NCBI GenBank assembly: GCA_905480575.1
Contig: CAJQQZ010000043.1
Coordinates: 1-44,619, forward strand
DNA from: an uncultured Alphaproteobacteria bacterium
Lineage (GTDB): Bacteria; Pseudomonadota; Alphaproteobacteria; UBA7985; CAJQQZ01
DNA: 44,619 bases
Reading direction: 5' to 3'
Numbering within the stretch: the first letter of the stretch is position 1; each line of letters opens with the position of its first letter. The notes below the pieces were generated by a model that worked only from the letters and a program-made list of their open reading frames with translations, was not told the DNA's origin and searched no databases. Shown one piece after another: positions 1 to 44,619 of this stretch. The position numbers and the translations under genes are program-made.

Positions 1-957
<957 letters not shown>

Positions 958-1038
958 AACAATTTGGAACGCCTGACTGTATTCCAATATTTCAGGGCAT
1001 GCTTGACGATAAATTTCATGATCGTCGCGAGAGCTTAG

Positions 1039-1386
1039 TCAGTCAGCCGGTTGGGGAGGTACTTTGTTGCCTCCCCCCATTTTTTTCTTCCAAAAACTAT
1101 CTAGATTTTCTGCTCTCACGTTGAACCATTTCTTCTTCCACCGAAAGAATCGGATCTCTGATGTTTGAGCGAGAATGTCTCCCGCCGTACCCACCAGTTT
1201 GTAACCAACCAACGTCCCGCGCTTGAGTTGGCGGTCAAAATCTGTTTCGAAGATGTTAGACCGCACCAAATGAACCGCCTAACGATTATCCCACACAACA
1301 ATATCGCCTGTGGTCCACTTGTGGCGATATGGATGGCTCTTGGTTTGAGTGTGAAAGTACAAAAACCATTCGTGCAATTGATGACG
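1039..1386 (-). pseudogene. Remnant of a TauD/TfdA-type 2-oxoglutarate dioxygenase (C-terminal part only)
   Basis: Reading the minus strand from about 1386 gives a frame with the peptide YRHKWTTGDIVVWDNR, then an in-frame TAG (plus-strand 1279-1281), then AVHLVRSNIFETDFDRQLKRG and on to a stop at 1039. The 'W..GD...WDNR..H' block is the hallmark of the C-terminal half of TauD/TfdA dioxygenases, where the His and Arg bind iron and 2-oxoglutarate. No N-terminal half is present: a stop lies at 1387-1389 and mutY begins its 3' end at 1402. The stop inside the signature motif and the missing N-terminus make this a decayed fragment. The short ATG-started frames that can be drawn here are therefore not genes. 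Confidence 0.6.
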
Positions 1387-1401
1387 TTAGGCCGGAACCC
1401 C

Positions 1402-2493
1402 TTATTTCATCGCGTGTTTAACGATCTTCTTCATTGTTGTTGGTAAAGCTTGATCGACAAGGTTGCGGGGATGGCACCAAAAAGCTTCCTGCCAGTTTTG
1501 GGAGAGGTCCGCGTTAAAGTTTTTCATTTGAGACTTTGCCAGTTTGATTTTCACAACTTTCATTTCGAAATGAAAATGGGTGAAGGTATGCTTGGCTTCT
1601 CCGGCCAACAACTCCCAATCATAGCCTTGGTCCAAGTTCGCTTGCTTCAGACTCTCTTCCAGAGCCTGAGGCTGTTCGACCCAATCACTGGTCGGAACTT
1701 CCATCATCCCGCCCAGCATGGCCTTTTCTTCTCTTCTTCTGAGCAGGATCGAACCATCGTCGGTCTCAATCCAGTAAGCAAAACAGAACTTAGTCGGCTT
1801 GGGCTTTTTAGGCGTCTTCTTTGGCAGGTCCACTGCCGTACCTTTCTCTCGTCCATCACAGAGATCTGATAGCGGACAAAGCATACAAGCCGGTTTCTTC
1901 GGCACACAGATTGTGGCGCCCAAATCCATCATTGCCTGTGCAAAGTCACCGGCTCTCTGATCTGGTGTGACCCAGTCGGTCTTCTCTTTTATCTCAGGCT
2001 TAACTTTGGGAAGTGGCGTGTGGAGATCGAACACTCGGGAGATAACCCGCTCTATATTGCCATCGACGACGACGGCGCGTTGATCAAAAGCGATCGAGGC
2101 GATGGCCGCCGCTGTGTAGGTGCCAACGCCTGGCAGTTTTAGGAGGTCCTGTTCAGCGCTTGGGAAAACACCTTGGCAGTTATCTTGAACAAATTTCGCA
2201 CAGCGATGAAGGTTTCTAGCCCTAGCGTAATAGCCCAGTCCTTGCCATGCATGCAGGACATCGTCCAATTCTGCATTCGCCAGATCACGAAGTCGTGGCC
2301 AAAGGTGAAGGAATCGGGCAAAGTAAGGCCCAACGGTTGCCACAGTTGTTTGCTGTAACATGATCTCAGATAGCCAAACATGGTAGGGATCTGACGTCTC
2401 TCCAGCTTTGGCGCGCCAGGGTAAATCTCGCCGATGCTCGTCGTACCAGCGGAGCAATAAGGGTGCAAATGAACTTCTTTTCTCGCTGGTCAT
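1402..2493 (-). CDS. mutY: A/G-specific adenine DNA glycosylase MutY
   Basis: Removes adenine mispaired with 8-oxoguanine in base excision repair. The 363 residues are the normal MutY length. Visible in order: LPWR motif (24-27), catalytic Glu43 in SEIMLQQT, the helix-hairpin-helix LPGVGTYTAAAI (120-131), catalytic Asp144 in VVVDGNIERV, and the [4Fe-4S] ligands C196, C203, C206 and C212 (C-X6-C-X2-C-X5-C). The C-terminal third is the NUDIX-like 8-oxoG recognition domain. The gene is divergent from the DUF721 gene with only 9 nt between the start codons, so its promoter must lie inside the neighbour. The mutY / DUF721 / thiol oxidoreductase / smc order is common in alphaproteobacteria. Confidence 0.95.
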   Translation of the reverse strand: MTSEKRSSFAPLLLRWYDEHRRDLPWRAKAGETSDPYHVWLSEIMLQQTTVATVGPYFARFLHLWPRLRDLANAELDDVLHAWQGLGYYARARNLHRCAKFVQDNCQGVFPSAEQDLLKLPGVGTYTAAAIASIAFDQRAVVVDGNIERVISRVFDLHTPLPKVKPEIKEKTDWVTPDQRAGDFAQAMMDLGATICVPKKPACMLCPLSDLCDGREKGTAVDLPKKTPKKPKPTKFCFAYWIETDDGSILLRRREEKAMLGGMMEVPTSDWVEQPQALEESLKQANLDQGYDWELLAGEAKHTFTHFHFEMKVVKIKLAKSQMKNFNADLSQNWQEAFWCHPRNLVDQALPTTMKKIVKHAMK

Positions 2494-2502
2494 GGAGTTG
2501 AT

Positions 2503-3084
2503 GTGTCAGATAATCCAAAAGGGGCTAGGGGCGGTCGGATCACCGAGCATGGCTGGGTTCCTGACACAGGAGTAACCCATCGCTATCGAAAAGGGAAGAT
2601 GCGGCCATTGACGGCGACCCTGGCCAAAGTCAATCGCCAGGCTTCGGGAAAACGCAGCCCCATCGAAAGCGAGCTATCCTCCAATTGGCAGGCCGTTGTC
2701 GGTCCAGAGATCGCGCAAATAACACTGCCCCTGGAAATAAAGTTTCCCAGCGCAAAAGAACGCTTAGGCGGCAGCTTGCTGTTGGCAGTTAAAGCAGCGC
2801 GTGCCTTGGAGATACAGCACCGGGAACCTCAGTTGATCGAGAGAATTAACCGATTTCTTGGATATGGTGCGGTTGCGCGCATCAAGTTAAGGCAAGGTTC
2901 AGTTTCATCACCTATTATTGATAGGGTCGAAGAAGTTAAAGAGCTGGAGTCGGTCCCCGAATCCGAGTTAGAAGAATCGGGTATAGACTTCAATCAAGTA
3001 AAAGACCCGGAACTACGCCAAGCTTTGGTTGGCTGGATCGGGGTTTTAGCGGCGAGGAATCGGAAAAAATCCGAGTCGCAATAG
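2503..3084 (+). CDS. DUF721 (DciA-related) family protein
   Basis: Small protein of 193 residues with the DUF721 core at about 45-130 (SNWQAVVGPEIAQIT, then LELQ-type helix ALEIQHREPQLIERINRFLGY). DUF721 includes DciA, which helps load the replicative helicase in many bacteria that lack DnaC; that role is family knowledge and is not shown for this alphaproteobacterial branch. The C-terminal 60 residues are acidic and variable. The GTG start at 2503 is favoured by GGAG at 2494-2497, 5 nt upstream; an ATG overlapping at 2501 is out of frame. The gene is followed by a DsbA-like gene and smc in the same direction, probably one transcription unit. Confidence 0.82.
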   Translation: MSDNPKGARGGRITEHGWVPDTGVTHRYRKGKMRPLTATLAKVNRQASGKRSPIESELSSNWQAVVGPEIAQITLPLEIKFPSAKERLGGSLLLAVKAARALEIQHREPQLIERINRFLGYGAVARIKLRQGSVSSPIIDRVEEVKELESVPESELEESGIDFNQVKDPELRQALVGWIGVLAARNRKKSESQ

Positions 3085-3167
3085 GACTAAACTGTGAGCC
3101 TTTCTTGAGGGCTTGCTTTTATGAATTTCAATCATTAACACAACATTTGGTATGTAGGAGACAAAAA

Positions 3168-3833
3168 TTGCGGAACAGGTTGCGTTTCTTCTTAGGTTTA
3201 TTTTTTGCAATTGGCTTGCTAGCTGGGACTCAGATTGCCCCTAACGCTGCAAATGCGCAGGATGCTACCCCGGCGAGTCAAAACGACGGTGGTACAGGAA
3301 TAGGTGTGTTTGAGGATGACCGAATTCTCGGTGATCTCGATGCTCCGGTGACGATTGTCGAGTATTCTTCAATGACGTGCCCACACTGTGCGGCTTTTCA
3401 CAACGGCGCCTATGATGATGTGGTTAAGGAATACATTGATACTGGCAAAGCTCGCCTGATCTATCGTGATCTACCCTGGAATGGTCTGGCCTTCCGTGCT
3501 GCGCTCGTTTCACGTTGTTTACCGGAAAAGCGTTACTTTCCTTTCGTAAAACGCATTTTCTCTACGCAGGCAGAATGGACAAAACAAGAGGAAGCTGGCC
3601 TCATTCAACTGGCAAGTCTCGCTGGTGTTAATGCCGTGAAATATAGAGAATGCATCGAAGACAAAGCAGAGCAAGAAAAAATCCTGCTTCGTCGCCAGCA
3701 AGCTCTTGAGGAACTCAAAGTTTCTGGAACACCTTATTTCTTCATAAATGGCGAAGCGGTCAACGGTGCACGCAGCATCGATGCATTCCGCAAAGTTATC
3801 GACCGTGCGTTGTCCGACGCAGGCGTTGAATAA
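3168..3833 (+). CDS. Periplasmic DsbA-like thiol:disulfide oxidoreductase
   Basis: A thioredoxin-fold protein (Thioredoxin_4/DsbA group) expected to act on cysteines of exported proteins. The frame extends upstream, but the TTG at 3168 has a good TAGGAG (3155-3160) 7 nt before it and directly precedes a signal peptide: basic NRLR, a hydrophobic FFLGLFFAIGLLAG core and an ANAQ cleavage region. With this start the protein has 221 residues. The redox motif is C71-P-H-C74 in SSMTCPHCAAF, and the cis-proline loop is VSGTPYFFINGEAV near residue 187. It lies between the DUF721 gene and smc, as in many alphaproteobacteria. Whether it is an oxidase or a DsbC/G-type isomerase cannot be decided; no dimerisation domain is visible, which favours the DsbA type. 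Confidence 0.88.
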   Translation: MRNRLRFFLGLFFAIGLLAGTQIAPNAANAQDATPASQNDGGTGIGVFEDDRILGDLDAPVTIVEYSSMTCPHCAAFHNGAYDDVVKEYIDTGKARLIYRDLPWNGLAFRAALVSRCLPEKRYFPFVKRIFSTQAEWTKQEEAGLIQLASLAGVNAVKYRECIEDKAEQEKILLRRQQALEELKVSGTPYFFINGEAVNGARSIDAFRKVIDRALSDAGVE

Positions 3834-3855
3834 AGACTGATTTTCGGGGGATAGC

Positions 3856-6800
3856 TTGGTCAATTTTACAAAATTAAAGCTGCTGGGTTTTAAATCCTTT
3901 GTAGAACCAACCGAGCTTCCCATCCGAACAGGGCTGACAGGTATCGTCGGCCCTAACGGTTGCGGGAAATCGAACCTTGTTGAGGCACTGCGTTGGGTAA
4001 TGGGGGAAACCTCTGCCAAACGCATGCGCGGCTCTGGCATGGAAGATGTCATCTTCAATGGTACAACCGACCGCCCAGCGAGAAATATTGCCGAAGTCCA
4101 TTTAGCTGTTAACAACTCAGACCGGAAAGCACCTGCGGCTTTTGCTGATTTCGATGAAATCGATATCACCCGGCGCATTGAGCGCAATAAGGGCTCAAAC
4201 TACCGCGCTAACGGCAAGGAAGTCAGAGCTAGAGATGTACAGTTACTCTTCGCTGATTTGGCGTCCGGCGCTGGCTCGTCTGCGCTTGTTGGTCAGGGCA
4301 AAATCGGTGCGCTGATCAATGCTAAGGCTACCGAGCGCCGCTCTATTCTGGAAGAAGCCGCAGGGATTACGGGTCTCTATAGTCGCCGTCATGAAGCCGA
4401 GTTGCGACTGAGAGCGGCGGAGACCAATCTTACCCGTCTTGAAGACGTGATGGACGCTTTGGGTTCGCAGTTGCGAAGCCTGAAGAAGCAAACCCAGCAA
4501 GCCAACAGATACCGCGAAATTTCCTCGCAGATTCGCAAACAACAGGCTTTGTTGTTCTACGTTGATTGGTTGACAGCGAAAAACGCTCAAGAAAAAGCCA
4601 ATCAAGCTTACAACCAAGCTGAACAAGAAGTAGCACAACGGATCGAACGAGTTGCTTCTGCTAGTCGGGAACAAGCTCAAGCCGCCTCTGCCTTGCCGGA
4701 ACTCAGAAAGCAAGAAGCGGAAGCGGGCGCTGCTTTGCAGAGATTGCTGGTTGAGCGTGATCGCCTGACCCAAGAGAAGAACCGCATTGCACAAGAGAAG
4801 GCCAAAACGGCTGAAGCCCTTGATCAGGCTAAGAGCGATGTTGAGCGGGAAGAAAAGCGCTTCATTGAAGCTGAGCATTTGTTGCTCGCTCTAGAGCGTG
4901 AACAGCTCGAGCTGGAAAAAGACGACTCAATCAAAGACGGCGAAGTCGAAGAAGCAAAAGAAGCCTCAGAGAAACAGCAAGTTGTCGTCCAAGAACTCCA
5001 GCAAAAGGTCACTGAGCTGACACGTCAGAAAGCGCAATTTGCCGCCGACCAGGCCGCTGCTCAGCGCCGCTTGAGTGAGCTAAGCCGTCAAAAAGACCAA
5101 GGTGAAAACAAACTTGCTCAATTCCAAAGTCGTTTAAAGCAGCTCGAAGAGAAACTGATAGAGCCAGATTTGTTCGATCAGATTAAAACTGATGCCCGCA
5201 AGGCCGGTGAGCATCTGGATCAGGTTCGTGAAAACCTGGAGACAGCCGAAAGCCAGTTGGCTGAAGAGCGCGAACGGGCGGAAGAGGGACGATCTGGCCT
5301 TCAAGAAGTCGAAGGCTACGTTCAGGAAATTCTTGCTGAGATCAAAGGTCTCGAAGCACTTTCACAGTCCGAAGGTGGTGAAATTGAAGGCGAGCCTGTT
5401 CTAGGGCAAATCAAAGTTCAGCCGGGTTACGAGACCGCGCTCGCTGCGGCGATGGGGGCCTTCCTCGACTACCCACTTTCAAGCGACGATGGCACCAGTG
5501 GTTGGCGTGCGGGCAGTACACCGGCACCGGCCTTTGCGTCGGGACAAAAAACGCTTGGCGAAGTAACAGACGCACCGGCCGCAATCGGGTCAGCACTGAC
5601 TTCCGTTGCGGTCGTTGAAAATGACGATGATGGAGATCGTTTGCAAGCGAGCCTAGTTGCTGGCCAATCGCTGGTTTCCAAGTCAGGCCGCTATTGGCGC
5701 TGGGACGGTCTGCACCTTATGCCAGGGCAACAGGACACTTCTGCCGCGGTTAAGCTGGAGCAGAAAAACCGCCTCGAGCAACTGCGTAAAGATTTAACAG
5801 CGAGAGAAGCCGATCTAGAGATTGAGAAGTCTCGCCAAGAAGGTGCCAACGAGAAACTGCAACGAGCTGTCGAGCGTGAACGTTCCCTCAGAGATGACGT
5901 CAAGCAGGCCTATCAAGCCTTTGCAGAAGCAAAAGACAAACAAGCCACCGCGGAAAAAGATAATTCCAACGCGCAAACGCAGCTCGATTCAGTTAATCGT
6001 GAAATCGAAAGACTGAGAGAAAGCTTGGATGAAATTTCTGCTGCTAACCTAATAGCAGAGCAAGAAGCCGAGACTTCAGACGCCCAGGAGCACCTGGACG
6101 GTGAGATAAAAGTCGCTGATTTAGATTTGGATGCAGCGCGGTCCATTCTTGCCGACAAGAATGCTCATTACATCGGCCTCACCAAAGAGCTGGAGTTGAA
6201 GCAACAACGCGCAACCCGCATTGCCAATGAAATTACTCAATGGAACCAACGGAAATTTGACGCCGAGCGCCACAAGAAAGAACTGGCGGTTCGTGTGGGG
6301 GATCTAACCTCTGCCTTGTCGGAGTTGGAAGCCGCACCTGACACGATTACTGAGAAGCTTGTCGTTTTGGCTGAAACCATCGACCAAGCATCCATCAAAC
6401 GTAAGAAGATGGGTGACTTGCTGGTCGAAGGAGAAACCAGACAGAGAGATGCAGATGAAGCATTGAGGAATGCTGAACGGGCGGCCTCTGAGGCTCGGGA
6501 AACCCGCGCGCGCTTGGATGCAGAGAAGCTGCACACGAAAGAACGCATGGACGATTTGTTAACGCAAATTCATGATCGCCTTGCTGTCGTGCCAGAAAAA
6601 CTGCCCGAATTGGCTGAAGTTGACGCGGAAAGTAAGTTGCCACCGCGCGGAGAAATTCAGACCAAGTACCAACGCTTTATTCGTGAACGCGATGCCATGG
6701 GTGCGGTGAACCTGCGCGCGGAACAAGAAACGGAAGAACTGCGCTCTGAGTTGGTCCAGATGGAAAGTGAGCAAGCAGACCTTATGGCTGCTATCGAAAA

Positions 6801-7323
6801 ACTTCGAGGCTCTATCGGTGAGCTTAACAAAGAAGGTCGCGCACGTCTTCTCGACGCTTTTGAATTGGTGAACGAGCGTTTTGGTGTTCTCTTTACCAAG
6901 CTCTTCGGTGGTGGTTCAGCACGGCTTGAGTTGATCGGCAGTTCTGATCCCTTAGAGGCAGGGCTTGAAATTATGGCTTCTCCTCCGGGCAAGAAACTAC
7001 AAACGATTTCTCTGCTGTCAGGCGGTGAGCAGACGATGACGGCAATCGCGCTGCTCTTCGCCGTGTTCATGACCAATCCAGCACCGATTTGCGTGTTGGA
7101 TGAGGTTGACGCGCCGTTGGATGAAGCCAACGTTAACCGTTTCTGCGGCATGGTCAGTGAAATAGCGGAGCAAACCGGCACAGCTTTCCTCGTGATTACC
7201 CACAACCCCGTCACCATGGCGCGTATGGACCGTTTGTTCGGTGTTACCATGGCCGAACGCGGTATATCACAGTTGCTTTCTGTTGATCTTCAAGCCGCCG
7301 CCAAAATGCGAGCTGCGGAATAA
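3856..7323 (+). CDS. smc: Chromosome segregation protein SMC
   Basis: Condensin ATPase that compacts and helps segregate the chromosome. All SMC parts are present in 1155 residues: Walker A GPNGCGKSN (32-40), Q-loop region near GQGKIGALI, a long coiled coil rich in Glu, Gln, Lys and Arg, a hinge at about 510-635, the second coiled coil, the ABC signature LLSGGEQTMTAIAL (about 1053-1066) and Walker B ICVLDEVDAPLDEANV (about 1078). The start is TTG at 3856, with GGGGG at 3846-3850, 5 nt upstream, and the N-terminus VNFTKLKLLGFKSF aligns with other SMC proteins. It ends 7 nt before the stop of the convergent cyclase gene. ScpA and ScpB partners are not in the window. Confidence 0.97.
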   Translation: MVNFTKLKLLGFKSFVEPTELPIRTGLTGIVGPNGCGKSNLVEALRWVMGETSAKRMRGSGMEDVIFNGTTDRPARNIAEVHLAVNNSDRKAPAAFADFDEIDITRRIERNKGSNYRANGKEVRARDVQLLFADLASGAGSSALVGQGKIGALINAKATERRSILEEAAGITGLYSRRHEAELRLRAAETNLTRLEDVMDALGSQLRSLKKQTQQANRYREISSQIRKQQALLFYVDWLTAKNAQEKANQAYNQAEQEVAQRIERVASASREQAQAASALPELRKQEAEAGAALQRLLVERDRLTQEKNRIAQEKAKTAEALDQAKSDVEREEKRFIEAEHLLLALEREQLELEKDDSIKDGEVEEAKEASEKQQVVVQELQQKVTELTRQKAQFAADQAAAQRRLSELSRQKDQGENKLAQFQSRLKQLEEKLIEPDLFDQIKTDARKAGEHLDQVRENLETAESQLAEERERAEEGRSGLQEVEGYVQEILAEIKGLEALSQSEGGEIEGEPVLGQIKVQPGYETALAAAMGAFLDYPLSSDDGTSGWRAGSTPAPAFASGQKTLGEVTDAPAAIGSALTSVAVVENDDDGDRLQASLVAGQSLVSKSGRYWRWDGLHLMPGQQDTSAAVKLEQKNRLEQLRKDLTAREADLEIEKSRQEGANEKLQRAVERERSLRDDVKQAYQAFAEAKDKQATAEKDNSNAQTQLDSVNREIERLRESLDEISAANLIAEQEAETSDAQEHLDGEIKVADLDLDAARSILADKNAHYIGLTKELELKQQRATRIANEITQWNQRKFDAERHKKELAVRVGDLTSALSELEAAPDTITEKLVVLAETIDQASIKRKKMGDLLVEGETRQRDADEALRNAERAASEARETRARLDAEKLHTKERMDDLLTQIHDRLAVVPEKLPELAEVDAESKLPPRGEIQTKYQRFIRERDAMGAVNLRAEQETEELRSELVQMESEQADLMAAIEKLRGSIGELNKEGRARLLDAFELVNERFGVLFTKLFGGGSARLELIGSSDPLEAGLEIMASPPGKKLQTISLLSGGEQTMTAIALLFAVFMTNPAPICVLDEVDAPLDEANVNRFCGMVSEIAEQTGTAFLVITHNPVTMARMDRLFGVTMAERGISQLLSVDLQAAAKMRAAE

Positions 7324-7330
7324 GACGGAC

Positions 7331-8719
7331 TTACTTTAAGCCCCATACCGTCACGGGCTTGTTGCGCCCTTTTAGCTGTTGAGGCCCTAAATTGCTTAAA
7401 GGGCGGAGGTCATTGGGATCGGGTATCTGTTCGACCAGATCCTGACTGACGGCCAGTTGTGTCCCTAGTTTCCGGGTTAGCGCCTCCAGACGACTGGCGA
7501 CATTGACCGAATCACCCAGCACGGCATATTCCAAGCGGCGCTCTGATCCGATATCTCCCAGAACGACCTCACCGTAGTGAATACCAATAGATACGATGAT
7601 CGGTGGCAGCCCTTCTGCCGCACGCTGTTGATTCCAGATATCGAAGTTGTTGATGATCGCGATGCCACAAGCGAGGGCGTTGGCGCCATCGTCCGTGCTG
7701 GTTGTTGGGTTGCCAAAAGTAGCCATCAGGCCGTCGCCTAAGAATTTGTCCAATGTGCCGTGGTGATCGAAAACCTGACGCTCTAAACGGCCATGAAACT
7801 GGCGCAGCAGCGCTACCATTTCCGTTGGCTCGAGTTCTTCAGCGATTGGAGTGAAGCCGACAATATCGACAAACATGATCGCGACCTCTTGAGAACGAAC
7901 TTCTGCCAAGGGCTCATTTTGATGGGCAAGTTGTTCCACGATGGTTGGGGAGAAGTGGCGGGCGAGATTTGCCCGCTCTTGAAAAGCGGCGACTTGTCGA
8001 TAGAAGAGTTGCGTATTGCGGCGGCCATTGACCATCAGTATCCCAACAACGATGAGGAAAACGACAACTTCTTGGATGCGAGCGGTTACGTCAAAATCGT
8101 TAGGGTTCAGGATGTCAGCCATGAGGGGATAGTCGCTGAAAGTTGTGGTCATTCTCTCGGTCAATTCTGGCGTATAAACCCCAAAAATCATGGTGAGGGC
8201 GAGGGCCGATCCCCAGAGGAGAACCGTCCAAAACCCAAACATAGAGAGAGTTCGCCAGGAATATCCCAGTGTCCCAGCAGCGACAAAAATGTAAAAATAG
8301 CCAAACTCAAGGAACTGATATTGAAAAGCAGAAGGAAACGTTTGCTCTCTCAGTGGGTTTGGGATGACAAAAATAGCTGTCATCAAAGCGACATCGCAGA
8401 AAATCAGAAACATTTCCCTGCTCGACCGGCCAACAGTACCCGCATTGAGTTGCGCCCAACCGATCAGGGCAAAGGCAACAATTGCTGCCTCGTAGAAGAG
8501 CGCCTCGTACCAACTCGGGTTCAGCATCAGGATCAATACGGCCGAAATAGCGAGCGCAAACCACCGTGCGGTGATGGCAAGCCTTAATCCTTCGCGTTTA
8601 TTGGCAGCAAGAGCTTCGGCAACAAAACTGTTACTCAAGGCAACATCTTGTTCGAGTGGGTCGCTGCTCCTCATGCGCCGCAGGGCTGAAAATGGATTTA
8701 AGACCGACAATTGTGACAT
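7331..8719 (-). CDS. Membrane-anchored class III adenylate cyclase
   Basis: Makes cyclic AMP from ATP. The N-terminal half (residues about 48-240) has six hydrophobic segments and would anchor the protein in the inner membrane; the cyclase domain occupies about 275-440. Catalytic residues are intact: metal-binding Asp285 (FVDIVGF) and Asp329 (FLGDGLMATFG), adenine-selecting Lys325 and Asp403 (EYAVLGDSVNVASR), and Asn406/Arg410 for the transition state. The Lys/Asp pair indicates ATP rather than GTP as substrate. The domain order (six membrane helices then one cyclase domain) resembles mycobacterial and alphaproteobacterial CyaA/Rv1625-like enzymes. It converges tightly on smc and has no obvious operon partner. 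Confidence 0.92.
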   Translation of the reverse strand: MSQLSVLNPFSALRRMRSSDPLEQDVALSNSFVAEALAANKREGLRLAITARWFALAISAVLILMLNPSWYEALFYEAAIVAFALIGWAQLNAGTVGRSSREMFLIFCDVALMTAIFVIPNPLREQTFPSAFQYQFLEFGYFYIFVAAGTLGYSWRTLSMFGFWTVLLWGSALALTMIFGVYTPELTERMTTTFSDYPLMADILNPNDFDVTARIQEVVVFLIVVGILMVNGRRNTQLFYRQVAAFQERANLARHFSPTIVEQLAHQNEPLAEVRSQEVAIMFVDIVGFTPIAEELEPTEMVALLRQFHGRLERQVFDHHGTLDKFLGDGLMATFGNPTTSTDDGANALACGIAIINNFDIWNQQRAAEGLPPIIVSIGIHYGEVVLGDIGSERRLEYAVLGDSVNVASRLEALTRKLGTQLAVSQDLVEQIPDPNDLRPLSNLGPQQLKGRNKPVTVWGLK

Positions 8720-8791
8720 CGAAACTTCTTCTCATTTATGATCAAAGTTAGGATAGCCTAAAACACCGATGCTGGCTTCCTATAAGGTGGA

Positions 8792-9538
8792 CTATTCCGA
8801 TTTAGATCCTTGTTCTAAGAATCTAGAGACATAATCATCACAAAGTAAAATCGTGTGGCTGTTGCGCCTCCATTCTGCCTCTTGGTCACAGTGATCAAAG
8901 TTAAGGGTTATCTGTGAATGCCAATCAAATCGGCTGGCAAAGATTGCAATCCTTTCCAAAAGACCATTTTTCATCATGGCCTTTTTCATTGGTCCTTCAC
9001 CATAAATGACATTTACTTCGCGGGACAGCATTCCCTCTGGCATCCAAAGCGGGGACAGGGTTCGTCGCCAACTGCGTTCAACCTCTGGCGACGTAGTCTG
9101 ACATTTTCCCGCTTCGGACTGGCTAAAGCGGAACAGTTCCATAAAATCATGATTGTCTTCGGGATCAGAGCCGTAAAAGTGGCAAAGGGATCTAAAGGCC
9201 CGCCGGCGATCCAAAGGATACTCGCCTTGCAGGTCACGATCACGAAGCCCAGCTTGCTTGCTTTCCAAAAGCCAAGAAAGTGCCCGATCTTGCACGATTT
9301 CTTTTGCTTTTGTCGAGTCGAACTTACGGGTGTAGAAGGTTGCAAAATTGTCGGCCATTACTTCTTCGTTGCCCAAAACGGGCAGATCGAATTCGCGGAT
9401 CAGGGCATGGGCCAGTTCGTGCAGCAGGACGTGGGTTGCTACATTTTCAGCAAATTTTGAAAGTACGACGTCATTGCTGGCGGAAGCGGGCGGTGGGGAA
9501 ATAAACAGCATAATCATCAGTGCAATCAATTTCTTCAT
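8792..9538 (-). CDS. Secreted DUF4344 putative metallopeptidase
   Basis: A 248-residue protein with a signal peptide (MKKLIALMIMLFISPPPASA) and the zinc-peptidase signature HELAHALI at about residues 38-45, followed by an EEVMADNFAT segment that could supply a third ligand. This pattern matches the DUF4344 family, described as putative metallopeptidases; substrate unknown. Conserved family features such as the DLQGEYPLDRRR and CHFYGSDP stretches are also visible. It sits on the minus strand between the cyclase and the LuxR/hydrolase gene, with gaps of about 70 and 50 nt, so co-transcription with the LuxR/hydrolase gene is possible. Activity is inferred only from HExxH. Confidence 0.75.
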   Translation of the reverse strand: MKKLIALMIMLFISPPPASASNDVVLSKFAENVATHVLLHELAHALIREFDLPVLGNEEVMADNFATFYTRKFDSTKAKEIVQDRALSWLLESKQAGLRDRDLQGEYPLDRRRAFRSLCHFYGSDPEDNHDFMELFRFSQSEAGKCQTTSPEVERSWRRTLSPLWMPEGMLSREVNVIYGEGPMKKAMMKNGLLERIAIFASRFDWHSQITLNFDHCDQEAEWRRNSHTILLCDDYVSRFLEQGSKSE

Positions 9539-9589
9539 TGTGCAGTTCGCCTTTCACTAAGAATGAGAGTTACAATTTAGCGCAGTTCC

Positions 9590-11335
9590 CTACTTAGAGT
9601 GAGGGTAAACTTGGTCCAGAATGAGATCGACTTCATTGAATAGAACGAGTTGGCCTGAGTTAGCCGAGCCCAGCAATGTGCAGTTGGGTAGTTTGGTGGC
9701 CCATTCTTCGGCAGCGCGAAACAAAACCACCTGGTCTTGCTCGCCGTGTACCAGCGTCAGCGGGCATTCGATTTTCATTGAACGGTCTGACCAATCTGAT
9801 GAAACAACTTTGATATCAGTCTGAAAAGCCTGCGGTCCTTGGCGGACGACAAAGTGAAATCGATCAAATATCAGTTTGGCAATGTCTGGATCCTTGGCCA
9901 GTTCACGGTCCACGTGGGCATCGTGAAACAGCAGATCCAGCATGCGTTCTTCCTGGGCACCCAAGACCAGACGAATACCGCCTCGGATCAGCAGTGGCAG
10001 TGCAGAGGGCATATAGCGCGCTGTTAGGCCAGCTATACGATGCCCTTTACTCATAGCCGTAAATTGCCAGCGGTCGACCATGGGTAAGGCTCCTGCCACA
10101 GAAGTGATAGAGGATACCCTCTCAGGGTTGTTGGCAGCAAAGGCGACGCCGTAAGATGTACCAGCCATATGGCCAAGGATTGACACTTTCTTAATACGAA
10201 GGTGGTCCAAAAGCTGGACAAGGCAGTTGGAAAACTCATCGAGCGCAGCGTCCGGATTTTGATAAGGATCGGAGCTATCAAAACCTGGTCTCGTTGGTGC
10301 AATAAGTTTGAGTCCACGTTTGAACAGTTGCTCGGTAAAGTCAGACCTGAAAACTGTGCTGTCTATTAGGCCATGTAAAAAAAGCACTGGAGCGCCCGTG
10401 TCCGGTCCAATTTCGACGTAATCGATATAACGGCCGTTTTTGAGCATGAACCGTTGGCGCTGCATTTGGCTTTGTGGGTCGTCGCCCTTTTCGTCGGCAA
10501 CCGGTGCAAGTCCAGTAGAGTGATCATAACGCTGAAGGAAGCCAAGGTGTCTAACGAGGTCAAGTTGTGATTCTAGCCTAGTCTTAGCAAGGATCGACTT
10601 AATCTGAGTTCTGACAGTATGGAGGGAGGTGTTGCGCGTTTCGGCAATTTGGCCAGCGTTTTGACCATCTGCTAGGAGGCGGATGACTTCAATCTCTGCT
10701 GCCGTCAGTTCGAAGTAATGACTGAGAGCGGCTAGGGTTTGAGGGTTCCAAACAGGAGCCAGGGATGTCAGCAATCCAGCAACCGCAGCATCTTCCTCAC
10801 AGTGAACCTTTGAAACGGCGAAAAGTGCAGGTGTCGCGCCGGCTGAGCTCGAAAGCTCTAGCAGTCCGACCATAGAACGAGTGCTAAGTTGTGCAGAAGA
10901 GGTTGTGCTTGGTTCCTCTTGCGCAATGTTTTGCAATAAGGTGAAGATTTTCCCGGGCGAAACGGATGTGCCATCGGCGAGGTCATTTAACATCTGCCCC
11001 TCGCAAACCATCAGTTGTGTGGTGGCCGATTGGTTAACGGCGATAACCTTTCCTTCTTTCGATAGCAGCAATGCCGGATTTGGGTCATGGGCAATGATTT
11101 CGGAAAGACGTAGGGGACGGGGCTCGATTTCAGCTTTCTGCAGCTGTTGAATAATAGTGGCGGCTCTCACCGTGTGGTCCGCCAATTCAGGATCATCCAA
11201 TAGGGTTGAATCAAGTTCTAAGGATCGATCAATCGCTTTGTCCCACTCTGCCAACAGTTTATCAAAGGACAAAGGATCGGTCACAACTTGATAGATGTAA
11301 CTGATCAACTGCATCTTAGATGAGTGGTCGTCCAT
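9590..11335 (-). CDS. LuxR-type HTH protein fused to a degenerate alpha/beta-hydrolase domain
   Basis: A large probable regulator of about 581 residues with three parts: an N-terminal PAS-like region (about 80-190), a LuxR-type HTH at about 208-266 (FELTAAEIEVIRLLADG, HTVRTQIKSILAKT), and an alpha/beta-hydrolase fold from about 305 to the end (VLFLHGLIDST oxyanion region). The nucleophile elbow reads G-H-M-A-G, with Met390 where Ser, Asp or Cys is expected. The usual catalytic His is also missing (SANSGQLV where a GH is normal), while an acidic residue remains in HGEQDQVV. The domain therefore probably binds a small molecule rather than hydrolysing it. The ATG at 11335 is chosen because GGGAG lies 5 nt upstream; ATG at 11347 or 11338 is also possible. 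Target genes are unknown. Confidence 0.85.
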   Translation of the reverse strand: MDDHSSKMQLISYIYQVVTDPLSFDKLLAEWDKAIDRSLELDSTLLDDPELADHTVRAATIIQQLQKAEIEPRPLRLSEIIAHDPNPALLLSKEGKVIAVNQSATTQLMVCEGQMLNDLADGTSVSPGKIFTLLQNIAQEEPSTTSSAQLSTRSMVGLLELSSSAGATPALFAVSKVHCEEDAAVAGLLTSLAPVWNPQTLAALSHYFELTAAEIEVIRLLADGQNAGQIAETRNTSLHTVRTQIKSILAKTRLESQLDLVRHLGFLQRYDHSTGLAPVADEKGDDPQSQMQRQRFMLKNGRYIDYVEIGPDTGAPVLFLHGLIDSTVFRSDFTEQLFKRGLKLIAPTRPGFDSSDPYQNPDAALDEFSNCLVQLLDHLRIKKVSILGHMAGTSYGVAFAANNPERVSSITSVAGALPMVDRWQFTAMSKGHRIAGLTARYMPSALPLLIRGGIRLVLGAQEERMLDLLFHDAHVDRELAKDPDIAKLIFDRFHFVVRQGPQAFQTDIKVVSSDWSDRSMKIECPLTLVHGEQDQVVLFRAAEEWATKLPNCTLLGSANSGQLVLFNEVDLILDQVYPHSK

Positions 11336-11777
11336 CATTTCTCCCATTGAACGAACATCGGATGATTCGCTTTTACCTGCACTACTCTACCACCTCTTCA
11401 GGCCATCAACATGGTCAAAAAAATCTAACACAAAAAAGATGCCTTACCTAATATTGGAAAATGGATTTCTTGCCGATCTTCAATCCTGGCTTGCTGTGTG
11501 AAGGATAATGGAAATGCGAGCGAGTTTTGGCCTTAAGAAGCATCAGCAAGGATGAATGATCACTACTGTGATCGCCACGAAATTAACGATTCTTACCAAG
11601 TTCATTTGTCATATTTACAAGATCGATTGAGTTATTGGCAGCAAATCCTGTTCGCAAACCAGCCAAAATCTATCGGCCAGCCCGATAAAAAGCACATATT
11701 TGGGTCAAATTGCGAAGGCACTCACAGGCAATTGCCACACAGCGGCGTTTCGTCACAAAAACTGCCCCTTATCCTGC
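11336..11777. other. Intergenic region upstream of the F0 ATP synthase operon
   Basis: About 440 nt with no convincing gene. A 79-codon frame at 11552-11791 has no family resemblance and no clear ribosome-binding site. The region must hold the promoter of the leftward LuxR/hydrolase gene. A perfect 6-bp palindrome GATCAC-TACT-GTGATC lies at 11558-11573. Confidence 0.6.
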
Positions 11778-11806
11778 TTGACCTTATGTGACCCCAGACC
11801 TATGGT
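11778..11806 (+). promoter_or_regulatory. Candidate sigma-70 type promoter of the atp F0 operon
   Basis: TTGACC at 11778-11783 matches the -35 consensus at 5 of 6 positions. After a 17-nt spacer, TATGGT at 11801-11806 matches the -10 consensus at 4 of 6. Transcription would begin near 11813, leaving a leader of about 40 nt before the atpI ATG. Seen by eye only. Confidence 0.45.
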
Positions 11807-11852
11807 GCCGCCGAATTCTGGGCTTTAGTCCTTTGCTTTGGTGCGAGTGAAA

Positions 11853-12197
11853 ATGAGCGACGAAACGAATGACTCTCTTAAAGAGTTCGATAAAAAGCTG
11901 AAAGCAGCTGGTGTCGGGCAAGAGGAAGCTTTGGACGAAAAGGAGCGCGGCGGAGCCGGTCCGGCCTTTAGAATGGCCACCGACCTTGTAGCTGCTCTGG
12001 TTGTCGGTGTTGGGATCGGCTTGTTGCTTGACTATTGGTTGGGCACTAAGCCCTGGTTCCTGATCGGCTTTTTTGTATTGGGCGCTGCGGCGGGCATGTT
12101 GAATGTCTATAAAGTAGCGTCGGGTTTTGGTTATGCAGCTGGATATAAGCGCCAAAATGGCGTGGCTGTAGAGCCAGATGACGAATTAGAAAAGTAA
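11853..12197 (+). CDS. atpI: ATP synthase accessory protein AtpI
   Basis: Small membrane protein at the head of the F0 operon; family members assist c-ring assembly or carry Mg2+/Ca2+. The 114 residues comprise a charged cytoplasmic N-terminus (about 1-40) and two membrane helices (LVAALVVGVGIGLLLDYW and FLIGFFVLGAAAGMLNVY), which is the AtpI layout. The ATG at 11853 is preferred; an upstream in-frame TTG at 11838 and GTGs would add only five residues and have no better ribosome-binding site. It is 12 nt from atpB. AtpI is poorly conserved, so the call rests on both sequence pattern and position. Confidence 0.85.
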   Translation: MSDETNDSLKEFDKKLKAAGVGQEEALDEKERGGAGPAFRMATDLVAALVVGVGIGLLLDYWLGTKPWFLIGFFVLGAAAGMLNVYKVASGFGYAAGYKRQNGVAVEPDDELEK

Positions 12198-12209
12198 GGT
12201 AGTTTAACA

Positions 12210-12941
12210 ATGGCAGCTGGTGCGGGTCCACTAGAGCAGTTTAAGATCAAAAATCTTGGCGATCTTCAAATCGGTTCTTACGACATCTCATTTACCAATT
12301 CCTCTTTGATGATGGTTGTCACCGTTGTGTTGATTGCCGCATTCATGATTTTTGGAATTCGCCGCCAACTGATGGTGCCTGGTCGCTTTCAATCGTTGGT
12401 CGAGCTGAGTTTTAAATTCATTGAAGGACTGATCGACGACACGATCGGTAAAGAAGGGCGTCGCTACCTTCCTGCAATTTTCACTGTCTTTATGTTTATT
12501 TTGGTCGGCAACCTTTTGGGTATGCTGCCTTACCAGTTTACTTTTACAAGCCACATCATTGTGACCTTCGTGATGGCTGCTGTGGTTTTTGTACTTGTAA
12601 CGATCTTGGCTATTGTTAAGCATGGCATGCACTTCTTCTCATTCTTTGTGCCGCCAGGTGCGCCGCTTTACATGTGGCCGCTGCTTATTCCAATTGAGAT
12701 CATTTCTTACCTTTCACGTCCAATTTCATTGTCAGTTCGTTTGTTTGCCAACATGTTGGCAGGCCACACGCTGATCAAAGTGATCGCGGGCTTTATCCCA
12801 ACGCTTGGCATTTTTGGTGTTGCACCTTTTGCTTTGGTCATTGGGTTGACGGGCTTGGAAATTCTTATTGCTTTCTTGCAGGCATATGTCTTCGCTATTT
12901 TGACTTGCTTGTACATCAACGACGCTTTGAACCTACACTAA
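12210..12941 (+). CDS. atpB: F0F1 ATP synthase subunit a
   Basis: Proton-channel subunit of F0 in the inner membrane. The 243 residues show five or six hydrophobic helices and the essential Arg at position 177 in SLSVRLFANMLAGH, which interacts with the c-ring carboxylate. The C-terminal helix LEILIAFLQAYVFAILTCLYI contains the expected conserved Gln. The ATG at 12210 follows AAGGTAG at 12196-12202. It lies between atpI and atpE in the usual alphaproteobacterial F0 order. Confidence 0.97.
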   Translation: MAAGAGPLEQFKIKNLGDLQIGSYDISFTNSSLMMVVTVVLIAAFMIFGIRRQLMVPGRFQSLVELSFKFIEGLIDDTIGKEGRRYLPAIFTVFMFILVGNLLGMLPYQFTFTSHIIVTFVMAAVVFVLVTILAIVKHGMHFFSFFVPPGAPLYMWPLLIPIEIISYLSRPISLSVRLFANMLAGHTLIKVIAGFIPTLGIFGVAPFALVIGLTGLEILIAFLQAYVFAILTCLYINDALNLH

Positions 12942-12995
12942 GGGTCAAAGCTCTCTACAATACTGTTTAATCGGGTAACTAAAAGGATTAGGTTA

Positions 12996-13220
12996 ATGGA
13001 ACTCGAAGCTGCAAAAGTTATTGGTGCTGGTCTTGCTGTGATTGGTGTTATTGGTGCTGGTATCGGTATCGGAAATATCTTCTCATCATTCATCTTGGCT
13101 GTTGGCCGCAACCCTGCTGCTCGCGGTGAAGTTTTCACCATGACAATGCTTGGTTTTGCTCTCGTAGAAGCTATCGCGCTTTTCGCTCTCGTTATCGCGC
13201 TTCTTATTCTCTTCCGTTGA
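12996..13220 (+). CDS. atpE: F0F1 ATP synthase subunit c
   Basis: Proteolipid that forms the rotating c-ring. It has 74 residues and two membrane helices joined by the polar loop GRNPAARGE (37-45). The ion-binding carboxylate is Glu58 in [12 protein letters not shown], and the N-terminal helix has the glycine-rich GAGIGIGN packing motif (20-27). No sodium-binding set of Gln/Thr residues is seen, so proton coupling is expected. A perfect hairpin follows 12 nt after the stop codon (13233-13256), which may give atpE mRNA extra stability or abundance. Confidence 0.97.
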
Positions 13221-13232
13221 GGCAAACTTGTT

Positions 13233-13256
13233 GAGCGAACTCATCAGAGTTCGCTC
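13233..13256 (+). other. Perfect 10-bp mRNA hairpin between atpE and atpF'
   Basis: GAGCGAACTC (13233-13242), loop ATCA, GAGTTCGCTC (13247-13256): ten uninterrupted base pairs with a 4-nt loop. No T-run follows, so it is not a classic terminator. It lies inside the operon, 12 nt after the atpE stop and 32 nt before the atpF' start, where it could protect or process the mRNA and raise c-subunit yield over b and b'. Confidence 0.7.
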
Positions 13257-13288
13257 TCTACTGCCCATTAAAACTGGAGTGAAGGCAT

Positions 13289-13780
13289 ATGCCACAGTTA
13301 GATGTATCGACCTATAGCAGTCAGATCTTCTGGCTCGTAGTAACGTTCTGCGTTCTCTACGTTCTGCTATGGAAAATTGCCTTGCCAAAAGTTGGTGAGG
13401 TTATGTCTCAGCGTGCGAGCAAAGTTGACCAGGATTTGACTTCTGCTTCTAATTTGAAGAAAGAAGCCGAAACGATTTTGGCTGACTATGAGGCTCGTTT
13501 GGCTGCAGCAAAATCCGATGCCCAATCTGTTATGAAGCAAGCTGCAGATGAAATCGCGGCAGATGCTGCAAAGCAAAACGACGCTTTGACAGCTAAGCTC
13601 GAAAAGAAAATGCAAGAAGCTGAACAGCGTATTTCTGAAGCGAAAGCAGACGCTCTTTCCAATGTCATGGGTATGGCTGGCGAGACAGTGGCTGCAGCAG
13701 GTTCGAAGCTGGTTGGTGTAGAGCTAAGTGACAAGGAAATTAAAGCGGCTATTAAGTCTTCATTGGAAGGAAACGCCTGA
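13289..13780 (+). CDS. atpF': F0F1 ATP synthase subunit b'
   Basis: Peripheral-stalk subunit of F0. The N-terminus MPQLDVSTYSSQIFWLV followed by one membrane helix and a long Ala/Lys/Glu-rich coiled coil is typical of the b' subunit found with b in alphaproteobacteria and cyanobacteria. It has 163 residues. The ATG at 13289 follows TGGAGTGAAGG. Its TGA stop overlaps the ATG of atpF by one base (13780), suggesting translational coupling, which would keep b and b' at equal levels. Confidence 0.95.
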   Translation: MPQLDVSTYSSQIFWLVVTFCVLYVLLWKIALPKVGEVMSQRASKVDQDLTSASNLKKEAETILADYEARLAAAKSDAQSVMKQAADEIAADAAKQNDALTAKLEKKMQEAEQRISEAKADALSNVMGMAGETVAAAGSKLVGVELSDKEIKAAIKSSLEGNA

Positions 13781-14319
13781 TGTTTACTTATATCTTGGCA
13801 GCAACTGAATCAAATAGCGAAGAAGGAAGCTGGGCTTTTCTACACGACCCCACGTTCTGGGTCGCACTCGCATTTGTTGTGTTCGTTCTCTTGGTTGGCA
13901 AAAAGATCTGGGGTGCTGCAACAGTTGGCCTAGATGGCTATGCTGACGGCATCAAGAACGAATTGGACGAAGCGCGCGAACTGCGTGAAGAGGCTCAAAA
14001 CCTGTTGGCTGAATATAAACGCAAACAGGCTTCTGCAATGGATGATGTCGAAGCAATCGTGGCTCAGGCCCGTAGCTCCGCTGAGGCCATGAAAGAATCA
14101 TCAGTAGCCAACCTCGCGACTTCTATGAAGCGTCGTGAAGAAGCTGCTGTGCTGCGTATCAAGCAGGCAGAGCTTCAAGCTACCCAAGAAGTACGTCATC
14201 AAACTGTTGACGTCGCCGTTGCTGCTCTTGAAAAATTGCTTGCTGACAAAGCAAGCGGCAAAGTTGGCGCCGGTTTGGTCGACGATGCGATTAAACAGCT
14301 TCCAAGTTCTATTCACTAA
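13780..14319 (+). CDS. atpF: F0F1 ATP synthase subunit b
   Basis: Second peripheral-stalk subunit, 179 residues. After a short polar N-terminus, one membrane helix is visible (FWVALAFVVFVLLVGKKIW, about 27-45), then a long charged helix starting ELDEARELREEAQNLLAEY. The start codon overlaps the stop of atpF' (TGATG). It is the last gene of the operon and is followed after 21 nt by a strong terminator. F1 genes (atpH-A-G-D-C) are absent from the window, as expected for alphaproteobacteria with split F0 and F1 operons. Confidence 0.96.
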   Translation: MFTYILAATESNSEEGSWAFLHDPTFWVALAFVVFVLLVGKKIWGAATVGLDGYADGIKNELDEARELREEAQNLLAEYKRKQASAMDDVEAIVAQARSSAEAMKESSVANLATSMKRREEAAVLRIKQAELQATQEVRHQTVDVAVAALEKLLADKASGKVGAGLVDDAIKQLPSSIH

Positions 14320-14340
14320 GAGCTTGGCAATGTTTTGGAG

Positions 14341-14370
14341 AAGGGCGGTTCTTTTGGGCCGCCTTTTTTT
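14341..14370 (+). terminator. Rho-independent terminator of the atp F0 operon
   Basis: Stem AAGGGCGG (14341-14348) pairs with CCGCCTTT (14359-14366), including one G-T pair, around a 10-nt loop, and the sequence ends in seven T residues (14364-14370). It lies 21 nt after the atpF stop codon. Confidence 0.88.
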
Positions 14371-14416
14371 GTACCCAGCGCTGTTTATGGCCGGTGGTTT
14401 ATGTCATTAAGCCACT

Positions 14417-15184
14417 ATGAAAAACATTAAACCCATAGTCTTAGCTTTGATTCTCCTGGCTTCGCTAACGGCGTTGGTTGCGATTGGACCCATTCCCCAA
14501 AATTTGGATTACCATAATTTTGCAGACAAAAGGCTTCTGCTCAACATCCCTAACTTTTGGGATGTTCTAAGCAACCTCGCTTTCCTAGCAGTAGGATGTT
14601 TTGCGGTTTGGACGGGAGTACAGAATTGGTCCAAACGCCCTGACTTGACCGCAAAGCTTATTCCAGTTGTCTTGAGTCTTGGGATGGTGATTGTCTGTTT
14701 TGGGTCCGCCTACTATCACTGGTCGCCGAATAATCAGACGTTGGTCTGGGACAGAATACCGATGACCCTGATCTTTATGCCTCTTTTCTCTCTGATCGTT
14801 TATGACTTCTTGGGAAAGAAAATCGGCACTGCTGTTTTTTGGCTCTCTGTTCCTTTGGGAATAGCCAGTGTTCTTTATTGGCAATTTACTGAAACAATCG
14901 GCCAAGGTGATTTACGGCCCTACTTCTTTGTACAATTCTTCCCAATGGTGGTCGTACCGCTTATCCTTTGGCTCTACCCCAAGAAAACGCTCTACGTCAG
15001 ATATATCGTTCTCTTATTGCTGTGTTATGTTTTGGCGAAAGTTTGCGAACATTTCGACGACGCGATTTTTGAATATCTGCAATTCTGGAGTGGGCACACC
15101 CTCAAACATTTCTTGAGTGCGGTTAGTTTGTTCTATGCGTTGAAGCTTGTCATCGCCTGGGACAGGGAGATCACCAGCTCCTGA
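14417..15184 (+). CDS. CREST-superfamily (alkaline ceramidase-like) integral membrane hydrolase
   Basis: A 255-residue protein with about seven membrane helices. It carries the pattern of the CREST group (alkaline ceramidases, PAQR receptors, Per1): Ser and His in GSAYYHWSPNN, an Asp in LVWDRIPMTL, and a late HxxxH in SGHTLKHFLSA. In the superfamily these residues bind zinc and carry out amide or ester hydrolysis of lipids. The N-terminal motif NIPNFWDVLSNLAFLAVG is also typical. The physiological substrate in this organism is unknown. It starts 47 nt after the atp terminator and so is probably transcribed on its own. Confidence 0.72.
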   Translation: MKNIKPIVLALILLASLTALVAIGPIPQNLDYHNFADKRLLLNIPNFWDVLSNLAFLAVGCFAVWTGVQNWSKRPDLTAKLIPVVLSLGMVIVCFGSAYYHWSPNNQTLVWDRIPMTLIFMPLFSLIVYDFLGKKIGTAVFWLSVPLGIASVLYWQFTETIGQGDLRPYFFVQFFPMVVVPLILWLYPKKTLYVRYIVLLLLCYVLAKVCEHFDDAIFEYLQFWSGHTLKHFLSAVSLFYALKLVIAWDREITSS

Positions 15185-15207
15185 ATCAAGGCGCTTTTGG
15201 GAACAGT

Positions 15208-16512
15208 TTAAGAGCGACCAATTGAAGAGTAGCTAAAGCCAAGCTCGCGCACCCGCTGAGGGTCAAAAAGGTTTCGAAGGTCAATCAAATTTGGCGCTGC
15301 CATCATTGTTTTGACCCGTTCCAGATTGACGGCCTTGAATTCATTCCATTCTGTAACAACGGCCAGGGCATGGGCGTTCTCCACGGCACAATAGGCGGTG
15401 TCGCAGTAGATGACTTTGTCGCCAAATATTCCTTTAGCTTCCTCCATCCCTTGAGGGTCGTAGGCCTGAATGATTGCGCCGCGATTATGCAGCTCGTTGA
15501 CGAGGTTGATTGCAGGGCTTTCGCGCATATCATCTGTATCGGCCTTGAACGTGAGCCCGAGTAGCGCAATCGTTTTGCCAGATAGGTCATCATCAATCGT
15601 CTTCGCAATACGATCTGCGAGCCCGTCTTTACGCTCATCATTGGATTTGACGACTTGCTCTACGATGGACAGGTCGACGCCGAAACGCTTGCCAGCCTCG
15701 AGGAAAGCCAGAGTGTCCTTGGGGAAACAGGATCCACCGTAACCAGGACCGGCCTGTAGGAATTTTGACCCAATTCGATGATCCAAGCCAATGCCGCGGG
15801 CTATGTCTTGAACGTTAGCATCCGCCGCTTCGCAGAGATCAGCGACTTCGTTAATGAAAGCGATCTTGGTGGCTAGAAAGGCATTGGCGGCATATTTAAT
15901 GATTTCAGCAGCAATAATTTCTGTGGCAAAAATCGTGGAGTTGTCTTCCAAAGGATAATAGATCTCTTTTAGAACGTGTTCTGCCTTTGGGTGGTCGGTG
16001 CCAAAGACCACGCGATCCGGTCTCATAAAATCACCAATCGCCGAGCCTTCTCTTAGGAACTCTGGGTTCGAAGCAACATGAAGCACGGCATCTGGATATT
16101 TATCAGCGATACGCGCCTTAATCTCAGCTCCGGTCCCCGGTGGGACAGTCGATTTGGTCACAAGTACAGCGCCGGATTTCGCCAAAGCAGCGGCTTCATC
16201 GACAGCGGCGTAAACGTACTGTAGATCAGCATAACCATCACCGCGGCGTGTTGGTGTCCCAACCGCAATAAAGATAGCATCTGCCTGCTCAACAACACCT
16301 TCCAAAGCTTCGACAAATTTCAGTCGACCTGCGGCGGCATTGGCCTCGACCATGGCATCCAAACCAGGCTCATAGATAGGGATAATACCTTTACGTAGGC
16401 CTTCGATTTTTGACTTATCTTTATCAACACAAACGACATCCATGCCCAGTTCGGCAAAACAAGTGCCTGTGACAAGTCCAACGTATCCGGTTCCGATGAC
16501 GACGATCTGCAT
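15208..16512 (-). CDS. ugd: UDP-glucose 6-dehydrogenase
   Basis: Oxidises UDP-glucose to UDP-glucuronate with two NAD+, feeding capsule, LPS or other polysaccharide synthesis. The 434 residues match the bacterial family. Visible are the NAD-binding GTGYVGLVTG at the N-terminus, the AVGTPTRRGDGYADL region, the central ASNPEFLREGSAI segment, and catalytic Cys262 in GYGGSCFPKDT. The C-terminal domain begins near LLGLTFKADTDDMRESPA. No other sugar-nucleotide genes are nearby, so the polymer it serves cannot be named. It converges on the CREST gene with a 23-nt gap. Confidence 0.97.
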   Translation of the reverse strand: MQIVVIGTGYVGLVTGTCFAELGMDVVCVDKDKSKIEGLRKGIIPIYEPGLDAMVEANAAAGRLKFVEALEGVVEQADAIFIAVGTPTRRGDGYADLQYVYAAVDEAAALAKSGAVLVTKSTVPPGTGAEIKARIADKYPDAVLHVASNPEFLREGSAIGDFMRPDRVVFGTDHPKAEHVLKEIYYPLEDNSTIFATEIIAAEIIKYAANAFLATKIAFINEVADLCEAADANVQDIARGIGLDHRIGSKFLQAGPGYGGSCFPKDTLAFLEAGKRFGVDLSIVEQVVKSNDERKDGLADRIAKTIDDDLSGKTIALLGLTFKADTDDMRESPAINLVNELHNRGAIIQAYDPQGMEEAKGIFGDKVIYCDTAYCAVENAHALAVVTEWNEFKAVNLERVKTMMAAPNLIDLRNLFDPQRVRELGFSYSSIGRS

Positions 16513-16608
16513 ATGGGTTAGTTCCGCTTTATTGAATGCAGTCTATTTAAGGAATTGCCGTTCCCCTGTCGAATAGAAAGAAGTGACAAGTTTGTGGTCA
16601 AACGTGAG

Positions 16609-17472
16609 CTACAGAAGAACATAGTGGCCGCCTTCAAAGGAGATGACGCTTTGCTCCAGCAAGTAGAACAGGTGAGCCTCTAAGGTATGGGCAGCGGCAC
16701 CGTGCAAAGCTTTAGGAGTCGCAGCATAAACCAATGCCACTAGTTGTTCTTTCGTGGAACGCCCCCCTTGCAGTGCGCGAATAATCTGATCGTTGCGGCT
16801 CTCTCTATGGGCTTTCAACGCAGGTAGATAGGTAGCGGGATCGCTGACAACGGGACCGTGGCCAGGAAGAAGAGTGTCGAAATTCAACGCATCTATGTAA
16901 TCCAATGAGCTGAAATAGTCTGCCAATCGACCCTCCGGTGGAATGATGATAGAGCTTGCCCAGGCCATCACATGATCACCAACAAGACAAATGTTCTCCT
17001 CCTCTAGGGCGAAACAGAGATGGTCTCCACAGTGCCCTGGTGTGTGCAACCCACGCAGGGTCCAGCCATTACCGCGAATGACCTCTTTGTCTTTGATGCC
17101 AATGTCATAGTTAAACGAGCGGTCTTCACCAAAAGAGCTTCCGGCCGGTTCTTCGAAAGCAAATATGGGTGCACCTGTGAGTTCCTGGAAAACCTGTGCT
17201 CCAGGCGTGTGGTCAATATGACGATGCGTCAGGATGATTGCAGTCAACTCTTGCCCCGCCATAGCGTCCTCTAAAGCAGCGACGTGACTTGGCAAATCAG
17301 GGCCTGGGTCTATCAATGCAACCTGACCACTTGGTTCTCCCACTAAGTAAGAGTTCGTGCCGTGGAAGGTGTAGGCCGAGGGGTTCTCCGCCACTATCCG
17401 GCGAACTAGAGAGCTTAGTTGATCGGCCACCCCGTAGGTGAATTCCATTTCTTTGTTGAACTTAGGTGCCAC
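16609..17472 (-). CDS. Metallo-beta-lactamase fold hydrolase (LACTB2/glyoxalase II-like)
   Basis: A two-metal hydrolase with the full MBL set: THRHIDH, HTPGHCGDH, LVGDHVM and LLPGHGP. After the MBL domain (about 1-205) there is a helical C-terminal segment (ALKAHRESRNDQIIRAL onward) resembling the winged-helix region of LACTB2-type proteins, so an RNase or thioesterase-type role is possible. The substrate is unknown. The frame is open to a GTG at 17505, but the GTG at 17472 has AAGGA 6 nt upstream and is preferred, giving 287 residues. It is divergent from the zeta-subunit gene. Confidence 0.85.
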   Translation of the reverse strand: MAPKFNKEMEFTYGVADQLSSLVRRIVAENPSAYTFHGTNSYLVGEPSGQVALIDPGPDLPSHVAALEDAMAGQELTAIILTHRHIDHTPGAQVFQELTGAPIFAFEEPAGSSFGEDRSFNYDIGIKDKEVIRGNGWTLRGLHTPGHCGDHLCFALEEENICLVGDHVMAWASSIIIPPEGRLADYFSSLDYIDALNFDTLLPGHGPVVSDPATYLPALKAHRESRNDQIIRALQGGRSTKEQLVALVYAATPKALHGAAAHTLEAHLFYLLEQSVISFEGGHYVLL

Positions 17473-17545
17473 GAGAATTCCTTGTAAACCTGCCGAACTG
17501 TCCACATATCTAGTCTATCATTCGTTACTTAGAAAGGATTGTTAG

Positions 17546-17872
17546 ATGGTTTCGCTAAACGATAGAGAGCGCGCTTTTGAGGCTAAGTATGCCAACGATC
17601 AAGAAGCACAGTTCAAGTTGACGGCTCGCCGCAATCGAATCTTCGCAGAGTGGGCGGCACCCAAGCTGGGCATCGCAGGCGATGATCGAGAGGCCTATAG
17701 TGATTCTGTAATTGTGTCGGATTTAGCAGAGCCTGGTAACGGTGACATTCTGAGAAAGGTCAAAGCTGATTTCGAGCAAGCAAGCATAGAGGTAAGGGAA
17801 CAAGAACTCAAAGATCAACTAGATCTGGCGCGCATCGCGGCGCAAGATAAGATTGTATCAAAAGCGGACTAG
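17546..17872 (+). CDS. ATPase inhibitor subunit zeta (DUF1476)
   Basis: A 108-residue protein matching DUF1476: it opens SLNDRERAFEAKYANDQEA, then FKLTARRNRIFAEWAAPKLG and an acidic helix with KVKADFEQA. In Paracoccus and relatives this four-helix protein inserts its N-terminus into F1 and blocks ATP hydrolysis by the ATP synthase. That role is family knowledge. It lies about 3.2 kb from the F0 operon on the same strand, separated by ugd and the MBL gene. The ATG at 17546 is supported by AAAGGA at 17533-17538. Confidence 0.88.
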   Translation: MVSLNDRERAFEAKYANDQEAQFKLTARRNRIFAEWAAPKLGIAGDDREAYSDSVIVSDLAEPGNGDILRKVKADFEQASIEVREQELKDQLDLARIAAQDKIVSKAD

Positions 17873-17888
17873 ATAAAGCTTTCAACGC

Positions 17889-18005
17889 ATGAAGCTTCTC
17901 GCCACATTAACAAGAATCAGCTTGGTCGCCATTTGGCTTGTGGCCTTTTACTTCGGTGCGAGCGTTCTATTTGACTTGTATCAGGAGGGTTTTCTCTTCT
18001 GGTGA
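17889..18005 (+). CDS. Possible 38-residue single-helix membrane peptide
   Basis: An ATG-to-TGA frame encoding MKLLATLTRISLVAIWLVAF followed by a short region ending EGFLFW. It has one strongly hydrophobic helix and a positive N-terminus. It fills the gap between the zeta gene and the secreted Rap1a-like gene. No clear Shine-Dalgarno sequence is visible and no family is recognised, so it may not be translated. Confidence 0.35.
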   Translation: MKLLATLTRISLVAIWLVAFYFGASVLFDLYQEGFLFW

Positions 18006-18067
18006 CCGTTGACTTAGGGAACCAAGTTTGGGAGAGGGAGTAGCGCTCCACAAACAGGCCAAGCCCC

Positions 18068-18442
18068 ATGAAGAAAACTCTCTTATCCTGCACGACGTTG
18101 CTTTTGTTAACTTTCACGACCTCGGCTTCTGCAGAAATGTCGGCCAAGTCGTTTTTTCAGTACAAAGAAAGAGCGAAATACAACGTTGGTGCTCAGAAAT
18201 CGCTAACGATCTACTTGGACGGCGTTGCGGCTGGCGTGAATGCCGCTGAAACTCTCTATTTCCAGAAGTTCGAGCAAGAGCTGCTCTGTCCATCGAAGAC
18301 CCAGGTGATCGACGATGAAGAAGTTTTGGCTGCTCTTGAACGAGAGTACAAAAGCAACAAAGAAGACTACGATAAGCGATTAACGCCAACGGCGTTGGTT
18401 GCCGTTAAGGGATTGATGAAGATCTATCCTTGTAAAGGTTAG
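18068..18442 (+). CDS. Small secreted protein resembling the Rap1a/Tai immunity fold
   Basis: A 124-residue protein with a signal peptide (KKTLLSCTTLLLLTFTTSASA) and a compact helical mature part. The pattern Y-L-x-G-V-x-x-G-V, a Cys at 74 in LLCPSK, and a terminal IYPCKG (Cys122) resembles the Rap1a/Tai immunity-like family, in which such cysteines form a disulfide. Many chromosomal members are not immunity proteins, and no toxin or type VI gene is present here, so no function is assigned. It is 4 nt upstream of the OsmC gene and is probably co-transcribed with it. Confidence 0.5.
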   Translation: MKKTLLSCTTLLLLTFTTSASAEMSAKSFFQYKERAKYNVGAQKSLTIYLDGVAAGVNAAETLYFQKFEQELLCPSKTQVIDDEEVLAALEREYKSNKEDYDKRLTPTALVAVKGLMKIYPCKG

Positions 18443-18446
18443 GTAA

Positions 18447-18914
18447 ATGGACGGCAAAGAACACCATTATGCTCTGACGCTAGTCTGGGACAGCGACGAC
18501 AGTGCCCCGACACACAGCTACTCGTCGTACACCAGGGATCATCAGATCGCTATTGATGGCAAAGAGAGGTTGAATCTCTCTGCGGACGCCGCATTTAAGG
18601 GAAGTGCAGATCTGTGGAACCCTGAAGATCAGCTCGTTTCGGCCCTATCCAGTTGTCATATGTTGACTTACTTGGCTTTGGCGTCCCGAAACAATTTGGT
18701 TGTGCTTGCATACAAGGACCGAGCGAAAGGCATAATGGTACAGGAGGGAAACGGAGGTCGATTTAAAGAAGTAACGCTCCACCCTGAAGTGACATTGGGG
18801 GCCGATTCTGATTTGCACTTAGCAACCAGTCTTCATCATGAAGCCCACGAAGAATGCTTCATTGCCAACTCGGTCAATTTTCCTGTGTACTGCCGACCCA
18901 ATTTCTCAACATGA
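18447..18914 (+). CDS. OsmC/Ohr family peroxide-reducing protein
   Basis: A 155-residue OsmC-fold protein. The two peroxidatic/resolving cysteines are Cys70 in ALSSCHMLTYLALA and Cys137 in HEECFIANSV, the normal spacing for the OsmC/Ohr superfamily. These enzymes reduce organic hydroperoxides using thiols, as homodimers. The N-terminal strand with HYALTLVW and HQIAIDGKERL matches the OsmC sub-branch found in proteobacteria rather than classical Ohr. The exact substrate is not inferable. It ends 4 nt before the stop of the convergent 2OG oxygenase. Confidence 0.87.
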   Translation: MDGKEHHYALTLVWDSDDSAPTHSYSSYTRDHQIAIDGKERLNLSADAAFKGSADLWNPEDQLVSALSSCHMLTYLALASRNNLVVLAYKDRAKGIMVQEGNGGRFKEVTLHPEVTLGADSDLHLATSLHHEAHEECFIANSVNFPVYCRPNFST

Positions 18915-18918
18915 TAAT

Positions 18919-19770
18919 TTAGTCCAATAGGTTATCTGCTCTCAGGCCTTCACGTTCATAGTGAATAGGCAGGACACGGCCATAGAGCTGTTTCGTGCGC
19001 TCGACTGAGCCACACATGCCGGGCTTCTCTACGTATGAGAAAATGCCAACGTATCGCTTTGTTTGGCCTTTGAGCGGTGCAACCCTGTGGAGGGAATAGC
19101 GTCCTTTAAAGAGTTGGAGATCGCCAGGCCCTAGGACAAGTCTTTTGATTTTGTCAGACGTCCCATCCAGCACCCCTGCGACTTCATCAAAGTTCTCATC
19201 CGCGGCGGTTCTGATGGCCGGAGCATATTCAAACTCACCACCCTCATCCGCGTTTTGAAGCGCTAATGTGACGGTGAAATTATTGGTGTCGAAATGCCAA
19301 GGAAACCCTCCGCCTTCTTCGGCCTGATTAATGATAACGTCGGCTAAGGGATCGCCGTAAGGATAGAAGTTTTCCTCCTCTAACACTGACTGCAAGAAGG
19401 CAGAAAGCGGTGCCCATTCGTAAAGGGTTCGCAACAAAGACTCTTCGCCGAAGTAGTCGGCTGGAATGAAAGCGTTGGACCGATCATAGAAACGCCGTTT
19501 GGGATGGCTGGCCGGGAGGCTTGGGTCATCTTGAGAGAAGTAAGCGTTGGTTCGATTGAAGGAACGATAAGCGCCAACCGAAGCTTTGTCAGCCTCATCC
19601 ACAATCAATGGCAGGGCGTCCTCTCGGATGAAATTCTCGAGCACAGCACAACCGTCTTGGTTCAAATCGTTTTGGATTTGCTCAAAGGCTGTATGATAGG
19701 CCGCGCTGCCAGTTTGGTGAATTGGGTACCGATCTAAGTCGACCAAACTGGATACTTGTTCAAAGGACAT
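18919..19770 (-). CDS. 2-oxoglutarate-Fe(II) oxygenase, HalD/ArpA-like
   Basis: Non-heme iron oxygenase of about 283 residues. The iron triad is visible as His159 and Asp161 in FPWHFDTNNFTVTLAL and His228 in YSLHRVAPL; the Arg in KRYVGIFSY would bind 2-oxoglutarate. The sequence resembles the group that includes free-amino-acid halogenases (BesD/HalD). Those enzymes replace the Asp of HxD with Gly to make room for chloride; here Asp is kept, so hydroxylation is the expected reaction. An ATG at 19770 with CAGG upstream is preferred to the GTG at 19776. The substrate is unknown. It is divergent from the ketopantoate-reductase-like gene. Confidence 0.8.
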   Translation of the reverse strand: MSFEQVSSLVDLDRYPIHQTGSAAYHTAFEQIQNDLNQDGCAVLENFIREDALPLIVDEADKASVGAYRSFNRTNAYFSQDDPSLPASHPKRRFYDRSNAFIPADYFGEESLLRTLYEWAPLSAFLQSVLEEENFYPYGDPLADVIINQAEEGGGFPWHFDTNNFTVTLALQNADEGGEFEYAPAIRTAADENFDEVAGVLDGTSDKIKRLVLGPGDLQLFKGRYSLHRVAPLKGQTKRYVGIFSYVEKPGMCGSVERTKQLYGRVLPIHYEREGLRADNLLD

Positions 19771-19879
19771 AAACACCTGCGCGAAGTTTTATTACCTCTT
19801 TGCCTTTATGTGCGAAAAAAGCCTTTGTAAAGTTTCTCGCGATGGGGCTAAGACAAAGAAAAACTAAAGGACGGACTTC

Positions 19880-20800
19880 ATGAAGATCGCAATTTTAGGC
19901 GCAGGAGCCATGGGTTCAATCTACGCCGGTTTGATGGCCGATGCCGGGAACGAAGTCTGGGCGGTTGATTTGTGGCAGGAACATGTTGATGCCATTAACG
20001 CCTCCGGTTTGCGGGTCGAGGGCGTTTCCGGCGACAGGACTGTTAAGACGATCCGGGCGGTAACGGATCCTGCAGAGATCGGCATTTGTGATCTTATCAT
20101 TGTTGCGACCAAGGCTTCTGGGGTGAAACCAGCGGCGCAAAAACTTGCGCCTGCAATTGGCTCCAACACACTGATACTCTCGATCCAAAACGGATTGGGA
20201 GCAGGCGAGTTGATCAAGCAATACCTGGATTCAGACAATATCCTACTTGGGATGGCACAGGGATTTGGTGCCTCGATGAAGGGTCCTGGCCACGCTCATC
20301 ATAACGGCATGGATCTGATCCGCATCGGTGAATTGAACGGCGGAATGACGGACAGGCTTCAGGGGGTTGTCGACCTATGGAACAAGGCCGGGTTTCAAGC
20401 CAAAGGCTTTGCTGACATCAATCAATTAGCCTGGGAAAAGTTCATTTGCAACGTGGCCTTCTCTGCACCCTGTACGGTGTTCGACAGAACAATCGGCGAG
20501 ATGATGGCGGACAGCTATTCATGGACAATCTCCAGGACCTGCGCGGTTGAGGCCTACAACGCCGGTCGTGCCAAAGGTGTGGCGCTGTCCTTCGATGACC
20601 CAGTAGATTATGTCACCAAGTTCGGCAAGAAAATGCCCAAGGCTCGCCCCTCAATGCTGCTGGACCATCACGCCAATCGGAAATCTGAAATCGATTTCAT
20701 AAACGGTATGGTGCCAGTGGTGGCAGCCGAAGTAGGAACAAGCGCACCATACAACGAAGTTGTGACCGCCATTGTCAGAAGCAAAGAAGCCGCGTTCTGA
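19880..20800 (+). CDS. Ketopantoate reductase family oxidoreductase (PanE/ApbA)
   Basis: NADPH-dependent reductase of 306 residues. N-terminal Rossmann motif GAGAMGSIYAGLM, the family-typical VATKASGVKPAAQ and SIQNGLGAGE, and the catalytic Lys187 in WEKFICNVAFS are present. True PanE makes pantoate for coenzyme A; many paralogues in transport or catabolic loci act on other 2-keto acids. This one is followed by a Pr6Pr membrane gene and a TRAP transporter rather than panB or panC, so a catabolic role is possible. The ATG at 19880 has AAGGACGG upstream. Confidence 0.85.
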   Translation: MKIAILGAGAMGSIYAGLMADAGNEVWAVDLWQEHVDAINASGLRVEGVSGDRTVKTIRAVTDPAEIGICDLIIVATKASGVKPAAQKLAPAIGSNTLILSIQNGLGAGELIKQYLDSDNILLGMAQGFGASMKGPGHAHHNGMDLIRIGELNGGMTDRLQGVVDLWNKAGFQAKGFADINQLAWEKFICNVAFSAPCTVFDRTIGEMMADSYSWTISRTCAVEAYNAGRAKGVALSFDDPVDYVTKFGKKMPKARPSMLLDHHANRKSEIDFINGMVPVVAAEVGTSAPYNEVVTAIVRSKEAAF

Positions 20801-20833
20801 AAACCGGGCGAGCCTAGGGGGAAATTTAGGATT

Positions 20834-21454
20834 ATGAAAGATTCGTTGAGATTAATGATTGGGGGCATTGTCCTCTTTGGATTGGGCCTTTCGTTCTATT
20901 CATCGGTGATTGAGACCGAACGCGAGTTTTGGACGGCTCTGGTTCGCCATTTTTCCTTCCTGACCATCATCACAAATTGGTTGATTGTTTTCGCCATGAT
21001 GTTTCCTGTCTTAGCAAAGGACACCAAAGCAGGAGAGTTCTTTGACAGAGCTGGTGTTCAATCGGCAGTCCTCGATTACATCATCATCGTGGCGTTGGGA
21101 TATCATTTTCTGCTCAGTCATCTCTACACATACCAAGGTGCCGATGTGATCAGCAATTTCGTGATTCACTACATCTCTCCATTGCTAACCATAATTGCTT
21201 GGATCTTACTCACAAATAAGAAGGCACTGACGTTCAGTGCCGTACCTGTATGGTTGTTGGCACCGTTGGCATACATGATCTACTGCATCTTGCGTGGAGA
21301 GCTGACCGGGATTTATCCATACGATCTCATCAATGCAGACAAAGTCGGACATGGCGCTGCATTCACGGTTTATGGCGCCTTCTTAGTGGGCTACTCTGCG
21401 ATTGGTTGTTTAATCGTGGCGGTTAGCAAGTTACCGGTTTTTGCGCGAAACTAA
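20834..21454 (+). CDS. Pr6Pr / FAR-17a-AIG1-like integral membrane protein
   Basis: A 206-residue protein with six hydrophobic helices. The order of motifs matches the Pr6Pr family: HFSFLTIITNWLI in helix 2, HYISPLLTIIAW in helix 4, and a PLAYMIYCILRGELTGIYPYD segment with the conserved GxYPY. In related AIG1/ADTRP proteins such residues form a membrane threonine hydrolase for lipid esters, but activity has not been shown for this bacterial branch. Function is unknown here. It starts 33 nt after the upstream gene and could share its transcript. Confidence 0.72.
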   Translation: MKDSLRLMIGGIVLFGLGLSFYSSVIETEREFWTALVRHFSFLTIITNWLIVFAMMFPVLAKDTKAGEFFDRAGVQSAVLDYIIIVALGYHFLLSHLYTYQGADVISNFVIHYISPLLTIIAWILLTNKKALTFSAVPVWLLAPLAYMIYCILRGELTGIYPYDLINADKVGHGAAFTVYGAFLVGYSAIGCLIVAVSKLPVFARN

Positions 21455-21521
21455 CGCTTGTCACGGACAATTAAGGAACTAGCTTTGCTGGCAACTAAAA
21501 CAGAAACCGTGGAGAACACTC

Positions 21522-22478
21522 ATGTCTTTTTTGAAGAAACTGGCTCTTGCTGGATCGATTGCTTTACTACCGTTTGCTGCAGCGCAAGCAGAAACGCGAA
21601 TCACTTATAAGTCAGCGAAAACAACTTCGTCCTACTATCAAATGGCCGTTCAAATTTCCGAGGCCATGAAAGCGGGCTCTGGCGGTGATATCATCGTAAC
21701 TGTAGAAGAAAGCCAGGGCTCCGTTCAAAACGTGAAAGAAGCCGCCGTTCGTCAAGGCAACTATGTCTTCACAACACCGCCCGTATTGGTTCGATTGGCA
21801 CAAGGTGCCAAGGCTATGTTCAAAGACAAGGGCAATCCGAAATACGAAGAAATCAGAGCGCTCTTCCCCATTCCTTCTCTAACTATGCACTTCGTGATGA
21901 GCAACGAGAGTGGGGTTACTGATTTTGCGGGCCTCGAAGGCAAAACCGTTTTGATTGGTAAAGGCTCCTTTGGCGCGAAAGAAGGTGCGAAATACCTCAA
22001 GCTCTTTGGCTTGGAAGGTAAGGTAACCTTGGCAGACGTAGAGTTGTCAAACGCTGGACCTGCATTGAAAAACGGCCAGATCGATGGTTTTGTCACGGCA
22101 GGTTCTTATCCAGCTCCCAACGTGATTGAAGCAGCGGCAAGCACTGGCGTGACCGTTCTTTCGCTGAATGATGAACAGATAGCGCAGACAAAGCGCACAC
22201 GCTTGGTTATCCCAGCTGGTACTTATGCAGGTCAGGACGAGGACATTGTTACAACCTCTTTGCCCGTTGTTGCTTACACGACGACGCAGATGGATGACGA
22301 CACGGCCTATGCGTTGACCAAAACTTACTGGGAGCAGAAGGGCGCGATGGGATCAGCTGCGGCCTGGTGGAATGGCGTATCATTTGACATGTTGTCCAAC
22401 GTGAGCGGTAAAATTCACCCTGGTGCGGTCAAGTTCTACCAAGAGCAAGGCGCGTCTCTGACGGATGCCCACCAGTAA
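21522..22478 (+). CDS. TAXI family TRAP transporter solute-binding protein
   Basis: Periplasmic binding protein of 318 residues with signal peptide ending AAQA-ET. The TAXI pattern is clear: RITYKSAKTTSSYYQMA at the mature N-terminus and a tandem two-lobe fold with GLEGKTVLIGKGSFGAKEGA and NGQIDGFVTAGSYPAPN. TAXI proteins feed fused TRAP permeases with small organic anions. The ligand cannot be told from sequence. The ATG at 21522 follows GTGGAGAAC. Its 3' end overlaps the permease start by 14 nt. Confidence 0.92.
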   Translation: MSFLKKLALAGSIALLPFAAAQAETRITYKSAKTTSSYYQMAVQISEAMKAGSGGDIIVTVEESQGSVQNVKEAAVRQGNYVFTTPPVLVRLAQGAKAMFKDKGNPKYEEIRALFPIPSLTMHFVMSNESGVTDFAGLEGKTVLIGKGSFGAKEGAKYLKLFGLEGKVTLADVELSNAGPALKNGQIDGFVTAGSYPAPNVIEAAASTGVTVLSLNDEQIAQTKRTRLVIPAGTYAGQDEDIVTTSLPVVAYTTTQMDDDTAYALTKTYWEQKGAMGSAAAWWNGVSFDMLSNVSGKIHPGAVKFYQEQGASLTDAHQ

Positions 22479-24261
22479 ACTGAACTCTAATCTTTGGAAA
22501 GCGCTCTGGGTCAGTCTCGGGGCTCTTTCCATCATTTTCCATCTATGGCTCATATTCTCTGGCTTGATCCCTAATTTGATCAGTAGGCCCTTGCACATGG
22601 CTTTGGCTTTGCCGTGGATTCTCATTTTTTCTGCCAAGACAAATCTGCTTCGAACGAGCGGTATTTTTATTTGCGCCCTTGGGATGGCGATCTGCTTTTG
22701 GATTGCTTTAAACGCGGATAGTCTGGGGGATCAATATGGCTATCTAGAGGGCAACCTCCAGGCCTTTATGGCCACGGCGCTTTTGCTGATCGTCCTTGAG
22801 ATGGCGCGAAGAGCGATTGGTTGGCCTTTGCCCTTGGTCGCAGCGCTTGCACTCCTGTATGGTTTGTTTGGCCATTTGGTTCGTGGTGAATTCGGTTACG
22901 CTGGACTGCCTCTGGCCTCATTTTTGGGAACCCTGACCATTGCCGAGGGCGGTGTTTGGGGCAAACTGACGGGTGTATCAGTTTCCATCGTGGCTGTTTT
23001 TGTGATTTTTGGAGCAGTCCTCAACGCAGGCGAAGCCGGGCAGGGATTTATGAACCTAGCGGCTGCTGCCGCTGGCCGGCTGAGAGCGGGGGCAGCAAAG
23101 GTGTCTGTTCTTTCCTCTGCGCTCTTCGGTTCAATCTCCGGTTCAGCATCAGCAAACGTCGCGTCGACAGGCGCGGTGACTTTGCCCGCGATGATCAAGC
23201 TCGGCTATCCGAGGTCACTGGCGGGCGCTGTTGAAGCTGTGGCCTCTTCAGGTGGTCAGATCATGCCACCATTGATGGGGGCGGGCGCTTTCGTCATGGT
23301 AGAGTTAACAGGGGTTCCCTACACCGGAATCATGGCCGCGGCTTTGTTGCCAGCTCTCTTGTTCTTCTTCGCAGTTTGGATCGGCATTGACGCTTTTTCG
23401 ATGCGCTATTCCTTGAAAGGCTTACCCAAGGACGAACGCCCCGCTCTTCGTGCCGTTATCGTGACGGCCTCTTTTTTCCTGGTGCCATTTTCTGTACTTG
23501 TGTGGGGTATGTTTATTGCTGGCTACACGCCCCAATACGCTGCCTGTTTGTCGATTGTCGCAGCCGCTCTCCTTCTATTCTTTGATGCGAACTTGACCTT
23601 TGGTCTCAAACGTACAATGGAGCGGTTAAGTCAGGTTTGTTTAGCGGCAGGCCAACAAATTGCGGTCATCGCCTCCATCATCCTTTGTGCTTCCATCATC
23701 ATTGGTGTGCTGGGAATAACTGGCCTCGGTGTCAAAATCACTTCCCTCATCCTGTCTGGCTCTGGGGGACTTCTTTGGCCCGCCCTTCTTTTGACGGCGC
23801 TGGCTTGTCTGGTCCTGGGTATGGAAGTACCGACGACAGCCGCTTACGTCATTTGTGTTTCGGTGGCCGGGCCAGCCCTAATCGATTTGGGATTGGCTCC
23901 TTTGCAGGCTCATCTCTTCATTTTCTGGTTCGCACTTTTGTCGACCATTACGCCACCGGTTTGCGGTGCCGTTTTTATTGCGGCAGGCATGGTGGGCGAA
24001 AACTGGCTCAAAGTGGCGGCATCCGCTATGGCTTTGGGTGTTGGGCTCTATTTGATACCGCTTGGGATGATTGCTAATCCTTCTTTGATTGGATTGGCAG
24101 AACACCCAGGTTGGGCGGTCTTGAGTGCTGTGAAGGTTGCACTGGGGCTGGCTCTCGTTTCCTTTGGGGTGATTGCACCCAAAAAAGCTGTATTGCGTTG
24201 CCTGGCGGTGGTCAGCGGATTGACGATTCTGTTGTGGCCCTTCTGGCAGGTTTCAACCTAA
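22465..24261 (+). CDS. TRAP transporter fused permease (DctQM-type)
   Basis: A 598-residue inner-membrane permease. The first ~130 residues form the small-subunit-like four helices and the remainder the large DctM-like domain, fused as is usual for TAXI systems. Diagnostic stretches are SALFGSISGSASANVASTG and GGQIMPPLMGAGAFVM, and a repeat of the inverted-topology pattern near GMEVPTTAAYVICVSVAGPAL. Transport is driven by an ion gradient, commonly sodium. It overlaps the TAXI gene by 14 nt in a different frame, consistent with translational coupling. Confidence 0.93.
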   Translation: MPTSKLNSNLWKALWVSLGALSIIFHLWLIFSGLIPNLISRPLHMALALPWILIFSAKTNLLRTSGIFICALGMAICFWIALNADSLGDQYGYLEGNLQAFMATALLLIVLEMARRAIGWPLPLVAALALLYGLFGHLVRGEFGYAGLPLASFLGTLTIAEGGVWGKLTGVSVSIVAVFVIFGAVLNAGEAGQGFMNLAAAAAGRLRAGAAKVSVLSSALFGSISGSASANVASTGAVTLPAMIKLGYPRSLAGAVEAVASSGGQIMPPLMGAGAFVMVELTGVPYTGIMAAALLPALLFFFAVWIGIDAFSMRYSLKGLPKDERPALRAVIVTASFFLVPFSVLVWGMFIAGYTPQYAACLSIVAAALLLFFDANLTFGLKRTMERLSQVCLAAGQQIAVIASIILCASIIIGVLGITGLGVKITSLILSGSGGLLWPALLLTALACLVLGMEVPTTAAYVICVSVAGPALIDLGLAPLQAHLFIFWFALLSTITPPVCGAVFIAAGMVGENWLKVAASAMALGVGLYLIPLGMIANPSLIGLAEHPGWAVLSAVKVALGLALVSFGVIAPKKAVLRCLAVVSGLTILLWPFWQVST

Positions 24262-24288
24262 GCCAAATTGTTGAAGAAAGTTTGAGTG

Positions 24289-24795
24289 ATGGAGATACCC
24301 GTCTTAGAAACCGAGCGATTGACCTTGCGCGAATTTCGTGAGGAAACCGACTTTGAAGCTTATGCAGAATTCTACGGTTCCGAAGAAACCAAGTATTACG
24401 GCGGCCCGCTGGACAGGCGTGATGCTTGGCGGGCCGCCGCCATGATGGGACATTGGATTATTCGAGGTTACGGCGCCTGGGCGGTCGAAGAGAAAGCCAC
24501 CGGTGAGTTTTGCGGTATTGTTGGTCTCTACTATCCAGAAGGTTGGCCAGAGCCTGAGATTACCTGGAGTACAGTGGCAGCCAAACAAGGCCAAGGCTTC
24601 GCGGCTGAGGCGGCGAAACGAGCGAAACGCTATGCTTTTGAGACCTTGGGATGGCAGCAGGTACACAGCTGTATTTCTGCCGAAAACATCCCGTCGATCA
24701 AATTGGCCGAGAAGCTAGGCGCTAGTCTGGAACGTGTCTTAGAGCATCCAACCAAAGGCAAGATACTGATTTATCGCCATTCAAACGAGATCTAA
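24289..24795 (+). CDS. GNAT family N-acetyltransferase (RimJ/RimL type)
   Basis: A 168-residue acetyltransferase opening PVLETERLTLREFREE, typical of the RimJ/RimL branch (Acetyltransf_3). The acetyl-CoA binding part is AAKQGQGFAAEAAKRAKRYA with the Q/RGxG loop, followed by the NIPSIKLAEKLGA segment. The acceptor could be a protein N-terminus or a small amine. A GTG codon directly precedes the ATG at 24289; either could start translation. It lies 27 nt after the TRAP permease stop and ends one base before the convergent C69 gene. Confidence 0.85.
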   Translation: MEIPVLETERLTLREFREETDFEAYAEFYGSEETKYYGGPLDRRDAWRAAAMMGHWIIRGYGAWAVEEKATGEFCGIVGLYYPEGWPEPEITWSTVAAKQGQGFAAEAAKRAKRYAFETLGWQQVHSCISAENIPSIKLAEKLGASLERVLEHPTKGKILIYRHSNEI

Positions 24796-24796
24796 T

Positions 24797-26236
24797 TTAC
24801 CAAATTTGTTCAGCACTCAACGGCTCGCCAGATGCTCTAATGCCATGAAGGGCGCGGGTTCTGGCTTCCAGGCTTGCAGCTAGGGCCTCAACCAGGTCCA
24901 GGCCTTTCAACAGCTCATTGTTGCTGTAGTACGTCAGCAGATCAGTAGCGAGGGAACTTTCTCCTTGGTCCAGTAAGATTTCAGCAGACCGACGAATACC
25001 TTGGTGTTCGCTCAGCAGGCGCTGTTCAACAGCCTCCCAAATCTCGGTGACCTCAGGCAAGAATGCCTCGTGATGTTGACTAATGAGGTAGAGAAGCCTC
25101 TTGCACGATGCCACGGCAGAGCGGGTGGACTCAATCGATTGAGGTACGTCGGAGAGAGAAGAGGTGTCGTTGGTGGAGCTGTGTCTCGTGTCTTCGAATT
25201 TCGACGATTCACCTGTGGTCAGATAGCGGTGCTGACGAAATTCTTCTGGAACAGAGAAGTTGCCCATGAAAACTGGCACAAACGGGGCTGCAATAGCTCC
25301 AATTGGCGTGTGCCAAAGCAGTCTCAATTCATCATGAGCAGGATGGTGGAGAGGCACAACTTGGCCGTAGCCCGCCGTGTCTCCTGTCAGTCGTGATGTT
25401 CTGACCGCCCACATGACATCTTCGATCGAAATTTTTTCAGGCCGAGCGGCACGTGACTTCATCTCCTCTTCAATCCACGCCACGCCAGCCCAGCGAAACT
25501 TGCTGTCGCCATACACTTGGTTGTGGTTGAAGCTATCGTCTTTGACGGGGTCATACCAGCCTTGCTCAATGGCAAATGACAGCAAGTTGGGCGCATACAG
25601 GAAATCTGGATGATCCGGTTGATCCACAGGAATGACGCCAATGTAGCCCGGTCTTGAAGCTCGAATGGAGTCGGCTCCCAGACGTTCAGCCGCCCAAAGG
25701 CCCTGGCTTCCAGCGCTCTCGATGACAACCCAGGCCTCGTCAGGGTCCGCGATCAAATGAGAGTTGCCGCCGTAGGTCGAATAGCCATACTTAGCAATCA
25801 TACGACCAATCAGTTCAACACCTTCGCGGGCTGTCTTTGCTTGCTCAATGACCATACGCGCCAGGTCTGAGTAATTCGGCCCTGTTTGCTCTTTGGACGT
25901 CATATCAATAAGCTCTCGTCGAGAGGTTGACCAGATATCCCGAACGGCCACGCCATACTCGTTCAGCCCCCCATTAGTCAGCGGTGCTGGCACGCCTTTG
26001 TAGTACGAGTAGGAGGTTCTGATAGTACGAAAGGTCTCGGGCGCTTGCGGAATTTTCGTCATGATCCCTGGCATATCGGCTGCCGCTGTGACGCCAATCC
26101 TAATCTTGGTGCCGTCATCGTGGCTCTGTCGAGGCAAGATTTCCAACCAATGACTGGAAGGCTCGTCGCCATAACCACCTAAGTAGGCGATGCCATCTGA
26201 TGTGTGGTTTTTCCCGATATAGATGCCGTAGGACAT
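24797..26236 (-). CDS. C69 (dipeptidase)-type Ntn hydrolase lacking the N-terminal Cys
   Basis: A 479-residue protein with C69/U34 dipeptidase features: GDEPSSHWLEI near residue 24, PLTNGGLNEYGVAVRDIWS, then YGYSTYGGNSHLIADPDEAWVV. In classical C69 dipeptidases the N-terminal Cys, exposed after processing, is the nucleophile. Here the N-terminus is Met-Ser-Tyr-Gly-Ile-Tyr and no Cys is present in the first 80 residues. Ser2 exposed by Met removal could be the nucleophile, or the enzyme has another activity. No signal peptide is visible. The start fits the family because the GIYIGKNHTSDG strand follows at once. It is not clearly in an operon. Confidence 0.8.
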   Translation of the reverse strand: MSYGIYIGKNHTSDGIAYLGGYGDEPSSHWLEILPRQSHDDGTKIRIGVTAAADMPGIMTKIPQAPETFRTIRTSYSYYKGVPAPLTNGGLNEYGVAVRDIWSTSRRELIDMTSKEQTGPNYSDLARMVIEQAKTAREGVELIGRMIAKYGYSTYGGNSHLIADPDEAWVVIESAGSQGLWAAERLGADSIRASRPGYIGVIPVDQPDHPDFLYAPNLLSFAIEQGWYDPVKDDSFNHNQVYGDSKFRWAGVAWIEEEMKSRAARPEKISIEDVMWAVRTSRLTGDTAGYGQVVPLHHPAHDELRLLWHTPIGAIAAPFVPVFMGNFSVPEEFRQHRYLTTGESSKFEDTRHSSTNDTSSLSDVPQSIESTRSAVASCKRLLYLISQHHEAFLPEVTEIWEAVEQRLLSEHQGIRRSAEILLDQGESSLATDLLTYYSNNELLKGLDLVEALAASLEARTRALHGIRASGEPLSAEQIW

Positions 26237-26328
26237 GAGGTCAGTCTTTCACTTAATTGAGAGCCGCTTGCCTTAGGTTAGCGCTCTATGCCATAGAAAG
26301 GAAAGCTAAATTCTTTAAGGAAAAATCA

Positions 26329-26736
26329 ATGCCAAAAGTTACCGGACACTGCCTTTGTGGCCAAGCCGCTTTCGAAGCAGACGGCGATATCAAAGTCGTT
26401 GCGAACTGTCACTGTGACGACTGTCAAAGAGCCACCGGGGCCGCTTATGCGACATTGGTTTTCATGATGAGTGATGATGTTAAACTCTCAGGCGAAGTTG
26501 GTGCTTATGACCATCAATCAGACTCTGGCAATACACTGACAAAGAATTTTTGTCCGACCTGTGGATCACAAGTCTGGGGTACCAACACAGCGCGTCCGGG
26601 AATGCATGCGTTGCGTGCCGGTGCCATCAACGAACAGGAACTGATCCAACCCGGTGTGAATGTCTTTTGTAGCTCTGCTATCCCATCGACACCAAGGGAC
26701 GAAGACCTCAAAGCCTTCGACAAAATGCCTGGCTAA
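26329..26736 (+). CDS. GFA family zinc protein (glutathione-dependent formaldehyde-activating-like)
   Basis: A 135-residue zinc protein of the GFA (Mss4-like) family. Seven cysteines match the pattern: C8 and C10 in GHCLCG, C27, C29 and C32 in CHCDDCQ, and C75 and C78 in FCPTCG. One zinc is structural and one is thought to bind the thiol substrate. The frame is open upstream, but the ATG at 26329 with AAGGA at 26317-26321 gives the usual family start. Most such proteins have no proven link to formaldehyde, so the substrate is unassigned. Confidence 0.88.
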   Translation: MPKVTGHCLCGQAAFEADGDIKVVANCHCDDCQRATGAAYATLVFMMSDDVKLSGEVGAYDHQSDSGNTLTKNFCPTCGSQVWGTNTARPGMHALRAGAINEQELIQPGVNVFCSSAIPSTPRDEDLKAFDKMPG

Positions 26737-26751
26737 GCGAGCGGCTTAGTT

Positions 26752-27717
26752 TCATTTGGCAGGATTTGAGAATACAAATTCTGCCATCTTTGCTGCCATG
26801 CCTTTAGCAAGAGGTAAAGTAGGGTCAGAATAGCTAGCATAGTTTTTGGCTAAATCATTTGTAGGTACATCCTTCAGCACATGATTGGCGTTGGCGAAGA
26901 GGGCTAACTCAGCATCCGGTAATGCATTTTTTAACAAGTGTGCATCCTCGGTAGAAACTTGCAAGTCCTGGCTCCCTTGCACGATCAAAACTGGCACTGA
27001 TATATTTGCGATGAGCTGCAACGGATTATAAGACATTACATCTATGAAAAACCCCTGAAGTTCGGGAGCGAACAGTTGTTGTAGTGCAGGGTGCAACTTC
27101 GAAACATCCACTTTTCCCCCTGCCTCTAAGCTTTCTATTCCTTTTAGGATATCGGCCATCAGAGGTGCGTTCGCTGGGTTGGCTTTGAGCTGATCGGCCA
27201 GTAATTCGCCAAATTTTCTTCCTGTTGTTGCAACAAGGATAATGCCACAAATTGGAAGAGGTCTTTGCGCGGTAACCAGGACGACAAGGCCGCCCTCACT
27301 GTGTCCAAGAAGCCAAACGCAGGGAACGGCAGTTTTATGCTGAATCACGCCAATCCAGGATGCAAGGTCATCGGCGTAATTGCTCATCGTCACATCATTA
27401 CCGTTTTCAACGGCTGCCGCACTGGAAGACAGACCTCTTTTGTCGATGCGAACGGTTCCTATGCCGCGTTCTGATAACTCTGTCGCCAAATACTTGTAAG
27501 ATGAGGCCGTAATGCCCATTGGGCTATTTCCATCATGATCTGTTGGCCCTGAGCCTGGAACAATGAGAACCACCGGCGAAGTCTGTACTTCACCAGGAAG
27601 AAAAACGCCCCCCAAGGATCCAAGAGGACCAGGTGCGTTTAGGTTGATGTCGCTTGCAGTTGCTAAGCTCTGGTTCGCCAACAACAAGAGAACCAATGGA
27701 AAAACTATGCGTCTCAT
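26752..27717 (-). CDS. Secreted alpha/beta hydrolase
   Basis: A serine hydrolase of about 321 residues with a signal peptide (RRIVFPLVLLLLANQSLATA). The triad appears complete: Ser140 in LLGHSEGGL, Asp in VQGSQDLQVS and His in ANANHVLKDV. The oxyanion region is VPGSGPTDHDGN, which resembles the S9-like/DUF1749 esterase group with an HDGN-type loop. The TTG just before the ATG at 27717 is an alternative start. It is the last gene of the minus-strand run glpK, hypothetical, hydrolase, 15 nt after the hypothetical gene. The substrate is unknown. Confidence 0.83.
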   Translation of the reverse strand: MRRIVFPLVLLLLANQSLATASDINLNAPGPLGSLGGVFLPGEVQTSPVVLIVPGSGPTDHDGNSPMGITASSYKYLATELSERGIGTVRIDKRGLSSSAAAVENGNDVTMSNYADDLASWIGVIQHKTAVPCVWLLGHSEGGLVVLVTAQRPLPICGIILVATTGRKFGELLADQLKANPANAPLMADILKGIESLEAGGKVDVSKLHPALQQLFAPELQGFFIDVMSYNPLQLIANISVPVLIVQGSQDLQVSTEDAHLLKNALPDAELALFANANHVLKDVPTNDLAKNYASYSDPTLPLAKGMAAKMAEFVFSNPAK

Positions 27718-27732
27718 CAAGTTAGCGAGTTC

Positions 27733-28203
27733 CTAATTCGTGGTGATGGGAAAAAGGGTCACATTGAGCTGGCTGTAATGCACGACGTATTCTGTCGGAT
27801 TTCCAGTGTGATCTTTGCCCATCAAAATGACCATATCCGGTGCATGGCAATGAACGTTCTCTAAAAAAAGTTCAACGTTAGTATCATAGCCACCTACACG
27901 CACCCCCATCTTTTGCCTGGGTGTAAGTTTGGTCTGAAATTGATTGAGCCTGGCCACTAGAGCCGCAGACACCCGACCTGCTTCCGATTGCAAAGCTTCG
28001 GCTTCAGCCTTCTTCTTAGTCTCTTCATCAACCGTTACAGGGGGTGTTGCTTGTTCGGTCACGGCTTTGCTTTCTGCTTTGGGTTCTTTGCCTGGACGGA
28101 AGCCTGGTCGCGGTCCATTGGGATCATCGGGCTTCTTATCGACGCGCATTTTTCGCGACGCTGCTGGTGTAATTCTGTAATTGAATTTAGGCTTGTCGGC
28201 CAC
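27733..28203 (-). CDS. Hypothetical protein with a DUF6173-like C-terminal domain
   Basis: A 156-residue cytoplasmic protein. Residues 1-70 are charged, Pro/Lys/Glu-rich and probably disordered. The second half is compact: a helix ARLNQFQTKLTPRQKMGVRV, then strands ELFLENVHCHAPDMVILMGK, and a terminal TEYVVHYSQLNVTLFPI. The arrangement 'x-P-D-M-V-I-x-x-G ... H-x-x-Q-L-x-V-x-L' recalls DUF6173 proteins, a family of unknown function; this match is from memory and tentative. It begins 4 nt after the glpK stop, so it is almost certainly translated with glpK. Confidence 0.6.
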   Translation of the reverse strand: MADKPKFNYRITPAASRKMRVDKKPDDPNGPRPGFRPGKEPKAESKAVTEQATPPVTVDEETKKKAEAEALQSEAGRVSAALVARLNQFQTKLTPRQKMGVRVGGYDTNVELFLENVHCHAPDMVILMGKDHTGNPTEYVVHYSQLNVTLFPITTN

Positions 28204-28207
28204 AGAT

Positions 28208-29704
28208 TTATACTTTGCTCAATGTGCGGGTGACGGCGTCGTGCCAGCCCGCCAGTTTTTGTTGCCTCATACCCTCATCAAGATGGGGATCAAAGTGTTT
28301 GTCACAAGACCAATGCCTAGAAAATTCAGCTAAATCAGGATAGAAACCCACATGCCTTCCCGCCAAATAAGCGGCACCTAAGGCTGTCGTTTCTAATGCT
28401 GGTGGTCTCTCAACGCTGGAGTCGAGAATATCGGCAAGGAACTGCATTGTCCAGTCGCTCGCCGCCATACCACCGTCGACCCTGATTTTAATTTTCTGTG
28501 ATGCTAAGCTTGGCCAATCTTCTTTCATGGCCGAAAGCAAGTCTGAGGTTTGATAACAAACGGCTTCTAACGCTGCTTTTGAAAACTCGGCTGGGCCTGA
28601 GTTTCTGGTGAGGCCAAATATGGCACCTCTCGCTTCACTGTCCCAGTAGGGCGCGCCTAATCCTGTGAAGGCAGGTACCAGATAAAGGTGTTGGTTTCGG
28701 TCGGCCTGATCAGCAAGAACCGTGCTCTCCAGGGCGTCAGCAATAATTTTCAGACCATCTCTCAGCCATTGAACCGCCGCACCCGCAATAAAGATTGAGC
28801 CTTCAAGTGCGTAACAAATTTCACCGTTCAGACGGTAGGCTATGGTGGTCAGCAGCTTGTTCTTTGACAACTTGAATTCTGGGCCTGTGTTCAGCAAAGC
28901 AAAACACCCCGTGCCATAGGTTGATTTCAACATGCCCGGTTCAAAGCAGGCTTGACCGACTGCTGCTGATTGTTGGTCACCCGCCATGGCGGTAATCGGC
29001 ACAGAGCTGCCTAATATGTCCGGCTCCGTAATGCCAAAGTCCGCACAGTTGTCTTTGACCTCCGGCAGCATGGACGCGGGGATATTGAATATCGAGAGGA
29101 GCTCCTCGTCCCAGCGATGCTCTCTAATGTTGAACAGAGAAGTTCGAGCCGCATTGGTGGCATCGGTCGCATGAACTTTGCCCCCGGTTAATCGCCACAG
29201 TAGGAAACAATCAATGGTGCCAAAAGCCAAATGCCCCTCGGCGGCTTTTTGTTTGGCTCCTGGAACAGTGTTAATGATCCAGTTTATTTTGGTGGCGGAG
29301 AAATAAGGATCTAGCAGTAACCCAGTTTTCTCGGCGATGATCGCTTCTTTGCCATCTGTTTTGAGAGCATGGCACCAGTCAGCCGTCCTACGATCTTGCC
29401 AAACGATGGCGTTATAGAGTGGTTCACCCGTGCGGCGATCCCAAACAACGGTCGTTTCCCGCTGATTCGTGATGCCGATGGCAACAATATCAGTGGCCGC
29501 TACCTCAGCATTCGATAGAGCGCCCGAGATGGCTTGCAATGTCGTTGACCAAATTTCCTCAGGGTCATGTTCGACCCAACCATCATTCGGGAAGTGCTGA
29601 GTAAATTCGTGCTGAGCCAGGCCCACGATCTCGTAAGACTTGTTGAAAACCAAAGCGCGTGAAGAGGTTGTGCCTTGATCTATGGCCAGGATGAACTGTG
29701 ACAT
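28208..29704 (-). CDS. glpK: Glycerol kinase
   Basis: Phosphorylates glycerol to sn-glycerol 3-phosphate using ATP. The 498 residues match the family length. FGGY-kinase motifs are clear: N-terminal phosphate loop [15 protein letters not shown], the glycerol-binding [10 protein letters not shown] and [14 protein letters not shown], central [16 protein letters not shown], and C-terminal [19 protein letters not shown]. No glpF, glpD or glpR is visible nearby. It leads a minus-strand cluster with a DUF6173-like gene and a secreted hydrolase, which could release glycerol from esters, but that link is speculative. Confidence 0.97.
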
Positions 29705-29879
29705 GGCAGGAATTCTGGTCCCTATGGTGGTCGATTTTTGGACTATAGCAGAACAGGCCTTTTAGGCGATATGGGCTTTGCTTTCTGCCTTTTTTGCATT
29801 AATTGCATGGCTCAATCATATCTCTTGCACGACCCGCCGCTAGGGTTGTTACGCGTTCAGTTTGTTTAGTGGGGTTATT

Positions 29880-30743
29880 ATGTCGACGATTGTGTATCTC
29901 AATGGTGAATTCATGCCTTTAGAGGAGGCTAAAATCTCCCCAATTGACCGTGGGTTTTTGTTTGCTGACGGCATTTATGAAGTGAGCGCAGTACTAGATG
30001 GCAAGATGATAGAGAATCAACCACATATGGCGCGTCTCGACAGATCTCTTGGCGAAATTGGTATGGACGTTCCTTGGTCTATGGACGAGATTGCTGACAT
30101 CATGCAGCAAGTTGCCGACAAGAACGGAATCGTTGAAGGCATGGTTTATCTGCAGATCACGCGCGGCGCGGACTGGGATAAAGTGCGTGATTTTGGGTTT
30201 CCCAAAGACCCAAAGCCAACGATGTTTATGTTCGGCCAACACAAGAACCTCTCGGCTGACCCTGCTGCAGAAAAAGGCATTCGTGTTATCACCATCCCTG
30301 AAATTCGCTGGGAAAGAAGAGACATCAAGTCAGTGGCACTACTCGCTCAAACTTTAGGCAAGCAAGCCGCCAAAGACGCCGGCGTCGATGATGCCTGGAT
30401 GGTGGAAGACGGATTGGTGACTGAAGGCACCTCAAACTCTGCTTTCATTATCACAGAGAACGACGAACTGATTGCACGTCCTTTGACTAACGAAATTCTG
30501 CCAGGAATTACACGCATTGCCGTCTTGAAGTTGGCTGAAGAAATGCAGTTGAAAGTCGTCGAGGGCAAGTTTGATCCAGAGCAGGCCTACAAGGCTAAAG
30601 AAGCTTTCTCGACCTCTGCCTCTGCACTTGTTGCGCCAGTGGTTGAGATCGACGGTCACAGAATCGGTGATGGCAAGCCTGGTGTGTACACGAAGCGTTT
30701 GCGGGAGCTTTATTTAGAAGAGGCACGCAAATCGATCGCTTAA
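29880..30743 (+). CDS. dat: D-amino acid aminotransferase (class IV PLP enzyme)
   Basis: Class IV transaminase of 287 residues. The start MSTIVYLNGEFMPLEEAKIS and the pattern RGFLFADGIYEV are typical of D-alanine transaminases. The PLP lysine is Lys150 in RWERRDIKSVALLAQ, the same context as in D-amino acid transaminase of Bacillus. TEGTSNSAFI supplies the cofactor phosphate contact. It converts D-Ala and 2-oxoglutarate to pyruvate and D-Glu; a branched-chain or other role is possible. The ATG at 29880 follows GTGGGG. It is followed after 51 nt by psuK and psuG on the same strand. Confidence 0.85.
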   Translation: MSTIVYLNGEFMPLEEAKISPIDRGFLFADGIYEVSAVLDGKMIENQPHMARLDRSLGEIGMDVPWSMDEIADIMQQVADKNGIVEGMVYLQITRGADWDKVRDFGFPKDPKPTMFMFGQHKNLSADPAAEKGIRVITIPEIRWERRDIKSVALLAQTLGKQAAKDAGVDDAWMVEDGLVTEGTSNSAFIITENDELIARPLTNEILPGITRIAVLKLAEEMQLKVVEGKFDPEQAYKAKEAFSTSASALVAPVVEIDGHRIGDGKPGVYTKRLRELYLEEARKSIA

Positions 30744-30794
30744 CGGTCGGCAAATGATAGGCTCGCTAATCTTCGAAAATGGAGAGGGAGCCCT

Positions 30795-31664
30795 GTGACC
30801 AAAGTAAAAGAAGACGTTGAAGTTTGGTGTCTCGGTGGCGCTCATCTTGACCATATCGCGAAGCCAAAAACAGCTTTGACAGCGGAATCATCTTCGCCAG
30901 GGATAATCCAAACCGGGTTTGGTGGAGTGGCTTACAACATCGCCGCTTCTCTAAATCGATTAGGGGCTAAGACAACGCTGGTTGGAGCAGTGGGGGAAGA
31001 TCTCGGTGGGCAAGCTCTGGCTGCGAAGCTTCTCGATCAAGGCATAGAAAATCGCCTCATAAAGCAGGCTTTTCCAACCGGGTCTTATCTGGCCATTGAT
31101 GACGAACAGGGGCGGCTGGTCCACGCTGTTTCTGATTTGAGAGCGCTGGAAGAACTAGATCCCGCTGTTCTTGCTCAGGCCCTCACAGAAAAACCATCCA
31201 CTGCCGCTTTGTTGCTGGACGCCAACCTTTTAGAAGACCAGATAACAGCGATCCTTGAAGCCCAAGAAGATTGCTTCGTTGCGGTGGAGGTTGTGTCGAT
31301 AACCAAGTCACTTAGACTGAGGTCTGTCCTTGATCGGGTCGATGCTCTGTTTTGTAACCTAGTTGAAGCAAACACTTTGTTAAGGAGAAATTTGAACTCA
31401 CCCTCAGATGCGGCGCGACAACTAATGAAACTGGGCCCAAACATTGTCTCGGTTACAAACGGCGGAGAGGCAGCGGCATTGTTTTCAGACGGTTGTTGTT
31501 TTGAAAAGATGCCAAAGAAAGTAGAAGCCAGTACAACCAATGGAGCAGGGGATTGTTACGCCGCGACATTGTTGTTCGGCTTGTTGTCAACAATCGATCC
31601 TGAAGCGGCCATGCAACAAGCGCTTGAAGCAGCGGCCAACCACTTGGAAGGCACTCACCCTTGA
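30795..31664 (+). CDS. psuK: Pseudouridine kinase (PfkB family)
   Basis: Sugar kinase of 289 residues of the PfkB family. The N-terminal GGxxxD-type strand is VWCLGGAHLDHIAKP, the substrate-binding GGVAYNIAASLNRLGA follows, and the catalytic base is Asp253 in NGAGDCYAATLLFG. The sequence and its overlap with psuG identify it as the kinase that makes pseudouridine 5'-phosphate. It starts at a GTG with GAGGGAG upstream. The stop overlaps the psuG TTG start by 4 nt. Confidence 0.88.
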   Translation: MTKVKEDVEVWCLGGAHLDHIAKPKTALTAESSSPGIIQTGFGGVAYNIAASLNRLGAKTTLVGAVGEDLGGQALAAKLLDQGIENRLIKQAFPTGSYLAIDDEQGRLVHAVSDLRALEELDPAVLAQALTEKPSTAALLLDANLLEDQITAILEAQEDCFVAVEVVSITKSLRLRSVLDRVDALFCNLVEANTLLRRNLNSPSDAARQLMKLGPNIVSVTNGGEAAALFSDGCCFEKMPKKVEASTTNGAGDCYAATLLFGLLSTIDPEAAMQQALEAAANHLEGTHP

Positions 31665-32563
31665 TTGAACTCAAATTCAGCGAAGAGGTCAGACTGGCCA
31701 AAGACAAAGGCCTGCCCCTTGTAGCCCTGGAAAGCACGATCATCACCCATGGCCTGCCAAGCCCAAGGAACCTAACTGTCGCTCGTCAAGCAGAAGCCGA
31801 AGTTCGTCAGGCTGGTGCTATTCCGGCGACAATTGCCGTGATAGACGGGCACTTGCATATAGGCCTCAGCGACGAACAATTGGAGCAGCTGTCTGTTGCA
31901 AAAGATGTTTGGAAACTCAGCAGAGCAGATCTAGCGGTCGCCATTTCGCAGAAGGTAACGGGAGCAACCACCGTTGCAGCAACGATGATTGCGGCACATC
32001 TCGCGGGCATTTCAGTGTTTGCGACAGGTGGGATCGGTGGCGTTCACCGAGGTGCAGAAAGTGACTTCGATGTTTCTGCCGATCTAGAGGAGCTGGCGAA
32101 AACGCCGGTGACTGTGGTCTCGGCGGGGGCGAAAGCCATCCTCGATCTGCCAAAAACCCTAGAAGTCCTGGAGACCAAAGGCGTTCCTGTCATTGGATAT
32201 CAAACCAACGAGTTACCAGCATTTTGGTCTCACGAGAGTGGATTGGACGTTCCGTTGCGTATGGATAGCGCCGCCGAGATTGCAGCGGCGTTTCAAACGA
32301 GACAGGCCTTAGGGCTTGCCGGCGGCCAGTTGGTTGCGAATCCTGTACCAGAAGCTGATGAAATTCAGGCCTCCGTCATCAATCCCGCTATTGAACAGGC
32401 CATCGAGACTGCGATCAAAAAGGGGATCAAAGGCAAAGCGATCACGCCTTTTCTGTTGGCCCAGGTGTTGGAGGCGACAGAAGGCAAGAGTTTAGAAACG
32501 AATGTGGCCCTTTTGCTCAACAATTGCCGTCTGGCGGCAGAGATCGCGAAAGACCTGTCTTAA
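31661..32563 (+). CDS. psuG: Pseudouridine-5'-phosphate glycosidase
   Basis: Splits pseudouridine 5'-phosphate into uracil and ribose 5-phosphate, completing pseudouridine salvage. The 300 residues include the diagnostic VALESTIITHGLPSPRNL, ATIAVIDGHLHIGL, FATGGIGGVHRG, TVVSAGAKAILDL and the NELPAFW segment. Catalytic Glu, the metal-binding Asp and the active-site Lys of the family fall in these blocks. Translation starts at TTG 31661 inside the psuK stop codon. Its TAA overlaps the stop of the convergent TIGR03032 gene. Confidence 0.95.
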   Translation: MIELKFSEEVRLAKDKGLPLVALESTIITHGLPSPRNLTVARQAEAEVRQAGAIPATIAVIDGHLHIGLSDEQLEQLSVAKDVWKLSRADLAVAISQKVTGATTVAATMIAAHLAGISVFATGGIGGVHRGAESDFDVSADLEELAKTPVTVVSAGAKAILDLPKTLEVLETKGVPVIGYQTNELPAFWSHESGLDVPLRMDSAAEIAAAFQTRQALGLAGGQLVANPVPEADEIQASVINPAIEQAIETAIKKGIKGKAITPFLLAQVLEATEGKSLETNVALLLNNCRLAAEIAKDLS

Positions 32564-33675
32564 TGAACGGCCCACGCCGGGGTTTCTATCGCGATCGTGT
32601 CTTTCAGTTCCTTGGACTGAAGGCCTAAGGTCATCGGTTTTTTAACGCCTGGCAAAACACAAATATCGAACAGCTCCTGAATGGCACCATCAAAGCGCAG
32701 CCATTCCTTTACGGCACCGGTTTGCAAATCAATGACCTGGACGCCGCACCAAGCATCGGCATCTTTTTCTTGCATTTTGTTGTCTAGGTCCAGGCCTTCG
32801 AAACGGCCATACCGTGGTTTGGAAAGGGTGATAATGGCGTGATTATCACAAAAGGCCAGCCCGCGAGCAAACCCAGGTATGAAGCAGAAGGGAACGAAGG
32901 ACTTTTTCTTCTGGTCTATCCACCCCAGTTCACCAGTGCCTGAATTCAATATCCAAAGCTTGCCATTAAACAGTCTCGGAGAATGAGGCATGGATAGCCC
33001 TTCGGCGACAATCTCATCATTTGTGACATCAATAATGATCCCGCCATCGTGTCGTCTGTCTCTCCATCCATCCACAACGTCGCTTCGGCAAATGGCCGAG
33101 ACGTATTTGGGTTTACCGTCTTGCATGGCGAGGCCGTTCAGGTGACACCGATCTTCAGGCACGAGAGCCGAGATAAACTTGGGCTTCCAAATGGGCTTGA
33201 ATGAAAAAGAGAGGCTGAGTTCACAAAGGCAGGAATATTTGGTGTTGATGAAAACGACTTTGCCATCGTTTTGGACAGCAAGCTCATGGATATCGACAGC
33301 CCCTGTTGTTTGAATGTTGCGAGGAACGTAGACTTTGTCGAAGGTCTCATTGGCAATCTGATTTGGCATCAACATGTTCTCGTACCGCAACAGATGCGCG
33401 AGCGTGCCGAGGTAAATGCGTTGAGCGTCGCCCCATATCCCCATTGCGCGCTCGACAAAAGTCTCGTGGACAGCCAGTTTCTGTGGCGTGTCATGCCCCA
33501 GAAGGTAGAACCGACCTGTTTGGTAGGATGTGAAACCGAGCGAAGAAGCGTTCTTCGCCAAAAACCCAGCCAAACCGTTCGAGAAGGAAATTTGTGAGGG
33601 ATCTAAAGCCTGTTGACCTTGGTCTACGGACTGTTGAACAGCCTTGTTGTCAGGATTGTTCTCCCGTTCAGACAT
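32560..33675 (-). CDS. TIGR03032 family protein (probable beta-propeller)
   Basis: A 371-residue protein with the conserved blocks of TIGR03032: SLGFTSYQTGRFYLLG, VNTKYSCL-like VFINTKYSCLCELS, PEDRCHLNGLAMQDG, CRSDVVDGWRDRRHDGG and GLSMPHSPRLFNGKLWILN. The pattern suggests a beta-propeller-like repeat fold. The family is conserved but uncharacterised; no signal peptide is visible. The first ~30 residues are polar and Gln-rich. It lies 35 nt downstream of the autotransporter gene on the same strand, so both are likely to share a transcript, which hints at a role with the surface protein. Confidence 0.85.
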   Translation of the reverse strand: MSERENNPDNKAVQQSVDQGQQALDPSQISFSNGLAGFLAKNASSLGFTSYQTGRFYLLGHDTPQKLAVHETFVERAMGIWGDAQRIYLGTLAHLLRYENMLMPNQIANETFDKVYVPRNIQTTGAVDIHELAVQNDGKVVFINTKYSCLCELSLSFSFKPIWKPKFISALVPEDRCHLNGLAMQDGKPKYVSAICRSDVVDGWRDRRHDGGIIIDVTNDEIVAEGLSMPHSPRLFNGKLWILNSGTGELGWIDQKKKSFVPFCFIPGFARGLAFCDNHAIITLSKPRYGRFEGLDLDNKMQEKDADAWCGVQVIDLQTGAVKEWLRFDGAIQELFDICVLPGVKKPMTLGLQSKELKDTIAIETPAWAVH

Positions 33676-33710
33676 TATCTCACCCCTTGGCGCTTAGACG
33701 AAAATTCAAT

Positions 33711-35656
33711 CTAGAAGCTATAACGCAGCCAAGTCGAGATGTCATGGCTATGAGAGTTGTTGCCGAGCGTGGACTGATGCAACACGCCGAACTGAGCATT
33801 GTCCTTGAAGTCAACTGTGAAGGAATGGCCAAGGGTGAACCATTCGTCGTCGGCGTTGATGCCTTGGACCTTGAAAGCGCCTGCGCCGGCTGTAAGACGG
33901 GCGGTTGTTTCGGCGTCATCACCAAAGTTGCGACCGTATTCCACATAGCCTTCGCCGCGAGCAATATCAGACCAGTTTCGGCCAAGGGTAAAGCGAGCGG
34001 TGGCTTCATGCCGCGTTGTTGTAGAGCTGCCAACGATCAGGTTTGCCGCTGATCCAGTCTCACGGTAGCCTTCACGATAAAGACGTTGAAGGTTATAGGA
34101 CAGTCGAGGGGAGAAGTCCCATTCACCCAAACGGTAATTCTGCCTTGGTTCAATGGAAGCCTGGCCAAAGAACTGATGACTGCCGTAGTCGGCTTTGGCG
34201 GTTTCGCCCAGAATTGGGATGTGACGGCGGTGGTCACTCCATTGGAAAGCATAGCCGAGCTTGCCAGATAATTTGTAACCCTGGTGGTTCGCAGCACCAT
34301 AAGCCAAAGCACCAAACGATTGCTGCTCGATCTGCTTCGGGCTGTTGGTTGTCAGCGTTTCTTCACCCCAACCATAGCCGTAAGAGGCGGCTAGACCCAC
34401 TCGCAGTGGCCCGTCTGTGGTGTCGCCATCGTCGAAGTTACGGTCCAAGCCCATGACATGGACGGTAGAATTACTATCGAAGTCGTTGATGCGGCTGTTG
34501 GCTGTGGAGAAAGCATCCTGGAAGCCAAAGGAGAAGGCACTGTTTGACCAGAGTTGCCAATCGGCGTTCGGATGATTCCACAGTTGCTTAGGCTTTTCCA
34601 GCAGCGATAGTGAAGCAGGGTTGGCACCACCGTTGCTATCAAGCCAGTCTTGAAGGCTGCTCATAAACAAGCGCGCAAAAGTGAAACTTAGCTGTTGGCC
34701 ACCAAAAGAGTCACCTGGTGACAAACTGTCGATCGCTAACAGGAACTCTGCTGTGTTTGTTATCGTGCCGAGACGACTCAATATCGTTGCTGCATCTGGG
34801 TTGCTGCCAACTAGACTAACGACTTGGTTGCAAAGCGCGATTTGGTTGATGTCACTGGTAAAACCACAATTAAAGAAGGCCTGGTTTGCGGTCAGGACCC
34901 ACTTGTCTCCGTCGACCACTTTTTGTGTGAAATCAAAGAGAAAAGAGTTATCGGTGACGCCACTGCCAGCGTTGTTTGAGACCGTCGTTCCTGTCCCAAC
35001 GACGAAGGTTGCGTTGTGCAGCAATCCAGTCGCAGAGGTCACATCAACAATAGTTTGAGAGCCGCTGTCTAATGTTATCGTACCAGAGGTGACCACGCCA
35101 TTTGTTGCAGGCTGGAGGCCGAAGCTTGTTGTGGATCCAGACTTCATCGCGACATTGCCGGTGACAACAAGAGTGCCGTCATCTGCGAGACTGAGCCCGC
35201 CACCGTGGTTGAGATCTCCGGTGATTGTTGCTGTCGACCCCGAACCAACAGAAATTTTAGCACCTGCGCTGACAGTTGCACCGTTGGTGGCGGTCAGGTT
35301 CATGCCGTTGGCAAAAGTGGTATCACCGGAGTTAAAATTAGCGGTGTCGAAACTGGCAGTACCTCTGACGGTAGCAGTGCCGCCGGTAACGCTGAATTTT
35401 TCGAAGTTCACAACTTTGGAAATATCAACGGCCGACGTAAACGACATCAGTGAGAATGCATCACCGGTTCCAGCACCGCCATCTAGATTGCTGACCGCGC
35501 TGATGTCGCCGACACCGTAGAGGTTAAAACTATCGTTCCCGTTGTTCAGGGTGACTTTGCCGTTAAGCGTGCCTCGAAGATTGACGGTGTCTGCGGCTAG
35601 ATTTGGTCCAATACTTGATGTTTGAATGGCGAAAACAGGGCCGGATACAGTGGCAC
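33711..35656 (-). CDS. Autotransporter, C-terminal part with beta-barrel (downstream of a frameshift)
   Basis: Continuation of the autotransporter in a second frame. After the frameshift at about 35655-35657 the frame reads GATVSGPVFAIQTSS and runs to a stop at 33711. Residues up to about 230 finish the passenger (repeats like TASFDTANFNSGDTTF). The last ~300 residues form the autotransporter barrel: GLDRNFDDGD, GLAASYGYGWGEETL, and a C-terminal strand ending TWLRYSF, whose final Phe is the BAM signal. The first ATG in this frame is at 35447, but that start would have no signal peptide. The barrel would place the passenger on the cell surface. Confidence 0.85.
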
Positions 35657-38002
35657 CTCGATTACATTAACGGTTGCTCCGTTCACAGAATAGGTCTGTA
35701 TACCGACATCAGCTGTGCTTTCTACACCAGCGCTGGTGATGCTTAGCGTCCCAGCACCTTCATTGACGGCCAAGATACCTTTATCGCGACCGGTAACTGT
35801 TCCGGCAATTGTGGAGATCATAATATTTCCAGCGCCATAGTTGATGGCCTCAATTGCATTATTGGCGGTACTTGTGACATCGCCACTTGTGATCATTAAA
35901 TCACCAGTGCCGTGGTTTTCCGCGTCGATACCTTCTGCAGTTGCGCTGACCAACCCCGCAGTTGTGTTGATGGTCATTGAGGTGCCAGCAGAGGAATTAT
36001 TAACTTCGACAGCTTCTGACAGAGTGGCGGTGACAGCCGCGGTTGTAACGCTCACTGCGCCGCTACCTTCGTTATAAGCGTAAACACCTTGGTCATAACC
36101 GGCTACAGCGCCAGCAACAGTGTTGATGGTTAGCGCACCACCAGAGCCGGAATTGTGGGCGTAGACACCGTCACCTGCACTACCCGTCACTGCGCCCGTT
36201 GTGATCGAAAGGTCACCGCCGCCATGGTTGTCACCATAAACTCCTAGATGGCCGCTAACGGTGCCAGCGACCGAGTTGATGATTAGACTGCCAGCACCAT
36301 AATCATTGGCTTCAATCGCAGTGTTACCAGTACTTGTGACATTAGCCGCTGTGATTTTCAGGTCGCCGCTACCAGAATTTTCTGCGTCAATACCTTCCGT
36401 CACTGCCGTGATTGTGCCGCGCGTGGTGTCAATTGTCATGGAGGTGCCGTCGGTCGTGTTCACGACTTCAACGGCTTCGTCGATGGTCGCGTTGACATCG
36501 GCCGTGGTGACAATGGTGGCGCCATTGCCTTCGTTATAGGCTCGAACACCTTCACTTTGTCCGGTAACAGTGCCTGCGCTTGTATCAACGGTCAATGATC
36601 CGCCAGAACTAGAGTTGTGGGCGTAAACACCATCGCCGACGCGACCCGTCACAGCGCCTGTTGTAATCGAAAGATCCCCGCCGCCGTGGTTGTCGCCGTA
36701 AACACCGACAGCACCGTTGACCGTTCCCAAAGAGCTGTTGATGGTGACACCTAAAGTACCAGCGCTATTGGCATGGATGCCGTGGCCTGCGGCACCTGTG
36801 GAAGTGACATCAGCAGTCGTAACGGTTAGCAGGCCGGATCCAGCATTGGTTGCGTAGATGCCGTCAACGCCGCCAGTTACTGTGCCACGGGTTGAATCGA
36901 CTGTGACCGCGCCGCCGCAGTTACAGCCAATCGCGTAAATGCCATCTCCTGCCGTTCCAGTGACCCCGGCAGAGGTGATCAAAAGATCGCCAGAACCAGC
37001 ATTGAAGGCATCAATGCCATTAGCGCCGCCAAGCACAGCACCTGCTGTACTATCGATGGATAGGTCAACACCGGCGTTGTAAGCCAGCACGCCATAAGTG
37101 CTGGTGCCAGTCACCGCTCCAGTTGTAATCGTCAAACTGCCTGAGCCTTCATGGCTGGCTTGTATGCCCGTATAGCCGCCGGTCACACTGCCAGCAGAAG
37201 TGTTAACAATCAAATCGTCTGTCGTGCTACCGCTGCGGGCGTCAATGCCTACATAGCCAGTGGAGGCATCTACAATAGCCGTTGTGACAAAAGTGTCTCC
37301 GGTTCCATAGCTAAATGCGTTGATGCCAACTGCACCAGCCGTTACGGTACCTCCCGTGCTGTTAACAGTTAACCCATTTCCTGTCGTGTATCCGTGAATG
37401 CCGAGCGCGTTGCCACTGACAGATTCAGTTGTAATAGAGAGCGTGTCGCTGCCATAGTTTTGGGCGTAAATTCCGTGGTAACTGCTGGTAATCGATCCAG
37501 CCGTCGAGTTGATCGTTAGTGCGCCTGCCGTGTTCGCATTATTAGCATTGATGCCGAATGATCCAGCAGAAGCGTTGACTGTTCCGGTTGTGATTGTCGT
37601 ATCACCAGAACCTTGATTGTCCGTCTCAACGCCAACAAAATCCGATGTGACACTTCCTGAGGAAGTATCAATTGAAATGCCACTGCCTGTACCGCCTGCT
37701 TGAGCAGTAACACCTATTGCTATCCCACCAGCACTTGAAGTAACAGCGCCGTTGTTGGTTACAGTTTGGGCACCTGTTCCATTGAGTTCAATGGCGTTGC
37801 CAACTGTAGAAACAGTAGCGCCGTTGTTGACCACAACGGATAAATTGTCGACTGCTGAGTTAACGCCAACATTATCGACATTGGAGCAGGTTACAGTGCC
37901 ACCGGCGACGGGCACAGGGGCGCATTGCGCAATGGCCTCGTTGTTGGCGTACAGCAAAGCTAGCGTCGCTGCCGAGCTGAGTAAGAGCCCCCTGGTGGTC
38001 AA
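35597..38002 (-). CDS. Autotransporter, N-terminal passenger with signal peptide (upstream of a frameshift)
   Basis: N-terminal part of a repeat-rich autotransporter. The frame is open to 38035, but the TTG at 38002 has GGGGG 7 nt upstream and begins a signal peptide (TTRGLLLSSAATLALLYAN, ending AIAQ). The mature part starts with two cysteines (QCAPVPVAGGTVTC) and then consists of about 700 residues of Gly/Ser/Thr/Asn-rich repeats in two alternating forms, roughly 'GIYAxNxGSGDLxITTxxVTG' and 'SLTVNSTAGTVTGGxxG', predicted to form a beta-helix. This frame ends at 35597 in an out-of-context tail after VNVIE. Restoring one G at about 35656 joins it to the barrel for a total of about 1430 residues. 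Confidence 0.85.
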   Translation of the reverse strand: MTTRGLLLSSAATLALLYANNEAIAQCAPVPVAGGTVTCSNVDNVGVNSAVDNLSVVVNNGATVSTVGNAIELNGTGAQTVTNNGAVTSSAGGIAIGVTAQAGGTGSGISIDTSSGSVTSDFVGVETDNQGSGDTTITTGTVNASAGSFGINANNANTAGALTINSTAGSITSSYHGIYAQNYGSDTLSITTESVSGNALGIHGYTTGNGLTVNSTGGTVTAGAVGINAFSYGTGDTFVTTAIVDASTGYVGIDARSGSTTDDLIVNTSAGSVTGGYTGIQASHEGSGSLTITTGAVTGTSTYGVLAYNAGVDLSIDSTAGAVLGGANGIDAFNAGSGDLLITSAGVTGTAGDGIYAIGCNCGGAVTVDSTRGTVTGGVDGIYATNAGSGLLTVTTADVTSTGAAGHGIHANSAGTLGVTINSSLGTVNGAVGVYGDNHGGGDLSITTGAVTGRVGDGVYAHNSSSGGSLTVDTSAGTVTGQSEGVRAYNEGNGATIVTTADVNATIDEAVEVVNTTDGTSMTIDTTRGTITAVTEGIDAENSGSGDLKITAANVTSTGNTAIEANDYGAGSLIINSVAGTVSGHLGVYGDNHGGGDLSITTGAVTGSAGDGVYAHNSGSGGALTINTVAGAVAGYDQGVYAYNEGSGAVSVTTAAVTATLSEAVEVNNSSAGTSMTINTTAGLVSATAEGIDAENHGTGDLMITSGDVTSTANNAIEAINYGAGNIMISTIAGTVTGRDKGILAVNEGAGTLSITSAGVESTADVGIQTYSVNGATVNVIEVPLYPALFSPFKHQVLDQI
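35739..36662 (-). repeat. 462-bp (154-residue) tandem duplication within the autotransporter passenger
   Basis: Two diverged copies, about 36201-36662 and 35739-36200, each starting near VYGDNHGGGDLSITTGAVTG and running through YAHN, AYNEG, SMTI and DAENxGxGDL blocks. The spacing between equivalent bases (36201 and 36663) is exactly 462 bp. It lies on top of shorter repeats of about 30 residues. Boundaries are approximate. Confidence 0.7.
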
Positions 38003-38200
38003 CTGTTTTCCCCCAAATATGGAGTAGCTCAACAAAGCCGCCCATATTCATTTCTAATATTCATGCCAAAATTGTAGTGATGGTACAAAAATTACTGATC
38101 CCCTCGAATTCTTAGCTTAACAAAAAGCGGTAGGTTAAGCGAATGAGACTCTGGAACTAAAGGTTTGTAACCATTAGTCGTGTCTAAATTGCCACGGATA

Positions 38201-38224
38201 AGCCTTCGAATCAGCTTCGAGGCT
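38201..38224 (-). other. Short hairpin between the aminotransferase and autotransporter genes
   Basis: AGCCTTCGAA (38201-38210) pairs with TTCGAGGCT (38216-38224) with one bulged T and a 5-nt loop. No T-run follows in either direction. It lies about 70 nt after the stop of the leftward class IV aminotransferase gene and about 200 nt before the autotransporter start, and may be a weak terminator or part of the leader. The rest of the gap 38003-38292 shows nothing else definite. Confidence 0.35.
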
Positions 38225-38292
38225 GACAGAAGCGCAGGCTTAGATAATTCACGGTTGATTGATCCCAACTAAATTTTGAACGCGATTCGCGC

Positions 38293-39201
38293 CTAGTACG
38301 TGATGATTTCACGATGTTCCGCTCGGTCGTGAACCGACCAATAGACTTCTTTCAGCTTTAACGTGATTGGCCCAGGGGCATCATTGGTGAAGATCCGGTC
38401 ATTAACCCGGGCGACGGGTGTCACGCCACCGGCAGTTGTCGCCGTGAAGACTTCTTCGGCTTCTAGAAATTCCTCGGCGGAGATGTCCCGGATGGCGGTT
38501 TTCATGCCCAATTCTTCCGCGACTTCCAATACTGTGCGGCGTGTGATGCCTTCCAAGGCCCCCTCACGCGGCGTGACCACAACACCGTCGATGATGCCAA
38601 AGACATTAAAGCCAGCGCCTTCAGTGATTCGGCCTTGATGATCGAGCAGGATGACCGTGTCGAAACCGGCATCTTTGGCCTCAAACAAACCTTTTGTCAG
38701 GTCGCCCCAGTGGTAGTTCTTGGCGGTAGGATCAACAGAGTCAATCGGGATACGGCGAACCGTTTCCGCAATCTTAAGGTGAGCACCACGAGCAGCAACA
38801 TCATCTGGAATAACGTTGAGCCAAGGAATGCACCAGGCAAAGAAGTGGTTCTTGCAGTGACGCGGATCTCGGGAACCAGCGACCTGTGGCGTGCCACGGC
38901 TAGCAACCAGAGCGACGTAGGCATCTGTTAAACCTGACTTCGCCACCATCTCGTGCAGGATCTGGCGCATGTCGCCTTTGGTTTGGGGCACCTCTAGGCG
39001 TGTCTTGGTCATGGATTCCTGAAACCGATCCAGATAGTCGTCTAGACGAAAGAAAGCTCCTTGCCAAACCTGAGTCACATCGTAAGTGACGTCAGAGCGT
39101 GTAAACCCCCAATCCAGGACTGAAATCTTGGCTTCAGAGATGGGGATGATCTCTCCATCCATCCAGGCGGCGCCTTTGGAGTAGTCCAGGCTATGATTCA
39201 T
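38293..39201 (-). CDS. Class IV PLP-dependent aminotransferase
   Basis: A 302-residue fold-type IV transaminase. The PLP lysine is Lys161 in DPTAKNYHWGDLTKG, and GRITEGAGFNVFGI binds the cofactor. The N-terminus has the SVLDWGFTRSDVTYDV motif. The family includes branched-chain, D-amino acid and (R)-selective amine transaminases, and the substrate cannot be fixed from sequence. It is distinct from the dat-like protein at 29880. The ATG at 39201 has AAGGA 7 nt upstream. It is divergent from the FAD/GcvT dehydrogenase gene, with a 133-nt gap, suggesting a shared role in amine breakdown. Confidence 0.83.
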   Translation of the reverse strand: MNHSLDYSKGAAWMDGEIIPISEAKISVLDWGFTRSDVTYDVTQVWQGAFFRLDDYLDRFQESMTKTRLEVPQTKGDMRQILHEMVAKSGLTDAYVALVASRGTPQVAGSRDPRHCKNHFFAWCIPWLNVIPDDVAARGAHLKIAETVRRIPIDSVDPTAKNYHWGDLTKGLFEAKDAGFDTVILLDHQGRITEGAGFNVFGIIDGVVVTPREGALEGITRRTVLEVAEELGMKTAIRDISAEEFLEAEEVFTATTAGGVTPVARVNDRIFTNDAPGPITLKLKEVYWSVHDRAEHREIITY

Positions 39202-39334
39202 GGTGGTTTCCTTAACTTTTTTTCGTTTCTATCACAAAAACGCTATTCTCCTAGTCGCAGAATGACTTGCGAATGTCGCCGGTCTTCTTTAATCGATTTC
39301 CCAAACTTTTCTCTTTTTCCAGGATCCTGTGGAT

Positions 39335-41752
39335 ATGAAAACTCACGCTCGTGTTGTTGTTGTTGGCGGCGGTATCGTCGGTGTTGGTTTGCTGTGGCAT
39401 TTAACCTTGGAAGGCTGGACCGACGTGGTTCTGGTCGAGAAGGGTGAACTTTCTTCTGGTTCTACCTGGCACGCCGCAGGTCAAGTACCAAGTTTTTCCT
39501 CTTCGCTGTCTCTTGGCAAGGTTCATGATTACGGCGTCAACCTCTATCCAAAACTGGAAGAGATGACGGGTCAGTCTGCTGGTTGGCATGGTTGTGGCGG
39601 TATTCGCCTTGCAACAACCAAGGAAGACGCAGATTGGTTCCAACTCATCCAGGGCAATGCCAAGTTGATTGGCTATGAGATGGAGTTGTTGGGTCCGGAG
39701 CAGATCAAAGAAATCCATCCATACCTTGATACATTTGGTGTTTACGCTGGCGCTTATACGCCCAATGATGGCCACGTTGATCCGGCCTCTACTACACAAG
39801 CAATGGCGATTGGTGCTCGTAAGAACGGTGCTGAAATTTACCGTCGGACACTTGTTACGGACATCAAGCAGCTTGAATCAGGTGAGTGGGAAGTCACGAC
39901 GGATAAGGGCACCATCACTTGCGAGCATGTTGTGAATGCCGCTGGTTCTTACGCTGATCAGGTCGGTGCTTGGTCCGGTCTGGAAGTGCCGATCTCTAAC
40001 AACGTTCACCAGTATGTGGTGACTGAGACCATGGACGAGATTAAGGCGCTGGACAAAGAGCTGCCTGTTATCCGCGATCCTTATTCCTCCGCTTATATTC
40101 GCCAAGAACAGAACGCTATTCTGGTCGGGCCCTATGAGCAATCCGGCGCACGCACTCACTGGGACGGCACTGTGCCTTGGGAATTTGAATCAGAACTTCT
40201 CGAGCCAGAATTAGAGCGCATTTTCCCTTGGTTGGAAAAATCAATGGAGCGTATGCCGCTCTTCGCTGAAGCTGGCTTGAAACGCACAGTTTGTGGTTTG
40301 ATCACGCACACACCTGACGGTAACTTCATGACGGGTCCTGCACCTGGTCTGAAGAATTACTGGCTCGCTTGTGGCTTCTCAATTGGTATCTGCCAGGGTG
40401 CAGGCGCTGGCAAGTATCTGGCCCAGTGGATGGTTCACGGTCAGTCTGAGATCAACATGCACATCTTCGATCCACGTCGTTTTGGTCGTTATGCCGACCA
40501 AGATTACTGCATCAAGAAGTCCGTTGATGATTACCAGCACATGTATCACCTGCATTGCCCGGGTGAATTCCGTGATGTCGCACGTAAAAACCGCGTTACA
40601 CCGCTGTATGACAAGCTGAAAGCCAAAGGCGCTGAGTACGCAGAAGTTCACGGCTGGGAGCGTCCCAAGTACTTTGATCTCAAAGGTGAGGGCGAAGAAC
40701 TAGGCTTCCGCCACACCAATACTTTCCCGGTTATTGCCGAGGAATGTAAGGCGGTTCGTGAGGCCGTTGGTATCTTCGATCTCTCATCTTTCGCCAAGTA
40801 CAAGGTGACAGGTCCTGATGCCCACGCTTTCCTTAACCGTATCTGTGCGAACAAGATTCCGAACAAGATTGGCCGTGTAACGCTTTCACACTTCCTGAAC
40901 GACAATGGCTTCATCATGGGCGAGACAACAATTACGCGCTTGAAGGAAGATCTGTTCTATTTGCTGTCGGGTGCTGGTGTTGAGGAAATCGATTACGATA
41001 CACTGACCCAGTCAAAGCGTGATGATGAAGATGTCACCATTACGAACGCAACAGATACCTACGGCATGATGCTGGTGACTGGACCTAACGCTCGCAAGAC
41101 ATTGCAGCCGTTGACTGACGATGATCTGTCTAACGAAGGTTTCAAGTGGATGTCAGGTCGCTTTATCGAGCTGGCAGGAGTCACGCTGGTCGCCCTGCGA
41201 GTTTCTTACGCCGGTGAATTGGGCTGGGAACTCCACCTGCCTATGGAAGATATGGAGAAGGTCTACGACGCTATTTGGGCTTCAGGTGAGGCACAAGGTA
41301 TCCGTGACTTCGGCGCTTATGCATTAAATTCTCTACGCATCGAAAAGGCCTACAAGGGCATGCATGCCGAGATGACAAACGAAGTTACAATGATTGAGGC
41401 CGACATGGAACGCTTCGTCAAGTACGACAAAGAAGACTTTGTGGGTAAGGCCGCCACTCAAAAAAGCAAACAAGAAGGTGCCAGAATTCAGGCAGCCTAT
41501 GTCGAAGTCGAAAACAGCGACAATGACATCATTGGCAACGAACCTGTCTTTGATGGCGACCGCATGATTGGCCTAACGACATCAGGTGGTTTTGGCCACA
41601 CTGTTCAGAAGTCACTGGGTTTTGTTTTCGTTGAACCGAAATACGCCGAGCCCGGCACTCAGTTCCAAATCATGTTGATGGGTGACATGCGGACAGCCAC
41701 CGTCCTTGCGGAACCAGCTTGGGACCCGAAAAGCGAACGTTTGCGCGCTTAA
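39335..41752 (+). CDS. FAD-dependent dimethylglycine/sarcosine dehydrogenase-like protein with GcvT domain
   Basis: A fusion of about 805 residues. The N-terminal DAO domain (about 1-380) has the FAD motif VVVVGGGIVGVGLL and STWHAAGQ, in which His46 is in the place of the residue that is covalently linked to FAD in DMGDH and sarcosine dehydrogenase. The C-terminal aminomethyltransferase (GcvT) domain (about 430-800) would pass the released one-carbon unit to tetrahydrofolate. The substrate is probably a methylated amine such as dimethylglycine or sarcosine, but this is inferred. The ATG at 39335 is favoured; a GTG at 39329 is too close to AGGAT. A terminator follows. Confidence 0.88.
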   Translation: MKTHARVVVVGGGIVGVGLLWHLTLEGWTDVVLVEKGELSSGSTWHAAGQVPSFSSSLSLGKVHDYGVNLYPKLEEMTGQSAGWHGCGGIRLATTKEDADWFQLIQGNAKLIGYEMELLGPEQIKEIHPYLDTFGVYAGAYTPNDGHVDPASTTQAMAIGARKNGAEIYRRTLVTDIKQLESGEWEVTTDKGTITCEHVVNAAGSYADQVGAWSGLEVPISNNVHQYVVTETMDEIKALDKELPVIRDPYSSAYIRQEQNAILVGPYEQSGARTHWDGTVPWEFESELLEPELERIFPWLEKSMERMPLFAEAGLKRTVCGLITHTPDGNFMTGPAPGLKNYWLACGFSIGICQGAGAGKYLAQWMVHGQSEINMHIFDPRRFGRYADQDYCIKKSVDDYQHMYHLHCPGEFRDVARKNRVTPLYDKLKAKGAEYAEVHGWERPKYFDLKGEGEELGFRHTNTFPVIAEECKAVREAVGIFDLSSFAKYKVTGPDAHAFLNRICANKIPNKIGRVTLSHFLNDNGFIMGETTITRLKEDLFYLLSGAGVEEIDYDTLTQSKRDDEDVTITNATDTYGMMLVTGPNARKTLQPLTDDDLSNEGFKWMSGRFIELAGVTLVALRVSYAGELGWELHLPMEDMEKVYDAIWASGEAQGIRDFGAYALNSLRIEKAYKGMHAEMTNEVTMIEADMERFVKYDKEDFVGKAATQKSKQEGARIQAAYVEVENSDNDIIGNEPVFDGDRMIGLTTSGGFGHTVQKSLGFVFVEPKYAEPGTQFQIMLMGDMRTATVLAEPAWDPKSERLRA

Positions 41753-41763
41753 CGGCACGAAAG

Positions 41764-41791
41764 AGGGTGGCAGGAAGCTCCTGCCACCTTT
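41764..41791. terminator. Bidirectional hairpin terminator
   Basis: GGTGGCAGGA (41766-41775), loop AGC, TCCTGCCACC (41779-41788): ten perfect pairs between convergent genes. A short T-run (41789-41791) follows in the plus direction and CCCTCTTT in the minus direction. Confidence 0.72.
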
Positions 41792-41825
41792 GCTGCCTAT
41801 CTGCAGCTCGAATAGACGCCAGAGT

Positions 41826-42434
41826 TCACACCAATCCATAAACCTGCGCGAAGGGGTCCCAGCTTGCATCCCTATGCCAATCATATTCGGCCTCGCGGGT
41901 GGTTTTTTCTGCGGCCTCTACGCCAAGCTCTTTGGCGATAACGGCAAGGCTCATGTCGATGCCAGCGGAAACGCCGGATGAAGTGAAGAATTTACCATCC
42001 TCAACCCACCGGGCTTTGGGTACCCAATCGACCTTTGGACCAAAGGGTAGGGACCATTCAAAGTCTTGCTTATTGGTTGTGGCTTTGCGTCCATCAAGCA
42101 GCCCGACTTTGGCGAGCAGAGCGCCGCCAGTGCAGACACCCATGACGATTTCGGCTTTTTCAGCAGCTTCGGTGAGCCAGGCGCTGATGGCCGGGTTATC
42201 TTCCTCAACGGGTGTTCCGGGACCACCGGGGACAAAGACATAGTGGTAATCACTGCCCTCGGCCAAAGTCTTGTCGGGCACCAGGTGCTGGCCATGTCTG
42301 CTGACGACAGGGTCCTTGGTTTCAGCGACGATCACGATTTCGATGTCATTGCCTTGATCGCCAAACATCTCGAGCGGGCCAAACAAATCCAAGGTTTGGA
42401 ATTCAGGGAAAACCAAAGCGGATAGTGTTTTCAT
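41826..42434 (-). CDS. DJ-1/PfpI family protein (isonitrile hydratase-like)
   Basis: A 202-residue DJ-1/PfpI (class I glutamine amidotransferase-like) protein. The nucleophile is Cys101 in VMGVCTGGALLAKVGLLDG, with FPEFQTLDLFGPLEMF at the N-terminus and SSGVSAGIDMSLAV late in the chain. This layout resembles isonitrile hydratase and related ThiJ-type enzymes. The reaction is not fixed by sequence. It is divergent from a GlxA-type regulator that contains the same fold, with a 101-nt gap holding an inverted repeat. It converges on the dehydrogenase gene across a terminator. Confidence 0.88.
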   Translation of the reverse strand: MKTLSALVFPEFQTLDLFGPLEMFGDQGNDIEIVIVAETKDPVVSRHGQHLVPDKTLAEGSDYHYVFVPGGPGTPVEEDNPAISAWLTEAAEKAEIVMGVCTGGALLAKVGLLDGRKATTNKQDFEWSLPFGPKVDWVPKARWVEDGKFFTSSGVSAGIDMSLAVIAKELGVEAAEKTTREAEYDWHRDASWDPFAQVYGLV

Positions 42435-42466
42435 TGCTTAATCTCCTTAGGTAATAAGAAAGTAAC

Positions 42467-42485
42467 AATCACTAGACTAGCGATT
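42467..42485. promoter_or_regulatory. Inverted repeat, candidate operator between DJ-1 and GlxA-type genes
   Basis: AATCACTAGACTAGCGATT: a 19-bp inverted repeat about a central A at 42476, with 8 of 9 pairs matching (AATC-CTAG / CTAG-GATT). It lies 32 nt from the DJ-1 start and 50 nt from the regulator start, where an AraC-type protein could control both. Confidence 0.5.
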
Positions 42486-42535
42486 AACGAATTGGCATAA
42501 ATGACAATATATCCTCGTTTTCTGCCAATAGTCGT

Positions 42536-43534
42536 ATGAATATGCAAAGCCAAAACTTCACCAAACTAAGACCGGTTGTGTTTGTCATCTATCCGGATAT
42601 CACCTTGTTGGATTTGGCTGGTTCGCTCCAGGTTTTTGAAAGCTGTGGTTATCGCGGTAGAGCCGATGAACCTTATGAAACTGCGATTGTCTCAATCGAT
42701 GGCGGAAGAATCAAAACGGACACCATGCTATCCATTGACAGCGATCCTTTTTCCGTTTGGGAAAACCGCGCCATCCATACGCTGGTGGTTGTCGGGGGCG
42801 ATGGGGTCTATCCGGCATTAGAGGATAGCCATTTGATTGATGGGCTTACGGCTTTGATCAAGCAGTCCAGTCGGGTCTGTTCAGTTTGCTCCGGGGCCTT
42901 GCTGTTGGCCGCGTCTGGCATCCTCAATGGCAAGCGCGCTGTAACGCACTGGGAAGATTGCGCTCAGCTTGTGGAGCGTTTTCCTGAGGTGAAAGTTGAG
43001 GCCGACCCAATCTTTGTGAAAGACGGGCATGTTTGGACATCAGCAGGGGTCACATCTGGCATAGATATGACCTTGGCTCTGGTCACAGAAGATCTGGGTC
43101 AAGAGACAGCAATGAAGATAGCCCGCTCGCTGGTGACTTACATGGTGCGCCCAGGTGGACAATCTCAGTTCAGCCCAGCCCTCGACCGTCAGTCATTGGA
43201 CACGTCGGGACATTTCAAAGGCCTCCATGATTGGATCGCCGATAACTTGGGCCAAGATCTACGCGTTGAGCAACTGGCCGCCCATGTCAACATGAGCCCG
43301 CGCAACTTCGCCCGGGTCTACACAGCCAAGACCGGTCAAACCCCCGCCAAGACTGTCGAGGCCATTCGTACTGACCGAGCCTGCCAGCTGCTCGAGACCA
43401 CAGACTTACCAATCACAACCGTAGCCGCCCAGTGCGGATTCATCGACGACGAACGCATGCGGCGGGCGTTTTTGCGGATACTGCTCATCGCACCCAACGA
43501 CTACCGGCGGAGGTTTCAGGTGGTTGGTGGGTAG
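42536..43534 (+). CDS. GlxA family transcriptional regulator (DJ-1/PfpI + AraC HTH)
   Basis: A 332-residue regulator. Residues about 12-200 form a DJ-1/PfpI-like sensor with Cys118 in RVCSVCSGALLLAASGIL and SAGVTSGIDMTLALV. Residues about 225-325 hold two AraC-type helix-turn-helix motifs: LRVEQLAAHVNMSPRNFARV and PITTVAAQCGFIDDERMRRA. Members such as GbdR sense amines like glycine betaine or arginine, but other ligands are known. It probably regulates the divergent DJ-1 gene, and possibly the amine dehydrogenase beyond it. No strong Shine-Dalgarno is visible before the ATG. Confidence 0.9.
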   Translation: MNMQSQNFTKLRPVVFVIYPDITLLDLAGSLQVFESCGYRGRADEPYETAIVSIDGGRIKTDTMLSIDSDPFSVWENRAIHTLVVVGGDGVYPALEDSHLIDGLTALIKQSSRVCSVCSGALLLAASGILNGKRAVTHWEDCAQLVERFPEVKVEADPIFVKDGHVWTSAGVTSGIDMTLALVTEDLGQETAMKIARSLVTYMVRPGGQSQFSPALDRQSLDTSGHFKGLHDWIADNLGQDLRVEQLAAHVNMSPRNFARVYTAKTGQTPAKTVEAIRTDRACQLLETTDLPITTVAAQCGFIDDERMRRAFLRILLIAPNDYRRRFQVVGG

Positions 43535-43719
43535 GTGACTCCTTCTAAGGCAACGTTTTCCTGTCGAGAAGCATACCTGATAGATAAGCAAACGAAGAAA
43601 GTATCTGATTGAAAACATGGCGCACTAAGTTCTAGGGGCAGCAATGACACACCTTTGCAAATGGAGTGCGGTTCTTTAAGGTAGAAGTCTGCGAACAAAT
43701 TATTCTCGAAAGTAAAGTT

Positions 43720-44475
43720 ATGGGATGGAAAGGAACGCTTCGTTCACTAAATGCTGCTGCAAAAGCAGCACATAGAGATTCCCAGAGGCGCGAGAAAGAA
43801 CGGCAAAAAAATGCCACGATTGCTGAAGCAGCTGATGCAGTGGATCGTTGGGAAGAACATATTGAGGACATCTTGGGCTTACATACTAATCTTGCCGAGG
43901 CGATCGATTGGTATGAGTTGGCCGATCGGTTGCCACCTATTCCTCCCGTAAAAGATGTTTCACAGGAAAGGAAACTAGAAACTCAATTAGATGAGTTGGA
44001 ACCTGGCGTTCTGGATTTTCTACAGGGAGGTTTTGCGAGGAAGAGAAGCAAACTTGAGAGAAAGTTGCAAACTGCCCGATCTAAAGCGGACCAAATTTTT
44101 GCTTCAGTGAAAGCCGATTACGAAAAGGAGTACAGTGATTGGCTCTCAGATAAGGAAATAGCGACACGTTTGATTTCCGGAGAAGCCAAAGCCGTAGAGG
44201 AGGTCATTGAAGAGTTGCAGTCTTTTTCTGATCAAGAACTCATCGGAAAACAAATACAATTTCACATCAAAGAAAAATATCTGCATGTAGTGCCGCTAGT
44301 CCATACTGATGAAATTGTCCCCAGGATCAGAAGGAAGCAGCTTGCTAGCGGGAAACTGTCTGAATCAAAAATGCCAGTGGCGCAATTTAACGCAATGTAT
44401 CAGGACTATGTCGCTAGCGTGGCGCTCAAAGTCGGTGGAGATATCTTCAATTTGCTGCCGTTGGGTGAAGTGTAA
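43720..44475 (+). CDS. Uncharacterised coiled protein next to an IS end
   Basis: Not assigned to a named family. It has 251 residues from an ATG at 43720; the frame is open to a GTG at 43666 but the GWKGTLRSLNAAAKAAHRD start is the natural N-terminus. Residues 8-50 are strongly basic and charged (RDSQRREKERQKNA), likely helical. The middle has a WYELADRLPPIPP linker, and about 110-180 is another coiled region (RKRSKLERKLQTARSKADQ). The C-terminus is more ordered with HVVPLVHTDEIVPRI. The codons look more A/T-rich than neighbours. It lies 6 nt before the IS end, which suggests accessory DNA. Confidence 0.6.
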   Translation: MGWKGTLRSLNAAAKAAHRDSQRREKERQKNATIAEAADAVDRWEEHIEDILGLHTNLAEAIDWYELADRLPPIPPVKDVSQERKLETQLDELEPGVLDFLQGGFARKRSKLERKLQTARSKADQIFASVKADYEKEYSDWLSDKEIATRLISGEAKAVEEVIEELQSFSDQELIGKQIQFHIKEKYLHVVPLVHTDEIVPRIRRKQLASGKLSESKMPVAQFNAMYQDYVASVALKVGGDIFNLLPLGEV

Positions 44476-44481
44476 GTTACC

Positions 44482-44619
44482 TGTAGAAGTTCAGACCTGA
44501 TCTGACAGTTTCCGGATTTTGATGCGGTGTCTGTCGGATCAAATTCAGTTTATGAACTTGGCCTTCCAGATTTCTTTGCCCTCTATCATTGTCTCAAATG
44601 GCGTTCTTCCGCAACATCT
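44482..44619 (-). mobile_element. End of an insertion sequence, running off the window
   Basis: The region contains the 3' end of a transposase on the minus strand and, beyond its stop, a likely terminal segment TGTAGAAGTTCAGACCTG (from about 44482). An internal inverted pair GATCTGACAG (44499-44508) / CTGTCGGATC (44531-44540), with one mismatch, lies between stop and end. The exact boundary and the other end cannot be seen. Confidence 0.55.
44545..44619 (-). CDS. Transposase C-terminal fragment (truncated by window edge)
   Basis: The minus strand is open from 44619 to a TGA at 44545-44547, giving a C-terminus CCGRTPFETMIEGKEIWKAK ending FIN. The 'GRTPFETMxEGK' tail is common at the end of DDE integrase-type transposases, for example of the IS481/IS3-like groups. 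Only 24 residues are visible, so the IS family is not certain. Confidence 0.6.
   Translation of the reverse strand, partial: RCCGRTPFETMIEGKEIWKAKFIN

Follow-up and report, generated by a model that had tools for sequence, protein, structure and literature searches.

What is a hydrolase fold retained for once its catalytic residues are gone and it has become part of a DNA-binding regulator? The question is raised by a gene on a 44,619-nucleotide stretch of DNA (hereafter, the window) from an uncultured Alphaproteobacteria bacterium. It encodes a protein in which a PAS fold and a LuxR-type helix-turn-helix (HTH) precede an alpha/beta-hydrolase (ABH) domain. The evidence summarized below suggests that the ABH fold is probably retained for sensing a small molecule or gripping a partner and not for catalysis. 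The features discussed are as follows (coordinates are those of the window, residues are numbered from the first ATG):

9590..11347, minus strand: PAS-LuxR-alpha/beta-hydrolase fusion protein, 585 aa from the first ATG, a single open frame
11126..11329, minus strand: N-terminal helical region, residues 7–74, from structure prediction; Tyr19, Trp35, and His58 invariant in the 18 closest aligned members
10763..11107, minus strand: PAS fold, residues 81–195, from the predicted structure; below Pfam detection in the window protein
10547..10708, minus strand: LuxR/GerE-type HTH, residues 214–267, from Pfam and a structure match
10463..10540, minus strand: linker, residues 270–295, poorly conserved, with low pLDDT
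9596..10462, minus strand: ABH domain, residues 296–584, catalytic dyad lost; from Pfam, AlphaFold2, and a structure match
10160..10174, minus strand: nucleophile elbow G-H-M-A-G, residues 392–396, with Met394 (codon 10166–10168) replacing Ser
9779..10069, minus strand: predicted helical cap, residues 427–523, with invariant Asp480, Phe508, Asp511, and Trp519
9734..9736, minus strand: acid Asp538, retained, from the alignment
9650..9652, minus strand: Gln566 replacing the catalytic His, an invariant Gln in the 18 closest aligned members
8792..9538, minus strand: DUF4344 putative metallopeptidase, exported; the next gene, about 50 bp downstream of the fusion gene

Gene and domain architecture

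The true start of the gene is likely situated at 11335, the ATG of Met5, because the protein of a congener begins exactly there (MSDHSARMK aligned to MDDHSSKMQ); the same position had been given as the gene end in the initial annotation. The congener protein is 66% identical, carries the same catalytic substitutions, and is encoded at the same place, i.e., between the atp genes and the adenylate-cyclase/SMC pair. Since these substitutions recur in the congener and in many other species, a frameshift, an assembly error, chance, or a sequencing slip can be ruled out as their source. The frames of the relatives are open and free of stops.

From the N- to the C-terminus, the protein comprises a helical region, a PAS fold, the LuxR-type HTH, a linker, and the ABH domain. 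The HTH, pointed out earlier in front of the hydrolase domain, was recognized by Pfam (GerE, residues 214–267, E 2e-6, above the curated cut-off) and by VIA-align as similar to the HTH of DegU and NarL (Z 11). The PAS-like region suspected before it has also gained support: the structure predicted for residues 1–272 alone contains helices (7–74), a PAS-type order of elements (81–195), and then the HTH. The best Foldseek matches of this part were VqmA and EL222, both combining a PAS/LOV domain with a LuxR-type HTH, and other PAS domains were matched as well. In VIA-align, VqmA covered 162–169 residues with Z 11 and a large rmsd, the latter being expected if the PAS domain and the HTH are posed differently. 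The Pfam models of PAS domains reached E < 0.01 in only a few relatives. An autoinducer-binding domain before the HTH was detected by Pfam neither in the window protein nor among the families listed for 37 members. Hence, an N-acyl-homoserine-lactone receptor of the LuxR type was rejected: no such domain is listed, and a PAS fold occupies its place.

Catalytic positions in the window protein and its relatives

It is a well-supported conclusion that the C-terminal domain of the window protein is a hydrolase fold without the catalytic Ser and His. Pfam Abhydrolase_1 matched residues 320–570 (E 9e-21, above the curated cut-off), and the AlphaFold2 model (37 sequences) displayed a mean pLDDT of 87, with 85–98 per block across the hydrolase domain. 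In the model, Met394 sits in the turn between strand 388–393 and helix 396–406, i.e., at the nucleophile-elbow site; the His site reads SGQLV and harbors Gln566. The best solved match of the domain, by both sequence and fold, is 9wlv, an alpha/beta hydrolase of Microlunatus sagamiharensis: the family profile aligns with it end to end (E 4e-44), and the structural match has Z 31.9 and an rmsd of 2.2 over 284 residues. In contrast to the fused ABH domain of the window protein, 9wlv is unfused and possesses the Ser–Asp–His triad; its GWSGG aligns on GHMAG, with Ser at 394, and its GEGHL aligns on the SGQL segment, with His at 566. Thus, the G-H-M-A-G elbow with Met in place of Ser, the lost catalytic His (initially noted as SANSGQLV), and the retention of the fold despite both losses, all proposed from the window sequence, have been borne out.

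The 18 closest aligned members, i.e., those ranking nearest to the window protein in the search, tell the same story. Their nucleophile column contains Met (13), Leu (3), Val (1), and Ala (1) with no Ser, Cys, or Asp, their His column is Gln in 18/18, and their acid is Asp in 18/18. The alignment of homologues suggested earlier as a check on the nucleophile column revealed no nucleophile nearby that would refute the loss: none of the 18 possesses an elbow nucleophile or the His. With the catalytic residues replaced in the window protein and in these members, the “dead hydrolase” interpretation stands well supported. Two of the members (L045 and L050) belong to a neighboring subclade, so the aliphatic/Gln pattern extends beyond the immediate clade.

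The class search covered 385 genomes and returned full-length members from the window's own genome and 12 others; a scan of the genome contigs with the single protein as the query gave no matches. Additional members were obtained from genome contigs, including those of Gammaproteobacteria and Mariprofundus, and from plasmids of, among others, Rhodobacterales and Rhizobiaceae, and fusion relatives occur in many marine and soil bacteria. Public plasmid records label members of the family “alpha/beta hydrolase” or “LuxR”, though most of them lack the catalytic residues. No published description of the family was found in the literature searched, most subscription papers being outside its reach.

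A Ser, Cys, or Asp nucleophile together with His is retained in only 7 of the 52 fusions tabulated, including those of Vibrio tapetis and Aliagarivorans (Cys), an Alcanivorax protein (Ser), and L008 and Ruegeria L112 (Asp). The fusions of V. tapetis (L064, 4803–6578) and Aliagarivorans (L059, 4365–6110) feature a Cys nucleophile (GFCGG) with His and the acid kept; given these proteins, catalysis may persist in part of the family. An active-looking fusion with Ser and His is situated at L068 (6194–7885). The Asp nucleophile of L008 (1486–3096; GYDVG) and L112 (3998–5635; GYDAG) is likewise accompanied by His, as in dehalogenases and epoxide hydrolases. In the dead fusions outside the Met/Gln group, the catalytic positions vary widely (Gly, Glu, Tyr, Ser).

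Certain loci display peculiarities of their own. Tandem pairs of fusion genes (L045, 3036–6734; L043, 4974–8455) consist of one Met/Gln or Val/Gln copy and one more divergent copy. On a Limisphaerales contig (L067, 2590–4583), a LuxR frame and a hydrolase frame with an intact triad meet at an ambiguous base, possibly representing a single active fusion interrupted by a masked or uncertain letter. In Hirschia maritima (L066, 4431–6053), the PAS-LuxR head is followed by a tail so degenerate that Pfam finds no hydrolase match, and the gene adjoins that of a CS1-type usher (L066, 1115–4291).

When 56 hydrolase domains were placed on a tree, the live/dead label required 6 changes (5–6 over the bootstraps), and the arrangement of all dead members as one clade was rejected (AU p 0.00057), which suggests that the catalytic residues have been lost more than once in the fusion family. 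The placing of the losses is only coarse, the root not being fixed (the two outgroup rows lie apart and several branches are long); the direction from enzyme to dead domain is taken from the active unfused relatives and from the AU test rather than from a firm root.

The dN/dS of the ABH domain was 0.06–0.14, like that of the remainder of the protein, in close pairs, which were used because synonymous sites are saturated between the two congeners and the value is undefined there. The mean entropy was 1.75 bits in the ABH domain, 2.19 in the N-terminal half, and 1.61 in the HTH, so the ABH domain is better conserved than the PAS/N-terminal half and approaches the HTH level. These sequence comparisons indicate purifying selection on the dead ABH domain, which, along with the invariant Gln566, suggests that the domain is kept for some function. 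Its invariant residues include Gln566, Asp538, His325, Arg353, Asp480, Phe508, Asp511, and Trp519. Most of them (His325, Arg353, Asp480, Asp538, Trp519) are shared with the active relative or with active fusions and hence may have a structural role; only Gln566 and the aliphatic residue at 394 set the dead members apart.

Neighboring genes and possible roles of the hydrolase domain

The DUF4344 gene downstream of the fusion gene is a possible operon partner or target of the regulator. In the congener, where the flanks are syntenic, the downstream gene (L033, 6785–7609) encodes an exported protein of 275 aa that is unrelated and has an HExxH-like motif, and BLASTP between the two downstream products found no similarity. 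Since the downstream genes of the two congeners are dissimilar, the fusion gene is not assigned a conserved partner. Two inverted repeats upstream of it in the window, one of them GATCACAGTAGTGATC, were considered as an operator candidate and dropped, being absent from the upstream region of the congener.

Immediate neighbors at other family loci include genes for autotransporters, YadA-like adhesins, RTX proteins, a two-partner-secretion protein, CS1-type ushers, an HlyD protein, VWA proteins, and a Hint protein. Genes of secreted VWA-domain proteins are situated beside or near the fusion gene at L113, L115, L118, L112, and L010, being mostly divergently transcribed. Exported or surface proteins were the immediate neighbors at 11 of 31 family loci vs. 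2 of 31 control LuxR loci (Fisher p 0.01), with categories defined post hoc, genes called by a simple script, loci not fully independent, and one of the two positive control loci, L066, being itself a related protein. The tendency of the fusion genes to adjoin genes of adhesins or other exported proteins is therefore suggestive and should be treated as a lead.

On balance, there is a somewhat better than even case for the fusion protein being a one-component transcription regulator whose hydrolase fold has turned into a receptor and whose likely targets are nearby exported-protein genes. DNA binding would fall to the PAS-LuxR half, presumably in dimeric form. The pocket beneath the helical cap, deprived of Ser and His, would bind a small, probably hydrophobic molecule without cleavage, and closure of the cap could shift the pose of the HTH or its dimerisation. 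The PAS domain possibly reads a second signal jointly with the ABH pocket; the genes controlled might include, in the window, the downstream DUF4344 metallopeptidase.

Ligand sensing, the role proposed from the window sequence, is the best inference for the ABH domain. It is favored, short of proof, by the invariant Gln and Asp at two catalytic positions. The catalytic loss with conserved replacement, its repetition, purifying selection, the exported neighbors, and the likeness of the PAS-HTH part to the ligand- or light-sensing VqmA and EL222 were also counted in its favor. On the other hand, the varied catalytic residues of other dead fusions would call for a variety of ligands or for none at all, sensing could be done by the PAS domain alone, and the invariant ABH residues, mostly common to active proteins, are possibly structural.

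A non-catalytic structural or protein-binding role, the main competing explanation, fits the data nearly as well as ligand sensing. The dead domain would then hold the LuxR dimer together or dock a partner, with no signal coming from the pocket. The repeated catalytic loss with a conserved fold needs a scaffold only, the catalytic positions outside the Met/Gln group vary freely, and the HTH has a PqsE-RhlR fusion among its structural matches. Precedents are the stabilisation of RhlR by the hydrolase PqsE and the binding of Aes to MalT, neither of which requires catalysis. Still, a pure scaffold leaves Gln and Asp, each conserved in 18/18 at a catalytic position, unexplained, and this role is deemed rather unlikely. 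An enzyme with an unorthodox mechanism or nucleophile would be in line with the invariant Asp538 and oxyanion-side His325, and certain fusions elsewhere retain His together with Ser, Cys, or Asp. It is nevertheless improbable, as the 18 aligned members possess neither Ser, Cys, or Asp at the elbow nor His at its site, and the known alternative ABH chemistries (cofactor-free dioxygenases, hydroxynitrile lyases, dehalogenases) also rely on that His. Finally, a domain that persists passively from an old fusion, with the PAS-LuxR half doing all the work, is very improbable. Working PAS-LuxR proteins without ABH do exist (PimM and CfaR; PMC4380410), and the relative L066 has no recognizable Pfam ABH match, but the dN/dS range, the frames free of stops, and a conservation exceeding that of the N-terminal half seem hard to reconcile with such a relic.

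Extending the receptor interpretation to the family is tentative and rather doubtful as yet. It would imply a family of bacterial transcription factors in which a hydrolase was placed behind a PAS-LuxR head, lost catalysis in separate lineages, and now serves as a small-molecule receptor controlling exported or surface proteins, as a single-protein counterpart of the hydrolase-to-receptor change known from hormone perception in plants. If the pocket does sense a ligand, the family would offer a tractable one-gene bacterial system, with active and dead relatives together, for asking how an enzyme turns into a receptor, which is at present addressed chiefly in plants. In that case, a chemical signal not yet described would also be indicated for marine and soil Alphaproteobacteria, perhaps one tied to attachment.

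Relation to known regulators and hydrolase-derived receptors

The PAS-LuxR regulators PimM and CfaR of Streptomyces (PMC4380410), as well as VqmA and EL222, likewise combine an N-terminal PAS fold with a following LuxR-type HTH in one chain. These proteins end after the HTH, whereas the window protein adds an ABH domain of about 290 residues and a helical region before the PAS fold. Hence, the known part is a PAS-LuxR one-component regulator, and the new part is the added pseudo-hydrolase module. In the PqsE-RhlR and Aes-MalT pairs, a hydrolase-family protein acts on a LuxR-type regulator without the need of catalysis; there, the partners are separate proteins and PqsE is of another fold, whereas the window protein is a single chain.

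Hydrolase folds used in signalling are also found in RsbQ (with RsbP) of Bacillus and in plant D14 and KAI2. RsbQ has an intact triad (Ser95, Asp219, His250) and a hydrophobic pocket proposed to bind a small molecule (PMC3436726). In RsbQ, D14, and KAI2, the triad is intact and the hydrolase is a separate protein; in the window protein, the dyad is lost and the domain is fused. The nearest functional parallel is plant GID1, a hydrolase fold with catalytic loss serving as the gibberellin receptor (residues Ser116, Asp289, and Val319 in GID1A; PMC3436726); for the window protein, the receptor role is a proposed one. GID1 keeps Ser and has lost only His, whereas the window protein has lost both. 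GID1 signals by binding DELLA proteins, and the window protein has a fused HTH instead; the two are compared by function, not as a related family.
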